From Bacteroidota bacterium (GTDB lineage Bacteria > Bacteroidota > Bacteroidia > Palsa-965), in NCBI GenBank assembly GCA_006218065.1, contig VBWE01000032.1, forward strand, positions 20,397 to 84,396: a DNA stretch of 64,000 nucleotides, given 5' to 3'. Positions 1-64,000 of this stretch are shown here, piece after piece (position 1 is the stretch's first letter; every line of letters starts with the position of its first letter). The position numbers and the translations under genes are program-made. Under the pieces are notes generated by a model. The model ran no database searches, was not told the origin of the DNA, and saw only the letters and a list, made by a program, of their open reading frames with translations.

Positions 1-1
1 C

Positions 2-517
2 AACCCTGCGCTGGCGCATCTGCTGCTTGAAAAAATCACGCAGAGTACGGTTCACTATTTGAAAGCGCAGGTCAAAGCCGGCGCCGACCTCGTACAGGTT
101 TTTGATTCGTGGGCCGGCGTGCTCAGCCCGGAACAGTACGATGAATTTGCGCTTCATTATATCCGGGAAATCTGCGACGCGCTGAGCCCGCTTGTCCCGG
201 TAACTGTTTTTGCAAAAGACGCATATTTCGCACGCGCAGGTATTGCAAAAACTTCCTGCCGCATCGTGGGTCTCGACTGGACTATGGACATTGCAGAATC
301 ACGCGCGATCGTCGGCCCGGGAAAAACATTGCAGGGAAATATGGACCCCTGCCTGCTTTACGCGGATTTCGAAACGATAAAAAAAGAAACGGAAAAAATG
401 CTGCGCGCTTTCGGTCCGCAGAACCATATTGCCAACCTCGGTCACGGCCTTTATCCCGATACGGAAAAAGACAAAGTGCGCTGCTTTGTCGATACGATCA
501 AAGCATTCCGGTTTTAG
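2..517 (+). CDS. hemE: Uroporphyrinogen decarboxylase, C-terminal part (5' end outside window)
   Basis: Open frame continues to the window start ([43 protein letters not shown]...); VFDSWAG and GNMDP..L motifs and C-terminal [10 protein letters not shown]. Confidence 0.93.
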
Positions 518-538
518 CAGGATATGCTGCACACAGAC

Positions 539-567
539 AGGGACGGATTTTACTCCGTCCCTTTTTT
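539..567 (+). terminator. Rho-independent terminator after hemE
   Basis: agggacgga-ttttac-tccgtccct followed by a T run. Confidence 0.8.
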
Positions 568-698
568 ATTTCTTTTTCGCCGCGTTGTACTGACTTTAAT
601 CATAGCGACTGAATTCAGGCCGGGCTAATCTTGCAGAGTATTCCTGCATCGGGGTATTGTTTTGCGGAGAAACGGAAAACAAAATCAAAAAACACACC

Positions 699-938
699 AT
701 GAACACTACGTCCTATAATTTGACAAAGGAGCAACCGGAAAATATAGAGCCGGGCAGAAAAGGGATACCTATTAAGCCCAGGGAACCCGAAATCAACCCG
801 CTGCCGCCGGAATACCCTTCTATAAAAGAGCCACAACCCGATATTGAAAAGCCGGTACTGCCTGATATTGAAAAACAGACGCCGCCGCCCGGTATTGAAA
901 AACCGGTTGAGCCTGGAAAAGAGAATCCTGCAGATTAG
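699..938 (+). CDS. Small proline/glutamate-rich hypothetical protein
   Basis: ORF with ATG at 699: MNTTSYNLTKEQPENIEPGRKG..., repeated PDIEKPV/PGIEKPVEPG motifs; low complexity. Confidence 0.45.
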   Translation: MNTTSYNLTKEQPENIEPGRKGIPIKPREPEINPLPPEYPSIKEPQPDIEKPVLPDIEKQTPPPGIEKPVEPGKENPAD

Positions 939-1064
939 AGCAGGTGCGGTTCCGTATGATTATTATCATCGGCAGTCTTGAGCCATATCATGAGCGCACG
1001 GATTATAAGTGATTTTCTTTGATCCATAATTGTAACAGGTTTCACCAGTGTAAAAACCACGACC

Positions 1065-1889
1065 ATGTATAAGAGAATCATTTGTCCGACCGACTTTTCG
1101 AACGCTGCAAACAATGCCGTCGAATATGCCGCAAACCTTGCCAAAGAGCTGGATGCGCGGCTTCACCTGCTGAATGTGAAATCCCTCATATCCTCCGGGT
1201 CGGTTCCTGCAGGAGTATGGGTGGGACCGGATGCGGAAATAGCTTCCGACTTACTGAAAAAAACACACGACGTTACGCTGGAGACTTTCGGCGTGGATTG
1301 CACGTATGAAGTCGATGTTACGCGCAAAGCGATCGATAAAGAAATCAGCGAAGCGGGAGGTGCGGATGACCTGATGGTGATGGGAACCGACGGAGCAGAC
1401 AGCCTCTTCGAATATTTTTTCGGAACGCATACGTATCATGTGATTAAAAATGCAAAATGCCCGGTGCTGGTTGTCCCGGAACACAAGCCGTATGAAAAAA
1501 TCGAGAAAATAGTCGCTGCCTGGGATTACAGCCGGCGCAACGAACTTTCGCTTTCCGAAATAAAATTGTTCCTCGATACCACGGGAGCATCCATTACCCT
1601 GGTTCATATCAGCAAAAAAGATACAGACATCAGTAACGACGTATACAATGCATTTAAAGAGCGTGCCGTACAGGCCCTCGGCGCCGACCCAAACCGGGTG
1701 AGTTTCGACCGTATCGTTTCACCTGATATTACAAACAGTCTCAGTACATACATGAACCAGTCCGGGGCAAACCTGCTTGTGCTGACGCAGTACGAACATG
1801 ACTGGGCCACGAACCTGTTCCGGCAGTCGGTAGTAAAAAACATGACGACCATCGCGGCAGCGTACCCGACGCTCATCATGCACGTCTGA
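1065..1889 (+). CDS. Universal stress protein (two UspA-like domains)
   Basis: MYKRIICPTDFSNAANNAVEYAANLAKELDARLHLLNV plus HVIKNAKCPVLVVPE; second half repeats the fold. Confidence 0.85.
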   Translation: MYKRIICPTDFSNAANNAVEYAANLAKELDARLHLLNVKSLISSGSVPAGVWVGPDAEIASDLLKKTHDVTLETFGVDCTYEVDVTRKAIDKEISEAGGADDLMVMGTDGADSLFEYFFGTHTYHVIKNAKCPVLVVPEHKPYEKIEKIVAAWDYSRRNELSLSEIKLFLDTTGASITLVHISKKDTDISNDVYNAFKERAVQALGADPNRVSFDRIVSPDITNSLSTYMNQSGANLLVLTQYEHDWATNLFRQSVVKNMTTIAAAYPTLIMHV

Positions 1890-1901
1890 AAAAATATATT
1901 C

Positions 1902-3383
1902 ATGAAAAAAGTAATCTTGTTTTTCGCTTTTGCTGTTTCCTTCGGAATATTTTTTCCGGGCGATGTGTTTGGCCAGGGAGGTAAAGTTTCTTTTGAACAG
2001 ATATTCCGTGAAGACAGCGCGACCGTAAATGCGCTTGCCCTGTACCCGGATTCTGTAAGAAACAGCATGCTCGAAGTTTGCCGTTACCCGGAAATACTGG
2101 TGAAGATGGAAGCGCTTCAGAAATCGATCGCCGCTTCGTTCAAAGAAAAAATGACGCCTTATCCGCGTGATGAACAGCAGAAAGTATGGGACATTGTCCG
2201 GTACCCGGGCCTGGCTGAAAAACTGGTAAACGGCGGAAAGAAATCGAATAACGAGATCGAGGCGATCCTGGAAAATTACCCGGAAGAAATTCACAAAACC
2301 GCGCAGGACTATGGAAGAAGTCATTACGACCTGCTGCAGCAGATCACGGAACTGAACAGGAAATCGGATGCCGGGTTTAATGAAATTGTCAAACCGTACC
2401 CGGCGTCCGCCCGGAAAGCCGCGCAGGAAATGGTGAAGTACCCGGAACTGGCATCCATCCTGACCGATAATATGAAACTGGCCGTGATGCTGGGCGACGC
2501 ATACAAAACCGAACCGCAGTCGATCAAACATAAACTGGACTCGCTGAATATCGAAGCCGTGCGCCAGAATGCAAAGAACGTGGAAGACTGGAAAAATAGC
2601 CTGGAAAAAAATCCGGAAGCGAAAAAAGAATTTGAAGAGTCCGCCAAATCGTATGCGAAGGAGCAGGGATATTCCGATGAAACGCTCGTGATCCATGAAA
2701 CGCGGATTGTGACCGAATACATTTGCTATCCTTATCCTTACTGGTACGGTTCTCCCTGGTGGTGGGATTACCCGTACTGGTACCCGTACCCGTACTGGTA
2801 CGACTGGGGATATTATTACGGGCCGTACGGTATTGTATATATCGGTTACCCGTCATTTCATTTTATCCACTGGCATTTCCATTATTTCCCGCATCATCAT
2901 CATTATCCGCATTTCTCGGAACATTGTTACAACTATTATGAAGGACATCGCCGCGTAGTAAGCGGAATGAACGGCGGGATCGATCATTGGGTGCGTGAAT
3001 CGCAGGGAACTTTGCCTGCCGGTTTTCTCAACCCCGATGCCGGGAGGGTAACACGTTTCAAAGAACTGGGCAAACTGGAAATGGATCGTGAGAAGTACAA
3101 TAAAGAGAACCCGGGCAATACTGTTTCGCGCGAAAAATATTACGAGGAGCATGCCAAAACATATCCGAATATCGGCCAGGTTCCGCCGAAGGAAGAACGC
3201 CCGAAACCTGTTGTAAAACCACAGGAACCGCGTGTTTATCCGCCTGTATTCCCGAAAACGGAGCCGCAGTATCCGAAACCGCAGCAGCCTAAAGTACAGC
3301 CGCCGAAACAGCCGCAGCCGGTACAACCGAAACCCAAACCGAAAACGCCTGACCAGCCTAAAAAATCAGGGCGGGGCGGTTAA
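1902..3383 (+). CDS. Secreted hypothetical protein with repeated YP motifs (DUF3300-like), aromatic/His-rich centre and P/K/Q-rich tail
   Basis: Signal peptide MKKVILFFAFAVSFGIFFPGDVFGQ; repeats ALYPDSVRNSMLEVCRYPEIL / TPYPRDEQQKVWDIVRYPGLA / KPYPASARKAAQEMVKYPELA; YPYPYWYGSPWWWDYPYWYPYPYWY. Confidence 0.75.
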   Translation: MKKVILFFAFAVSFGIFFPGDVFGQGGKVSFEQIFREDSATVNALALYPDSVRNSMLEVCRYPEILVKMEALQKSIAASFKEKMTPYPRDEQQKVWDIVRYPGLAEKLVNGGKKSNNEIEAILENYPEEIHKTAQDYGRSHYDLLQQITELNRKSDAGFNEIVKPYPASARKAAQEMVKYPELASILTDNMKLAVMLGDAYKTEPQSIKHKLDSLNIEAVRQNAKNVEDWKNSLEKNPEAKKEFEESAKSYAKEQGYSDETLVIHETRIVTEYICYPYPYWYGSPWWWDYPYWYPYPYWYDWGYYYGPYGIVYIGYPSFHFIHWHFHYFPHHHHYPHFSEHCYNYYEGHRRVVSGMNGGIDHWVRESQGTLPAGFLNPDAGRVTRFKELGKLEMDREKYNKENPGNTVSREKYYEEHAKTYPNIGQVPPKEERPKPVVKPQEPRVYPPVFPKTEPQYPKPQQPKVQPPKQPQPVQPKPKPKTPDQPKKSGRGG

Positions 3384-3422
3384 ATACGCAGCAACTGTTT
3401 TTCAAAACAAAAAACGAAGATC

Positions 3423-3869
3423 ATGCCAATCGACTTTAAAAAATACGCGCAGGAGGGAGACAAGTTCCTGGCATCCTACGCAAAAGAACTGGGCAGCCGC
3501 GACGATATGGCTAAGGCGGGACGTATCCTGCGGGCCTCGCTGCACGCCCTGCGCGGTTTCCTGAGCACGGAAGAAAATTTGCAGTTACTTGCGCAGCTTC
3601 CGATGTTCCTGAAAGCGCTGTACGTGGAAAACTGGACGCTCAAAAAACCGAAAAAAACCAAACGCTCCCGCGATCTCCTTTTCCAGGTAAGGAAAGCGGA
3701 TAACCGTTCAGCCGTCGTCGATTTTGAAAGCAACGAAGAAGTGGAAAGGGCGGTTTCCGTTTTATTTATCGTGCTGCGGAAATATGTTTCGCTCGGCGAA
3801 CTCGAAGATGTGAAAGCGCTTTTACCTAAAAAGTATAAAGCCCTGGCAAGCGCCGGCGTGCTCCTGTAA
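3423..3869 (+). CDS. DUF2267-like protein
   Basis: LRASLHALRGFLSTEENLQLLAQLPMFLKALYVENW resembles the DUF2267 core. Confidence 0.65.
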   Translation: MPIDFKKYAQEGDKFLASYAKELGSRDDMAKAGRILRASLHALRGFLSTEENLQLLAQLPMFLKALYVENWTLKKPKKTKRSRDLLFQVRKADNRSAVVDFESNEEVERAVSVLFIVLRKYVSLGELEDVKALLPKKYKALASAGVLL

Positions 3870-4005
3870 GAGGCTACTAAAAAACCGGAAGGATAATTTC
3901 CTGACAGCCTTTATGTCCATTTTAAGAAAAATTCCCAAACCGGTTTTCGCTTTTTTGCAGTTTCTGCAAAATCCGGGCAATCTTCCGCGAAGATTGTCAG
4001 CCCCC

Positions 4006-4035
4006 TTGACTCGCGTATTCTTATGCCTATTTTTG
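4006..4035 (+). promoter_or_regulatory. Bacteroidota-type promoter (TTG-N19-TATTTTTG)
   Basis: TTG at 4006-4008 and TATTTTTG (TAnnTTTG) at 4028-4035, spacer 19 nt, 20 nt upstream of the ATG at 4056. Confidence 0.65.
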
Positions 4036-4055
4036 GCAGCATAAGAATACACACC

Positions 4056-6452
4056 ATGAAGAAAACAATACTGTTGTTCCTGTTATTCGCTGTTTTTACC
4101 GGCGTTCGCGCGCAAACCACGCAAACCATCCGCGGCAAAGTAGCCGATAAAGAATCGAAATACGGACTGGTCGGCGTGGCTGTCGCTCTTTATAAAGACT
4201 CCGCGCTGATCGGTGGCGCAACTACGGATGCCAACGGTAATTACCGGATCGGGAATGTGGAGCCGGGAAGGTACAACCTCCGCGCGCGCTATCTCGGCTA
4301 TGCGCCCTTCGAGATGAAAAACCTGGTGGTTAATGCCGGCAAAGAACCGATCATCAACATCGATCTCGAGGAAATGGCGATGAAAGTGGATGAAGTGGAA
4401 GTGGTGGCGAATAAAAAAGAAGGTACGATCAATGAAATGACATCGGTGAGCGGCCGGACATTTTCCGTAGAGGAAACCAACCGTTATGCGGGCAGCCGCG
4501 GCGACCCGGCGCGCATGGCTTCCAATTTCGCCGGTGTGCAGGGCGCGGACGATTCGCGGAATGATATCGTGGTGCGCGGGAATTCGCCCATGGGTGTGCT
4601 CTGGCGCCTGGAAGGTGTGGACATTCCGAACCCGAACCATTTTGCGATCGAAGGAACGACGGGCGGACCGGTGAGTATCCTGAACAATAAAGTGCTCGAC
4701 AATTCCGATTTTATGACGGGCGCTTTCCCGGCGGAATACGGAAACAGTATAGCGGGTGTTTTCGATCTGCGCATGCGGAACGGGAATAACGAAAAACACG
4801 AATTCACCGGGCAGTTCGGTTTTCTCGGAACGGAACTGACTGCCGAAGGACCGATCAGCCGGGAAAAACGTTCTTCCTACATGGTGAATTACCGGTATTC
4901 CACGCTCAAGCTTTTCGAATCGCTGAACATCCCGATCGGGACCGGCGCGGTGCCGAAATACCAGGACGGCGCATTCAAACTGAATTTCCCGACGAAGAAA
5001 GGCGCGAACATTTCACTCTTCGGTGTGGGCGGAGCAAGCAAGATCGCCATCATCGTGAGCGATTATACCGAGCTGACGGAAGAATTTTACGGCGAAGGAA
5101 ACCGCGACCAGTATTTCAATACGAATATGGCCGTTACCGGCGCTGTGTATGCCAAATCGCTGAATGAAAATACGTACCTGCGCATGGTTGCCGCATATTC
5201 GCACAAAGGATCTTCCGCGCATCATTTCCTCGTTTGGCGTGATACTGCTTTCGGAATCGATTCGATCACGGAGAAAATGGGATATAAAAATACCGAGGAC
5301 AAATATTCCTACAACCTCACGCTCACGCGCAAGTTCGGCAGCCGCGGTACTTTGAAAGCCGGCGTGTTCAGCAGCTATTTCAACTATTTCCTCATCGACT
5401 CGAACCGGAGCGAGATTACTTACCAGTTTTACAACCGGCAGGACTATTCCGGCGGGACATTCCTCGTGCAACCTTTCGCGCAGTATAAATACAAGATCAC
5501 CGACAATCTTGTTCTGAATGCGGGCGTGCACGGACAATATTACGGGCTGAATGAAAACAGCCTGGCCATCGAACCCCGCGCAGGTCTGCGCTGGACGCCC
5601 GCGCCGCGCCACACGCTCAGCCTGGGTTACGGCATGCACAGCCAGGTTTTGCCTTCCTATATTTATTATATGCACCTGCCGTCGAATACGAAACCGTATT
5701 ACCTGCATAACGAAAAACTCGGTTTTACGAAAAGCAGCCATTACGTTTTTTCGTACGACTGGAGCATCGCGGAGAATCTTCGCCTGAAGATGGAAACGTA
5801 CTATCAGAATTTATGGGATGTGCCGGTTGACAATAAACCCTCGTCGTTCTCCGCGCTCAACCAGGGAACCGGTTTCAGCCGTTTCTTCCCGGATACACTG
5901 GTGAATGAAGGTACCGGCCGGAATTACGGCGTGGAAGTCACGATCGAAAAATTTTTCAGCAAAGGCTACCTGTTCATGCTAACCGGTTCTTTCTACGACG
6001 CGCGTTACAAAGGCAGCGACGGCATAGAACGCAACAGCGACTTCAACGGAAAATACGCCGCCAACCTGCTGTTCGCGAAAGAAATCAAACTGGGCGATCG
6101 CCAGTCGCTGCAGATCGGTACCAAAATCACCACTTCCGGCGGACGCTGGTACACGCCGATCGATACGGCTGCTTCGCGCATCGAAAGCGACGAAGTGTAT
6201 ATCGACTCGCTGCGCAATTCGCTGCAACTGCCGGATTATTTCCGCATCGATGCGAAGATCAACTGGAAGATGAATGCGAAAAAGAAAAAGATCACGCACG
6301 AGATCGGTCTCGACCTTATAAACGTTACCGCGCGGGAAAACATACTGGCGATCACCTATTCACCGAACCCCACGAAACCTTCGGAGAACCCGCTGCATGA
6401 GCAATACCAGCTCGGTTTCCTGCCTTTATTCTATTACAGCATAGATTTTTGA
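4056..6452 (+). CDS. TonB-dependent receptor with N-terminal carboxypeptidase-regulatory-like domain
   Basis: Signal peptide MKKTILLFLLFAVFTGVRAQ; IRGKVADKESKYGLVGVAVALYKDS...; plug NDIVVRGNSPMGVLWRLEGVDIPNPNHF; long beta-barrel. Confidence 0.9.
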   Translation: MKKTILLFLLFAVFTGVRAQTTQTIRGKVADKESKYGLVGVAVALYKDSALIGGATTDANGNYRIGNVEPGRYNLRARYLGYAPFEMKNLVVNAGKEPIINIDLEEMAMKVDEVEVVANKKEGTINEMTSVSGRTFSVEETNRYAGSRGDPARMASNFAGVQGADDSRNDIVVRGNSPMGVLWRLEGVDIPNPNHFAIEGTTGGPVSILNNKVLDNSDFMTGAFPAEYGNSIAGVFDLRMRNGNNEKHEFTGQFGFLGTELTAEGPISREKRSSYMVNYRYSTLKLFESLNIPIGTGAVPKYQDGAFKLNFPTKKGANISLFGVGGASKIAIIVSDYTELTEEFYGEGNRDQYFNTNMAVTGAVYAKSLNENTYLRMVAAYSHKGSSAHHFLVWRDTAFGIDSITEKMGYKNTEDKYSYNLTLTRKFGSRGTLKAGVFSSYFNYFLIDSNRSEITYQFYNRQDYSGGTFLVQPFAQYKYKITDNLVLNAGVHGQYYGLNENSLAIEPRAGLRWTPAPRHTLSLGYGMHSQVLPSYIYYMHLPSNTKPYYLHNEKLGFTKSSHYVFSYDWSIAENLRLKMETYYQNLWDVPVDNKPSSFSALNQGTGFSRFFPDTLVNEGTGRNYGVEVTIEKFFSKGYLFMLTGSFYDARYKGSDGIERNSDFNGKYAANLLFAKEIKLGDRQSLQIGTKITTSGGRWYTPIDTAASRIESDEVYIDSLRNSLQLPDYFRIDAKINWKMNAKKKKITHEIGLDLINVTARENILAITYSPNPTKPSENPLHEQYQLGFLPLFYYSIDF

Positions 6453-6533
6453 TTTTCGATTGGCGATTTTGGATTGACGATTTCGCGCAATGCCAGTGCA
6501 CATTAAAATCGCCAATCGAAAATCGCCAATCGA
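6449..6533. repeat. Intergenic inverted repeat, GATTGGC/GCCAATC family (copy 1)
   Basis: Left arm gattttcgattggcgattttggattgacgattt; right arm aaaatcgccaatcgaaaatcgccaatcg. Confidence 0.8.
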
Positions 6534-6595
6534 AGTAATCGCTCATTCCGAAGAAACAGCCAGCCTGGATTTAAAGTAACGCTGAGGAATTTCCG

Positions 6596-7405
6596 TCATC
6601 CAAAAAATCCTTCCCGCCAGAGCGCAAACAGGTCCATCGTAATGGCAATGCTGTAGTGAATCAGCACGCCGAGCATGATCGAGCGGCTTTTGAGGCTGAG
6701 TGTGCCGAGTACCAGTCCCGCGATGATCGCGCCGATCGTTTCGGGCATGGGTTTCCCGAAATGGATCATACAGTACGGGATCATCATCACGAGTACGGAA
6801 TAATACCCGAAGCGGCGCCGCAGACCGATGGTCATAAAACCGCGGAAGAAAAATTCGAGCGTGAAGAACTGCGAAAAATAAAGCGCTTCCCATACCCAGA
6901 ATTCCGGCCAGAGCGATTCGCCTTTGACGATATCGTAAAACGGGTAACGGAGCTGGAAACTGTGTGTGCCGGAGAAAAACCAGACCAGCGGAAGCATGAT
7001 GAGCAGCATCAGGGCATACAGCCAGTAATCCTTGAACGCACCTTTGATCTTCACGCCATAATCCGAAACGCGCTCGCGGAAAACAAAACGGATAACGATC
7101 CAGGGAATCACGAAGTAGAAAAAGTTCAGGATGCCCACCCAGAAAGCCAGCCGGTTGATGCGGCTGTTGTGCGGATCGTTCACCCAACCGGTCAGCGCCG
7201 ATGCCGCCCCGTCGAGCCCGATGCCGGACAGGAACGTGGACGTAAATTCCGGCGAGCCGAAATATTTGATGCAGGTCAGCGAAAACGCCGTAAGAATACA
7301 AATGATCAGTGCCTTGCGTTCCGGTTGTCCCGAATGTTCGTTTTGCAGGCGCAGCGAATCTTTTTCAGCCTCTAGAAAAGTATGGACGAATATTTTTTTA
7401 AACAA
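6596..7405 (-). CDS. CPBP/CAAX-like intramembrane protein
   Basis: Multiple TM segments with LEFFFRGFMTIGLRRRFG...MIPYCMIHFGKPMPETIGAIIAGLVLGTLSLKSRSIMLGVLIHYSIA. Confidence 0.75.
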   Translation of the reverse strand: MFKKIFVHTFLEAEKDSLRLQNEHSGQPERKALIICILTAFSLTCIKYFGSPEFTSTFLSGIGLDGAASALTGWVNDPHNSRINRLAFWVGILNFFYFVIPWIVIRFVFRERVSDYGVKIKGAFKDYWLYALMLLIMLPLVWFFSGTHSFQLRYPFYDIVKGESLWPEFWVWEALYFSQFFTLEFFFRGFMTIGLRRRFGYYSVLVMMIPYCMIHFGKPMPETIGAIIAGLVLGTLSLKSRSIMLGVLIHYSIAITMDLFALWREGFFG

Positions 7406-7479
7406 AACCGGGGACTATTTAAAATGATGTTTTTGGAAAATTTTTAATGGGTATTCCCATGCGTACCTGTTCCTGCTTT

Positions 7480-7632
7480 TCGATTGCGGATTGCCGATTT
7501 GCGATTTCAAATGTACGTTAGCGCCTTCGCGTCTTAGCGGTGAAGATGGTTTCGGATTTCACCTTAGAAGCGCAGAGACGCTGAGTTTACGTAGAGAAAA
7601 TCGGCAATCCGCAATCGCCAATCGCAATTCGT
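7480..7632. repeat. Nested inverted repeat: GATTGCC-family outer arms and GCTAAGACGC-family inner arms (copy 2)
   Basis: Outer cgattgcggattgccgatttgcgattt / aaaatcggcaatccgcaatcgccaatcg; inner gttagcgccttcgcgtcttagcggtga / tcaccttagaagcgcagagacgctga. Confidence 0.8.
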
Positions 7633-7633
7633 T

Positions 7634-9088
7634 TTATTCCAGTTCAGCCATAGCGATAAGTATTCGTTCCAGTCTTGTTTTCATTTCGGTCGGGCTGCAG
7701 TTGTAATTATTCGCGAGCACGGCGAAAACGAGGAGGCGGCCTTTTTTGTCTTTTACATAACCGGTATAGCCGCGTGCGCGGGTGATGTAGCCGGTTTTGG
7801 CGCGGAGATTTTTTTCGGCAAGCGTCCCTTTGCAAAGACTTACCATCGATCCGTTCACACCGGCCACGAAACTGCGGAACCAGGTCTGCCGCGAAGCGAT
7901 CTGCATGGCTTTGGCCAGTTGCGTGGTGGTAACGGCGTTCGAGCGTGAAAGTCCGCTGCCGTCGTTCATGAAAAGCGCTTCGGTGTTCAAACCTTTCGAT
8001 TGCCAGAAATTTTTCACCATGCTGATGCCTTCTTCATCGTCGCCGGTTTTAACCGCTTTGAGCGATAATGTTTTCAGCAGGCATTCCGTGTACATATTGT
8101 CGCTTTTGGTCAGCGTATGTTTTATGATGTCGGAAAGCGGCGGCGACTGGTACACCCCGATTACGGTTCGTTTTCCGGGCATCCACGCGTTTTGTATTTT
8201 CAGCGTGCGCGACGTTTCCGCTTCTTTCGTTACGGTGATATTTCTGCGCCGGAGTTCTTCGGTAAAATACTGCGCGAAATACATCGGGGGATCGGGCAGG
8301 GCGCCGTCCACATCGTAATCATCCCGGTTCGGGGGAATGGAGCCGGTGATGTTCTGCCAGTAAGTATAAGGCGCGCCGTAAATGAATGCATCGTCTTTTC
8401 TTCCGCCGGAAATAACCTGGTTATCCAGGCGCAGGCCCGGAACAGCCGGCTCGATGCGGTCGATCTTCACCGCATCACCTTCCGCGCCCGAATCAAAATA
8501 AATCCGGTACCGGTTATCGATCCAGTTCAGGCCGAATGCCCCGGCGCCGTAATAATTACCCATATCGCTCCACACCCAGCCGGGCGGAACAGGATTGTCT
8601 TCAAAAACAGTCGCGTCGGAAATCACGCGGCCTTCTATTTTTTTGATGCCTTTTTCACGCAGGGCATTTATCCAGAGCATTTGAAACGGGGCCGCGGTAT
8701 CTGAAACGATTTTAAAAAACTGTGAACCGAATGTCGGGTCCCCGCTGCCGCGGACGTACAGGTTTCCGAAAAGTGTTCCGCTTGCGCTGTCGATCCGCCC
8801 GTCGTATTCCAGCGTGGTGGTGTACCGGTAACTTTCACCGAGCAGGGCGAGCGCGGCGCCGGCAGTGAGTACTTTCAGTGTGCTGGCGGGAGTAAGACAG
8901 AGTTCGCTGTTGTGTGCGGCGATTATTTTCCCGCTGTCTGCCGTCATTACGCAAAGTCCGAAATTGCCGTGCTTTAGTACCGGGTCGTTTTTCAGCTTGT
9001 CAATTTCCGTTTGCAGGCGGGCCGGCGCTTTCTGCGCGGGGGCTGCCGAAAAGAAAGAAAGCAGGATGAAAAAAAATACCGGTCTCAT
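7634..9088 (-). CDS. dacB: D-alanyl-D-alanine carboxypeptidase/endopeptidase (PBP4, peptidase S13)
   Basis: [20 protein letters not shown] (SxxK), [11 protein letters not shown] (SxN), AKTGYI (KTG). Confidence 0.92.
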
Positions 9089-9327
9089 TTCATCGAATCG
9101 TAAATCGTATCGATTCTGCCGGCCAGTTCGCGGTCGAGGGCGGTGACTTTATTGCCGGCGTCGTGGGTGGACAAAGAAATCTCGACCCGGTTGTACACGT
9201 TCCGCCAGTCGGGATGATGATTCAGGTCCTCCGCTGCAAAAGCCACGCGGGTCATGAAGGAAAACGCCTTCGCGAAATCGTCGAATTTAAAAGTCCGTTT
9301 AAGCTGGTCGTTTTCTTCGGTCCACAT
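9085..9327 (-). CDS. 4a-hydroxytetrahydrobiopterin dehydratase (pterin-4a-carbinolamine dehydratase)
   Basis: [60 protein letters not shown] at 9325-9327; 4-nt overlap with dacB. Confidence 0.88.
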
Positions 9328-9434
9328 GGCAGTACAGGTTGATCGGAACGAAGATACAAAGAAGCCCGAAGGAAAGCTGCCGGAACGATCCGGCCCGGGC
9401 GACTCTTTGTGTCCCGGTGTACTGCAGCGCTTTT

Positions 9435-9469
9435 GCCACAAAGACACGAAGGCACAAAGAAACACGAAG
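9435..9469. repeat. Dispersed short-period repeat (CACAAAGACACGAAGGCACAAAG type)
   Basis: gccacaaagacacgaaggcacaaagaaacacgaag; a related tract gccacgaagacacgaaggcgcaaag is at ~51859. Confidence 0.6.
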
Positions 9470-9491
9470 AAAAATGCAGCAGGAACACTGT

Positions 9492-9832
9492 TTAATCCCG
9501 CCTGTATTTCGCCGCCAGTTTTTTCGGGGCGACTTCGCAGTAGGAAGTAGTGAGCGCATCGACGATCGTTTCTTTGCGGACTTTTTTCAATTCCACATAC
9601 GTATATCCGTGCTTTCCCCAGGCGCCAGGCACGGGATAAATAACCGTTTTATCGAAAGCGCTGAATGCCGACTGGTCAACCAGCGAGAATTTCAGGCAGG
9701 CGCGCTGGTTCTTGATATCCAGCGTAGCGAATATTTTTTTCTTCACCCGGAACGATGTTTTCTCGAAATGCGGAGCTTCTTCCACTTCATCGAAAGACGA
9801 AGCGAGTTTGCGGAAAGTGGCGATGGAGACCA
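9492..9832 (-). CDS. MmcQ/YjbR family protein
   Basis: [44 protein letters not shown]...[17 protein letters not shown]. Confidence 0.75.
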
Positions 9833-9884
9833 TGACGACGTATTTTTGAAGAAAATACTTCCCGCAATTTACAAAACCACGCAC

Positions 9885-9921
9885 AAAAAATCCCGTCCGG
9901 GTTTTCCTGGACGGGATTTTT
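9885..9921 (-). terminator. Terminator hairpin downstream of pepO
   Basis: aaaaaatcccgtccgggttttcctggacgggattttt, perfect stem with A/T flanks. Confidence 0.8.
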
Positions 9922-9945
9922 GTAAATCGTTATTGGTAAACTTCC

Positions 9946-9994
9946 CTCGTCAGTCCGAGCGGAGTCGAGGGCAAGAGCAAGAGCAAGAGCAAGA
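9946..9994. repeat. CGAGCGCAGTCG-like palindromic repeat followed by a (GCAAGA)n hexamer tract
   Basis: ccctcgtcagtccgagcggagtcgaggg then gcaagagcaagagcaagagcaagag. Confidence 0.7.
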
Positions 9995-10002
9995 GGGTAG
10001 CA

Positions 10003-12036
10003 CTACCAAACCTCCACACGATCCTGCGGCTTGCGATACAGTTTATCGCCTTCCTTCACGTCGAACGCTTCGTAAAACTCTTTCATGTTCGAAAGCGGTC
10101 CGAGTACGCGGAACTGTGCGGGCGAATGCGGGTTGGTTTTCACCATGTTGATCATGAATTTATCATTCGCCTTGTTGCGCCAGCCCTGTGCCCAGCCAAT
10201 GAAGAAACGCTGTTCAGCAGTAAAGCCGTCGATCTTTTTCGGAACGGGTTTTCCGACCAGCGAACGTTTAAACGCATAATACGCGATAGTCAGTCCGCCG
10301 AGATCGGCGATGTTTTCACCCATGGTGAGTTCGCCGTTCACGTGGAAAGTATCTACCGCCGTGTACGTGCTGAACTGTTTCGAAAGCATCGCTGTTTTGG
10401 CGTTGAAATTCTTGCGGTCGTCGTCGGTCCACCAGTTTTTCAGGTTGCCCTGTGCGTCGAACATGGAACCCTGGTCGTCGAAACCGTGCGTGAGCTCATG
10501 CCCGATGATTGCGCCCATGGCGCCGTAGTTCACGGCATCGTCGGCATCCGGGTTGAAGAACGGCGGCTGCATGATGGCGGCCGGGAAAACGATCTCGTTG
10601 ATCGTCGGGTTGTAATACGCATTGATGGTTTGCGGCGTCATCTGCCATTCCATACGGTCAACCGGTTTGTTGGCCTTGCTCATGATCCAGGCGAAATCGA
10701 AACGGTTCGAACGGAGGTAATTTTTCACATACGAATCGCGTTTGATTTCGAGACCATCATAGCTGCGCCATTTTTCGGCATAACCGAGTTTGCGGATGAT
10801 CGCGTGCAGTTTGTTCAGCGCTTCTTTCTTCGTTACGTCCGTCATCCAGTCGCGCGTTTTGATGCGCTCTTCGTAAGCGGCGATCAGGTTGTCCACCATG
10901 ACGTCCACCCGTTTTTTGGCGTCCGAACTGAAATTGCGTTTTACATATTGTTCGCCGATCGCGTCGCCGAGTGCGCCTTCGGTAACGTTGAGCACACGCT
11001 TCCAGCGCGGCTGCTGTTCGGTAACACCGCCGAGCTGCGTGCCGAAGAATTTAAAATTCTCTTCTGCGATGCTTTTGGTAAGCTTGCCTGCGGTGGAGTG
11101 AACGAGTTTCCAGCGGAAATACGCTTTCCATTCGGTAATGGCGGTGGTTTTGATCAGGTTGTTGAACTGGCGCAGGAAAGCGGGCTGTCCCACGATCACC
11201 TGTTCGAACTGGAAACCGATGCCTTTGAAATAATTGTCCCAGTTGAACGAAGGACAGATCGATTTGATCTTGTCGATGCTCATCGGGTTGTAGATACGTG
11301 AAGGATCACGCTGCTCCACGGCGCCCATCTGCGAATCGGCCAAAGCCACTTCGATTTTCCAGACGGCTGCCGCGTTGTTCTTCGCAGTCTGCTCCGCATC
11401 ACCCATCAGCAGGAACATCTTTTCGATGTGCTGCTTGTATTGCTGGCGGATATTGGCCATCGCCGGGTTGAAATAATAATCTTTTTCCGGCAGATCCGTT
11501 CCCGACTGGAAAATATACGGAACGTTCATCGTGCTGTTTTTGAAATCCGACATCGCGAAAATGGCGAATACCGAAGGAAGCTGTATCCGGTGCTGTTCGG
11601 CAACAACGGCTGCCAGTCCTTCCGAGCTCTGCAGGTCGAGAATGGTTTGAAACTCCGCAGCCAGCGGTGATAAACCGTTACGTTCGATGGCCATCGTATC
11701 CATGCCCGAAGCATAAAAATCACCCACACGCTGTTCGTTCGAATTCTGCGGCAGGCTCGGTTTGGAAGCCAGGTCGCTCACGATGGCACGGATGGTTTCT
11801 TTACTCTTATCGTCGAGCTCGTTGAAAACACCCCAGGTGCCTTCCGATTTCGGGATTTCCTGTTTCTTGATCCAGTTGCCGTTCACATAAGTGAAGAAAT
11901 CGTCCTGCGGACGAACGGTCTTATCAAAATTCGTCACGTCGATCGCTTTGCTTACGGGTTCTTTTCCGGCTTTAAAGGCCAGCAGAAAAGAAATACCGCC
12001 GATTACAACGAGCGATTTTCCAAGCATGTTCTTCAT
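10003..12036 (-). CDS. pepO: M13 family metalloendopeptidase (neprilysin-like)
   Basis: IGHELTHGFDDQGSMFDAQGNLKNWW, GENIADLGGL, NAYYNPTINEIVFPAAIMQPPFF. Confidence 0.94.
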   Translation of the reverse strand: MKNMLGKSLVVIGGISFLLAFKAGKEPVSKAIDVTNFDKTVRPQDDFFTYVNGNWIKKQEIPKSEGTWGVFNELDDKSKETIRAIVSDLASKPSLPQNSNEQRVGDFYASGMDTMAIERNGLSPLAAEFQTILDLQSSEGLAAVVAEQHRIQLPSVFAIFAMSDFKNSTMNVPYIFQSGTDLPEKDYYFNPAMANIRQQYKQHIEKMFLLMGDAEQTAKNNAAAVWKIEVALADSQMGAVEQRDPSRIYNPMSIDKIKSICPSFNWDNYFKGIGFQFEQVIVGQPAFLRQFNNLIKTTAITEWKAYFRWKLVHSTAGKLTKSIAEENFKFFGTQLGGVTEQQPRWKRVLNVTEGALGDAIGEQYVKRNFSSDAKKRVDVMVDNLIAAYEERIKTRDWMTDVTKKEALNKLHAIIRKLGYAEKWRSYDGLEIKRDSYVKNYLRSNRFDFAWIMSKANKPVDRMEWQMTPQTINAYYNPTINEIVFPAAIMQPPFFNPDADDAVNYGAMGAIIGHELTHGFDDQGSMFDAQGNLKNWWTDDDRKNFNAKTAMLSKQFSTYTAVDTFHVNGELTMGENIADLGGLTIAYYAFKRSLVGKPVPKKIDGFTAEQRFFIGWAQGWRNKANDKFMINMVKTNPHSPAQFRVLGPLSNMKEFYEAFDVKEGDKLYRKPQDRVEVW

Positions 12037-12151
12037 TGTAGGATATGATTTTTGGTTTTAAAACGATGCAAATTACCGAAAAAAGACACACCCTTTTTGT
12101 CTCTCGTGTTGAACGGTTTATTAGAAGGACAAGGCGCGATTTTCAGGGATT

Positions 12152-12283
12152 GACCACACCTCTTTCCTCTCCGAAGGAGAGGATGCTGGAATACACAAGT
12201 GACGTTCCTTTTGTTAAAAACAAAAGGAACGTCACTTAATTTGTAACGCCATCCTCTCCTTCGGAGAGGAAAGAGGTGTGGTC
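12152..12283. repeat. Nested inverted repeat between pepO and the helicase gene
   Basis: Outer gaccacacctctttcctctccgaaggagaggatg / catcctctccttcggagaggaaagaggtgtggtc; inner aagtgacgttccttttg / caaaaggaacgtcactt. Confidence 0.9.
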
Positions 12284-12284
12284 T

Positions 12285-15200
12285 TTACAAAACCTCTTCC
12301 ACCATCAGCGAAGCCGTATCGATAATCATAGCCGTAACCGGTCGGCCGCTCATTTCTTTTAGCGTGGCGGTGTACTTTTTCAATTCTTCCGTCAGCATTT
12401 CATCACCGGCATCGCCGTAACCGGCCAGGTGAATTTCCTTGCCGTCGTCGGCCACGCGGTCGGGACGGAAAAAACTGCCGTCGGGGAGCAGGATTTCAGA
12501 ACCGGTTCGGATTTCATTTTTCGCATCGAAGCAGGGCGCGAGCAGCGGCACGCGGATCAGCTGACCGGCCTGCTGAAGCAATTGTTTTTCTTCCGCCTGG
12601 CTCAGCAGGCCTTCCTGCATCATCTGGGCGAGTACGGGTTTCAGGTCATCTTCCGTTTTTGCGCGGAGCAGGAGCGTGTTCAGTAAAACCTGGCGGTCGT
12701 TCCCGGCTTCCATTTCGGCCCAGGCGGCGCCGGAATTCGAACGGATGCTGATGCGTCCCGTCCAGTCTTCATTTCCGAAATGATCCGGGACCAGCGTAAC
12801 CGATTCTTCCTGTTCCGCGGGCCGGTGCGGTTCCGTTTTACCAACTGCGTAAAAACCGGTTCCGCTGAAACTGATCTGCTTCTCGCGGAAAAACTGCCCG
12901 AAAAGATCGCTGACGGAATTCAATGTTCCCTTGGACGAACCTTTACCGGTGAGCACATACAGCCGCTTTTCAGGACGTGTGAGTGCGACATAAAGCAGGT
13001 TCAGGTTGTCGAGCAGCGTGCGGCTGCTTTCTTCGGCGTAAGCAGGGCCGTATTCCGTTTCGAGCAGGTCGGCGGAAGCAGGCACCAGCGCCGATTCCAG
13101 GCCGGGAAGCGCATCTTCGTGCAGTTCGAGCCAGAGCTGGCTTTTGCCGGGTTTCAAAGACCATTTGCAGAATGGAATGATGACCGCGGGAAATTCCAGT
13201 CCCTTCGCTTTGTGTATGGTCATGATGTTCACCGCGTTCATGCCTTCGGGCATCACGACAGACGCTTTGTCGCGTTTTTCATTCCACCAGGTGAGAAAAT
13301 CGGACGGATTATTGTTTCGTCCCGTGGCGTATTGCAGCACTTCATCCAGGAAATAGAGCAGGTACGGATCCGGATCCTGCCCGATTCCGAAAAGGCGCAG
13401 CAGTTCCTGGCAACGCTGGTAAAGCGGGAGTTTCGACAAAAAATAGGCGCTGAACGGAAAACCGTTCCGCTCGAGCAGGCCCGGCAATCCTTTTTTGTCT
13501 TCTTCACGCAGTTCCATCAATCGTTCGTGCAAAGTACCGGGCAGCTTGCCGGCATCGACGAGGAAACGGACCACGGAAACGCGCGCAATATCGTCGCGCG
13601 AAGTTTCGAGGTAACGCAGCAGCGCGACCAGGAAATTTACTTTCGGCGAATTTTTCAGCAGCAGCGATTCGGAAGAAACGACCGGGATTCCTTTTTCCAT
13701 GAGCGCGGAAGCGATGAGGCTGCCTTCGCGGTTGGTGCGCGTGAGGATGGCGATCTCGTTGTAGCGAAAACCGTCGCCGGCAAGTTCTTCTATGAGTGCG
13801 CAGCTGCGGTTCACGTGCATTTCTTTCTCCTGCTTCCGGTCGGCTTCGATCAGTTCGAGATGCACATATCCGCCGGTATTCGCAGGATTATATTCCTGCG
13901 CGGTGTCTTCGTAAATCAGCTGGTGTTCCGTTTCGAGCTGCTTCGAAAGGATTTCGAAAAAATCATTGTTGAACTGCACGATCTCAGCTTTGCTGCGGAA
14001 ATTGCGTGCGAGTTTTTCTGCTTTATAATGACGCTGCAGGTTTTCGGCGCGGTCGGCGACGAACGGATTTTCATGCTGCCCTTTTACCTGCGGCAGTTGC
14101 GCAAATTGCTCGACTTCGCCGCCGCGCCAGCGGTAGATGGCCTGTTTCCCGTCGCCGACGAGCATGGTGAACCGGTTTTCGGAAAGCGCATTGTCGATCA
14201 GCGGAAGTAAATTCTGCCATTGCAGCGCCGAAGTATCCTGGAATTCGTCGAGCAGGTAATGCTGGTAACGTTCGCCGAGGCGTTCGTAAATAAACGGAAC
14301 GGGTTCACTCAGGACGATGCCCGCGATGAGCCGGTTGAATTCCGAAATGTGCAGCACGTTGTTTTCCGCTTTATACTGCACGAGCTGTTTTTCAATTTCG
14401 CTCAGTACCGCCAGCGCATGAATATTCCGGAGCAGGAGCGAGTAGAGCGTAAATTTTCCGAATGATTTTTTGCTGAGCTGGCGCAGGTCGTTCCAGGTTT
14501 TTTCAAGATACGGCCATGCGCGGTCTACCTGGTCTTTTATTTCTGCCGACGCTTTCTGCGCATACCGTTTATCCTGTTCAAACGCAGCCGTAACATATGC
14601 GCCCGGCTTGCCCGCTTTGGCGATTTCGCCGGAAACGATTTCTTCGAGCCAGTTTTTGACGCCCTTGTTTCCCTGGTAAAAAGCGCTGTGATCGATTCCC
14701 TGTATCGCCTTCAGTGCACCCTGCGCAATCGCGGTTACTTCCTGCGCAAAGCGTTCCGTTTCCGTTTTCAGCGTATCGCGGTATCCTGAAAAATCATCAA
14801 GGCTGAGGTGCTGCAGGCGTTCGGCGCGGTTGAACCCGTCTTCGCCGAGCAGGTGTTTGGCATTCTGCAGCAGTTCGTATTCGATATGCCAGTTACGTTC
14901 ATCGTCGGCTTTGCTTTCCGCAAACTGCACCAGGAATTCGGTGAGTTTGTCATCGGTACCGATGCGCGTAATGAGCAGGTCCACCGCTTCGCGGAGCAGC
15001 ATCTCCGAATCCGTTTCAATTTCGAAATTCACCGGGAGCTGCAGATCGAACGCAAACGTGCGCACGATCCGGTGCACGAAACTGTCGATCGTTCCCACGG
15101 CAAAATCGCCATAATGGTGCAGGATCGCTTTGAGCAAACGGCCGGCGCGCGCGGTGAGCAGGGCGGGAGCAAGCTGCATTTCATCCGAAAGCAGCTGCGC

Positions 15201-15419
15201 CAGTTTCGAGCCGGCTTTTCCTTCGGACAGTTCGGCGAGTGCTTTGAGAATACGCTCTTTCATTTCCGCCGCCGCTTTGTTTGTAAATGTTACGGCGAGA
15301 ATATGACGGTATTTTACCGGCGGATTTTCTTCATCACCGAGCGCAATTTTCAGGTACTCTTTTACCAGCGTAAAAGTTTTACCGGAACCCGCGGATGATT
15401 TGTAAACGGTGAAGTTCAT
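12285..15419 (-). CDS. UvrD/REP-family helicase, RecB/AddA-like exonuclease subunit
   Basis: FTVYKSSAGSGKTFTLVKEYL (Walker A), VTFTNKAAAEMKERI, LLDEFQDTSALQWQNLLPLI, VGDGKQAIYRWRGGEVEQF, MTIHKAKGLEFPAVIIPFC, LLYVALTRPEKRLYVLTG. Confidence 0.9.
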   Translation of the reverse strand: MNFTVYKSSAGSGKTFTLVKEYLKIALGDEENPPVKYRHILAVTFTNKAAAEMKERILKALAELSEGKAGSKLAQLLSDEMQLAPALLTARAGRLLKAILHHYGDFAVGTIDSFVHRIVRTFAFDLQLPVNFEIETDSEMLLREAVDLLITRIGTDDKLTEFLVQFAESKADDERNWHIEYELLQNAKHLLGEDGFNRAERLQHLSLDDFSGYRDTLKTETERFAQEVTAIAQGALKAIQGIDHSAFYQGNKGVKNWLEEIVSGEIAKAGKPGAYVTAAFEQDKRYAQKASAEIKDQVDRAWPYLEKTWNDLRQLSKKSFGKFTLYSLLLRNIHALAVLSEIEKQLVQYKAENNVLHISEFNRLIAGIVLSEPVPFIYERLGERYQHYLLDEFQDTSALQWQNLLPLIDNALSENRFTMLVGDGKQAIYRWRGGEVEQFAQLPQVKGQHENPFVADRAENLQRHYKAEKLARNFRSKAEIVQFNNDFFEILSKQLETEHQLIYEDTAQEYNPANTGGYVHLELIEADRKQEKEMHVNRSCALIEELAGDGFRYNEIAILTRTNREGSLIASALMEKGIPVVSSESLLLKNSPKVNFLVALLRYLETSRDDIARVSVVRFLVDAGKLPGTLHERLMELREEDKKGLPGLLERNGFPFSAYFLSKLPLYQRCQELLRLFGIGQDPDPYLLYFLDEVLQYATGRNNNPSDFLTWWNEKRDKASVVMPEGMNAVNIMTIHKAKGLEFPAVIIPFCKWSLKPGKSQLWLELHEDALPGLESALVPASADLLETEYGPAYAEESSRTLLDNLNLLYVALTRPEKRLYVLTGKGSSKGTLNSVSDLFGQFFREKQISFSGTGFYAVGKTEPHRPAEQEESVTLVPDHFGNEDWTGRISIRSNSGAAWAEMEAGNDRQVLLNTLLLRAKTEDDLKPVLAQMMQEGLLSQAEEKQLLQQAGQLIRVPLLAPCFDAKNEIRTGSEILLPDGSFFRPDRVADDGKEIHLAGYGDAGDEMLTEELKKYTATLKEMSGRPVTAMIIDTASLMVEEVL

Positions 15420-15448
15420 GGAGCAGTCCAAAATTACCGGAAAAAGGG

Positions 15449-15680
15449 TTTAAAATTCCTCCGGAGACTGTTTTACAGCAAAGACTTTTATACGTCGGAA
15501 CAGATCAAGTTGGCAGCGGCAGAGGCAGTCGGCAGTTTTGTTTAAAGCGGGAGCAGGTAGATTTTGACGACAGTCCTGTAGTACTTAGACTGCTGCTGCC
15601 GACTGCCGCTGAAGCATAAATTACTCCGACGTATAAAATAATACTTTGACAGCATAGGTTCTCCGGAGGAGTTTTAAAGA
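15449..15680. repeat. Nested composite inverted repeat with CCGACGTA...CTCCGGAGGA end modules
   Basis: Left ttaaaattcctccggagactgttttacagcaaagacttttatacgtcgga; right tccgacgtataaaataatactttgacagcataggttctccggaggagttttaaa; inner ggcagcggcagaggcagtcggcag / ctgctgctgccgactgccgctg. Confidence 0.85.
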
Positions 15681-15685
15681 GACTG

Positions 15686-16807
15686 CTAGTGCACAAACGG
15701 ATCCGAATACTTCGGATCGGCCATCAGTCCTTCATCCGTCAGCGTTTTGAGAAAAGCGACCAGTGCGGCTTTCTGGTAGGCCGTCATGTTGTACTGCTTG
15801 GGCGTTCCGCCGGTGATGGCTTCCACGGTCAGGCGATCGTCGAGGTTCGGGTTGCCCTGGATGCCGCTGTTGTAATGTTCAACAACGTCCTCCAGCGTGG
15901 CAAAACGGCCGTCGTGCATATACGGTCCGGTAACGCCGATATTACGCAGCGTGGGAACTTTGAATTTGCCGATATCGGCCGGGTCGCCGGTTACGAGCGC
16001 GTAGCCGGAATCGATGACCACGGATTCCAGCCCGTTGTTCAGGGCCTGCGTGGTGTAGAAATTGCTCGTCGTATGGCAATGGTTGCAGTTGAACTGCCCG
16101 CTCATGAAAAAAGTCCGTCCATCGTTTTCTTCCGGCGTGAAATTTGTAAAATTATTCTGCAGGCCTTCATCGTACTTGCTGTTCCACGAATTGATGCTGC
16201 GCACAAACTGCGCCAGCGCACGGGCAATGCGCGTATTGCTGATTTCCGTTGTTCCGAAAGCATGCTCGAAAAGACCCGGGTAGTATGATATGGCGGATAA
16301 TTTTGCCGGGAGAAAAACCGTATCGGTACCCATTTCAACGGCATTCATAACCGGCATCATCACCTGTTCTTCCAGCCCGTTGGCACGCCGGTCCCAGAAA
16401 AACCGGAAAGAGAAACGCGTATTCAGGATAGCCATCGAATTCCGGTCGGTATGTCCGCCTGCAAAGCCGCGGCTGAAACGTGCAGGATCGGAGAATCCGT
16501 TTTGCTGTTTGTGGCAGGAAGCGCAGGAAACGGCATTGTTGGCCGACAATTGCGTATCATAAAAGAGCACCCGCCCGAGCGTGGCACCCCAGTCCGTAGT
16601 CGGGTTGCTCTGCGGCTCGGAATTGATAAAGCTCAGCGGAGGATATAAAAAAGAAGAAGGAAAAGCGGATGCGGAAACATAGTCGTACGGCTGAGCGGGA
16701 AGAGCGGGAGTATGTTCCTGCGGCACGATAATGGGATCATCTTTCCGGCAGGCGATAACAACGATGGTTATGGTGAGCGTTAAGGCTGCGATCCGTTTGT
16801 TCATCAA
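15686..16807 (-). CDS. Di-heme cytochrome-c peroxidase (CCP/MauG family)
   Basis: CASCHKQQNGFSD and CNHCHTTSNF heme motifs; GPYMHDGRFATLEDVVEHYN. Confidence 0.92.
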   Translation of the reverse strand: MMNKRIAALTLTITIVVIACRKDDPIIVPQEHTPALPAQPYDYVSASAFPSSFLYPPLSFINSEPQSNPTTDWGATLGRVLFYDTQLSANNAVSCASCHKQQNGFSDPARFSRGFAGGHTDRNSMAILNTRFSFRFFWDRRANGLEEQVMMPVMNAVEMGTDTVFLPAKLSAISYYPGLFEHAFGTTEISNTRIARALAQFVRSINSWNSKYDEGLQNNFTNFTPEENDGRTFFMSGQFNCNHCHTTSNFYTTQALNNGLESVVIDSGYALVTGDPADIGKFKVPTLRNIGVTGPYMHDGRFATLEDVVEHYNSGIQGNPNLDDRLTVEAITGGTPKQYNMTAYQKAALVAFLKTLTDEGLMADPKYSDPFVH

Positions 16808-16956
16808 AGCAAATATAGCGTATTGCCGTTTGGTTTCCTTTGTGCCCGGCTCATCCGCAGCGAATACGCCTGTACGTGCAGGGAATTGCGCCGGCTATGC
16901 ACCGATTGGTAACGTTAAAATGCCTATAATTGCAAATCAAACCTAACAAACCAGAC

Positions 16957-18060
16957 ATGAGAAAAATTTACATCCTCCTCAGCGCCGCTGTTATTTCCAC
17001 CGGAATACTCTCGGCTCAGCAAGCAGTTACACCGAATGCACCGGAAACTGCTCCCGGGATCAATTCCGGAAACCAGAATCCTACTCCCCAGACTCCCTGG
17101 CAGGTTATCTTTAATTATGACATCACCGCTGCCGGTTCAGGAACAGGCAATGCCGGTGTAGTACTTATCGGCAACGAGTTCTGGGTGTCACGTTGGGGTA
17201 CCGATACCATCAGCAATTATACCCTTGCAGGATCGTTTATTTCCAAGTTTGTCGTTGCAGGTGTAACCGGCACACGTTCGATGACCACTGACGGTACGGA
17301 TGTTTATGCAGGCACCAACGCGACGTCGATTTACAAAATAAACCCGGTGACCAAAACGCTGACTTCCACTATCACCGTATCCGGTGTAGCCAACGTTCGT
17401 TACTGCACATATGATCCCACATTACCCGGTTTCTGGGTAGGTACATGGGCAACCGATTTCACGCAGGTTGACATGAACGGGCAGCCGCAGTCGGTTGTTG
17501 CAGCAGGTACCCATTTGCTCGCAGCATGCTATGGCCTTGCTTACGACAATACTTCGCCGGGCGGACCGTACCTCTGGGCGTTTAACCAGACGGGCACAAA
17601 CAATGCAGCCGACATTATCCAGGTCAATATCGCAACAGGCATGCAGACCGGCGTTATCCACGACGTAACCAGCGACTTCGGTGTTGCCGGCGACCTCGCG
17701 GGCGGCGTGCATATCGTTTCGTCTCCTCTTGGCCTGGTTGGCGTACTGCAGGGTGCAGCCAACTACCTGTTCTCTTACGATATCACAGGCGTTAATGGCA
17801 TGAGCGACAACATCAGCACAACGGATTTCATCTCGGCTTATCCCAACCCGTCGAACGACATGGTGAATATTCATGTAAACCGTGTAAACAACGACCCGAT
17901 GCAGATCCAGGTTATGGACATCACCGGGAAAGTCGTTTACCAAAGCAACAGCGTGGGTATGAACAACTACCTGAGCATGGCCAAATACGATGCCGGCATT
18001 TACACAGTAAAAGTTACTTACAACAACCAGTCTTACACAACGAAAGTGGTTAAGAACTGA
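16957..18060 (+). CDS. Secreted protein with T9SS type A C-terminal sorting domain
   Basis: Signal peptide MRKIYILLSAAVISTGILSAQ; C-terminus ISAYPNPSNDMVNIHV...DITGKVVYQ...YDAGIYTVKVTYNNQSYTTKVVKN. Confidence 0.88.
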   Translation: MRKIYILLSAAVISTGILSAQQAVTPNAPETAPGINSGNQNPTPQTPWQVIFNYDITAAGSGTGNAGVVLIGNEFWVSRWGTDTISNYTLAGSFISKFVVAGVTGTRSMTTDGTDVYAGTNATSIYKINPVTKTLTSTITVSGVANVRYCTYDPTLPGFWVGTWATDFTQVDMNGQPQSVVAAGTHLLAACYGLAYDNTSPGGPYLWAFNQTGTNNAADIIQVNIATGMQTGVIHDVTSDFGVAGDLAGGVHIVSSPLGLVGVLQGAANYLFSYDITGVNGMSDNISTTDFISAYPNPSNDMVNIHVNRVNNDPMQIQVMDITGKVVYQSNSVGMNNYLSMAKYDAGIYTVKVTYNNQSYTTKVVKN

Positions 18061-18077
18061 TCGCCTGTTTCACAAAA

Positions 18078-18117
18078 TAAAAAGAGGCTGCTTCATATGA
18101 AGCAGCCTCTTTTTTTG
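18078..18117. terminator. Bidirectional terminator between convergent genes
   Basis: aaaagaggctgcttcatatgaagcagcctctttttttg. Confidence 0.9.
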
Positions 18118-18124
18118 CGCTTTT

Positions 18125-18529
18125 TCAGAATTTCCTTTCGAAGTCGAAGATCTCCCGCTTCAGTTTGCGGAGGTCGTTATCGAAATGTCCCATCATCTCA
18201 GCGAGCTTATGATGTTCGCGGATGTATTTCGGATTCCCGATTCCTTCATCTTCCTGCATCAGTCCCCCGATATACACCTCGTGAGCGGCCACGGCCTGCG
18301 CCAGGTTTTCCAATTGCTGCCCGCTCATTTCTTTTACCTGTTCCAGCAACTTGTCCCGCCGTTTTTCCTCGTGTTCAGGCAAGCGGTGATGATGGAGCAG
18401 GTACCTGAAAAACGAAAGTTCCGTTTTCCAGAAATCGATACTGGTACCCCACGCACGCGCCTCGGCATGAAAAATATCGGGCGAAGGTTCCTGCAGAAGC
18501 GCGGAAAAGGGCGATGTTATGGGTTCCAT
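18125..18529 (-). CDS. Hypothetical helical protein
   Basis: 134-aa ORF MEPITSPFSALLQEPSPDIFHAEARAWGTSIDFWKTELSFFRYLL..., predicted mostly helical. Confidence 0.65.
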   Translation of the reverse strand: MEPITSPFSALLQEPSPDIFHAEARAWGTSIDFWKTELSFFRYLLHHHRLPEHEEKRRDKLLEQVKEMSGQQLENLAQAVAAHEVYIGGLMQEDEGIGNPKYIREHHKLAEMMGHFDNDLRKLKREIFDFERKF

Positions 18530-18550
18530 AAAAACTGTTTTTTTTAGTAA

Positions 18551-18985
18551 TCAGCCAACTGCTATTTCTTTGTTTTTCGGCGTGGACGGTACTTTTTTCA
18601 GGATCGTCAGTTTCAGCACGCCGTCGTGATACCTGGCCGAAATTTCGTCCGGGTTGATATTATCCGGCATGGAAAAAGAGCGGCTGAATGAATTGTAGCT
18701 GAACTCCCGGCGTGTGTAGTTCTTTTCCTTTTCTTCTTTTTCTTCTTTCTTTTCCGCGGAGATGTGCAGGACATCGTTTTTGATGTACACCTTGAAGTCC
18801 TCTTTTTTCAGACCCGGTGCAGCCAGTTCTACCTGGAAATCTTTTTCGTTCTCGCATACGTTCACGGCAGGCAAACGCGAACCGGCGAAGAAATCGTCAT
18901 TGAAGAATTTTTCACCGTCGAAAAAATCCGAAAGGAGCGTCCGGAATGCCGGTGTGTTCCCGTTGTTTGTTTTGATGAGTGTCAT
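18551..18985 (-). CDS. Hsp20/alpha-crystallin family small heat shock protein
   Basis: NVCENEKDFQVELAAPGLKKEDFKVYIKNDVLHISAEKKEE...FSYNSFSRSFSMPDNINPDEISARYHDGVLKLTILKK. Confidence 0.93.
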   Translation of the reverse strand: MTLIKTNNGNTPAFRTLLSDFFDGEKFFNDDFFAGSRLPAVNVCENEKDFQVELAAPGLKKEDFKVYIKNDVLHISAEKKEEKEEKEKNYTRREFSYNSFSRSFSMPDNINPDEISARYHDGVLKLTILKKVPSTPKNKEIAVG

Positions 18986-19139
18986 GTTGTATAGGTTTTA
19001 GTGAAACGTTTTTTTACTGAACCAAAACTATATCGAACCTTCCGCCTTGCGAATGATAACGGTCAAAGAAAACGATGATATTGATCAGTTGCCCGTCAGC
19101 GTTTAAACGAATTATCCGTAAAATTGCAGAACACCGGGT

Positions 19140-19835
19140 ATGAAGAAAATCACCATTGCGATCGACGGGTATTCCTCCTGCGGCAAAAGCACCATCGCCA
19201 AAGCCCTGGCTGCAAAGCTTGGCTATTCATACGTCGATTCCGGGGCCATGTACCGCAGCATTACCCTGTTCTGCATCCGCCGCGGCATCATTAAAGACGG
19301 TCGTTTCGATCATTCGGATGTGATCCGCGAACTGGATAATATCAACCTGACTTTTGTTTACAATCCCGCAGCCAAAGCGTCGGATACGTACCTGAACGGC
19401 GAAAACGTGGAGCGGGAAATACGGACACTCGACGTTTCCAGCCACGTCAGCCATATCAGCCTGATCCGCGAAGTGCGGCAGAAACTGGTCGCAATCCAGC
19501 GCGAAATGGGAAAAAATAAAGGCGTGGTGATGGACGGCCGCGATATCGGCACGAATGTTTTCCCGGATGCCGAACTGAAAATTTTTGTCACAGCCGATAC
19601 CGATGTCCGGACACAGCGCCGCGTGGATGAACTGCGTGCCAAAGGACATAAAGTTTCCGTGGAAGAAGTGAAGAAAAACCTGCTGCACCGCGACTACGAA
19701 GATTCCCACCGTAAAGAAAATCCGCTGGTACAGGCGCCCGATGCCATCGTTCTGGACAACACCGACCTGACCCGCGAAGAACAGCTGGATTTCGTTTTCA
19801 GTCGTGTGATGGAACTGAAACTGGAACAGGACTGA
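19140..19835 (+). CDS. cmk: (d)CMP kinase
   Basis: ITIAIDGYSSCGKSTIAKALAAKLGYSYVDSGAMYRSITLFCIRRG; VVMDGRDIGTNVFPDAELKIFVTA. Confidence 0.95.
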   Translation: MKKITIAIDGYSSCGKSTIAKALAAKLGYSYVDSGAMYRSITLFCIRRGIIKDGRFDHSDVIRELDNINLTFVYNPAAKASDTYLNGENVEREIRTLDVSSHVSHISLIREVRQKLVAIQREMGKNKGVVMDGRDIGTNVFPDAELKIFVTADTDVRTQRRVDELRAKGHKVSVEEVKKNLLHRDYEDSHRKENPLVQAPDAIVLDNTDLTREEQLDFVFSRVMELKLEQD

Positions 19836-19858
19836 CTAGAGTTTATTTCCCTGCGTAC

Positions 19859-19961
19859 AAAACGCTCAACGCCAAACGCTCATTTATCAAGTGCCATCGG
19901 ATTTAGCCTGATGCGGCCGGCCCGTTGATAATTGGGCGTTGAGCGTTTGACATTGAGCGTT
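19859..19961. repeat. Intergenic inverted repeat, AACGCTC/GAGCGTT family
   Basis: aaaacgctcaacgccaaacgctca ... gggcgttgagcgtttgacattgagcgtt. Confidence 0.75.
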
Positions 19962-19983
19962 ATTTTACCGTTCGGATAAGATC

Positions 19984-20022
19984 AAAAAAATCCCCTCCCG
20001 TTTTCACGAAAGAGGATTTTTT
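19984..20022 (-). terminator. Terminator hairpin downstream of the 20041-21483 gene
   Basis: aaaaaaatcccctcccgttttcacgaaagaggatttttt. Confidence 0.6.
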
Positions 20023-20040
20023 ATTGGAAGTGCTTTTTGC

Positions 20041-21483
20041 TTATTCGTACTGGGGCGTATCCTCGTGCGAAGCAAGACCCAGGTTCAGGTTGATCTTCCG
20101 CAGGAAGTCGCCGAACGCGGAGTAGGTCATTTTCTCGTAAGCATCGCTGATCGAGTTGATGTCGCTGATCTCGTCGGCCGGTTCTGCTGAGTCTTTGAAA
20201 CCGAAGTTCTGCGTGCTTCCCGGGATCGACATGTCGAATTTGAAATCGATGCCGATGCCGAGGATATGACCGTCGAATGTTTTCTTGATGCTGTATTCCG
20301 CCTGGCTTGTTTTCTGGTAAAGCGAAGGAACCTGTACGCCGTCCATATCGCCTACTTTATTCGCGATGGAATAATCCATCACGATGACGATCGGGTTGCC
20401 TTTGGCCTGTGAATCGGGATCCATGCGTTTTACATAGATGATCGTATCGTTAAACAGGTCGGCGAAACTTTTTTCCACCGCAGCGGCCACTTCCAGTTCC
20501 ATCGTTTCCACGTTGCCCGAAGTGAAATAGCTCTTCAGGGAAGGCGGCGGTTCGTCGGTGGGACGGGGAATATTACCGGAAATGTCGCGGTCGCTTTCCG
20601 GCAGCGAATTGTAATTGTCAACCAGTCCGTCCAGCACGTCGCGCGATTCTTTCGGGAAATCCTTCCAGTCGCGCAGGTCGAGCGTTTTCTTGAAGCTGAT
20701 GTAAATGGTCGACTGCACATTTTCTTTGATATACTTCAGCACGGTGCGGAAGAACTCCACTCCTTTCGGGTTCGACTGGGCGTATTTGGCTACGTTTTCC
20801 TCGTAATGCGCAATAACGCCGTCCCACAACTCTTCGCGCAGCTTTTTCATTTCGGCGGCATGCGCACTGCCCGGGTAGTTTTCGAGGAATGCCGTTACCT
20901 TGGGAATATTGCGTGTTTTGGAAGCTACTTTATAGTCGCATTCTTCCATCGCTTTTTTCACCTCGGCGGCATGCTTGCCGTTGGGGAATTCCTTCAGGTA
21001 ATAATCCTGGTAAGCTTTGCAGTAGCAGGGCGCGCAGGCTTCTTCCATCGAAGATGCTTTGGCTTTCTTGAAAGAAAGATCGTCTTTGTGCGATTTCACT
21101 TCTTCCACCCAGATACCGCTCGGGTACTTGTAGAGATAGGCGTCGCAATCGTAAATACCCCAGGTTTCTTCGTTGCCCACGGCATTTTTATATGAAAAAT
21201 ACTGGCGACCGATAGTGGCATAAATCACGATCAGCCCCACGATAGCGCCAAGCGAAATAAGCAGGATCTTCCGGCTCTTTTTCCGGCGTGCAGCGATGTT
21301 CGGATCGATGTACGTGGAGTTCGAAAAAGGATTCTGCGTTTGTGCGCGGGTGAAGTTGACCACCTGGCCATTGTTGATCTCGAGCATGGCCCGGCAACTG
21401 GGGCATTGCGCACGCAATTGCATATTGGCCGGAACCTGGATCTGAGAGGCACAGCTCGGACATTGGGTGAAAATGTTACTCAT
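20041..21483 (-). CDS. Hypothetical protein with N-terminal zinc ribbon and one TM helix
   Basis: MSNIFTQCPSCASQIQVPANMQLRAQCPSCRAML (two CPxC pairs) then ILLISLGAIVGLIVIYATIG; no catalytic family recognised. Confidence 0.75.
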   Translation of the reverse strand: MSNIFTQCPSCASQIQVPANMQLRAQCPSCRAMLEINNGQVVNFTRAQTQNPFSNSTYIDPNIAARRKKSRKILLISLGAIVGLIVIYATIGRQYFSYKNAVGNEETWGIYDCDAYLYKYPSGIWVEEVKSHKDDLSFKKAKASSMEEACAPCYCKAYQDYYLKEFPNGKHAAEVKKAMEECDYKVASKTRNIPKVTAFLENYPGSAHAAEMKKLREELWDGVIAHYEENVAKYAQSNPKGVEFFRTVLKYIKENVQSTIYISFKKTLDLRDWKDFPKESRDVLDGLVDNYNSLPESDRDISGNIPRPTDEPPPSLKSYFTSGNVETMELEVAAAVEKSFADLFNDTIIYVKRMDPDSQAKGNPIVIVMDYSIANKVGDMDGVQVPSLYQKTSQAEYSIKKTFDGHILGIGIDFKFDMSIPGSTQNFGFKDSAEPADEISDINSISDAYEKMTYSAFGDFLRKINLNLGLASHEDTPQYE

Positions 21484-21645
21484 ATCTGTGGGTGTTGGTT
21501 GATGGTTGCCCCGGTCAAGCGATCAGGACTTTTTCTGGTTCAGCCCGCAAGGTACAAAAAGGGGCCAAAGTGGCAATTGGTCGGGTTTAATAAGGAAAAT
21601 TGCGGCTGATCCGGGCAATACGCCCTGTTTATGAGTTTTAGGAAC

Positions 21646-22008
21646 TTAGGTTTTTTGCAGCAGTTCTATCCTGTTGCCGAACGGATCAAAAAATGAAAAA
21701 CGGACTTGCCCGGGAACCTGTACTTCTTCTTTGATTTTCACCCCGTGTTTTTCCAGGAGCGCCCGTGCAGCCCGTATGTCCGTTACTTCAAATGCCGGGT
21801 GCCGTTTTGATTTATTTACTTCATTCTCCGTCCCGATATGCAGCTGGATATCCGCTACCCGGTACCAGAGCCCGCCGTTGGGAACCAGCGCTTCGGGTTT
21901 GGGAATTTCCGTCAGCCCGATGACATGGGTATAAAAATGCCGCGCTTCGTTTTCTTTTCCTGTCGGAATGCAGAGCTGGATATGGTCGAGCCGTTTAAAA
22001 TGTATCAT
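21646..22008 (-). CDS. VOC/glyoxalase-like family protein
   Basis: FKRLDHIQLCIPTGKENEARHFYTHVIGLTEIPKP...VRFSFFDPFGNRIELLQ. Confidence 0.85.
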   Translation of the reverse strand: MIHFKRLDHIQLCIPTGKENEARHFYTHVIGLTEIPKPEALVPNGGLWYRVADIQLHIGTENEVNKSKRHPAFEVTDIRAARALLEKHGVKIKEEVQVPGQVRFSFFDPFGNRIELLQKT

Positions 22009-22049
22009 GATTTCGTGCCGGGTTTTGCAAAACAGAAGTTATACTTCAT

Positions 22050-22688
22050 TTATTTTTTCTTCGTGATAAAAACCAGGTGCGTGGAAGAAACTTCACCTGC
22101 TTTCGGATAATTTTTGCGTGTCAGCCCGGCGGATTCAAAACCGTTTTTCATCAATGCTTCCTGCAGGTAATTTTCCTCGTGATAATACACGTAAGCCTTG
22201 TCCTGCCCGTCGCTGCTCGTTTCATAGCCGGATTTGTGATAATCATCTTCGATCACGCTGAAATAAAAAATCCCGCCGCTATTCAGCAGGGAAGCGCAAT
22301 CGCCGATCAGTTTCGCACATTCTTCTTTGGATAAATAAGGCATGCAGAAACCGCACATAATACCGTCAAACCCCGCCGCAGCCAGCCCGTCGATTTCCCT
22401 GCAATCCATCACGGTAAAACCAGCTTCGGGATTATTTTCCTTCGCCAGTTTCACCATATTCGGCGCCATGTCGATCGCTTCGATTTTAAAATCCGGCCTT
22501 TGTGACAGCAGGTAACGCGTGATATTTCCCGGGCCGCAACCGATTTCGAAAATCCGTGGATCGGTTTTCCGGATCAACCGGCAAAAAAGATCGTACGTAT
22601 CATTATACAAATCCAAATCCATGAATTTGTCCTGGTAAATGGAAGCGACTTTGTTCCAGGTATCGAATGTGATTTTGCGGCGGTCCAT
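22050..22688 (-). CDS. Class I SAM-dependent methyltransferase
   Basis: RIFEIGCGPGNITRYLL (motif I), IEAIDMAPNMVKLAKE, FTVMDCREI. Confidence 0.88.
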   Translation of the reverse strand: MDRRKITFDTWNKVASIYQDKFMDLDLYNDTYDLFCRLIRKTDPRIFEIGCGPGNITRYLLSQRPDFKIEAIDMAPNMVKLAKENNPEAGFTVMDCREIDGLAAAGFDGIMCGFCMPYLSKEECAKLIGDCASLLNSGGIFYFSVIEDDYHKSGYETSSDGQDKAYVYYHEENYLQEALMKNGFESAGLTRKNYPKAGEVSSTHLVFITKKK

Positions 22689-22698
22689 GTTTTGTTCG

Positions 22699-23937
22699 TC
22701 AGTAAATTCCGGATTTACAACTGCCCCGCCAGCAATTCCAGCGCATCCTCCGGCTTCCGCACATCATCAAAATACCCCAGCACACGCTGCAGCACGGCAT
22801 CCACAATACTGTCCGGGCAGGAAGCCCCGCTGCGATTTTCAGCGGACGTTTACCCGGCAGCCAGTTTGCCGTTTCTTTCGCAGCATGCGTATGCAGGTCG
22901 AAATGCCGGATCGTTTCCGCGGAAAGCAGTTCCGTTTCGTCTTTGATAAAATACGTCGGGAATTTCTGCTCGCAGAGTTCAACTAAGTGCGAAGTGTTCG
23001 AACTGTTGTATCCGCCAACCACCAGCGCGAGGTCGGCCCCGGTTTCGAGCAGGCCGTAGGTAGCGTCCTGGTTCTCGTTCGTGGCGTAACATAAGGTATC
23101 GCGCGTATCGGCGAAATGATTTTTCAGTTCCGCTTCGCCGTATTTTTCCAGCATCACCTGCCGGAAATAATCGGCGATGGCCTGCGTATCGGAAGCGAGC
23201 ATCGTGGTCTGGTTGATCACGCCCACGCGTGTAAAATCTTTTTCCGGCGAAAATCCCGCGCTGATCCGCTTCCCGAATTTTTCAAGAAAAACGGCTTCCG
23301 TGATTTTGCCGAGTATAAAATCGCCCACGGATTTTGCTTCGTCCATATCATTCACCACCAGGGCGGGTGCCTGGGCGGCGCTGCGCGAGAAAGTGGCGCG
23401 GGTTTCTTCGTGTTCCGGCTTGCCGTGGATGATGATCGTGTGCTGATCATCACCAAGTTTTCCGGCACGGTTCCATACACGCTCCACGAAAGGGCAGGTG
23501 GTGTTGTATTTCAGCGGATCGATGCCCAGGCTGCGGAGTTTTTCTTCAATCGCGATCGTGGTTCCGAACGCGGGAATGATCACGATATCGTCCGGCGTGA
23601 GATTTTCGAAAGGAACGAGCATGTTTCCCGCGGTGTCCATCAGGAACTGCACGCCGCGGCTGGTCAGGTCGTTGTTCACCGCCGGGTTGTGGATCATCTG
23701 GCTGAGCAGGAAAATACGTTTGCCGGGATTTTCTTCCACGGCTTTAAATGAAATCTCGATCGCGTTTTCCACGCCGTAGCAAAAACCGAAATGCCGCGCA
23801 ATAAAAATCTGCACCGGTCCGAAGTCCAGCGCCGAAGGGCGCATATCCTTTTTCCGCGGGTCTTTTTCCCTGCGCAACTGTTTCAGTTTCGAAATAACCG
23901 GGCTGCGATAAAATTCAGGAATGGTGAAGGATTTCAT
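22699..23937 (-). CDS. ispH: 4-hydroxy-3-methylbut-2-enyl diphosphate reductase with apparent 3' frameshift (frame-corrected end at 22715)
   Basis: HFGFCYGVENAIE, NTTCPFVERVW, IIIHGKPEHEETRAT, DTLCYATNENQDAT, GYNSSNTSHLVELC; the other frame restores ASCPDSIVDAVLQRVLGYFDDVRKPEDALELLAGQL*. Confidence 0.88.
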   Translation of the reverse strand: MKSFTIPEFYRSPVISKLKQLRREKDPRKKDMRPSALDFGPVQIFIARHFGFCYGVENAIEISFKAVEENPGKRIFLLSQMIHNPAVNNDLTSRGVQFLMDTAGNMLVPFENLTPDDIVIIPAFGTTIAIEEKLRSLGIDPLKYNTTCPFVERVWNRAGKLGDDQHTIIIHGKPEHEETRATFSRSAAQAPALVVNDMDEAKSVGDFILGKITEAVFLEKFGKRISAGFSPEKDFTRVGVINQTTMLASDTQAIADYFRQVMLEKYGEAELKNHFADTRDTLCYATNENQDATYGLLETGADLALVVGGYNSSNTSHLVELCEQKFPTYFIKDETELLSAETIRHFDLHTHAAKETANWLPGKRPLKIAAGLPARTVLWMPCCSVCWGILMMCGSRRMRWNCWRGSCKSGIY

Positions 23938-23956
23938 GCTTACGCAAAGTTACGAT

Positions 23957-24051
23957 AATGCCGATTGCCGATTTGGGATTGGCGATTTTATCGGGTTGTA
24001 CGGCTGGCTGATAAGCATACAATCGCCAATCCCAAATCGGCAATCGGCATT
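23957..24051. repeat. Inverted repeat with 31-bp identical arms, GATTGCC family (copy 3)
   Basis: aatgccgattgccgatttgggattggcgatt / aatcgccaatcccaaatcggcaatcggcatt. Confidence 0.92.
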
Positions 24052-24059
24052 ATAAATAT

Positions 24060-24089
24060 GAACGCCCCAACCGGGGGATCAGGGCGTTC
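24060..24089 (-). terminator. Possible terminator hairpin downstream of gap
   Basis: gaacgcccc...gggcgttc stem; only a weak T-rich tail on the - strand. Confidence 0.4.
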
Positions 24090-24144
24090 GGATTTAGCGC
24101 AACGGACTATCAGGGGTCCTGCTTCGCCAATCGATGAATACGAA

Positions 24145-25626
24145 TTAATAATACACAGCGCGGCGGACTTCGGCCAGTTGTTTGGAGAAACGAATCACCT
24201 GGCGGGTGTAGCCGTACTCGTTATCATACCATACATACAGCACGATGTTTTTCTTGTCGGCCGATACGATCGTGGCCGGGCTGTCGAATACCGACGAGCA
24301 GGGATTGCCGATCACGTCGCTCGACACCAGTTCGTTCGAGAAGGAATACTGGATCTGCTCTACCAGGTCGCCTTTCAGCGCGTAGGCTTTGATGATCGCG
24401 TTTACCTCGTCCTTGCTCGCTTCTTTTTTCACCTCGATGTTCAGGATAGCCAGCGATACATTGGGCGTGGGCACACGAACGGAATTGGCGGTGAACTTGC
24501 CGGAAAGCTGCGGAAGCACTTTTTTCAGCGCGCTTTCCGCACCGGTTTCGGTAATCACCATATTCATGGCAGCCGAGCGTCCGCGGCGGTATTTCTTGTG
24601 ATAATTGTCGAGCAGGTTCTGGTCGTTCGTGTACGAGTGCACGGTTTCGATATGGCCTTTCACCACGCCCAGTTCCTTTTCCACTACGTACAGAATCGGC
24701 ATGATGGCGTTGGTGGTGCACGAAGCCGCCGAAAAAACAGTTTCGCCTTTCACGTCGGTGCCTTCGTGGTTCACGCCGTACACGATATTCGGAATGTCGC
24801 CTTTACCCGGGGCGGTGAGCAGTACTTTACTCACGCCTTTCGATTTCAGGTGGCGGCCCAGTCCTTCGCGGTCGCGGAAAACGCCGGTATTGTCGATCAC
24901 CAGCGCGTCGTGGATGCCGTATTTCGTATAATTCACGTCTTCCGGGTTGTTCGCCGAAATCATGTGAACCGTATGCCCGTTGATGATCAGGGCGTTGTTG
25001 TCAATATCTTCGAGGATCGTTCCGGGGAAAGGTCCGTGAACGGAATCGTTCCGGAGCAGGTCGGCGCGTTTTACAATTTCTTCCTTCGAACCGCCGCGGG
25101 TAACGATGGCGCGCAGCCGCAACTGTTCCCCTTTGCCGGCCTGTGCGATCAGCTCGCGCGCAGCCAGGCGGCCGATACGGCCGAAACCGTAAAGGACTAC
25201 GTCTTTCGGCGTCAGGCGTCCTTTGTCCTTGCCGATAAAGTCCTTCATCTTATCGGTAACGAACTGCGTAACGTTTTTGTAATTGCCATGCTCTTCGGTC
25301 CACTCCGCGCAAAGACGGCCGATATCGATCCGCGAAGGAATCAGGTCAAGTTTGGACAGCTCGCCGGCCAGCAGGGTCGTGTCATTCACGCTGATCGGGC
25401 GTTTCACGATATCCTTGGCATACTGGTGCAGGTTCATGATTTCGCTCGCGCTGCGGTCGATCAGCTGGTTGCGGAAAATGATCAGCTCAACGGATTTGTC
25501 GAACCAGAGCGTACCCACGTGCGCGATCAGCTCGATGGCTGCACGTTCATGGTTGATCCACTCGCTCAGTTCCGATTCGTAAGATTTGGCTTTGCCATTC
25601 ATTGGCTCCATGGTTTGTAGTGTCAT
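24145..25626 (-). CDS. gap: Glyceraldehyde-3-phosphate dehydrogenase, long form with ~130-aa N-terminal extension
   Basis: VVLYGFGRIGRLAARELI, ASCTTNAIMPILYVVEKELGVVKGHIETVHSYTNDQNLLDN, WYDNEYGYTRQVIRF. A second Met (MNGKAKS) at 25602 is an alternative start. Confidence 0.93.
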   Translation of the reverse strand: MTLQTMEPMNGKAKSYESELSEWINHERAAIELIAHVGTLWFDKSVELIIFRNQLIDRSASEIMNLHQYAKDIVKRPISVNDTTLLAGELSKLDLIPSRIDIGRLCAEWTEEHGNYKNVTQFVTDKMKDFIGKDKGRLTPKDVVLYGFGRIGRLAARELIAQAGKGEQLRLRAIVTRGGSKEEIVKRADLLRNDSVHGPFPGTILEDIDNNALIINGHTVHMISANNPEDVNYTKYGIHDALVIDNTGVFRDREGLGRHLKSKGVSKVLLTAPGKGDIPNIVYGVNHEGTDVKGETVFSAASCTTNAIMPILYVVEKELGVVKGHIETVHSYTNDQNLLDNYHKKYRRGRSAAMNMVITETGAESALKKVLPQLSGKFTANSVRVPTPNVSLAILNIEVKKEASKDEVNAIIKAYALKGDLVEQIQYSFSNELVSSDVIGNPCSSVFDSPATIVSADKKNIVLYVWYDNEYGYTRQVIRFSKQLAEVRRAVYY

Positions 25627-25768
25627 GGCTGGTGATCGTGTATATGGTTTGGTTGTGTTTGGTCTGAAAGCGATTGCCTGTAAAAGCAGACAACCGCAAA
25701 GGTCGGCGGATTTTTCCTTTCGGAGTCTTCCGGGGCTTTGCGGTTGTCAACGTGTTTTTAACAGTTCA

Positions 25769-26632
25769 TCAGCCGAGATACGCTTTGAGCAGTTTGCTTC
25801 GTGAGCTGTGGCGCAGGCGGCGGATTGCCTTTTCCTTGATCTGGCGGACACGTTCGCGGGTGAGGTCGAATTTCGCCCCGATTTCCTCGAGTGTAAGTCC
25901 GTGCTGGCAGCCGATACCGAAGAACAGCTTGATCACATCGCGCTCCCGTTCGGTAAGCGTGGAAAGTGAGCGTTCGATCTCGCGCTGCAGCGATTCGTTC
26001 ATCAGCGTACGGTCGGCGCGGGGCGAATCGTGATTCACCAGTACGTCGAGCAGGCTGTTGTCCTCGCCGTTGAGCAGGGGAGCGTCCATGGAGACGTGGC
26101 GGCCGGAAACACGCATGGTGTCGGCAACTTTGTCCTCCGGAAGTTCGAGCATATGCGCCAGTTCGTTGGCGGTAGGCTCGCGCTCAAATTCCTGTTCCAG
26201 TTTGGAGTATGCTTTGTTGATTTTGTTCAGCGATCCTACCTGGTTGAGCGGAAGACGCACGATACGGCTCTGCTCGGCCAGAGCCTGCAGAATCGACTGG
26301 CGGATCCACCATACAGCGTAAGAAATGAATTTGAAACCGCGGGTTTCGTCAAAACGTTTCGCCGCCTTGATCAGGCCGAGATTGCCTTCGTTGATCAGGT
26401 CGGGAAGACTGAGTCCCTGGTTCTGGTACTGTTTGGCAACTGAAACGACGAAACGTAAATTGGCTTTCGTCAGTTTTTCGAGGGCTACCTGGTCTCCGTC
26501 CCGGATTTTTTTGGCGAGAACTACTTCTTCCTCAGCGGTAATGAGTTCTTCCCTACCGATCTCCTGTAAATACTTGTCAAGTGACGCACTTTCTCTGTTA
26601 GTGATCGACTTGGTGATTTTTAGCTGTCTCAT
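25769..26632 (-). CDS. rpoD: RNA polymerase primary sigma factor (sigma-70 family)
   Basis: [90 protein letters not shown]. Confidence 0.95.
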
Positions 26633-26850
26633 TATGCTTCCTCTTAAATTTTAGTCCTATTTAAAGAACGTTTAACCCCTCGTTAAGATTGCCTTATTTC
26701 AAAGACAGGTGCAAAATTAATCGTTTCACCCCTGAAAGGCAAGGAATTATAGTCGAATATCGTATCTAAACCGTTGAATGCCCTGAATTGTTCTTTTAAT
26801 TTAAAAATAGCCTTATCGAAATACAAGGCAAGATATCTTATGTACTTATA

Positions 26851-26880
26851 CGAGCCGGCTCACTGAAAGTCACCGGCTCG
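26851..26880 (-). terminator. Possible terminator hairpin downstream of the htrA-like gene
   Basis: cgagccggctcactgaaagtcaccggctcg; no clear T run on the - strand. Confidence 0.4.
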
Positions 26881-26893
26881 TTCATGCCGTTTT

Positions 26894-28366
26894 TTACAGT
26901 CCAAATGCATAGTAGGCGCGCATTCCGTTGGGATAAACTCCTTCAATAAGCACACCGCCTTTTTTGTTGTCGATCGCGCTGCGCAAATCTTCCAGCGACT
27001 GGATCTTTTTCTTGTCAACCGTGGTGATGATAAACCCTTCGCGCAAACCCGCGCTGCGTAGTTTTCCCGGGTCCAGCCGGTTGATTTTCAACCCGTTTTC
27101 TATGCCGAGCCGTTTCATTTCATCCGGCTTTGCCGGGCTGAACGAAGCGCCGAGCAAACGGTCAACAGCGATGTTTTCGGCTTCTTTTGTTTCGGGTTTC
27201 GTACCTCCGTTTGCATTTTTAAGAATAACAGCCACTTCGGTGTCTTTCCCGCCGCGGCGGATGCCCAGCATCACTTTATCACCGGGGCGGAAACGGCCGA
27301 TCTGTTCCTGGAGTTCGGGCGTGCGGTTGACTTCCACAGTTCCCACGCGGGTAATAATATCACCTTCACGAACACCGGCCACATCGGCAGCGCTGCCTTC
27401 CATGGCTCCTGATACATAAACACCTTTCATGGTACTAATGTTCTTTTCCTTGGCCAGGTTCGCGTCGATATCGCGGATGCTTACGCCGAGATAGCCGCGC
27501 TGTACGTTGCCATATTCAAGCAGGTCGGCCACCACTTTGCGCACGATATTTACCGGGATCGCAAACGAATAGCCGCTGTAGCTGCCGGTTTGCGAGGCAA
27601 TGGCCGTATTGATACCCACCAGCTGACCGGTGGTGTTCACGAGCGCGCCGCCGCTGTTGCCGGGATTTACGGCAGCATCGGTCTGGATAAACGATTCGAT
27701 CGGGTTCTGTCCTTTGTCCGGGTCGTTTTCAATCACGTTGATATTTCTGCCTTTGGCGCTCACGATGCCTGCGGTTACCGTGGATGTCAGGTTGAACGGG
27801 TTTCCGACCGCGAGCACCCATTCGCCCACTTTTACTTCATCCGAATTGCCGTAGCTGAGGAACGGAAGTCCTTTTTCCTCGACTTTCAGCAGGGCGATAT
27901 CCGTGGAAGGGTCGGTGCCCACCACTTTGGCTTCATAGCTGCGTTTATCGTTCAGGACAACCTGTACCTGGTCGGCGTCTTTTACTACGTGGTTATTGGT
28001 TACGATATACCCGTCGCCGGAAATGATCACGCCCGAACCGGAAGCTTCCTGTTCACGCGGCTGCTGCGGCGAATAACCGAAAAACCAGTCGTGGAAAGGA
28101 TCGCCGGTTGACGGGTTGGCGGAAGCCTGGCGGGTGTATTTGGTTTTCACATGGACGACCGAATGCACGGTGGCTTCGGCGGCTTCACGAAAATCGGCCA
28201 GTGTGCCGGGAGCGGCATTGACAAAGCCAGCCATTTTAACCGGCACCGGGTTATGAATATCCTGGTTTTTACTAACAGGTTGTTCCGGGCTGAAAAGACT
28301 GTTCAGGCCGAGTGATGCAGCGCCGCCGATTGCTGCGATAAAAAATACAGTGATGAAACGTTTCAT
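26894..28366 (-). CDS. HtrA/Deg family periplasmic serine protease with PDZ domains
   Basis: GSGVIISGDGYIVTNNHVV, DPSTDIALLKV, IQTDAAVNPGNSGGALVNTTGQLVGINTAI; start MKRFITVFFIAAIGG. Confidence 0.94.
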   Translation of the reverse strand: MKRFITVFFIAAIGGAASLGLNSLFSPEQPVSKNQDIHNPVPVKMAGFVNAAPGTLADFREAAEATVHSVVHVKTKYTRQASANPSTGDPFHDWFFGYSPQQPREQEASGSGVIISGDGYIVTNNHVVKDADQVQVVLNDKRSYEAKVVGTDPSTDIALLKVEEKGLPFLSYGNSDEVKVGEWVLAVGNPFNLTSTVTAGIVSAKGRNINVIENDPDKGQNPIESFIQTDAAVNPGNSGGALVNTTGQLVGINTAIASQTGSYSGYSFAIPVNIVRKVVADLLEYGNVQRGYLGVSIRDIDANLAKEKNISTMKGVYVSGAMEGSAADVAGVREGDIITRVGTVEVNRTPELQEQIGRFRPGDKVMLGIRRGGKDTEVAVILKNANGGTKPETKEAENIAVDRLLGASFSPAKPDEMKRLGIENGLKINRLDPGKLRSAGLREGFIITTVDKKKIQSLEDLRSAIDNKKGGVLIEGVYPNGMRAYYAFGL

Positions 28367-28495
28367 AAGCAGACGGTTATTGGTTGAACATGTTGATGTA
28401 AATTTGCACAAACTAAAACACAAAAGACATACCTTTATTATGTTTGTCAGTGTGGTTTAACAATAATTAACCGGGCTTCAGCGGCCAGCGAAAAA

Positions 28496-29221
28496 ATGGC
28501 AGATTCGCCACTCAGAAGAAGAATGCGCCTCGCGTCGTTTCGTGACAAATTGCAGGTTTATTTCCTGGGTTTGCTCACCGGGCTCGTGCTCGGTGGCGGC
28601 TTCTTCGTGCTCAAGCTGGATGAATACGTCAGGCAGTTTACATTCGACAAAGAAATCACCGGCAATACGGACAAGGAAGAACCGGCGAACGATAAAGAAA
28701 ACACCGACAAGAAGAAAACCGATTCGAAAAACAAGAAAAGCAAAAAGGACAGAACGATCAGCTATACCGCCGATTCCGCTTCCGGTCCGTATCTCGACGG
28801 CGATACGCTGGCCGCCGATTCGATCGGAAGTCCGCCTTCCGTGCTCGGAAGAAATTCCGATGATGAAATCGTCGTCCGGAAAGACGAACTCGTTGCGCAG
28901 CGCAATGTCGCACTGGTCGATCTCGACGGCGTAAATCCGAAAGATTCCGCCATCCAGAAACTGAGCGGCATCCGCGATCCGCAAACCAAAGCGCTGCAGG
29001 TCGAATTCTGGCGCTCGCCGCTGAATTACAAAGGCTATAAAATGTCGAAAAACAAACTCGTGCTTTTCGGCCTCGAGTCGGAAGACGAAGTCGTCCTGTA
29101 CAAAGTGGAAGAAGATATTTACATGAAAAACCGGCAGGGCGTTTTCCGTCTCGAAGTAAGCGCCGACTTCCGCCAGCCCGAGCGTGTATCCGATGCATCG
29201 CTGATTGCACGACTGAAATGA
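28496..29221 (+). CDS. Hypothetical membrane-anchored protein with charged K/D/E linker
   Basis: LQVYFLGLLTGLVLGGGFFVLKL TM segment, then a Lys/Asp-rich linker and a globular C-terminus; overlaps dapF by 4 nt. Confidence 0.7.
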   Translation: MADSPLRRRMRLASFRDKLQVYFLGLLTGLVLGGGFFVLKLDEYVRQFTFDKEITGNTDKEEPANDKENTDKKKTDSKNKKSKKDRTISYTADSASGPYLDGDTLAADSIGSPPSVLGRNSDDEIVVRKDELVAQRNVALVDLDGVNPKDSAIQKLSGIRDPQTKALQVEFWRSPLNYKGYKMSKNKLVLFGLESEDEVVLYKVEEDIYMKNRQGVFRLEVSADFRQPERVSDASLIARLK

Positions 29222-30009
29222 AAAACAAACTTTCTTTTTATAAATACCAGGGCGCAGGAAACGATTTTATCCTCATCGACGATCGTACAGTGCAGTTTGA
29301 CGAAAACCGCACGGAACTGGTCGGCCGTTTGTGCGACCGCCGTTTCGGGATCGGTGCGGACGGCCTGATGCTGCTTCGCGAAAAAAGCGGTTTCGATTTC
29401 GAGATGATTTATTTCAATGCCGACGGAAAAGTCGGATCGATGTGCGGAAACGGCGGACGGTGCATCGCCCGTTTTTCGGATGACATCGGTTTTACAGCAA
29501 AGCCCGGCTTGAGATTCCTGGCTGCCGACGGACCGCACGAAGCGGAGCTGAAAAACGGCATCGTGCGGCTGAAAATGAGCGACGTCTCGGAAATCGAAAC
29601 GGGCGACGGTTTTTATTTCCTGGATACCGGTTCGCCGCACTATGTGAAATACGTTTCGGGCCTGGATGAGCTGGACGTTTTCGGCGAAGGCAGGAAGATC
29701 CGTTACAGCGACCGTTTTGCAGCAACAGGAACGAACGTAAATTTTATCGAACCGTTCAACGGCGGAATAAAAATAAGAACGTACGAACGCGGCGTGGAAA
29801 ACGAAACGCTGGCCTGCGGCACGGGCGTAACGGCCGCCGCACTGACCGCCGCACTCAAAGGAATAGCGACATCCGCGGAAAACTGCCGGGTAAAAGCGCG
29901 GGGCGGTGATTTAAACGTAACGTTCAGATCCGCCGGGAAAAATCAATTTACCGATATTTGGCTCGAAGGTCCCGCAGAATTCGTTTACAAAGGCGAGATA
30001 AGTATATGA
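29218..30009 (+). CDS. dapF: Diaminopimelate epimerase
   Basis: FYKYQGAGNDFILIDDR, MCGNGGRCIARF, NETLACGTGVTAAALTAAL. Confidence 0.95.
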   Translation: MKNKLSFYKYQGAGNDFILIDDRTVQFDENRTELVGRLCDRRFGIGADGLMLLREKSGFDFEMIYFNADGKVGSMCGNGGRCIARFSDDIGFTAKPGLRFLAADGPHEAELKNGIVRLKMSDVSEIETGDGFYFLDTGSPHYVKYVSGLDELDVFGEGRKIRYSDRFAATGTNVNFIEPFNGGIKIRTYERGVENETLACGTGVTAAALTAALKGIATSAENCRVKARGGDLNVTFRSAGKNQFTDIWLEGPAEFVYKGEISI

Positions 30010-31052
30010 AACCGGAAAGCATTACCAATACCGACAAAATCAATTACCTGAACATCGGGCTGATTTTGCTTTCGTGCGGACTGGCTTTCGTGATCCCGTT
30101 CGAACTTTTTCTTTTTGCCTATGCTATTCTCGGCCCGGCGCATTACCTCACGGAAATTTCGTGGCTGCACGAACGGAAATATTTCACCAAAGGGAAATTC
30201 GATTTCGTGCTGCTCGGCGGGCTGGCGATCATCCTTTTCCTGCTGCAGTACGTCATTATCCGCAACCTGCCGCCGGCGTCGGCGAACCAGGCGGCGAAAC
30301 TGCTGCCGGCATTGATCCTGGTGGGCTTTGCGGGCGGACTGATCATGGCTTTCGCGAAGTCGGTATTCTACCGGCTTATCGGTTTTCTCTGCGTAAGCCT
30401 GCTCGCGCTGGCCAGCAACAACATGACGGTTTTCCTGACGGTTTTCCTGCCCACGCTCATCCACGTTTATGTGTTCACCGGTTTTTTCATCATTTACGGC
30501 GCGCTGAAAGGGCGGAGCAAAAGCGGGTATCTTTCTTTTGCGTTCTTCCTGCTCTGTCCTTTGCTTTTCATTTTCATCACGCCCGAAGGAGGCGCGCTTT
30601 CCGAGTATGTCACCGGTTCGTACAGTCATTTCGCCGGGCTGAATACGAACCTGATCAAACTTTTCGATATTACGGATTACGGCCCGGACATCAAGACCAC
30701 GGGAGACGTGATTTACAAATCGGATATCGGCCTGATCGTAATGCGTTTCATTGCGTTCGCGTACACGTATCATTACCTGAACTGGTTTTCGAAAACCTCG
30801 GTCATTAAATGGCACAACGTTCCGAAAAAACGGCTGGCGGCCATCGTAATTCTCTGGGGAATTTCCATCGGCCTGTATGCGTACAATTATAAACTCGGGT
30901 TCGACTGGTTGTTCTGCCTGAGCTTCATGCACGTGTTTCTCGAGTTCCCGCTCAACCACACGTCCATTGTCGGCACGGTCCGCGAACTTGGCGCCATGAT
31001 GAAAGGCGCGCCGGTGGAAAGTGCAGCGGGCAGGAAAGGGAAGAAGAAGTGA
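30006..31052 (+). CDS. Polytopic membrane protein of unknown function
   Basis: ATGA overlap with dapF; about nine hydrophobic segments; conserved-looking FAYAILGPAHYLTEISWL, YTYHYLNWFSKT, HVFLEFPLNHTS. Confidence 0.75.
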   Translation: MKPESITNTDKINYLNIGLILLSCGLAFVIPFELFLFAYAILGPAHYLTEISWLHERKYFTKGKFDFVLLGGLAIILFLLQYVIIRNLPPASANQAAKLLPALILVGFAGGLIMAFAKSVFYRLIGFLCVSLLALASNNMTVFLTVFLPTLIHVYVFTGFFIIYGALKGRSKSGYLSFAFFLLCPLLFIFITPEGGALSEYVTGSYSHFAGLNTNLIKLFDITDYGPDIKTTGDVIYKSDIGLIVMRFIAFAYTYHYLNWFSKTSVIKWHNVPKKRLAAIVILWGISIGLYAYNYKLGFDWLFCLSFMHVFLEFPLNHTSIVGTVRELGAMMKGAPVESAAGRKGKKK

Positions 31053-31588
31053 CCGCAGGTTTCGCATTCCCGGAAATCTCCGTTTGGGATCCCGCGAAAA
31101 CAGCCGAAGGATTATGGCTCATCCTGCTGAAAGCAACCCGCGTTCCGCCGCACCTCGGCATACTGGCGGACGGCCGCTGGTTCACGCTCGATATAAACGG
31201 CGCTAAGGTAAATGGCGACGGGGAACGATTGCTGCAGGCCGTGCAACGGAAAAAAATACCCGCTGCTTTTGTCCGCTTCGCCTGGCCGCGCGGACTGAGC
31301 AAAGAAAAAGCGCAGGACCTGCTCACGGAAATTTTCAGCGTGTACCAGCCGCTGGGCGAAACTCCCGCTACCTGTTTCAGCCCGATCCGTGATTTTTGTG
31401 AGAAGATTTACGGAGAACAGTATCGTCAGCCGCAGTTCGTTTTCCAACTGCTCCGGCAACTCGAAAAAGACGGGTTGTTCAACGAAGTATCCGGGCTGCA
31501 TGTCGCGAATAAAAATTTCGTGCTTCCGCATTACGATATGCAGGCTGTCCGCAATTCGATAGCGTCGGCGAAACTGCGCGCCGGGTAA
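31049..31588 (+). CDS. Hypothetical protein
   Basis: GTG start overlapping the upstream stop by 4 nt; 179-aa ORF with coding-like composition. Confidence 0.65.
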   Translation: MTAGFAFPEISVWDPAKTAEGLWLILLKATRVPPHLGILADGRWFTLDINGAKVNGDGERLLQAVQRKKIPAAFVRFAWPRGLSKEKAQDLLTEIFSVYQPLGETPATCFSPIRDFCEKIYGEQYRQPQFVFQLLRQLEKDGLFNEVSGLHVANKNFVLPHYDMQAVRNSIASAKLRAG

Positions 31589-31604
31589 ATCCATATTCCC
31601 GGTT

Positions 31605-31681
31605 TTCAGCCGCAGATTATAATGGTTATCCGTAGCCGGCAACTACGAATAACTGCGGGACTGCGTAATCTGCGGCTGAAA
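31605..31681. repeat. Intergenic inverted repeat, CCGCAGATTA/TAATCTGCGG family
   Basis: ttcagccgcagatta ... taatctgcggctgaa with inner gttatccgtag / ctacgaataac. Confidence 0.85.
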
Positions 31682-31707
31682 TTATTCCCTATATTTGATT
31701 AAGAATT

Positions 31708-32253
31708 ATGTCCCAGCCGCAGATCAATCTTCTGTTAGGTGAAAACCTCAAGCTTCGTGCGCTCGAACCGTACGATATTGATAATTTGTACAAGTGGGAA
31801 AACGATACTGCCGTATGGAAAGTGAGCAATACGATCGCTCCGTATTCCCGGTTTGTGCTCGAGCAGTATATTGCCAATTCGCACCTCGATCTTTTTACGA
31901 ATAAACAGCTGCGCCTGATGATCACCACCCGCGACGGCCGTGACGTAGGTGCGATCGACCTTTTTGATTACGATCCCATGCATCTCCGCGCGGGCGTCGG
32001 TATTCTCATCGCGGCGGCGGAAGACCGCAGGAAAGGATTCGCTTCCGAAGCGATGTCCATGCTCCTGAACTATTGTTTCCGCACGCTGCACCTGCACCAG
32101 TTGTATTGCAACGTTACGGTGGATAACGTGGACAGCGTGAAACTTTTCCAGCGTCACAAGTTTACGATCACCGGTATCAAAAAAGACTGGATCCGTTCGG
32201 GCGACGGGTTTCTCGATGAACTGATTCTCCAACTGGTTCGCCCGGCGAAATGA
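31708..32253 (+). CDS. GNAT family N-acetyltransferase
   Basis: LRALEPYDIDNLYKWEND; GVGILIAAAEDRRKGFASEAMSMLLNYCFRTLHLHQLYCNVTVDNVDSVKLFQRHKF; TATATTTG at 31690 upstream. Confidence 0.9.
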   Translation: MSQPQINLLLGENLKLRALEPYDIDNLYKWENDTAVWKVSNTIAPYSRFVLEQYIANSHLDLFTNKQLRLMITTRDGRDVGAIDLFDYDPMHLRAGVGILIAAAEDRRKGFASEAMSMLLNYCFRTLHLHQLYCNVTVDNVDSVKLFQRHKFTITGIKKDWIRSGDGFLDELILQLVRPAK

Positions 32254-34325
32254 ACCCGCACATCACCCGCCGCTTAGTTTACCGCCTGCTTCCCGGTTTG
32301 GTTTTTGGCATAGCGGTCACGGCGCTTTTGCGCTGCGGACCGGAAACCAAAACCGGCGACCCGGTCGATCCCGAAACGAAAAAATACACTTACCTCAATC
32401 ACCAGGATACCGTACGTTACGTCGGCGCGAACGTTTGCCGCAACTGTCACCCGGCGGTTTACGAAACCTTTATGCAAACCGGCATGGGCCAGTCGTTCGG
32501 CATGGCGACGAAAGAAAAAAGCAAAGCGAACTTCGACGGTCATGCGCTGGTGTATGACAAATTCAGCGATTTCTGGTACCGCCCTTTCTGGAGAAACGAC
32601 AGCATGTTCATCCTGGAGTTCCGCAAGGAAGGGAACGATACCGTTTACAAGCGAACGGAGCATGTCGATTATATCGTCGGATCGGGCCAGCATACGAATT
32701 CGCATATCCGGAACACGAACGGTTTCCTGCACCAGATGCCGCTGACTTTTTATACGCAGCAGGGAAAATGGGATCTTCCGCCGGGATTCGAGAACGGTTT
32801 CAATACGCGTTTCTCGCGCAAGATCGGGCTGGAATGCATGAGCTGTCACAACTCACTGCCCGGTTTCGAAGCAGGTTCCGAAAATAAATTCACCGCTGTG
32901 CCCGGCGGTATCGGCTGTGAACGCTGCCACGGACCGGGCTCGCTGCATGTGTGGGAAAAAACGAACGGGCATCTCATCGATACTTCGCGCTTTATCGATT
33001 ATACGATCGTAAATCCCGGCAAACTTTCGTTCGAGCGGCAGTTCGACGTTTGCCAGCGCTGTCACCTGCAGGGAAATGCCGTGCTGAAAGAAGGCAAATC
33101 GTTTTTTGATTTCCGCCCGGGCATGGTGCTGTCGGATTATATGACGGTATTCATGCCGAAATACGAAGGACGCGAAGACGAGTTCATCATGGCTTCGCAT
33201 GCCGAGCGTATGAAAATGAGTCCCTGCTTCATCAAAACGAATGCCGGCGTGAAATTCGACGAGAACGACCTGCGTCCGTATAAAAAAGCGATGACCTGCG
33301 TAACCTGCCACGATCCGCACGTGAGTGTAAAAGCGACCGGGCAGGAAGTATTCAACGCATCCTGCATGAAATGTCACAACGGGACAGGGACGAAAGGAAA
33401 ATGCACCGATACCGATGCACATCTCAAAGCAAAGGATAATAACTGCGTAAGCTGTCACATGCCGCGTTCGGGTTCCATCGATATTCCGCACGTTACGGTG
33501 ACGGATCATTTCATCCGCAAGCCGGTGGATGCCGGGAAAGTGCGCGAAGAAGTGAAAAAGTTTATCGGTCTGTATGCCGTGAATGAAAAAAATCCTTCTG
33601 CAGAACTGAAAGCGAAAGCGTATATCCTGCAGTGTGAAAAATTCGCGCCCGGTGATCTTTACCTGCTCGATTCGGCAAAACATTATTTGCGCGATGACAG
33701 TAAAGATGCGGTGCGGAAGAATTTTTCAAGCCTTGTCCAGTTGTATTATCTCAAGGGAGATTACAACAGGATTATGAATTATGTGCAGCAGCTCGGGCAG
33801 GCGGAAGTGCTGAACAAAATGCTGGTAAAAAAATCGTGGAGCAACGACGATGCCTGGACAGCGTACCGGATCGGGGAAGCTTTTTTCGGGAAAGGAGAAA
33901 ATACTCCTGCGACTGCTTTTCATAAAAAAGCCAGCGAACTTGCGCCGCATGTTCCCGATTTTAAAAGCAAGTATGGCCTGGCGCTGGCTTCTTCCGGGCG
34001 ACAGAAAGAAGCAATGGACACTTATCAGCAGGTTCTCGACGAACATCCGGAATTCGTTCCGGCGCTCACCAACCTCGGTTATCTTTACCTCGTGAACGGT
34101 GATGCGGCGAAGGCCCGGCGGTTTTATGAAAAGGCGCTTGCCCTTGATCCGGATTACGAACCGTTGTTGCTGAATATGGCCGGCTTGCTTGCGTTTGAAC
34201 GGGATTTTAAAGGAGCGGAAAAAATCATCGACCACCTGCTGAAAAGGAATCCGAAAAATGAAAAAGCGTTGCAGGTAAAAAAACAATTGAAAGAAGCGGC
34301 GAAAGGATCGAAAACCGCTTCCTAG
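32250..34325 (+). CDS. Multiheme c-type cytochrome (seven CxxCH motifs) with C-terminal TPR domain
   Basis: CRNCH, CMSCH, CERCH, CQRCH, CVTCH, CMKCH, CVSCH; then AAFHKKASELAPHVPDFKSKYGLALASSGRQKEAMDTYQQVLDEHPEFVPALTNLGYLYLVNGDAAKARRFYEKAL. Confidence 0.9.
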   Translation: MNPHITRRLVYRLLPGLVFGIAVTALLRCGPETKTGDPVDPETKKYTYLNHQDTVRYVGANVCRNCHPAVYETFMQTGMGQSFGMATKEKSKANFDGHALVYDKFSDFWYRPFWRNDSMFILEFRKEGNDTVYKRTEHVDYIVGSGQHTNSHIRNTNGFLHQMPLTFYTQQGKWDLPPGFENGFNTRFSRKIGLECMSCHNSLPGFEAGSENKFTAVPGGIGCERCHGPGSLHVWEKTNGHLIDTSRFIDYTIVNPGKLSFERQFDVCQRCHLQGNAVLKEGKSFFDFRPGMVLSDYMTVFMPKYEGREDEFIMASHAERMKMSPCFIKTNAGVKFDENDLRPYKKAMTCVTCHDPHVSVKATGQEVFNASCMKCHNGTGTKGKCTDTDAHLKAKDNNCVSCHMPRSGSIDIPHVTVTDHFIRKPVDAGKVREEVKKFIGLYAVNEKNPSAELKAKAYILQCEKFAPGDLYLLDSAKHYLRDDSKDAVRKNFSSLVQLYYLKGDYNRIMNYVQQLGQAEVLNKMLVKKSWSNDDAWTAYRIGEAFFGKGENTPATAFHKKASELAPHVPDFKSKYGLALASSGRQKEAMDTYQQVLDEHPEFVPALTNLGYLYLVNGDAAKARRFYEKALALDPDYEPLLLNMAGLLAFERDFKGAEKIIDHLLKRNPKNEKALQVKKQLKEAAKGSKTAS

Positions 34326-34336
34326 TGCATTCCGTT

Positions 34337-35374
34337 ATGTCGAAAAGAAAAAAAATAGCGTTTTGGTTTTCCATAGTTACCCTGCTGGCTGCGGGCGCCG
34401 GCGGCTGGTGGTTCTGGGATTCGTATTATAAACCCAATGTTGACCTGCACGGCAAACGTTCGGAATTCCTGTATGTGCGAACCGGCTGGACGATGACGGA
34501 ACTGGAAGGTTACCTGGTGGATCAGAAAATCATCAAAGACGAAAACTCATTCCGGGAAATCGCGAAACTCAAAAAGTTTACGGAAATAAAACCCGGGCGT
34601 TATCGGCTCCGCGACGGGATGAGTAACCGCGAACTGGTCAACATGCTGCGCGCGGGTTTGCAGGAACCGGTTGATTTTACCTTCAACGGCATCCGTACAA
34701 AAGAACAGCTCGTGAGCCGCGTGAGCCGTAAAATTGAAGCCGATTCTGCCGCGCTTTTTTATATGCTCAACGATAATACGTTCCTGAGCAGTTACGGTTT
34801 TACAAATCATACCGTGATGACCATGTTTATTCCGGATACGTACGAAATGAACTGGAATACTTCGGCTGAGCAATTCATGGAGCGCATGGCGAAAGAGTAC
34901 AAAGCATTCTGGACGGAAGAACGAAAAGCAAAATGTAAAATCACCACGCTTACCCAGTCGCAGGCAGTTATCCTCGCCTCCATCGTACAGGGTGAACAAA
35001 CGCGGGATAACGAGGAGAAAAAAATTATTGCCGGGCTTTACCTCAACCGGCTGCGGATAAAAATGCCCCTGCAGTCGGACCCGACGCTGATTTTTGCGCT
35101 GGGCGATTTCACCGTCCGCCGCGTTTTGAACGGGGACAAAGAAATTGATTCGCCGTATAATACCTACCTGCACACCGGCCTCCCGCCCGGCCCGATCAGC
35201 ATTCCCGATATTTCATCGGTTGATGCCGTACTCAATTTCAAGAAAACAAATTACCTGTACATGTGTGCGGAATACGGCACCGGGCATCATAATTTTACAA
35301 AGGATTACAACGAACACCTGAAAAATGCCAAAGCCTTTCAGGATGCTTTGAATAAAGCGAATATCAACAGGTGA
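34337..35374 (+). CDS. mltG: Endolytic murein transglycosylase
   Basis: FIPDTYEMNWNTSAEQFMERM; LTQSQAVILASIVQGEQTRDNEEKKIIAGLYLNRLRIKMPLQSDPTLIFALG; PYNTYLHTGLPPGPISIPDISSVDAVL. Confidence 0.94.
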   Translation: MSKRKKIAFWFSIVTLLAAGAGGWWFWDSYYKPNVDLHGKRSEFLYVRTGWTMTELEGYLVDQKIIKDENSFREIAKLKKFTEIKPGRYRLRDGMSNRELVNMLRAGLQEPVDFTFNGIRTKEQLVSRVSRKIEADSAALFYMLNDNTFLSSYGFTNHTVMTMFIPDTYEMNWNTSAEQFMERMAKEYKAFWTEERKAKCKITTLTQSQAVILASIVQGEQTRDNEEKKIIAGLYLNRLRIKMPLQSDPTLIFALGDFTVRRVLNGDKEIDSPYNTYLHTGLPPGPISIPDISSVDAVLNFKKTNYLYMCAEYGTGHHNFTKDYNEHLKNAKAFQDALNKANINR

Positions 35375-35378
35375 TATT

Positions 35379-35463
35379 AATTGTCGATTTTTGATTGTCG
35401 ATTTGCGATTTATCCGTAGAAAAAAAATCGGCAATCGAAAATCAAAAATCGGCAATCGAAAAA
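35379..35463. repeat. Inverted repeat, GATTGCC family (copy 4)
   Basis: ttgtcgatttttgattgtcgatttgcgattt ... aaaaaaatcggcaatcgaaaatcaaaaatcggcaatcgaaaa. Confidence 0.8.
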
Positions 35464-35473
35464 ACGACGCTAC

Positions 35474-36085
35474 ATGAGCAAACAATTCCAATCACACCCC
35501 TGGCACGGCATAAGTCCCGGTGAAGAAGCGCCCGGCATCGTGAATGCTTTTATTGAGATCGTTCCCGGCGATACGGTGAAATACGAGATCGATAAAGCGA
35601 GCGGCTGGCTCAAAGTGGACCGGCCGCAGAAGTTTTCGAATATCGTCCCGGCTTTGTACGGATTTATTCCGCAAACCTATTGCGGTGAAGAAATCGCGAA
35701 ATTCTGCGCGGAGAAAAGCGGCCTGGAAATCAAAAAAGGCGACGGCGATCCGCTGGATATCTGCGTATTCAGCGAACGGAATATTACCGGCGGCGGTATC
35801 CTGCTCAAAGCCATACCCGTAGGCGGTTTACGCCTGGTGGATAAAAACGAGGCCGACGATAAAATCATTGCCGTGATGCAAAACGACGATGTATATTCCT
35901 GGAACGATATTTCGCAGTTTCCGCCCGCGCTCATCCAGCGGCTCCGGCATTATTTCCTCACGTACAAAAATATTCCCGGCGACGCAAACCGCGTTTGTGA
36001 AATCACGCACGTGTACGGCCGCGAAGAAGCGCTCGAAGTAATCCGGAAAAGCATGACCGATTACCAGCGGACATTTGCATCGTAG
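35474..36085 (+). CDS. ppa: Inorganic pyrophosphatase (family I)
   Basis: HPWHGISPGEEAPGIVNAFIEIVPGDTVKYEIDKASGWLKVDRPQ; GDGDPLDICVFSER; DDKIIAVMQNDDVY. Confidence 0.9.
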   Translation: MSKQFQSHPWHGISPGEEAPGIVNAFIEIVPGDTVKYEIDKASGWLKVDRPQKFSNIVPALYGFIPQTYCGEEIAKFCAEKSGLEIKKGDGDPLDICVFSERNITGGGILLKAIPVGGLRLVDKNEADDKIIAVMQNDDVYSWNDISQFPPALIQRLRHYFLTYKNIPGDANRVCEITHVYGREEALEVIRKSMTDYQRTFAS

Positions 36086-36399
36086 GAGTGCAAAATGGCT
36101 TAATTTTTAGAAATTCATGCGGAAAACACATCGTCGGATTGAAAACGGCACACATTTTATGATCCTGAATCAAAACTGCGTGATTGTCGAAATTATCGAT
36201 GAAACCCTCGATAAATCGAACTAATTATTTGTTTGGCACGACCAGTCTTTCAGCGCATTTTTTCAGCAAATAATACTTCTGCCGCGGGTGCTTTTTCCCA
36301 ATCAAGTTTTGTTACCTTAGAAGCAATTGGTGTTTCATCACCGCGTTTCCGGGCAGGAATCCCGACGTGAAATCCTGACAGATTTTACGACCACCGGAA

Positions 36400-39300
36400 A
36401 TGCAAAATGAAATCCGAAGAGCAGGTTTACATTCCGCAGCAGGTTGTATGGCAAGGAGGAGAGGAAATACAATTCATTTTTTACTCTTGCTTATGTCGCT
36501 TCTGGCGCATGACGCAACCCTTCGTGCGCAGCAGTATAATTTTCAGCACTACAATGTTTCCGACGGGTTACCGCAATCGCAGATCAACTGCATTTACCAG
36601 GACAGTTATGGGTTTATCTGGATCGGCACCGACGGCGGCGCGGCACGTTTCGACGGAAAAAAATTCGTGGTTTTTGACACAGATAACGGGCTGCTCCAGA
36701 ACAGGGTTCGCGGCATCAGTGAAACCGGCCAGGCCATTCTTATCGCTTCCGACAGCGGCATCTGCGAAGTAACCGGTAAAGCTGTACACAAAATCCGTTT
36801 CAATCCTTCCTCCGGAATTGATAAAGTACGCGGTTTTGCAAAGGGAGCGAAGGACGAAATCCTGGTGATGACCAATGCCGGTTTGTGGAAATATGAGAAC
36901 GGCGCAATAAGCCGGCTTTCACTCGGAAGCCCGGTAAATATACTCGAGGTACGTACCGTGTATGTTGACAGCAAAGGTATTTTGTGGGTCGGTACCGAAC
37001 GGAACGGGCTCTTCCGTTTCCAATGGCAGCAGGGAAAATATATCATCCAGCCTTTTGCTTCGCAGTCCGACCTGTCGGTTCAGAAAATACGGGGGGTGAT
37101 TGAACACGAACGCGGCGAACTGTGGGTGGCCACTTCGGGCGAAGGGTTATTTTCTTTCGACGGGTCTTCCTATACCCGGCTGCAGTTACCGGAAAATGAA
37201 AACGTCGCTTTTTTCACTTCCACATGCAAAGATGCCGATGAAAATATGTGGTTCGGAAGCTGGGGCGGCGGCCTGGTGCAGTACAAAAAATCCGTTTTCA
37301 AATCATTCAGTAAAAACAACGGTCTTTACGACGATGTGATCTCCTGTCTTTTCGCCGACCGTGACGGCAACGTCTGGATCGGTTCATTCACTTCGGGTGT
37401 GATGGTTTATGCGGGGCAGCAGTTTTCCATGTTTACCAAAGCAAGCGGCCTGCCTGATGAAAATATCCGGAGCATCGTTTACGATGAAAACAGCAACGTC
37501 TGGATGGCGACCCTCGGCGGGCTGGCACGTTTTGACGGAATCGAGCTGACTACGATTACCGAAAAGGAAGGATTGAGCTACAACCGGATCGGGGCGCTGG
37601 CTTCCGATCAGAAAGGGAAACTATACATCGGCACGTTGAGCGGTGAAATCAATGTGCTTGAAAAAGGAAAAATTACGGTTTACAAAGACCGGGAACAATT
37701 GCCCGCAGGTGAAATCATCAGCCTCGCATACGGCAAGGACGGATCGCTGTGGATCGGTACCGTGTATGCCGGCCTGGTTCGTTTCCGCGACAATACATTC
37801 GAACGGGTTGCATCCGGCGGATTGCTGGAAGGAAATCCGATCTGGGCGCTCCATGAAGACACGGCGGGAACGCTCTGGCTGGGAACCGAGAAAGGAATCC
37901 TGCGCATGGAAAACGGCGAGCCGCAGAAAATCAAATCGAAAAACAAACGGACCTCACCTGAAATAAGAATCAACGCCATAACCAGCGACAAAGACTATAT
38001 CTATTTCGCTACCTACGGTACAGGCGTATGGCGTTACGAACTGAAAAAACAGGCCCTGCAGTTTATCGATAAGAAAGAAGGCCTGTCGAGTAATTATACA
38101 ACCGGTTTCCTCTGGCTGAATAACAACAAGATGCTGCTCGTATCCACGATAACCGGCCTGGACCGGGTGGAATTTATCGGGAACATGACGACTACTTTCC
38201 GGCATTTCGGCAAGGCGGACGGTTTGGGAAACATGGAATTTTCGCCCGGGGCGATGACGCTCGGCAGGGACGGGAAAGTGTGGCTGGGAACTTCGTCAGG
38301 CGCTATTATTTATGATCTCGCTGCGGAAAAACGTAATAAGGCAAAACCACTGGTGGTGTTGCGCGGTTTGAGCATGATGAATGAAAAACCGGACTGGACG
38401 AATTATTCGGACAGCATTTCATCCAAGCTCAACATTCCTGTAAACCCGGAATTCCCGCACGACAAAAATTACCTCAGTTTCGATTTCGCCGCAATCCAGT
38501 TCGGCCCGGGTGTAAACCTGCGCTACCAGTATAAGCTCGAAGGATATGATGCCGACTGGGGACCACCGTCCGAATCGGGGCTGATCAGTTATTCAAACCT
38601 GCCGCCCGGCGATTACCGGCTGCTTGTCAAAGCGGGCAACAGTGCAGGCGCCTGGAGCGAACCGGCCGTATTCGCTTTCCGCATCACCCCGCCTTTCTGG
38701 AAAACCTGGTGGTTCTTTCTCGGCATGCTCCTGCTCATCTTCCTGATCTGCCTGGGGCTTATGCTTTTTTACCGCCGCGTGAAAAGCGAATTCATGTCGA
38801 AGCGGGAAACCGAATACATGCTTCCCACCAGCCGCATGATCCTGTTTTTTGCCGCCACCGTGTACCCGCTCGATTGTATTCTCTGTTCGTTGTTTGACAG
38901 GACGGTGAATATGCAGCCGGTTGTGGCCTGCCTGATCGCCGTGTTGTTGCTGGGACTTGCGGCCGGGACGTATTTCTACGAATACTTCCGGAAAAACATC
39001 AGCCTGCTCATGACGGTTTTGTTTCCGCTGGTTGTTTTTCATTTCCTCTACCTCAATAAGATAAACCAGCTTTCGCCGGTAACGGTTACTGCGCTCATTA
39101 TTTCCATTCTTGCGCTCGGCATCGTGGTGGATTCCTGGCGCTCGCTTGCCGTTATTTCCGGTTTCGTAATCATTTTCGGATCGTGGCTCGGTTTCTCCGT
39201 GGATGCGCCGCAATATAATCCCTGGCTTTTTGTACTCGGCATCATCACCAGCCTGCTCATCGCTTTCCTTGCGCTGCTCGTGCGGCACAATATGTTCAAC

Positions 39301-41676
39301 AGGCTGATATTCGCCGATACGGCCATCAACAGCAGCTGGAGTATCGTACTCGCAGCGGACAAATCGGGTAAGATCATTTTTGTAAGCCGCAGCGTACGTT
39401 ACCTGCTCGGTTATACGGAAGACGAATTGATGGGCGACGGCTGGTGGAAGGTGAGAAGCGACGACCAGGAAGAAAACGACCGTATTAAAAAGAACGTGAT
39501 CGACATGAATTCGTCGCAGCGGCAGAGCAGTTACATTACCGCTGTAAAAACGAAAAACGGCAAACTCCGCTGGATTCAATGGGTGGATACCATGCTCGAA
39601 AGCGGCGTGAAGGTGGGCATCGGGCAGGATGTAACCGACCGCAGGGAAATCGAACAGCGGTACAGGCATATCGTGGAAGCGGCCAACGATATTATTTATA
39701 CGACGGATTTTCGCGGCAATTTTACGTACATCAATGAAGTGGGTGCAAAGCTCACCGGTTACAGCCGCGAAGAACTGAACAAGATGCGCTTCTTCGACCT
39801 GCTTCCTGCATCGAACCGCGAAGAAGTAGTCCGGTTTTACCAGCGCCAGTTCACGAAAAAGGCGGTCAGCTCGTACCATGAATTCATGATCCACCATAAA
39901 GACGGTCATGAAATCTGGGTAGGACAAACCGTGCGTGCCTTGTTCGATGAACACCGCCGCGGGTACATTAAAGGTTTCCAGTCCATCGCGCGCGACATCA
40001 CGGAGAAAAAACGGTACGAAGAAGAACTGGAAAAACTGTCGCTCGTGGCCAGCGAAACCATCAACGGCGTCCTGATCAGCGACCCGGAAAACCGCGTGGA
40101 ATGGGCCAATGAAGGTTTTACGCGCATCACGGGTTATCTCCTGCGGGAAATCAAGGGAAAGCGGATCGGCGATTTGCTGGCCGGCGAAAAAACGGATCTC
40201 GAGACGATCGAAGTGGCGCGGCGGAAAACGGCACGCGGCGACGGGTTCATCATCGAACTGCTCGTGTATCATAAAGACGGCCGCGAAATATGGATTTCGA
40301 TTTCCAATACGCCGATCGTGGACGAGAACGGAAAAATGCTGAAGCAGATCGAAATTTTCACCGACATCACGGAGAAAAAAGCGTACGAAGAACAACTCAG
40401 CCGGTATTCCATCCGGCTCGAAATCCTGAACCGGGCCAAGCAGGATATTCTCCAGGCGCAGAATATGCAGGAAATGACGCAGAGCGCGCTGTACAACCTG
40501 GCCCGGCGGATCAGTTACTGCAACCGGCTTTCCATGGCCATCTTCGATCATTCGCGCGGCATGGCCGACTTGTATTACATCGACATGGATAATAAAAACG
40601 AGATGGTGCAGAAAGAATATGCGCTCGGTGATTTCCGCAGCCTGCCGTACCTGCGCGAAAACAAACACATGCTCGTGCACGATCTCGAAGTGGAAGAAAT
40701 TCTTTCCGGAACGGACAGTGAAAACCTGAGTTACGGTGTCCGCTCGTACCTGATCATGCCGCTTTATTCGCAGAACGAACTGATCGGCTCGATCAACCTT
40801 GGTTCGTCAAAAACGCATGCGATCACCGACGATGATGTACAACTGGTGCGCGAAGTCTCCGATTCCATGGCTATCGCGGTCCAGCAGCGCCGCTACCAGG
40901 AAATCATCATGCAGAAGAACAAGGACATTTCCGACAGCATCAACTACGCGCAGCGTATCCAGGAAGCGATCCTGCTTCCCGGCGATATGCTGAAGCAGGA
41001 ACTGAACGACGCTTTTGTTTTTTACCAACCGAAAGACGTACTCAGCGGCGATTTTTACTGGGTGGAGAAGTGGGACAAACTGACTTATGTGGCCGTAGCC
41101 GATTGCACGGGGCACGGGGTTCCCGGCGCGCTGCTCAGCCTGATGGGAAATAACCTGCTGTACCAGTCGGTGCAGGAACGTCACCTGAACCGCCCGGCTG
41201 CCGTGCTCGATTATATCAATACAGGCATCCAGAAAACGCTGAACCAGTTCAAAACCGCCGGCGAAATGCTCGACGGCATGGATATCGCGCTCTGCATTTT
41301 CGATCACGAGCATAACCGTTTGTTTTACTCCGGCGCCGTGAATCCCTTGTGGATCGTGCGCGACGGCGTGATCATCGAAGTGCGCGGCGACCGGTATTCC
41401 ATCGGCAGCTACAGCGAAACACCGTTCCGTTTCAGCAACCACGAAGTGGAATTGAAAGCCGGCGATATGATTTACCTGTTCAGCGACGGTTTTGCGGACC
41501 AGTTCGGCGGCCCCAATTTTAAAAAATACTCGTACGCGCGGCTGCGCGATTTACTCACCCGCCACGCGCACCTGTCCACCGAAGAACAAAAGAAAATCGT
41601 GGAAGACGCTTTCGTAAACTGGCGGAACGGGAATACGCAAACGGATGATGTGTGCGTGGTGGGGATTAAGGTGTGA
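36400..41676 (+). CDS. Sensor protein: two-component-regulator-type beta-propeller, Y_Y_Y, TM region, PAS domains, GAF-like domain, SpoIIE/PP2C phosphatase
   Basis: Reg_prop motifs IYQDSYGFIWIGTDGGAARFDG etc.; YKLEGYDADWGPPSESGLISYSNLPPGDYRLLVKAGNSAGAWSEPAVFAFRITPPFWKTWWF; PAS (HIVEAANDIIYTTDFRGNFTYINEVGAKLTGYS); PP2C SGDFYWVEKWDKLTYVAVADCTGHGVPGALLSLMG. No HisKA/HATPase seen. Confidence 0.9.
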   Translation: MQNEIRRAGLHSAAGCMARRRGNTIHFLLLLMSLLAHDATLRAQQYNFQHYNVSDGLPQSQINCIYQDSYGFIWIGTDGGAARFDGKKFVVFDTDNGLLQNRVRGISETGQAILIASDSGICEVTGKAVHKIRFNPSSGIDKVRGFAKGAKDEILVMTNAGLWKYENGAISRLSLGSPVNILEVRTVYVDSKGILWVGTERNGLFRFQWQQGKYIIQPFASQSDLSVQKIRGVIEHERGELWVATSGEGLFSFDGSSYTRLQLPENENVAFFTSTCKDADENMWFGSWGGGLVQYKKSVFKSFSKNNGLYDDVISCLFADRDGNVWIGSFTSGVMVYAGQQFSMFTKASGLPDENIRSIVYDENSNVWMATLGGLARFDGIELTTITEKEGLSYNRIGALASDQKGKLYIGTLSGEINVLEKGKITVYKDREQLPAGEIISLAYGKDGSLWIGTVYAGLVRFRDNTFERVASGGLLEGNPIWALHEDTAGTLWLGTEKGILRMENGEPQKIKSKNKRTSPEIRINAITSDKDYIYFATYGTGVWRYELKKQALQFIDKKEGLSSNYTTGFLWLNNNKMLLVSTITGLDRVEFIGNMTTTFRHFGKADGLGNMEFSPGAMTLGRDGKVWLGTSSGAIIYDLAAEKRNKAKPLVVLRGLSMMNEKPDWTNYSDSISSKLNIPVNPEFPHDKNYLSFDFAAIQFGPGVNLRYQYKLEGYDADWGPPSESGLISYSNLPPGDYRLLVKAGNSAGAWSEPAVFAFRITPPFWKTWWFFLGMLLLIFLICLGLMLFYRRVKSEFMSKRETEYMLPTSRMILFFAATVYPLDCILCSLFDRTVNMQPVVACLIAVLLLGLAAGTYFYEYFRKNISLLMTVLFPLVVFHFLYLNKINQLSPVTVTALIISILALGIVVDSWRSLAVISGFVIIFGSWLGFSVDAPQYNPWLFVLGIITSLLIAFLALLVRHNMFNRLIFADTAINSSWSIVLAADKSGKIIFVSRSVRYLLGYTEDELMGDGWWKVRSDDQEENDRIKKNVIDMNSSQRQSSYITAVKTKNGKLRWIQWVDTMLESGVKVGIGQDVTDRREIEQRYRHIVEAANDIIYTTDFRGNFTYINEVGAKLTGYSREELNKMRFFDLLPASNREEVVRFYQRQFTKKAVSSYHEFMIHHKDGHEIWVGQTVRALFDEHRRGYIKGFQSIARDITEKKRYEEELEKLSLVASETINGVLISDPENRVEWANEGFTRITGYLLREIKGKRIGDLLAGEKTDLETIEVARRKTARGDGFIIELLVYHKDGREIWISISNTPIVDENGKMLKQIEIFTDITEKKAYEEQLSRYSIRLEILNRAKQDILQAQNMQEMTQSALYNLARRISYCNRLSMAIFDHSRGMADLYYIDMDNKNEMVQKEYALGDFRSLPYLRENKHMLVHDLEVEEILSGTDSENLSYGVRSYLIMPLYSQNELIGSINLGSSKTHAITDDDVQLVREVSDSMAIAVQQRRYQEIIMQKNKDISDSINYAQRIQEAILLPGDMLKQELNDAFVFYQPKDVLSGDFYWVEKWDKLTYVAVADCTGHGVPGALLSLMGNNLLYQSVQERHLNRPAAVLDYINTGIQKTLNQFKTAGEMLDGMDIALCIFDHEHNRLFYSGAVNPLWIVRDGVIIEVRGDRYSIGSYSETPFRFSNHEVELKAGDMIYLFSDGFADQFGGPNFKKYSYARLRDLLTRHAHLSTEEQKKIVEDAFVNWRNGNTQTDDVCVVGIKV

Positions 41677-41685
41677 GCTTTGCCG

Positions 41686-42324
41686 TTACTTTTTCTTTAA
41701 CTCTATTATACAATACTCTACATAACACCTTGCATTTTTGCCTTTACGGCGAATATAAACAACATGAAGCCCATAGTGCGTTGATACTATACCCACTTTT
41801 TTAGCTTCGATCTTCCTAGCCTGGTCATTAAATTGCGGATCAAGGTACGTGGGATAAGAATAACCGAAATCACATTGAGGCATAATGGAGTCCGAATAAG
41901 GTGTTAAAACGCAAAGGCTGTCAATCCCGATTAAATCAACTTGTTTTTGGAACTGCTTTGCTAAAATAAGTGCCCTGGCAGGTTTTATTTTGGACGTATC
42001 GATATATATCTGAGCAAATGAAAAAGGGATTTCCTCTTGCGCAAAAAATGGTTTTATTAAGAAATACCGGTCTGAATATTCGAATACAAGTACAGCACCG
42101 GTCTTATTGAAAAATATAAGCGAATCATCTTTGTTCTCGAATTGCGGGTTTTCTATATTCCGGTGAATGTGGTATGCCTTGTATGGCATACTGCTGTACT
42201 TTGAAACGATTACTGAATCATTTGCAGCTGTTTCGAATTCTGCAATAATGGCTTGGACATTCTTTTCCTGTGCATTGCATTTGTATAAGGCAAAAACAAG
42301 AAAGCAAGAAAGAAGAATTCTCAT
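41686..42324 (-). CDS. Hypothetical secreted protein
   Basis: 212-aa ORF with N-terminal hydrophobic segment MRILLSCFLVFALYKCNAQ. Confidence 0.65.
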   Translation of the reverse strand: MRILLSCFLVFALYKCNAQEKNVQAIIAEFETAANDSVIVSKYSSMPYKAYHIHRNIENPQFENKDDSLIFFNKTGAVLVFEYSDRYFLIKPFFAQEEIPFSFAQIYIDTSKIKPARALILAKQFQKQVDLIGIDSLCVLTPYSDSIMPQCDFGYSYPTYLDPQFNDQARKIEAKKVGIVSTHYGLHVVYIRRKGKNARCYVEYCIIELKKK

Positions 42325-42333
42325 CGTTGTTTG

Positions 42334-43029
42334 TTACGGCTTCTTCCCGTGCTTCGATTCGCCGCCCATGAGCGCGTAGGTAACCAGGTTGGCGCCCATC
42401 TTCAGCGCTTTGGTACGCGCTTCCTGTGAATCGTGGTGTACTTCGGGACTTTCCCAGCCGTCGCCTAAATCGCATTCGAAATCATAAAAGCAAACGAGGC
42501 GGCCCTGCCAGATGAGCCCGAATCCCTGCGGCGCTTTTTTATCGTGCTCGTGAATTTTCGGAAGACCTTGTGCAAAATCATATACCTGGTGATAGATGGG
42601 ATGCGAGAAAGGCAATTCGATAAGATCGAGTTCAGGGAAAATTTTTTTCAGCTGCGGGCGGATGAATTTGTCCAGGCCGTAGTTGTCGGAAATATGCAGA
42701 AAGCCCCCGGCAATCATATAGTTCCGCAGGTTGTCCGCTTCCTGTGCCGAAAAAACCACGTTGCCGTGACCGGTCATGTGGATGAACGGATGGTTGTAAA
42801 TATCCGGGCTGCCCGCTTCCACAACGGCCTGCTCGGGGTTGATATTCGTTTTCAGGTTTTCGTTGCAGTATTTGATCAGGTTCGGCACCGATGTTTCCAG
42901 GTTAGCGTACCAGTCGCCGCCGCCGCTGTATTTCAGCAGGCCGAGCTGGTAAGTGGCCGCCGGCTTCGTGAACGAAGTAAGCAGGACGAACAAACCGATG
43001 GAAGAAAAAAGGATTTGAAATTTTCGCAT
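42334..43029 (-). CDS. DUF4159 domain protein
   Basis: GLLKYSGGGDWYANLETSVPNLIKYCNENLKTNINPEQAVVEAGSPDIYNHPFIHMTGHGNVVFSAQEADNLRNYMIAGGFLHISDNYGLDKFIR. Confidence 0.85.
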   Translation of the reverse strand: MRKFQILFSSIGLFVLLTSFTKPAATYQLGLLKYSGGGDWYANLETSVPNLIKYCNENLKTNINPEQAVVEAGSPDIYNHPFIHMTGHGNVVFSAQEADNLRNYMIAGGFLHISDNYGLDKFIRPQLKKIFPELDLIELPFSHPIYHQVYDFAQGLPKIHEHDKKAPQGFGLIWQGRLVCFYDFECDLGDGWESPEVHHDSQEARTKALKMGANLVTYALMGGESKHGKKP

Positions 43030-43038
43030 GGGATTAAA

Positions 43039-44682
43039 CTACTTGGTAAGAACCATATCTTTTTTGATCTCGGGAATCGAACCGATATCAAAAACCAGTA
43101 CGTTGTCGATAAGCGTTTTGTAACCGGCGGCTTCGATGTTGATCACGTATTTGCCCGGGGGAAGCGCCATCACGTATTTCCCGTTCTGCGGAACCGGTTT
43201 GTACGTACCGACTTCTTCCTGCGATTTCGAATTGGTTACGGTGATAATCGCATCGAGGTTTTTGCTCGAGTCGGGGGTAAGTATTTTACCGGTTACCAGC
43301 GTGTAACTGGTTTCCTGGATTTCATCGAACACGACGCGGAAAATATCGAGATCGCCGACACCGCCTTCACGCACGGTAGAAATATACGCGACACGGTTAT
43401 TCTCCGTAAACGAAATCGTCACGTTATCGTCCGGCGTGTTGATCGGGTAGCCGATATTTTTCGGGTTTGTCCAGGTATTGTCTTCTTCGTTCCAGGTGCT
43501 GACGAAAATATCGTAGCCGCCCATGCTGTTATGTCCTTTGGATGCGAAGTAAAGCGTTCTTCCGTCGGGCGCCATGAAAGGAAAATCTTCATCGTACCCG
43601 GAATTGAGCGAGGTGATGTTCTGCGCAAGCGCCCATGCTCCGGTAGGAAGTTTCCGCGCCATCCAGATATCAAGGCCGCCCTGTCCGCCTTCGCGCTTGC
43701 TGGAAAAAAAGATCACGTTACCGTCGGGCGAAAGCGAGCCGGCCGTTTCAAATGCCTTATTTACGTTGTCGTTCAGTTTTTCCGGTTTCTGGAAAGTCTT
43801 GTTGTTCATGGACAGGTAAATGTCGCCGGCGGTGGAAACGTTATCAATATAAACAGTCATCCATTTCCCGTCGGCCGACAAACCGACAGCCTGTTCGTCG
43901 TAATTCCCGTTCACAGGCGGCCCCACGTTTTTCGATTTCTGCCATACGCCGTTAAGCGAACCTGATTTCCAGATATCGGAAGCGTAATATCCGTCCACTT
44001 CAACGGTAGCAGCGCCCACATTGCCTTTCCGGCGCGAGGTGAAAACGATCATCTGTTCATCGGCCGTTACAAACGGGTAATAATCCGGGAATTCGCTGTT
44101 GATCTCTTTCCCGAGGTTGGTGAACGTAACCTTGAGCGGATATTTCATCAGGGCCTTGGCATTGTTGCAGGTTTCAATTCCCCGGTCGGCATTGGCCTGT
44201 GCTTCTTTGCCCGTATCTTTTTCTTTGTATTTGGAATACGCCTTGATGGCATCGTCAAAACGCAGCGCGGTCTGGTAAGCCTGCCCGAGGTAGAACCAGC
44301 TGTCCGGCTCGCCTTTGTCCTGCTTAGTCACCACTTCGAGATATTTAACGGCTTCTTTTTTGCTGACGTTGGTTTTCAGGTAGCAAACGCCGAGACGGTA
44401 GTTGTACTCGATGTTCCCGGGCGATTTTGCCACGAGTACTTTGTAGCAGGCTTGCGCCATCGGGTAATTGTTGTGTTTCCAGTGTTCGGCTGCATCTTCC
44501 GGCTCAACGGTTGCGCCGGGCCGTGGCTGGGCAGGAGAAGGCAATGGCAATGCCAGCGCCGCTAAAGCAAGGTAATCGACACGTAAAAGTTGTTTGGACG
44601 GGTCAATGGGCCGTCCTATCAAAATTACGCATTTGGAGCTGAAATTAAAAGCCCTGCTCCCGGAAGATTGCTGTGAATTCAC
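43039..44682 (-). CDS. TPR/PD40 beta-propeller protein with carboxypeptidase-regulatory-like domain, lacking OmpA (start uncertain)
   Basis: YYPFVTADEQMIVFTSRRKGNVG; SLSPDGNVIFFSSKREGGQGGLDIWMARKL; DEDFPFMAPDGRTLYFASKGHNSMGGYDIFVS. The GTG start overlaps a hairpin, so the true N-terminus is probably further in. Confidence 0.85.
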   Translation of the reverse strand: MNSQQSSGSRAFNFSSKCVILIGRPIDPSKQLLRVDYLALAALALPLPSPAQPRPGATVEPEDAAEHWKHNNYPMAQACYKVLVAKSPGNIEYNYRLGVCYLKTNVSKKEAVKYLEVVTKQDKGEPDSWFYLGQAYQTALRFDDAIKAYSKYKEKDTGKEAQANADRGIETCNNAKALMKYPLKVTFTNLGKEINSEFPDYYPFVTADEQMIVFTSRRKGNVGAATVEVDGYYASDIWKSGSLNGVWQKSKNVGPPVNGNYDEQAVGLSADGKWMTVYIDNVSTAGDIYLSMNNKTFQKPEKLNDNVNKAFETAGSLSPDGNVIFFSSKREGGQGGLDIWMARKLPTGAWALAQNITSLNSGYDEDFPFMAPDGRTLYFASKGHNSMGGYDIFVSTWNEEDNTWTNPKNIGYPINTPDDNVTISFTENNRVAYISTVREGGVGDLDIFRVVFDEIQETSYTLVTGKILTPDSSKNLDAIITVTNSKSQEEVGTYKPVPQNGKYVMALPPGKYVINIEAAGYKTLIDNVLVFDIGSIPEIKKDMVLTK

Positions 44683-44703
44683 AGACCCGGAAGCAGGGCT
44701 TTG
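44646..44703 (-). terminator. Terminator hairpin downstream of the 44725-47187 gene
   Basis: aaagccctgcttccgg ... ccgggagcagggctttt on the - strand. Confidence 0.7.
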
Positions 44704-44724
44704 ATTGCCTGCGTATTCGGATGA

Positions 44725-47187
44725 TCAGTTTCGTTTGCTGTAGCCGCGGATCTTGACGTACTGGTACTTTTCGTAAGTCTTTTGATTTGTTTTGAAATCG
44801 CTGCGGTACGTGGGGCCAAGAACGAAGTAACCGACTTTTACCCAGGTTACCCGCGATTCATCGATGCCGCGTACGCGAAGGGCGTTCATGACATTGGTTT
44901 TACATTTTTCTGCGCGATCCTGTGCCAGCGCTTTGTTCGTCGGGAACTTGCGTGTGGGTACCTGCGAAGCGGTCGCGTCGAGTTTCAGTTTGATCGAACC
45001 GTCGCGGCGGATCACTGCGGCAAGCGTATCGCAGAAAGCGGCGAAGTCCGGATCGTCGGCCTGGATCTCACTGATGTTGTACTTGAAGTACATCATGAAT
45101 TTCAAACCGGCTACAGTAGTAAGCGCCTGCTTCGCGCTGTCGCTCGGGGGCGGATTTTCCGGGTCATATACTTCCGGCTGCGGCAGCAGGAGACGAACCG
45201 TGATGAATTTCCCGGTACTCGTGACTTTGAACCGGTCTTCTTTTTTCGAGGGTGCGGCGACTTTCACCGTCAGTATTCCTTCATTGGTTTTGGCATTGCT
45301 CACGTCGATGGTGGTGAAACGTGCGGCTTTCGTGTTCAATTCATCCACCTGGATGAGGTGACTTGTACCAGCCGGAACGTTTTTGAAACGGAACACGCCT
45401 TTCATGGTCGAAGTGATGGCCAGGATTTCGCCCTTGTCGTTTTTCAGAGTCACGACAACGCTGTTCGGCCAGATTTTGGTCGGATCTTCCTTATCCATCA
45501 CGCGGCCTTCGATGTTGATGAAATCACCTTTGGCATTTTTAATGGAATCGGGAGGCGCGGTTTTAATCCTGCCGAGCATGAGGTCGTTTACATCATACGC
45601 TTTTTCAAACGTAGCGTAGGAGGCGTCGCTGGGCACGTCGATGATCTCGGTATAATATTCAACGCCGTTGACCAGGTAAACGAGTTTATATGAACCGCCC
45701 GGTTCGAGCAGGATGGCATACGTTCCTGTTTTCGGGTTCGGACGGTAATTACCGACCAGTTCGCCGGTGGCGTTATTGTAAACGTTTATCTGTACCTGCT
45801 GTGTCAGCGGAGTGCCGTCGGCATTAAAAATGCGGCCGCGGAGCAGCGCGAGATTTTCCGGTTCACCCGAAGGTTTTTCGAGCACGGCCATGTACATGTC
45901 CTTGTCGCCCAGGCTGCCTTCGCGGGCGGAAGAGAAATAGGCGCGCTTGCCGTCAACTGTAGTGGTGTAGAAAATATCGTCATCCGGCGTGTTGATCGGG
46001 TAACCCATGTTGATCGGTTCGGCCCAGTGGCCGGAATCATCCTGTGCAGTGAAGAAAATATCGAAACCGCCCATGGTTTTATGCCCGCTGGAAGCGAAGA
46101 ACAGCGTTGTTTTGTCCGGGTGGATGAACGGTGCATCCTCATCGAAAGGCGTATTGATCGTCGGTCCCAGGTTGATGGCTTTGCTCCAGCGTGTTCCGCC
46201 GATTTTCACGCAGCGGTAAATATCACGTCCGCCGAGCCCGCCTTTGCGGTCGCTCGAAAAGTAGAGCGTGTTTCCGTCGGCAGAAAGACAGGCATGTGTT
46301 TCCCAGTCTTTCGAATTCATATCGCCTTCCATCGGCATCGGCGTGGTCCAGTTGTTCATCGCGTCGAGCGTACTGAAGTAAATATCGCCGCCGTTTTCCT
46401 GTTTGTAGATGAACAGTACTTGTCCGTCCGTCGAAAGCGAGATCGTGGCTTCATTCTCGATCGTATTTACACCGAGCAGGGGAACGGCGGTCGTCCAGGT
46501 ATTGTCGGGCTTGCGGTACGAAACGTAAATATCTTCCGGGTAAAGGCCTTCGATCCCGCGCTCGCCGTAACGGCGCGAAGTGAAGTAGATGATGTTTTCA
46601 TCCAGGGAAACCACCGGGCTGTAGTCTGGCTCAAAGCTGTTGATGCTGTCGCCGAGGTTGGTGATTTTAATGTTCATCGGCGAAGAAGTGAATTCCTTCG
46701 CGTTCTGGCAGATATTGATCCGGTGGTTGACTTCGCGAAGCAGGTCGGGATTTTTAGTGCCGAGCAGGGTTTTGTACGATTCGAACATGGTTTGTGCAGA
46801 ATCGAACTGGGAATTGAGGTGATACGATTGCGCCAGGTAATAGAATGCGTTTTCAGGAGCTTTTTTGATGCTGGGTTCGAATTCGTCGTAATTCCGGCTG
46901 ACGTTTTGGGCCGCCCTGCGCAGGTAGGCGAGTGACTTTCTTTTTTCTGTAGTGGATTTGAGCAGGCAGACGCCCACTTTGTAGTTGATATTGGCCGAAG
47001 AAGAATCGGTACGGTACGCTTCCCGGAAGAACTTGAGCGCCATGCCGTAGTTCTCTTCCAGCATAAGGAAATTTCCCTGGGTAAAATTGTCCTTGTAATT
47101 GCCCGGAATCGGCTCGGTCTGCGACCATGCCGGGTTCACTATAGCGGCAAAGCAGACTGCAGTAATTAGCTTGTACATTCGATTCAT
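44725..47187 (-). CDS. PorE-like TPR/PD40/CRD protein with divergent OmpA-like C-terminus
   Basis: Propeller motifs LSADGNTLYFSSDRKGGLGGRDIYRC, DEDAPFIHPDKTTLFFASSGHKTMGGFDIFF; C-term MMYFKYNISEIQADDPDFAAFCDTLAAVIRRDGSIKLKLDATAS...NKALAQDRAEKCK. Confidence 0.88.
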   Translation of the reverse strand: MNRMYKLITAVCFAAIVNPAWSQTEPIPGNYKDNFTQGNFLMLEENYGMALKFFREAYRTDSSSANINYKVGVCLLKSTTEKRKSLAYLRRAAQNVSRNYDEFEPSIKKAPENAFYYLAQSYHLNSQFDSAQTMFESYKTLLGTKNPDLLREVNHRINICQNAKEFTSSPMNIKITNLGDSINSFEPDYSPVVSLDENIIYFTSRRYGERGIEGLYPEDIYVSYRKPDNTWTTAVPLLGVNTIENEATISLSTDGQVLFIYKQENGGDIYFSTLDAMNNWTTPMPMEGDMNSKDWETHACLSADGNTLYFSSDRKGGLGGRDIYRCVKIGGTRWSKAINLGPTINTPFDEDAPFIHPDKTTLFFASSGHKTMGGFDIFFTAQDDSGHWAEPINMGYPINTPDDDIFYTTTVDGKRAYFSSAREGSLGDKDMYMAVLEKPSGEPENLALLRGRIFNADGTPLTQQVQINVYNNATGELVGNYRPNPKTGTYAILLEPGGSYKLVYLVNGVEYYTEIIDVPSDASYATFEKAYDVNDLMLGRIKTAPPDSIKNAKGDFINIEGRVMDKEDPTKIWPNSVVVTLKNDKGEILAITSTMKGVFRFKNVPAGTSHLIQVDELNTKAARFTTIDVSNAKTNEGILTVKVAAPSKKEDRFKVTSTGKFITVRLLLPQPEVYDPENPPPSDSAKQALTTVAGLKFMMYFKYNISEIQADDPDFAAFCDTLAAVIRRDGSIKLKLDATASQVPTRKFPTNKALAQDRAEKCKTNVMNALRVRGIDESRVTWVKVGYFVLGPTYRSDFKTNQKTYEKYQYVKIRGYSKRN

Positions 47188-47346
47188 AAACGATTGACAG
47201 GCCCGGACGAGTCGATTTGAACGACTGCCAGGCTCCTCTTGTCATGCAAAAATAGCCTTTTATCCCAATAGACAGGCCTTCCGGGTGAAAGATATTAACA
47301 CCGCTTTGTGTTGAGCAGTAGTGCGTTAACCGGTAAATACGGGCGG

Positions 47347-49518
47347 TTACTGTTTCAGCACCCGGATTTCGACGCGGCGGTTTTTCCGGCGGTTTTCCTC
47401 GTTGTCATTCCCGTTCACCGGGTCGCTCTTGCCTTTGGGAACGGCACGGAGCCTTTCTGCGGATATGCCTTTGGAAATAAGATACTGCACAGCGGCTGCA
47501 GAACGCTTCTGCGAAAGCTCCTGGTTAAAAGATTCCGAACCTTTATTATCCGTATAACCCAGTACCTCGAACCGGAGTGCCGGGTTGTTCTTCATGTATT
47601 CGGCTGCCCGGTTGAGTTCCACGCGTGATTCCTCGTTGAGTTCGGATTTTTCAAATTCGAAATAGATCGTATTGAACACCATGCTGTTCGCGGCGGGATC
47701 GTTGACAGGATCGGTGTACACTTCAGCGACTTTGTTAACCTGCAGGCCGGGGCGGGGATTTTTTTTGTCAAGCCCTTCGAGGAAAAGCACGCGCGCAGTT
47801 GCCCGTTCACCCACCGGTTTCTCCCCGATTTCCTTGTCCACGTCGAAGAGCAGGCTAAACAGGACAATTTCCTGGCCCGTGAGACTTGCCCCGTTTTTGG
47901 TCTGGCTGAAACGGATTTCCTGGTAACAGTTGTCGAGACCGGGGCCTGCGGGAAAACTGATTTCCGATTTAGCCGGAGAATAACCGTCGCGTTCAACAAC
48001 GATGCTGTAGGTTGCACCGGGTTCGAAATTCAGGAGCGCTTCACCGTCAGTTGAAATCCCGAGCAGGTTTTTCCTCCCGTTCTGCAGGTTGGTAAACCAG
48101 ACTTTCGCATTATCCACCGGTTTGTTCCCGGTATTTTCCAGGATGCGTACCCAAAGCCGGTGCGTTTCCCGGAGATATTCCACGGCATAAATATCCAGGT
48201 CGCCGAGCGTATTGTTCTGCATCGAAGCGTAGTACCCGTAATCGGTGTTTTTACCCGGCACGTAAAAAATATCGTCGCCGCCATTGTTGATCGGGTAGCC
48301 GAGATTTTCCGGTTTTGTCCACAGGCCGTTTTCGTTCACGCTTTTGAAAACATCGAAACCGCCCATAGAATTATGTCCTTCGGAAGAGAAATACAAGGTG
48401 CTGCCGTCGGCGGAGATGTACGGTGATTCTTCATCATACGGCGTATTGACCGCGGGACCGAGATTCATCGGAGTTCCCCAGGTATCTTCTCCCATTTTTT
48501 CGCAGCGGTAAATATCTTTTCCGCCGAGCCCTTTCGGACGATCGCTTACGAAGTACAATGACTTGCCGTCGGGCGAAATGCAAAGGCTGGGTTCGTGGCT
48601 GCTTTTCCCGTCGATGCTTTCGTGCAGGCGTTTGGGCCTGCTCCATTTTTCCCCGTCGCCGAGGGCCGCCTGCCACATGTCGCTGTAGCGGAAGATGTAG
48701 AGTTTTTTCCCGTCGGGCGCAATCGCAATCGATCCGTCGTGATCATGCGTATTGATCTCGGATACGTTTTCCGCTTTCGAAAAAAGAAAACGGAAAGGTC
48801 CTTTGCGGAGCATCCGGTACGTCGTGTCTAATTTCCCGGCATTGCTCCAGCCCCCGCTCTCGCCCACGTTTTTCGACATGTACACGTCTTCGAAATAGTA
48901 TCCGTCGTCCGCGATATTTCCGCCGGTGCTTCCTTTTCGTTTCGAAGTGAAGAGCAGGAGTTTTTCGTCGCCCGTAAAAACCGGCGCATAATCCGGGTAA
49001 GCGGAGTTCACATTGTCGCCGAGATTCTCCACGCGCACGTTTACCGGTTTGCTCATGAACTTTTTCCCGTTCTCGCAGGTTTCGATCAGGCGGTCGATGC
49101 TTTTGAGCATCTCCGGCGAGTCGGCATATTTTTTCATGCCGGTATAACAGCGGATAGCATCGTCGAAACGATTCATCATCTGGTAAGCGGTGGCCGAATA
49201 ATAAAGCAATTCTTCATCGGCCTTGTCGCCGGCGATGGTCAGCGCTTTTTCAAACCAGGGGAGGCTGCGGGTTTTTTCGGTGGGCGAATAATACATGCAA
49301 ACGCCCATTTCGTAATAAATGGTGGCGTTTGACGGGTATTGTTCCACGAGTTTCCGAAGCAGGGGAACGGCCCGGTCGTATTCTTCAAAGAAAAAATATT
49401 CCTGGGCTTTGCGGTAGTGTTTCCGGTCTTTCCGGTCAACGCGCTTCTCCACTTTCGGCGGATCGGCCGAGAGGCTGAAAGAAAACAACAAAGCGAACGG
49501 GAACGCTAAGTGCCTCAT
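47347..49518 (-). CDS. PorE-like TPR/PD40/CRD/OmpA protein
   Basis: YDEESPYISADGSTLYFSSEGHNSMGGFDVFKS; OmpA VLGYTDNKGSESFNQELSQKRSAAAVQYLISKGI. Confidence 0.9.
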   Translation of the reverse strand: MRHLAFPFALLFSFSLSADPPKVEKRVDRKDRKHYRKAQEYFFFEEYDRAVPLLRKLVEQYPSNATIYYEMGVCMYYSPTEKTRSLPWFEKALTIAGDKADEELLYYSATAYQMMNRFDDAIRCYTGMKKYADSPEMLKSIDRLIETCENGKKFMSKPVNVRVENLGDNVNSAYPDYAPVFTGDEKLLLFTSKRKGSTGGNIADDGYYFEDVYMSKNVGESGGWSNAGKLDTTYRMLRKGPFRFLFSKAENVSEINTHDHDGSIAIAPDGKKLYIFRYSDMWQAALGDGEKWSRPKRLHESIDGKSSHEPSLCISPDGKSLYFVSDRPKGLGGKDIYRCEKMGEDTWGTPMNLGPAVNTPYDEESPYISADGSTLYFSSEGHNSMGGFDVFKSVNENGLWTKPENLGYPINNGGDDIFYVPGKNTDYGYYASMQNNTLGDLDIYAVEYLRETHRLWVRILENTGNKPVDNAKVWFTNLQNGRKNLLGISTDGEALLNFEPGATYSIVVERDGYSPAKSEISFPAGPGLDNCYQEIRFSQTKNGASLTGQEIVLFSLLFDVDKEIGEKPVGERATARVLFLEGLDKKNPRPGLQVNKVAEVYTDPVNDPAANSMVFNTIYFEFEKSELNEESRVELNRAAEYMKNNPALRFEVLGYTDNKGSESFNQELSQKRSAAAVQYLISKGISAERLRAVPKGKSDPVNGNDNEENRRKNRRVEIRVLKQ

Positions 49519-49567
49519 GAGGATATGATCAGTTCAAACAAATATAGGAAAAAGCGAAAGGAATTCC

Positions 49568-49661
49568 GAATGCCGATTTGCGATTGCCGATTTGCGATAT
49601 TAATCCCGTTAGCGTCTTCGTGCCCCTTCAATCGCCAATCGAAAATCGCCAATCGAAAATC
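49568..49661. repeat. Inverted repeat, GATTGCC family (copy 5)
   Basis: aatgccgatttgcgattgccgatttgcgat ... aatcgccaatcgaaaatcgccaatcgaaaatc. Confidence 0.8.
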
Positions 49662-51708
49662 ATTTTTTGTCGTCTTTGTTTTTCAGCGGATCGGGTACGT
49701 CGATTTTTTGTACCACGTCTTTGATGGGTTCGCCGGTTACGCTGAGGATGGTGAATTCGAAGCGGCGGTTGAGCGACATGCCCTGAACATTGGCTGTTCC
49801 GTTCGGGTTGTAATTGATCGCGATCGGTTTCGATTCGCCCATGCCCACGGCGCGCATGCGGTCTTTGCTGATGCCGCTCGAGATGAGGTAACTGACGACG
49901 GCCTGGGCGCGTTTTTCGGAAAGTTTCTGGTTGAGTTCGTCACCGCCGCGTGCATCGCTGTGACCGGAAACTTCCACGACGAGTTTGTCGAATGTTTTCA
50001 TCAGCTGGATGAGTGCAGCCAGTTCCGTTTTGGATTCGGGCTGGAGCTCGGATTTCCCGGTGGCGAAAAAGATATTCCGCACCACGATCTTCTGTCCCAC
50101 TTTGATCGGCTCGAGCACGATGGGGCGGTTGATCGTCATGTAGGCGGTAGTGTCGCTCACGTTGAAGTTATCCGACTGGTAGAGGTAATTCGTCGCCTGG
50201 TAGGTGATGGCGTAGTTCTGCCCGGACTGCAGGATCATGACGAATTTTCCCGTGGACGTATTCGGTTTGAATGTTCCCACGATATCGCCGGTAAGCACGT
50301 TGGTAACCGTGATCTCCGCATCCTCGGGCACGCCGCCGTAAATGCTGGTGATTTCACCGGAATATACGGTAACCGGCGTTTCAGCCCGGTCGGGGAAGGT
50401 GAGCAGGTAAATATCTTTTTCGCCCTGTCCGCCCGAATTTTTGAACGAAGAATAGTAGGCATGTTTGTTATCCGCCGTAGGAACGTAAAAAACGTCGTCG
50501 TCCGTCGTGTTTACAGGATAGCCCACATTCACGGGCGCCGACCAGCCGCCTTCTTCCGAATAGGTGGAAAAGAAAATATCGAAACCGCCCATGGTCGAAT
50601 GGCCGTTGGATGAAAAGTAAAGCGTAACACCGTCGGCCTGCATCGAAGGCGCATCTTCATCAAAAGCCGTATTGACGGCAGGTCCGAGGTTGATGGCTTT
50701 ACTCCATTGCCCGTTGGGCAGTTTGACGCTCCGGTAAATGTCGCGGCCGCCGAAACCGCCTTCGCGGTTGCTGGTGAAGTACAATGTATTTCCGTCGGGG
50801 CTGACCGAAGCGCTCGGTTCCCAGGACTTTCCGTTTACGTTATCGGTAATTTTTACCGGCGGCGACCAGTCTTTTCCGTTCAGCGTACTCACGTAAATAT
50901 TTCCGTCCCCGTTATCATCCTTGTAGATGAACAGTTGCTGTCCGTCGGCGCTCAGGCCGATGGTCGCTTCGTGGCCGCTGCTGTTGATGGCCGTACCGAT
51001 ATTTTGCGCAGCGCTCCAGGTGTCGCCGTTGCGGGTGCTTATGTATACGTCTTCGAAATATTTACCGTCCTCGGGATCGATTTTTCCGCCGGTAGTGGAC
51101 GGGCGGCGTGAAGTAAAAATGAGCACGGATTCGTCAACGGAAATGACCGGCGAGTAGTCGGCATAAGGCGTATTGATCCCGGTACCGGCGTTTTCCACTT
51201 TGATGTTGATGGGACTTGCCGTGTATTCTTTTCCGTGCCGGCACATTTTTATGCTGCGGTCGAGCGAAGCCGTCATCGCCGAATCACTTTGCCCGATATA
51301 GGTTTTGAATTTTTCGAATGCGGCGATGGATTCGTCGAATTTGTAATTGAAGTGATACGACTGGCCAAGGTAAAGCCATACCTGCGGAGGCGCCTGTTTT
51401 TCCTTGAACGACGTTTCGCGGTATTTTTCGCTTACTGCGCGGGAAGCGGGCTCGAGGAAGGATTCCGCTTTTGTTTTATCGGACGCGGAGTTCAGGTAAC
51501 AAACGCCGATTTTAAAACGCACGTTATTATTATCGGGTTGCTTGTCGAGCACTTCGAGGTAGAGGGACAGCGCTTTTTCGTAATCTTCCGCGGCAAAAGC
51601 CAGTTCGGCCTGGCTCCACTTTTTCTTAACCTCGTTTTTTTTGGCAAAAACGGGTGCAGCAAAAAGGAAGAGGGAAATAAAGGCGAATAGCCGGGTCGTG
51701 GTTTTCAT
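49660..51708 (-). CDS. PorE-like TPR/PD40/CRD/OmpA protein
   Basis: FDEDAPSMQADGVTLYFSSNGHSTMGGFDIFFSTYSEEGGWSAPVNVGYPVNTTDDDVFYVP; OmpA VSGHSDARGGDELNQKLSEKRAQAVVSYLISSGI. Confidence 0.9.
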   Translation of the reverse strand: MKTTTRLFAFISLFLFAAPVFAKKNEVKKKWSQAELAFAAEDYEKALSLYLEVLDKQPDNNNVRFKIGVCYLNSASDKTKAESFLEPASRAVSEKYRETSFKEKQAPPQVWLYLGQSYHFNYKFDESIAAFEKFKTYIGQSDSAMTASLDRSIKMCRHGKEYTASPINIKVENAGTGINTPYADYSPVISVDESVLIFTSRRPSTTGGKIDPEDGKYFEDVYISTRNGDTWSAAQNIGTAINSSGHEATIGLSADGQQLFIYKDDNGDGNIYVSTLNGKDWSPPVKITDNVNGKSWEPSASVSPDGNTLYFTSNREGGFGGRDIYRSVKLPNGQWSKAINLGPAVNTAFDEDAPSMQADGVTLYFSSNGHSTMGGFDIFFSTYSEEGGWSAPVNVGYPVNTTDDDVFYVPTADNKHAYYSSFKNSGGQGEKDIYLLTFPDRAETPVTVYSGEITSIYGGVPEDAEITVTNVLTGDIVGTFKPNTSTGKFVMILQSGQNYAITYQATNYLYQSDNFNVSDTTAYMTINRPIVLEPIKVGQKIVVRNIFFATGKSELQPESKTELAALIQLMKTFDKLVVEVSGHSDARGGDELNQKLSEKRAQAVVSYLISSGISKDRMRAVGMGESKPIAINYNPNGTANVQGMSLNRRFEFTILSVTGEPIKDVVQKIDVPDPLKNKDDKK

Positions 51709-51816
51709 TCCGGGATAACGGTTAAGTAACCTGCAAATATAGAAAAACTGGAATCCGCCGGGCCGGGAGAAAAAAGTAAAATCCGGATACGCTTTGTTTT
51801 CCTGTTTTTAAAAAAC

Positions 51817-51901
51817 TTGCCGCAGATTACGCAGATTAGTCCGTATAAATCTACAGCTCCTGCCACGAAGACACGAAGGCGCAAAGCATCACAAAGAGTA
51901 A
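51817..51901. repeat. Two adjacent dispersed-repeat half-elements without a visible inverted partner
   Basis: ttgccgcagattacgcagattagt followed by gccacgaagacacgaaggcgcaaagcatcacaaagagtaac. Confidence 0.6.
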
Positions 51902-51929
51902 CAGCCAACGGATTCCCGTAAATATAAAA

Positions 51930-53288
51930 TCAGATTTCGCGGTTGATGTCCCACTGTTCCAGGTAATCGGCCACGCGGCGCACGAACTGGCCTCCGAGCG
52001 AACCGTCGACCACGCGGTGATCGTAAGCGTGCGAGAGGAACATCATGTGGCGGATGCCGATGGTATCGCCGTAAGGAGTTTCGACTACCGCAGGTTTTTT
52101 GCGGATCGCGCCTACGGCCATAATGGCTACCTGCGGCTGGTTGATGATGGGTGTTCCCATCACGTTGCCGAAAGAACCGACGTTGGTGAGCGTATATGTT
52201 CCGCCCTGGATTTCGTCGGGCTGCAGTTTGCTTGCTCTTGCGCGGCTGGCAAGATCGTTCACGGCTTTGGTGAGGCCGAGCAGGTTCATCCGGTCGGCGT
52301 TTTTGATTACCGGCACGATCAGGTTTCCCGAAGGCAGGGCCGCAGCCATCCCGATATTGATGTTTTTGCGGATGATGAGCTTCGTGCCGTCGACTGAAAT
52401 ATTGATCATCGGGAAATCCTTGATCGCTTTCACGATCGCTTCGATGAAGATGGGTGTGAACGTGAGTTTTTCGCCTTCGCGTTTTTCGAAATTCTTTTTG
52501 ATCTTCTCGCGCCAGAGGACAATATTGGTCACGTCCGCTTCCACGTAAGAAGTCACGTGCGGCGAAGTATGTTTGCTCATCACCATGTGATCGGCAATGA
52601 GTTTGCGCATACGATCCATTTCCACGATCTCGTCGCCGTTCATCATGGTAACCGCCGGTTTCTGGTGTTGCTGGACGGGCTGGGAAGCGCCGTTGCCGTT
52701 GGATGTGATGCTGTCCGTGACCTGGTTATTTACCGCTGTCGGGAAAGCCATGGCGCTGGCTTTGCCTTTGTTCGGCAGGTAGGCTAGGATATCGTTTTTG
52801 GTTACGCGGCCTTCGGCGCCGGTTCCGGGAATGGCATCGAGTTCGGCCTGGCTTACGCCTTCCTGTTTGGCGATGTTGCGCACCAGCGGGGAATAAAAAC
52901 GTCCGCCGGAACTTTTTACAAGCTCTGCAGCAGCGGTAACGGTATTCACGGTCTGCTGGTTCGAAACGGCATGCTGCTGAGCGATATTCACTTCCTGCTT
53001 TGCTGCAGGTGTAACGGGTTCGGCAGTTTGCGTAACGGCAGCCGGGGCTTCGGTGGTAATCAGGGCGACTGCTTTTCCGACCTGGACGACATCGCCGTCC
53101 TTGAACAGTTTTTTGGCCAGGAAACCTTCAAAAGGCGAAGGAATTTCCGAGTCCACTTTATCGGTGGCGATTTCGAGAACGGGTTCATCGAGGGCGATTT
53201 TGTCGCCTTCGTTCTTCAGCCATTTGATGATGGTGGCTTCGTTCACGCTTTCGCCCATTTTGGGCATGATCAGTTCTACCTGTGCCAT
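51930..53288 (-). CDS. 2-oxo acid dehydrogenase E2 component (lipoyl acyltransferase)
   Basis: MPKMGESVNEATIIKWLKNEGDKIALDEPVLEIATDKVDSEIPSPFEG; YSPLVRNIAKQEGVSQAELDAIPGTGAEGRVTKNDIL; SHAYDHRVVDGSLGGQFVRRV. Confidence 0.94.
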   Translation of the reverse strand: MAQVELIMPKMGESVNEATIIKWLKNEGDKIALDEPVLEIATDKVDSEIPSPFEGFLAKKLFKDGDVVQVGKAVALITTEAPAAVTQTAEPVTPAAKQEVNIAQQHAVSNQQTVNTVTAAAELVKSSGGRFYSPLVRNIAKQEGVSQAELDAIPGTGAEGRVTKNDILAYLPNKGKASAMAFPTAVNNQVTDSITSNGNGASQPVQQHQKPAVTMMNGDEIVEMDRMRKLIADHMVMSKHTSPHVTSYVEADVTNIVLWREKIKKNFEKREGEKLTFTPIFIEAIVKAIKDFPMINISVDGTKLIIRKNINIGMAAALPSGNLIVPVIKNADRMNLLGLTKAVNDLASRARASKLQPDEIQGGTYTLTNVGSFGNVMGTPIINQPQVAIMAVGAIRKKPAVVETPYGDTIGIRHMMFLSHAYDHRVVDGSLGGQFVRRVADYLEQWDINREI

Positions 53289-53534
53289 ATTCGGAAGCTT
53301 GTTCGTAATTCTGGTTGACGTACTGAAAAATCAGTGCAAAAGTAACTGTTTTTCGCTGAAAAAACCGGGTCGGTAAAGCCGTGCCGGCAAATCGTTTTTA
53401 CCGTTTCCGGGAATTTTATCCCTGCCCGGGAGCCCCGGAAAGCAGCGGGGCCTGTAAACTCCATGTAAATAAATCGTGCAGCCGGTGAGAAAAATGCCTG
53501 CATATTTGTTCTCTTTCAAACGCCTGTCCAGGCC

Positions 53535-54305
53535 ATGCTGACCAAAAAAAGACAAAAAGAATATCTCGGCAAGCAGTTTAAAACGCTTTCGGCCAGTCCC
53601 GGCAATTACCGGGAATCCGGCAACGCGGAAGAACTGCACCGGCTTCGCGTGGCGGTGAAAAAAATCCGGGCCCTGGTTTTCCTGCAGGAAAAATGCGGAA
53701 GTGAAATTTCCACCCGCCCGGTTCATGCGCTCAAGGTTATTTTCGACCATGCCGGCACGATCCGCTCGGGGAAAATAAATCTCGCTTTGCTGCGTCGCTA
53801 CCGCCTGGGCGGAACCGGCGCCGGGAAAAAACTGGCGCTGCGGGTAGAGCAGGAACAAAAATCATTCAAGGCAAAAGCGCTGCATTACCAAAAAGAAATT
53901 GCGAAAGCGAAAAAGAAAATATCCGGCGGCATCAGCGGCATAAAAGAAAAAAGCGTTACGAAACTCCTGGAAAAAGATTCGGAAAAAGCGATCGTTTTCC
54001 TGCAAAAACATTTCACAGAAAGCGGCCTGCACAATTGCAGGAAAAAGCTGAAACGGATATTGTATATCCACACGATGCTTCCCGCGAAAATGAAAAAGAA
54101 AAACGGTGCGGATCTTTCTTACCTGCATAATCTGCAGGAACTGATCGGGCAATGGCATGATGCTACGGAATTCAGCCGGTTGCTCGCCGGGGCCGGCCTG
54201 AAAAAAGGAGCCGTGCTGAAAAAATCAGCCGCAAAAAGCAAAGCCATACTTATAAAGATCAGCGGTATGCTGAAGGACGTCCGGAAGAAAATGGGGCAAT
54301 CGTGA
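53535..54305 (+). CDS. CHAD domain protein
   Basis: EELHRLRVAVKKIRALVFL; LHNCRKKLKRILYI; YLHNLQELIGQWHDATEFSRLL. Confidence 0.82.
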   Translation: MLTKKRQKEYLGKQFKTLSASPGNYRESGNAEELHRLRVAVKKIRALVFLQEKCGSEISTRPVHALKVIFDHAGTIRSGKINLALLRRYRLGGTGAGKKLALRVEQEQKSFKAKALHYQKEIAKAKKKISGGISGIKEKSVTKLLEKDSEKAIVFLQKHFTESGLHNCRKKLKRILYIHTMLPAKMKKKNGADLSYLHNLQELIGQWHDATEFSRLLAGAGLKKGAVLKKSAAKSKAILIKISGMLKDVRKKMGQS

Positions 54306-54323
54306 GTTGGTTTAAAATTGAGT

Positions 54324-54541
54324 TTTCGGAATAGCAAAAGTTCGTTTTTCAATACGGATCATTTACCGTTTACCGTTTGCAGTTTACCGTTTTGGTATAA
54401 CAGGGATGTCGTCAAAATTTACGAACTCCCGTTTAAACAAATCCAAACTGTAAACTGTAAACGGTAAACGGTAAACAAAGCTATTCCGACGTAATAAAAA
54501 GACTTTCCTGTAAAACGGTTCTCCGGAGGAATTTAAAACAG
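54324..54541. repeat. Composite inverted repeat: TTTACCG/CGGTAAA heptamer arms plus CCGACGTA...CTCCGGAGGA module
   Basis: tttaccgtttaccgtttgcagtttaccgttttgg / ccaaactgtaaactgtaaacggtaaacggtaaac; outer tcggaatagc / gctattccga; module attccgacgtaataaaaagactttcctgtaaaacggttctccggaggaatttaaaa. Confidence 0.85.
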
Positions 54542-54608
54542 TTTCCGGCTATGCTTGACATTTATCATGTACCGGGAAAAGAACATGCCCTATCTTTGTC
54601 CCGGCTTT

Positions 54609-55577
54609 ATGAGCATCCTGAAAAAATACTGGGGAACGCTGCGGCGCATGAAAATGCTTCATGTGCTGCATAACCTGACCAATTACGGCAAACTGAAACG
54701 CAATAAAGCGCTGTACGAAAAGTACGGCGTGGACAAAAGCGTGATCAGCCCAATTACACACAAGGATTTTACCAACCATGCGGGCGAACTTCCCTGGCTG
54801 GACGTGCCGGGCGGGCTGGGGCGTGCGGAGCAGGATCCGCGGTTTGAAAAACTTTCGCCCGCTTTCCGCGAACAGGTAAGGCAATGGCCGGAAAACGGGC
54901 ATATGCTGCTGCCCGGTTTCGTATCGCCCGAAGATTGCGACCGCATCACGGCTGATCTCGAACAGATGATCGCGGATAAAAAAGTGGATTACGATTATAC
55001 CGAATCGCGCGTGATGAACGCCTGGAAGCATTCGGAAACGATACGCCGCCTGATCCGTAACCCGGAACTCACCGGGCTGCTGGGTTTTACGCTGAACCGT
55101 GAAGTGGTTCCTTTCCAGACCATCAGTTTTTTCAAAGGCAGCCAGCAGAAAACGCATTCCGATTTTATCCACATGACTACCGAGCCGGTGGGTTATCTCT
55201 GCGCGATCTGGGTAGCGCTCGAAGACCTGACCGAAGACTGCGGGCCGCTGCATTATTATCCCGGAAGCCATAAACTGCCGTATATTCTCGGGGAAGATTT
55301 CGAGCACAGCAGCAACGCGGTTTTTGTGGGCGACGACCTGTACGGGAATTACGAGAAAAAAATTGCGGAAGAGATCGAACAGAACCATCTGAAGAAAAAA
55401 ATATTCCTCGCGAAAAAAGGCGACCTGTTCATCTGGCATGCCAACCTGCTGCACGGCGGCGAAAAAGTTACCCGTGAAAATTCGACCCGGAAAAGTTTAG
55501 TGGCGCATTATTTCTGCAAAGGCGACGTGGTTTGTTACCACGAGATCACGCAAAGGCCGGCGGTGCTGCCGGAGTAG
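54609..55577 (+). CDS. Phytanoyl-CoA dioxygenase family protein
   Basis: MLLPGFVSPEDCDRITADLEQM; HSDFIHMTTEPVGYLCAIWVALEDLTEDCGPLHYYPGSHKLPYI; GDLFIWHANLLHGG. ATG at 54609 preferred because TATCTTTG at 54591-54598 lies inside the longer ORF. Confidence 0.88.
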   Translation: MSILKKYWGTLRRMKMLHVLHNLTNYGKLKRNKALYEKYGVDKSVISPITHKDFTNHAGELPWLDVPGGLGRAEQDPRFEKLSPAFREQVRQWPENGHMLLPGFVSPEDCDRITADLEQMIADKKVDYDYTESRVMNAWKHSETIRRLIRNPELTGLLGFTLNREVVPFQTISFFKGSQQKTHSDFIHMTTEPVGYLCAIWVALEDLTEDCGPLHYYPGSHKLPYILGEDFEHSSNAVFVGDDLYGNYEKKIAEEIEQNHLKKKIFLAKKGDLFIWHANLLHGGEKVTRENSTRKSLVAHYFCKGDVVCYHEITQRPAVLPE

Positions 55578-55585
55578 TATTACAA

Positions 55586-55999
55586 TCAAAACTTCGCCTC
55601 ACCCGCATAATCAAACCGCAGTACGGACTGCTGGTGAAAACGCATTTTATATGCTTCCGCAATTTCATCGAGCGCTTTGCCGCCTTTTTCTCTTTCATGA
55701 ATGACGACCAGCAGTTTGGTCGGTTCTTTTACCGTCACTTTGCGGGATGCATCGAACCAGTGCCCGCGCACATCGATGATGGAAAACCCGTCGGGAAAAC
55801 GGCGGGTCACGGCGGTATCGATGAAACGCGCGAAGTCGGCCGTATCCACGCGGCCGGTATCGCCGATGTTCAGCCCGAAATAGAGTTCCGTTTTTTGCCA
55901 GTTTGTTTTCGGCGGGAGCGGGACTTCGTCAAAAACGGGTTTGTCGCCGCTGTTGCAGGCCGCAAGCGCGAGGATTAAAAAGAGCGCAGTTTTTTTCAT
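55586..55999 (-). CDS. DUF3574-like lipoprotein
   Basis: Lipobox ILALAACNSG; WQKTELYFGLNIGDTGRVDTADFARFIDTAVTRRFPDGFSIIDVRGHW. Confidence 0.7.
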   Translation of the reverse strand: MKKTALFLILALAACNSGDKPVFDEVPLPPKTNWQKTELYFGLNIGDTGRVDTADFARFIDTAVTRRFPDGFSIIDVRGHWFDASRKVTVKEPTKLLVVIHEREKGGKALDEIAEAYKMRFHQQSVLRFDYAGEAKF

Positions 56000-56006
56000 G
56001 GGAAAA

Positions 56007-58043
56007 TCAGTTACCGAGCATGCGGAAAGCCCTGCGGATGATGTTCAGGTCGTTCCCGATTTTATAATCTTTCGCGTAAACCATGTTCAGGCGCGAGCAG
56101 GTGAGCGGGTTGCGTTGTCCGGCGGGCAGCGCGTCGGCGGGAGATACGACTCCTGCGCGCAGTTTCGGTAAGTGCGCCGTTTCATCGGAATTCCCGGAAT
56201 AACCGACCCAGCTTTTCATGCCGAAGAGCACGCTGAAAATATTCGCGACAAAGCCGAACGGTTTTTTCACCAGCCACATCAGCAGCGGGAAAAGCGCGAG
56301 CAGGAGCAGGGCAAAGCCGGTATCGAGCACGCGTTTGTTCCGGCGGTTCACCGGTTTGGAAACGGAATTGATATCAATCACGTAAAGGTCGCCGGCCGTG
56401 TCGATGCTGTTGCTGCCGATAATGGACAGGCTTTCGGGCGGCGCGATTTTGTAATCGAGGCTGCGCGCGGTGGGCATGGCCATGCTGTCGATGATGCTTT
56501 GCGCGGACAAATCGCGTGCGCAGAAAACCACTTCATCAATTTCGTAAATCTGGATGATTTCGGGCATCTGCGAAAAGGTGCCGATATGATCGGCGGTACT
56601 TTTTTCATTCGGGTCCACGCTTACGAAACCGATGAAACTCGTATTCACGTTCGTTTGCCGCAGCAGGGCCTGCACGCGCCGGCATTCTTCATAGGTTCCG
56701 GCAATGGCCAAGCGTTTCGCCTTGTCGCTGTCGAGGCGCAGGTTTTTGAAACGCGCCAGGTGAAAAGCCGTACGCGAAATCAGCAGGCTCGTCAGCGCCC
56801 AGCCCGAACCGAGCAGGATCAGCGCGCGGGAGAAACGGTATGCTTCCGGGAGCAGGGCGTAAATAATAAGGATGAGCCCGGTTCCGACAAAAATGCCGCG
56901 CACGATTTTCAGTAGGCGGATCGGTTTATCATAGCCCCCGCTGAAATAAACCGCTGCCAGCCAGATCAGCGTATAAGCCGGGAAAGCGATATTGACCAGC
57001 GCATCGGAATAGGAACCGCCTTCCACGAATTTGATATTCGCTTCGTAGTAGGTTTTGATGAAATACAAACCGGCGACCAGAAATCCCGCGTCGAAAAGCG
57101 GCAGGGCCATGCGTTTCGCCATCCGCATCATCACCGCAGCGCCCGCACGGAGCCAGACCGCGACATTGATGAGCATGGAAAACAGGCGCGCGTTTTTCTG
57201 CGAAAAGTGTTTTTTCGCGAAAATGACCATCGCGTTGTAAAACACGAAAACGTAGTTCACGCTGCTTTTTTTCGTGCTCTCGCCTTTGTAGTGAATGATG
57301 CGCGTTTCCGGGAAATAGTAGTTTTTATATCCGCCTAGGATGATCCGGTATGAAAGGTCGATGTCTTCGCCGTACATGAAAAAGGCCTCGTCCAGCAGGC
57401 CGACGGTGTCGAGCACGCTTTTGCGCATGAGCATGAATGCACCGGCGAGGATTTCCACTTCGTGCGTTTCGTTTTTGTCGAGGTAGCCCAAATGGTACCG
57501 GCCGAACGTGCGTGAGCGCGGGAAGATTTTGGAAAAGCCGAAAATCTTGTAAAAAGCGACTGCCGGCGTGGGCAGGCCGCGCTTCGATTCGGGCAGGAAG
57601 TTTCCTTTTCCGTCGAGCATCATCACGCCCAGCCCGCCCGCATCGGGGCGACTGTCCATGAAGCGGACCACTTTTTCAAAAGTCTCTTCTTCGACTACCG
57701 TATCGGGATTCAGCAGGAGTACGTATTCGCCTTTCGCGATCCGCATGGCCTGGTTGTTCGCTTTCGAGAAACCGAGGTTTTCCTTATTCGCGATCAGGTG
57801 AATTTCCGGGAATTTTTCAGCGAGCATCTGCAGCGAACCGTCGACGGAATTATTATCCACGACAAAAACTTCCACGGCGAGATTCTTCGATGCTTTGCGC
57901 ACCGAATGCAGGCACTGTTCGAGGAAGTGCTGCACATTGTAATTGACAATTATTACGCTGAGTTTCAAGGCTGCGAATGCTGGACCGCCGGGCGGCTCAA
58001 AATGACGGACAAATTTAAGCGAATATGCTTCTGTCGCGCTCAC
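56007..58043 (-). CDS. Glycosyltransferase family 2 fused to a degenerate WbaP-like phosphoglycosyltransferase region (start uncertain)
   Basis: LSVIIVNYNVQHFLEQCLHSVRKASKNLAVEVFVVDNNSVDGS...LLLNPDTVVEEETFEKVVRFMD; TM bundle; Rossmann-like LAIAGTYEECRRVQALL; NKRVLDTGFALLLLALFPLLM...SWVGYSG. Confidence 0.85.
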   Translation of the reverse strand: MSATEAYSLKFVRHFEPPGGPAFAALKLSVIIVNYNVQHFLEQCLHSVRKASKNLAVEVFVVDNNSVDGSLQMLAEKFPEIHLIANKENLGFSKANNQAMRIAKGEYVLLLNPDTVVEEETFEKVVRFMDSRPDAGGLGVMMLDGKGNFLPESKRGLPTPAVAFYKIFGFSKIFPRSRTFGRYHLGYLDKNETHEVEILAGAFMLMRKSVLDTVGLLDEAFFMYGEDIDLSYRIILGGYKNYYFPETRIIHYKGESTKKSSVNYVFVFYNAMVIFAKKHFSQKNARLFSMLINVAVWLRAGAAVMMRMAKRMALPLFDAGFLVAGLYFIKTYYEANIKFVEGGSYSDALVNIAFPAYTLIWLAAVYFSGGYDKPIRLLKIVRGIFVGTGLILIIYALLPEAYRFSRALILLGSGWALTSLLISRTAFHLARFKNLRLDSDKAKRLAIAGTYEECRRVQALLRQTNVNTSFIGFVSVDPNEKSTADHIGTFSQMPEIIQIYEIDEVVFCARDLSAQSIIDSMAMPTARSLDYKIAPPESLSIIGSNSIDTAGDLYVIDINSVSKPVNRRNKRVLDTGFALLLLALFPLLMWLVKKPFGFVANIFSVLFGMKSWVGYSGNSDETAHLPKLRAGVVSPADALPAGQRNPLTCSRLNMVYAKDYKIGNDLNIIRRAFRMLGN

Positions 58044-58140
58044 AATATTCTGCGAGGCCCGACGTTGTAGCTGGTTTTTCCGTGCTTTTCCCGGGATTTG
58101 CGCGCGGGTTGCGGCAGGAAAACCCGCGGCGGCCCGGTTT

Positions 58141-58665
58141 TCAGTCCGTTACAGGCAGGCCGGTCAGTTCTTTCAAAGCTGCGCTGATGGCCTGTTTTTT
58201 TTCTTCACTCATATACAGGCGCGGAATGTTGAGCAGGGTATTTTTCTTCCCGCTCTTCAGGATCAGTGTGCAGTAAATTCCCCCGCCCCGGCCGCCGGTC
58301 ATGTACACGGTGATTTTTTCACAATCGCGGAAGGGGATGAATTGCTTTTTTTCGCCCGATACGGTCCTGGCCGTCAGTTCGAATTCCTGCATGGCTACCC
58401 GGATTTCTACGAGGTAGGATTTGAAAAAAAGGAGCAGGGCAATAACCAGTATCGTGAAAGCGAGAAAGATCAGCAGCAGTACCGGGAGACCATTCGTGCC
58501 TTCCAGGATAAATGTAGCTGCCGCGATGCTGAGCAAAAGAAGAAGGAAGACGGGAAATACCCGGAAGAAAATAAACAGGAACTTCCGTCGCCCGGCGGTT
58601 TCACGGAGGTGCAGTACTTTCGCGGTATGCGTTACGACTTCGAAAGGATGAAAAGGGTTCGTCAT
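58141..58665 (-). CDS. Hypothetical membrane protein
   Basis: Two TM helices near the N-terminus (FRVFPVFLLLLLSIAAATFIL, LLIFLAFTILVIALLLFF) and a globular C-terminus. Confidence 0.65.
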   Translation of the reverse strand: MTNPFHPFEVVTHTAKVLHLRETAGRRKFLFIFFRVFPVFLLLLLSIAAATFILEGTNGLPVLLLIFLAFTILVIALLLFFKSYLVEIRVAMQEFELTARTVSGEKKQFIPFRDCEKITVYMTGGRGGGIYCTLILKSGKKNTLLNIPRLYMSEEKKQAISAALKELTGLPVTD

Positions 58666-59039
58666 TATTTTTTAAAAATAAAGTAAACGGCGAGAATAAG
58701 AAAAAGAAAACCGATAAGATGGTTGAGCCGGAAACTTTCATTGCGGAAAACCACGGTGGTAAAAATGGTAAAAACCAGCAAGGTGATCACTTCCTGGATC
58801 ACTTTCAGTTGCCAGAGGTTGAACGGCCCGCCGTTTTCGATATACCCGATACGGTTGGCCGGCACCTGGAAACAGTATTCGAACAGGGCGATTCCCCAAC
58901 TGATGAGGATGATCATGGGCAGGCCGAGCTGGCTGAACCATTTCATGTCTTTGAACTTCAGGTGACCGTACCAGGCCAGGGTCATGAAAATGTTGGAAAA
59001 GAGCAGGAGAGTGATGGTCGAAAGTGATTTTGTGAACAT
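58665..59039 (-). CDS. DUF486/DMT-like small membrane protein
   Basis: LLFSNIFMTLAWYGHLKFKDMKWFSQLGLPMIILISWGIALFEYCFQVPANRIGY; ATG at 59037-59039. Confidence 0.85.
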   Translation of the reverse strand: MFTKSLSTITLLLFSNIFMTLAWYGHLKFKDMKWFSQLGLPMIILISWGIALFEYCFQVPANRIGYIENGGPFNLWQLKVIQEVITLLVFTIFTTVVFRNESFRLNHLIGFLFLILAVYFIFKK

Positions 59040-59041
59040 AG

Positions 59042-60337
59042 TTATGGCGTGTTTCCGGGTGCGGATGGGTTGAAAGTTCCAGATATATTTTTCTTTTTCC
59101 ACGGCTTCGGCTTCAATCTCCATGTCCGCAGGAAAAGCAAAACGACCGGGGCGATGAACAGTATTGACCAGAGATGGAATTTATATTGCCAGTTTCCGTT
59201 CGTTTTGATTACGTGTTTTTCATCGATCTCCGTACTGTTGGCCCAGGCGATAAATGCGTCGGCAACCGGGATCGCACCGAAAAGATATTTTTTCTTGTGT
59301 CCCCTGCTGTATCCCATACCGAATGCTTCGATGCTGTTTCGCAAACCTTCGGCGATTTCGTATTCACCGAACAGGGCCATAGTCCGGAGGCCGACCACGG
59401 AGGCTGAGCCGCCAATTCCCAGGATCACCGGGCCGGAATCGACATCGCCGAAACCCGTGGAGCCGTGTCGGTATTCGCGGATGCCCGGCAGGCCGAAACG
59501 CGTATCGAGAAAATGTTTTTTGTACAAGCTGAATTGCTGCCGGGCAAAAACGGGATCGATTTCAAACAGGAAATTAAGGATAAGGCTCTGGGAAGAACCA
59601 CGCGCTTCTTCAAGAGTTTCACCTGAAACCGGGTCCACCCGGTGCGGAATCATGCCGGAAGAATCGAGGTGTGTTTTTACTTTGCTGATCCAGGAAGCGA
59701 TGGCATCGCCGTATTTTTTCTCCAGGAAAGAATCGTGAAGCGCGAGCGCGGCCATACCTACCGTGATGTCCGAAGGCCATGCCTGCCCGGAATACGATTC
59801 GGGATAGGGATTTTCACTTTTGAGCACGTGTTCGGCAATCCTGTCGCAAAAGAATTCGAAAACCCGGAGATCTTCTTCCGATCGTTTGCCGGCCGGATGG
59901 AACTCGATCATTTTACCGAACTGGTATGTTGACCAGCCGAGGTAAAAAGCGCCGTAAGGCAGGTCGAGCGAAGGATCGAAAATGCTTCTTCCTTTTTGCG
60001 AATTGACCTGACTAAAAGCCCATGCCGTTTCAAGGTTTGCTTCGCGGTACCACAGTGTTCCGGGTTTCAGCGATTTTGCCAGTTCACACCAGGTCAGCCC
60101 GTAAAGCATATGCATGAAAAAAAAACCTTCCGGGTAGATTTCCTGCATTTTATCGCCGGCTTCGCCATGAATTTCCTGCTTGAGAAAACGAAGTTGATTC
60201 AGCAGATCCTGGTTGATTTCCTGTCCTTTCCTGTTTGTAAATTCCGGCGAGTAATAAATCGTCACATTCAGGAAGCAGAAATAGAAAAACGGTATCGCGA
60301 GCAGGATGCTGATGAAAATTTTCAGGGCTTTTTTCAT
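59042..60337 (-). CDS. Hypothetical membrane-anchored protein, probably alpha/alpha-barrel
   Basis: N-terminal TM KIFISILLAIPFFYFCFLNV, helical repeats, C-terminal TM; no family assigned. Confidence 0.7.
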   Translation of the reverse strand: MKKALKIFISILLAIPFFYFCFLNVTIYYSPEFTNRKGQEINQDLLNQLRFLKQEIHGEAGDKMQEIYPEGFFFMHMLYGLTWCELAKSLKPGTLWYREANLETAWAFSQVNSQKGRSIFDPSLDLPYGAFYLGWSTYQFGKMIEFHPAGKRSEEDLRVFEFFCDRIAEHVLKSENPYPESYSGQAWPSDITVGMAALALHDSFLEKKYGDAIASWISKVKTHLDSSGMIPHRVDPVSGETLEEARGSSQSLILNFLFEIDPVFARQQFSLYKKHFLDTRFGLPGIREYRHGSTGFGDVDSGPVILGIGGSASVVGLRTMALFGEYEIAEGLRNSIEAFGMGYSRGHKKKYLFGAIPVADAFIAWANSTEIDEKHVIKTNGNWQYKFHLWSILFIAPVVLLFLRTWRLKPKPWKKKNISGTFNPSAPGNTP

Positions 60338-60367
60338 CTTTCTGTTTTGAAGAAAAGCAGTGATGGC

Positions 60368-60994
60368 TTACTTCGCAGCAATCGTTTTCTCGTAAGGCAC
60401 GCGGTTCACGATGGAGCGGCCAAGCGTTACTTCGTCGGCATATTCCAGTTCGTCGCCGATGGCGATGCCACGGGCGATGGTGCTTACGGAGATATTGAAT
60501 TCCTTGAGGCGTTTGTAGATGTAAAAATTCGTCGTATCGCCCTCCATCGTGGTACTCAGGGCCATGATCATTTCGCGGATGGTTCCCGAGGATGCGCGCT
60601 GCACAAGATGATCGATGCTCAGGTCGCCGGGACCGATGCCGTCCATCGGTGAAATAATTCCGCCAAGGACATGATATACGCCGGTGTACTGGTTCGTGTT
60701 TTCAATCGCCATTACGTCGCGCACGTCTTCCACGATACAGACGGTAGCCGGGTCGCGGCGGGGATTGGAGCAGATGTCGCAGATTTCGCTTTCGCTGATG
60801 TTGTGGCAGGTATGGCAGTGTTTCAGTTCCTGCCGGAGGCGGATGAATGTGCTGCCGAATTTTTCAACTTCCGCAGGATCCTTGCGCAGCAGGTGCAGCA
60901 CAAAGCGCAATGCCGTTTTACGGCCCACGCCGGGCAGCTTCGCGAATTCGTTGACGGCATCTTCAACCAGCCGGGAGGGGAAATTCATACCCAC
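60368..60994 (-). CDS. recR: Recombination mediator protein RecR
   Basis: [83 protein letters not shown]. Confidence 0.96.
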
Positions 60995-61100
60995 AAAAAT
61001 AAGCCAATGCCGCGGGATTGGGAGCCTGGGGAATTAAGTTTTTCAGGCGGTTTTCAACAGTGGACAAAGCATTCGTAATTCGAAGCCCAGCGGTAAAAAA

Positions 61101-61538
61101 TCAGTACCCGAAGAAGCGGATTCCCGAAGGCCATAAACCGCCGTCGACATAACAGAAACCCCAGAGGACATGGCTGCCCGACAGGCTGCCCACAAAATAC
61201 CAGCCGAAAACGGAAAGTGAAACAAGGAGTAAAATCGTTCTCACTACCAGGGAAGGTTCGAAGCGAAGCCGCGGCATGATTTTCCGGATGAGCAGGAAAA
61301 CGGCCAGCGAAACGGCGATCCAGCTAAACAGGTTGAACAAAAAAGGCGTAATCCAGAACGCGCTGAGGGTGTATGTCGTTTCCACGAAATACACGAAAGG
61401 AAATCCTAAACCAACGGGATGATATTTTTCCGATCCGACGACATCATAATGCATCGGCCGTGTGAACGTGAAAAAACAAAAACAGAGCAGGACAATCGGT
61501 AAAATGAAGCCGCGGAAAGTTCGGAAGGTCATGGACAA
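61101..61538 (-). CDS. Hypothetical membrane protein
   Basis: 145-aa ORF with about four hydrophobic segments. Confidence 0.6.
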   Translation of the reverse strand: MSMTFRTFRGFILPIVLLCFCFFTFTRPMHYDVVGSEKYHPVGLGFPFVYFVETTYTLSAFWITPFLFNLFSWIAVSLAVFLLIRKIMPRLRFEPSLVVRTILLLVSLSVFGWYFVGSLSGSHVLWGFCYVDGGLWPSGIRFFGY

Positions 61539-61560
61539 AAATAAACATTTGAAAATCTTG

Positions 61561-61628
61561 CCGCAGATTGCGCAGATTTACGCAGTTTTTTTTCCGGGTT
61601 AATCTGCGCAAATCTGCGTAATCTGCGG
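61561..61628. repeat. Inverted repeat, GCAGATTAC family
   Basis: ccgcagattgcgcagatttacgcag ... aatctgcgcaaatctgcgtaatctgcgg. Confidence 0.85.
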
Positions 61629-61713
61629 CTATGCTTTGGAAGCAGCATAGTTCCCGCGCATTTGTTTACGAGCATGAATAGAAATAACTTGCAGGAAGAA
61701 TGGTGCGTATTTT

Positions 61714-63381
61714 TTGCATTTGAAAATGATCTTCTACGAAACAAAGCCACAGAGGCACGGAGAACACGGAGGAACACAGAGAACTCCGTGTATCTCTGTG
61801 TTCTCCGTGCCTCCGTGGTTAAAAAAAACCGGCAGTTTTTTCTTTTTCTCTTTACTAACGTTTTCGCGGGTATATTCACAAAATCCCGGCGACCAGCTTT
61901 TTGCTGCACCAATCGTACACGACATCAACATCATTTTGCCGCAGAATAATTACTGGGATTCGCTGCTGTATTACAAAAGCTGGAACGATACCGCGGCGCA
62001 GTACATCTACATGCAGGGCGACGTGTTTATCGACGGAACGCCGGTGAACAGTTCCGGTGTGCGCCTGAAAGGAAATGCGAGTTACAATCATCCCGGCAAG
62101 AAAAAATCGATCGTGCTGAGTTTTAATGAATTCATCGGCGGGCAGGATTATGACGGTTTGCGTTCGTTCCATCTCGACAACAGCGCATATGATCCGACCA
62201 TGCTGCGCGAGAAAATCTACCTCGATATCCTGAATCGTAACGGCCTGCCGGCCCCGCGCTGCGCCTTCGCCCGCGTTTCGTACAACGGCGGGTACGTGGG
62301 CCTTTACAAAATCATCGAATCGGTGAACAAGCAATTTCTGCAGGCGCGTTTCGGCAACGATGAACGGAATCTTTTTAAAGGCGACCCGCATGCGCCGCTC
62401 ATTTGGGAAGGCAGCGCGCAGCAGGCGTATTATGATAATTTCGAACTGAAAACGAACGAATCCGTCAACGACTGGAGCGACCTCGTGCAACTGATCAATG
62501 TGATCAACAATTCGGGCACGAATTTTTCACCGCAGATCGAACAGGCATTCAACGTGCGGGATTACCTCCGTGCCTGGGCGGCGAACAATCTTTTCGGGAA
62601 TTACGATTCGTACATGTATCTCCCGCATAATTATTACCTCTACAACGATTCGCTTGCCGGGAAATTCCAGTGGATCACCTGGGATGTAGGCATCGTGTTC
62701 GGCGTGCTGCCGGTAGGTTTCCAGAACAACGAAGATTTTCCGCTCCTGTATTTGCCCGATCCGCCGCAAAACCTGCCGCTCAACAATAACCTGCTTTCCG
62801 TCGAGGCATACAAACAGGAATACCTGGACGATGTCTGCACTTTTTTCAATAACGACCTGGTTCCGTCGCGGCTTTTTGCGGTCATCGACAGCCTCGCAGC
62901 GGTAATCCGTCCGCACGTGTATGCCGAACCTGACGGAAACCAGATGTACACCGAGCAGCAATTCGAAAACAATATCGGTTATGGCGGTGTGAGTTCCTGG
63001 CTCGTTTTCCAGATTCCCGGCCTGAAAGATTTTATTTCACAGCGCCGCGGAAAAGTCTCCGCACAGCTCTGCGACATGGGCTGGAGTTGTATGCTGGGGC
63101 AGAGTTTCGCCGGTTTGTCCGACGACCAGGTGATCAGTATTTATCCCAATCCCGCTTCCGAGAAAGTTACGATCAGTTACGTCGCTCCGCAGTACGAAGT
63201 CCAGACGCTGTACGAACTCAGCGATATGCGCGGCCGCATCCTGCTCCGCGAAAACGTAGCCCTGCAGCCCGGCGAAACCAGCCGCACCATCGATATTTCA
63301 CGCCTGCGCGCGGGTGTGTATTATTTGCGGGTGATTGCGGGATGCAGGAATACGGAAAGAAAGATTGTGGTGGTGAGGTAG
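61714..63381 (+). CDS. CotH kinase family protein with T9SS type A sorting domain (5' part contains a repeat; true start uncertain)
   Basis: GVRLKGNASYNHPGKKKSIVLSFNEFIGGQDYDGLRSFHLDNSAYDPTMLREKIYLDILNRNGLPAPRCAFARVSYNGGYVGLYKIIESV; C-term ISIYPNPASEKVTISYV...LRAGVYYLRVI. Confidence 0.82.
   Translation: MHLKMIFYETKPQRHGEHGGTQRTPCISVFSVPPWLKKTGSFFFFSLLTFSRVYSQNPGDQLFAAPIVHDINIILPQNNYWDSLLYYKSWNDTAAQYIYMQGDVFIDGTPVNSSGVRLKGNASYNHPGKKKSIVLSFNEFIGGQDYDGLRSFHLDNSAYDPTMLREKIYLDILNRNGLPAPRCAFARVSYNGGYVGLYKIIESVNKQFLQARFGNDERNLFKGDPHAPLIWEGSAQQAYYDNFELKTNESVNDWSDLVQLINVINNSGTNFSPQIEQAFNVRDYLRAWAANNLFGNYDSYMYLPHNYYLYNDSLAGKFQWITWDVGIVFGVLPVGFQNNEDFPLLYLPDPPQNLPLNNNLLSVEAYKQEYLDDVCTFFNNDLVPSRLFAVIDSLAAVIRPHVYAEPDGNQMYTEQQFENNIGYGGVSSWLVFQIPGLKDFISQRRGKVSAQLCDMGWSCMLGQSFAGLSDDQVISIYPNPASEKVTISYVAPQYEVQTLYELSDMRGRILLRENVALQPGETSRTIDISRLRAGVYYLRVIAGCRNTERKIVVVR
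61747..61818. repeat. Inverted repeat of CACAGAGGCACGGAGAACACGG type, inside the 5' part of the CotH ORF
   Basis: ccacagaggcacggagaacacggaggaacacagaga ... tctctgtgttctccgtgcctccgtgg. Confidence 0.85.
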
Positions 63382-63410
63382 GGAGGTAGGGAGAATGAAT
63401 TGTCTGAAAG

Positions 63411-63565
63411 CAAAACATTAAATAAAGAAAACTACCCGCCACTTCGAGCGCAGTCGGGAGTAAAAAACATTAAATAGGAAAAGCTAACCGTCAGTTCGAG
63501 CACAGTCGGGAATAAAAACATTAAACAGGAAAAACAACCCCGTCAGTTCGAGCGCAGTCGGGAAC
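63411..63565 (+). repeat. Three imperfect tandem copies (52-bp period) of an ACATTAAA...GTCAGTTCGAGCGCAGTCGGGAA unit
   Basis: CGAGCRCAGTCGGG cores begin at 63445, 63497 and 63549 (52-bp spacing), each of the first two followed by an aaaacattaaa-type segment. Confidence 0.85.
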
Positions 63566-63587
63566 AGGGGTTTTAAACACACTTTTT

Positions 63588-63929
63588 ATGCCATCTTACC
63601 GCCGCATCTATGTGTACATCCTGCTTTGTTCCGACGGAACTTATTACACTGGTGTAACCAACAACATTGATCCACGTCTCGCCGAGCATGAATATGGAAT
63701 TGACAAAGACTCTTATACATTTAAACGACGTCCGGTTGATTTGCAGTTTTGCGAAGCTTTCGACGCAGCCTGGAAAGCGATTGAGTTTGAAAAGAAAATT
63801 AAAAAATGGAGCAGGGGAAAAAAGAAAGCATTGATCGAAGAGAATTGGGATAAGCTCAAGGAACTATCTGTTTGCAGAAATAAGACGCACTATTTGAGGG
63901 ACGGGAGTGGGGAGGGGAAGATCGTATAA
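63588..63929 (+). CDS. GIY-YIG nuclease family protein
   Basis: RIYVYILLCSDGTYYTGVTNNIDPRLAEHEYG...SYTFKRRPVDLQFCEAFDAAWKAIEFEKKIKKWSRGKKKALIEENW; GIY (VYI), YIG (YTG), Arg and Glu positions present. Confidence 0.92.
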   Translation: MPSYRRIYVYILLCSDGTYYTGVTNNIDPRLAEHEYGIDKDSYTFKRRPVDLQFCEAFDAAWKAIEFEKKIKKWSRGKKKALIEENWDKLKELSVCRNKTHYLRDGSGEGKIV

Positions 63930-63934
63930 AACCG

Positions 63935-64000
63935 TGTTCTCGACTGCGCTCGAACTGACGGTTAGCTTGAACTATTGAGAAAGTATAATCGACTGCGCTC
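63935..64000 (-). repeat. Inverted copies of the 63.4-kb repeat downstream of the GIY-YIG gene (runs off window)
   Basis: gttctcgactgcgctcgaactgacggttagctt is the near-exact reverse complement of aagctaaccgtcagttcgagcacagtcgggaat; a second core begins at 63990. Confidence 0.85.

Follow-up and report, generated by a model that had tools for sequence, protein, structure and literature searches.

What is a small nuclease gene doing between inverted arrays of a single repeat? This question is raised by one end of the window, that is, the whole 64,000-nucleotide stretch of DNA from a Bacteroidota bacterium that was analysed here. An earlier note, made from the letters alone, had seen in it a GIY-YIG nuclease gene enclosed by its own repeat, and had likened this to the REP/RAYT arrangement with a different nuclease fold. 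In the known REPtrons, GTAG REPs are accompanied by RAYT/TnpAREP transposases, which are HUH enzymes of the IS200/IS605-like type (PMC8266576, PMC3733652).

The GIY-YIG locus and its repeat arrays

The product of the gene contains a GIY-YIG domain (PF01541, E = 9e-15), and the gene lies between the arrays listed in Table 1, in agreement with the earlier note: on the left there are three direct units with a core spacing of 52 bp, and on the right at least two cores in the opposite orientation, belonging to units with a period of 49 bp, the first of which is an exact inverted core. A repeat common to both sides had also been claimed, and it was recovered as an inverted pair of 40 nt that is 88% complementary (63473-63512 / 63937-63976). 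The first left unit carries CGCCA in place of a GTCA tag. Most copies from other genomes have GTCGA, in place of which all three left units have GTCGG. The related solitary copy that had been placed near 9946-9975 was likewise found. A search of Rfam gave no match at the window repeats.

The window ends where its contig ends (C53, 84396 bp). The reverse complement of a second contig, C54, opens with an exact 34-nt overlap of the window end and contains further minus-strand copies of the repeat, 49 bp apart. This result implies that the right array is real, that it continues beyond position 64000, and that the array itself broke the assembly.

Table 1. Position of the GIY-YIG gene, its flanking repeat units and the solitary repeat copy in the window.
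Feature	Position	Strand	Remarks
Left repeat unit 1 (52 bp)	63412..63463	+	core TTCGAGCGCAGTCG at 63443-63456; degenerate tag
Left repeat unit 2	63464..63515	+	GTCA tag ~63490; core TTCGAGCACAGTCG at 63495-63508
Left repeat unit 3	63516..63573	+	core TTCGAGCGCAGTCG at 63547-63560; nearest to the gene, outward tag
GIY-YIG nuclease gene, 113 aa	63588..63929	+	PF01541
Right repeat unit 1, inverted	63937..63976	-	core 63941-63954; outward tag (TGAC)
Right repeat unit 2, start	63989..64000	-	cut at contig end; goes on in C54
Solitary motif copy GTCAGTCCGAGCGGAGTCGA	9949..9968	+	same motif as the nuclease-flanking repeats

Directly 5' of the repeats there is a CotH-kinase gene with a type 9 secretion sorting tail (window 61714-63381). 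A second dispersed inverted repeat, CACAGAGGCAC...GTGTTCTCCGCCTTTGTGG, is present at window ~61690-61900 and at ~660-725 of the C54 reverse complement; near the start of the CotH gene it is translated in frame as PQRHGEHGGTQR.

Anatomy of the repeat and its copies in the source genome

The motif comprises a tag, (T/C)GTCA, and a short hairpin, which together read GTCA-[4 bp]-GAGC-nn(n)-GTCGA-[4 bp]. We gathered 197 unique cores near homologous genes without any stem or tag requirement. GTCA was located exactly 8 nt 5' of the core in 165 of them, and stem pairs 3 and 4, the outer positions of the arm, were complementary in 92% and 87% of the cores; several types of base pair contributed, and shuffling lowered the values to 30% and 33%. 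Beyond the 4-bp arm complementarity fell to shuffle level, and the GA...GA step, where standard pairs are impossible, was invariant. The position of the tag and the covariation of the arm therefore define the unit as an unpaired tag, a covarying 4-bp arm, a GA...GA step and a small loop. By nearest-neighbour rules single units showed no stable DNA fold in comparison with shuffles (z near 0); inverted repeat pairs fold as one long hairpin (-43.5 kcal/mol, z = -17).

The earlier note had advised a search of the genome for palindromic, intergenic copies. In the source genome the pattern GTCA-N3-7-GAGC-N2-4-GTCGA has 58 copies versus one for the reversed control, most of them in intergenic, short-frame stretches: the median length of the longest frame was 89 aa over the REPs and 304 aa at control positions. 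The copies that were read include eight inverted pairs of 73-89 bp, and solitary REP pairs without the gene are common. The genome also harbors a second GIY-YIG paralog (C58:6784), bracketed by a related repeat, CGTCACGCTGAGCGGCAGTCGAAG, and two Y1/HUH-type transposase (Y1_Tnp) genes, which have no REPs alongside.

Linkage of gene and repeat among homologues

The repeat is associated with the gene and is oriented outward from it. Eighty homologous GIY-YIG loci were chosen by protein similarity alone, and in the 74 with readable flanks the motif stood beside the gene in 65 (on both sides in 49 and on one side in 16). Several of the nine motif-less loci show a longer-loop version by eye. A general lack of flanking repeats among orthologs, which the earlier note had named as refuting its idea, was thus not seen, with the reversed-sequence control of the motif scan near zero (2 matches in the 80 loci). 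The density of the motif was 3.75/kb at 400 bp or less from the gene versus 0.099/kb elsewhere in the same 80 loci, a 38-fold difference. In a motif-free test, the best repeat shared by left and right flanks had a median score of 24.5 versus 10 in 267 displaced controls (maximum 17), and 52 of the 80 loci exceeded the 99th percentile of these controls. The tag of the nearest REP pointed outward in 56/61 cases upstream (p = 6e-12) and in 49/58 downstream (p = 9e-8). REPs were also present at 11 of 12 further loci, found by protein match in own-family and class-wide genomes, one of which is probably the L102 record; in the five genomes compared by eye, the loop type flanking the gene is a main loop type of the genome.

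In L066, L070, L105, L136, L138 and others, the C-termini of many of the proteins consist of translated repeat (GFDSAQPD, HPSTSSG, HPERSEG); here the end of the gene and the downstream REP overlap.

At the level of whole genomes, a close homolog was present in 14 of the 24 Bacteroidia genomes that hold 10 or more repeats (repeat-rich), as against 18 of the 85 that hold fewer, with an odds ratio of 5.2 (p = 8e-4) from a statistic that ignores relatedness among the 109 genomes. Repeat number is thus associated with the gene and not independent of it, as the earlier note's refuting condition would have had it, although the other ten repeat-rich genomes have no close homolog. Two of these ten contain decayed REP-linked GIY-YIG genes (L204, L217). 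G045, a genome of the class sample, has 240 repeat copies and no free-standing GIY-YIG gene, its only such sequences being UvrC and a fusion of 460 aa. Gene-less repeat-rich genomes would be explained if the enzyme was lost once the repeat had spread, in parallel with the RAYT loss reported in E. coli strains; another enzyme would also explain them.

A second REP-bearing clade and REP-free relatives

A typed consensus of the alphaproteobacterial small GIY-YIG proteins was used as a probe and matched 39 records of a plasmid collection, 15 of which were picked for diversity before their flanks were looked at. Hairpins tagged with CGTC, TGTC or CCTC were found beside the gene in all 15 loci, a few of them counted by eye, at no more than ~200 bp from the gene and on both sides in 13 (downstream only in the other two). 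The hosts include Rhizobium, Sinorhizobium, Azospirillum, Neisseria, Aeromonas and others, and examples of their REPs are CGTCATCCTCGGGCTTGACCCGAGGATCCA in S. meliloti and CGTCATTCCCGCGCAGGCGGGAAT in N. gonorrhoeae; the dRS3-type REPs of Neisseria are among these gene-flanking repeats. CCTC is the tag in Methylobacterium and R. tumorigenes, CGTC in proteobacterial loci and TGTC/CGTC in Bacteroidota, and the repeat is of the GA type in Methylobacterium and at one Sphingomonas locus.

The REP-linked proteins have their fold and catalytic motifs in common with UPF0213/YhbQ. However, no REPs were found beside E. coli yhbQ, B. subtilis yazA, the Listeria homolog or a Sphingomonas homolog between rnc and era, nor alongside uvrC, a housekeeping GIY-YIG gene. 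On a poorly resolved tree the REP label was clustered (6 changes vs 11.9 when shuffled), YhbQ, YazA and the Listeria homolog branching together as a separate REP-free group and two other clades bearing REPs. Comparison of the window protein with phage and plasmid sequences gave distant homologs only.

L161 (Shinella) and L151 (Azospirillum) each represent a GIY-YIG gene between sufB and sufC, and the two genes have different REP types. Another GIY-YIG subfamily adjoins tRNA-Ser, tRNA-Val and tRNA-Ala genes, and is surrounded there by partial copies of tRNAs (L034, C41:145366; L036 and L038, C64:20590 and 21022; L039, C12:169191), and L203, L205 and L207, from other Bacteroidia, resemble these loci; this subfamily is perhaps a tRNA-targeting mobile element.

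Empty sites

REP, gene and REP are present or absent as one unit. The comparison of strains for empty sites, also recommended by the earlier note, yielded two clean cases in otherwise collinear regions. In G062, a member of the Bacteroidota, a 408-bp REP-GIY-REP block is inserted between trmH and an agmatinase-like gene, and in five congeners these two genes are contiguous, with neither block nor REPs. The second case is the sufB-sufC interval of A. lipoferum 4B, which holds the gene with a REP pair on each side; this insert, REPs included, is absent from A. ramasamyi, A. oryzae, Azospirillum sp. B510, A. argentinense and A. thermophilum, and the flanks of the empty site of A. ramasamyi are 97% identical to A. 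lipoferum 4B. Close homologs often occupy a common site, but at 72-82% identity many do not; two Mucilaginibacter homologs with 82% identity are at different sites. Together, the empty sites and the mostly common sites of close homologs imply that the block moves, but seldom. With regard to target-site duplication, the outer flanks of the loci matched no better than shuffled pairs, and the 8-bp ATTGATTA on either side of the G062 block may be coincidence.

A DDE or HUH insertion sequence was considered and rejected, as the GIY-YIG gene is the only one between the repeats and there is no target-site duplication.

The protein and the proposed mechanism

Y10, Y20, G22, R30, H34, E68, K72 and W74 are invariant in the alignment of homologues, and the catalytic residues among them (Y10, Y20, R30, H34 and E68) are invariant in 47 sequences. 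The solved structures nearest to the predicted model of the window protein (pLDDT 86.8) are UPF0213 proteins, followed by the structure-specific nuclease Slx1. Enzymes of the GIY-YIG family should hydrolyse DNA with no covalent intermediate, and DNA joining is not known for them; joining would therefore rest on host repair or replication.

In our judgement the gene and its repeats probably constitute a REPtron-like mobile unit, in which a UPF0213-type GIY-YIG protein acts as the dedicated REP nuclease in replacement of the HUH transposase. Of the mobilising role put forward in the earlier note, the movement is supported by the presence or absence of whole REP-gene-REP blocks at collinear sites, and we infer the nuclease action on the REPs, its specificity and the route of movement. 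The protein would recognise the tag and the extruded hairpin in single-stranded or cruciform DNA, as Slx1 does branched DNA, and would cut at the outward-facing GTC(A) tags. The E. coli TnpAREP depends on two elements of its REP, the tag and the mismatch in the middle of the stem (PMC8266576), and by analogy the arrangement here suggests that the GIY-YIG protein may read elements of the same kind. The cut would free or expose the whole block (~400-500 bp) or, alternatively, gene-less inverted REP pairs (73-89 bp, REPIN-like). Replication or repair by the host would copy or join these pieces into new intergenic sites, where no target-site duplication would be left. Inheritance of the gene would then be mostly vertical, at one site, and it is the short copies lacking it that would multiply.

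Alternatively, REP arrays could be landing pads, the gene moving by other means and ending in, or being tolerated in, REP clusters. Many loci have multi-copy arrays on both sides, and REPs are known as targets of insertion sequences (PMC1525189). We consider this reading unlikely, since the congeners in both empty-site cases are devoid of REPs as well as of the gene, the nearest REPs are fixed in outward orientation, and gene-less solitary REP pairs are common. Somewhat less likely still is a free-standing homing endonuclease that cleaves alleles lacking its gene, into which recombination then copies it, with the REPs as terminators or by-products. GIY-YIG is a classical homing endonuclease fold, and a free-standing small ORF that is present or absent at fixed sites is in line with such an enzyme, but the insertions occur at many unrelated sites, and homing would leave unexplained why hairpins like the flanking ones are spread over the genome without the gene. 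That the protein is a housekeeping UPF0213-like repair nuclease, which trims REP cruciforms and adjoins REPs for regulation, is very improbable: its nearest structures are UPF0213 and Slx1, and the annotation of E. coli YhbQ names a DNA damage response nuclease, yet yhbQ and yazA, which are genuine UPF0213 genes, lack REPs, as does the Listeria homolog, and REP-linked genes are present or absent between close species.

Relation to REPtrons and to CGTC REPs

In its anatomy and distribution the gene-repeat system resembles a REPtron, but it is not a RAYT. As in REPtrons, the hairpin is imperfect, its mid-stem mismatches are conserved, and it is preceded on the 5' side by a tag tetranucleotide; the enzyme gene, usually low copy, has REPs on its flanks, and REPs also occur between genes as short inverted pairs. 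The analogy drawn by the earlier note is thus well supported, including the difference in fold. RAYT identity was ruled out, as the enzyme is a PF01541 GIY-YIG nuclease and not an HUH (Y1) tyrosine transposase, and the tag is GTC(A), here GTCA, and not GTAG. Moreover, the gene block is present or absent between species, whereas no mobility of tnpAREP has been reported (PMC8266576).

Di Nocera et al. (2013) defined a class of CGTC REPs, including the Neisseria dRS3 and the Rickettsia RPE-4/6 repeats, and named A. lipoferum, S. meliloti, Neisseria and Gramella among its hosts; these REPs were concluded to be without a dedicated transposase, and no enzyme gene was reported (PMC3733652). The repeats described here resemble that class in having a CGTC, TGTC or CCTC tag followed by a hairpin, in occurring mainly as head-to-head pairs between genes, and in spanning Alphaproteobacteria, Neisseria and Bacteroidota, and such repeats adjoin GIY-YIG genes in A. 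lipoferum, S. meliloti and Neisseria. The 8-9 bp stem starting with AT, the 4-5 nt loop and the CCA tail that mark the class are present in most copies from Rhizobiales, Azospirillum and Neisseria, whereas in the Bacteroidota repeats the arm is of 4 bp with a GA/GA mismatch step, and the CCA tail is absent. Our literature searches, which covered open-access papers, found no paper linking GIY-YIG genes with REPs, RAYT, dRS3 or CGTC repeats.

We tentatively raise the wider possibility of a widespread class of mobile elements, in which a hydrolytic GIY-YIG nuclease and not a transposase might spread hairpin-ended elements. Such a class would explain the CGTC REPs, and its range would take in Bacteroidota, Pseudomonadota and Cyanobacteriota at the least. 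CGTC REPs occur in many bacteria, including Neisseria and Rickettsia, and were reported without an enzyme of their own; the pairing of GIY-YIG gene and REP points to the long-missing partner enzyme of this large bacterial repeat class, and a consistent gene partner makes its spread directly testable. If true, a second, unrelated nuclease fold would serve REP mobility, which would suggest a route of DNA transposition without a transposase.
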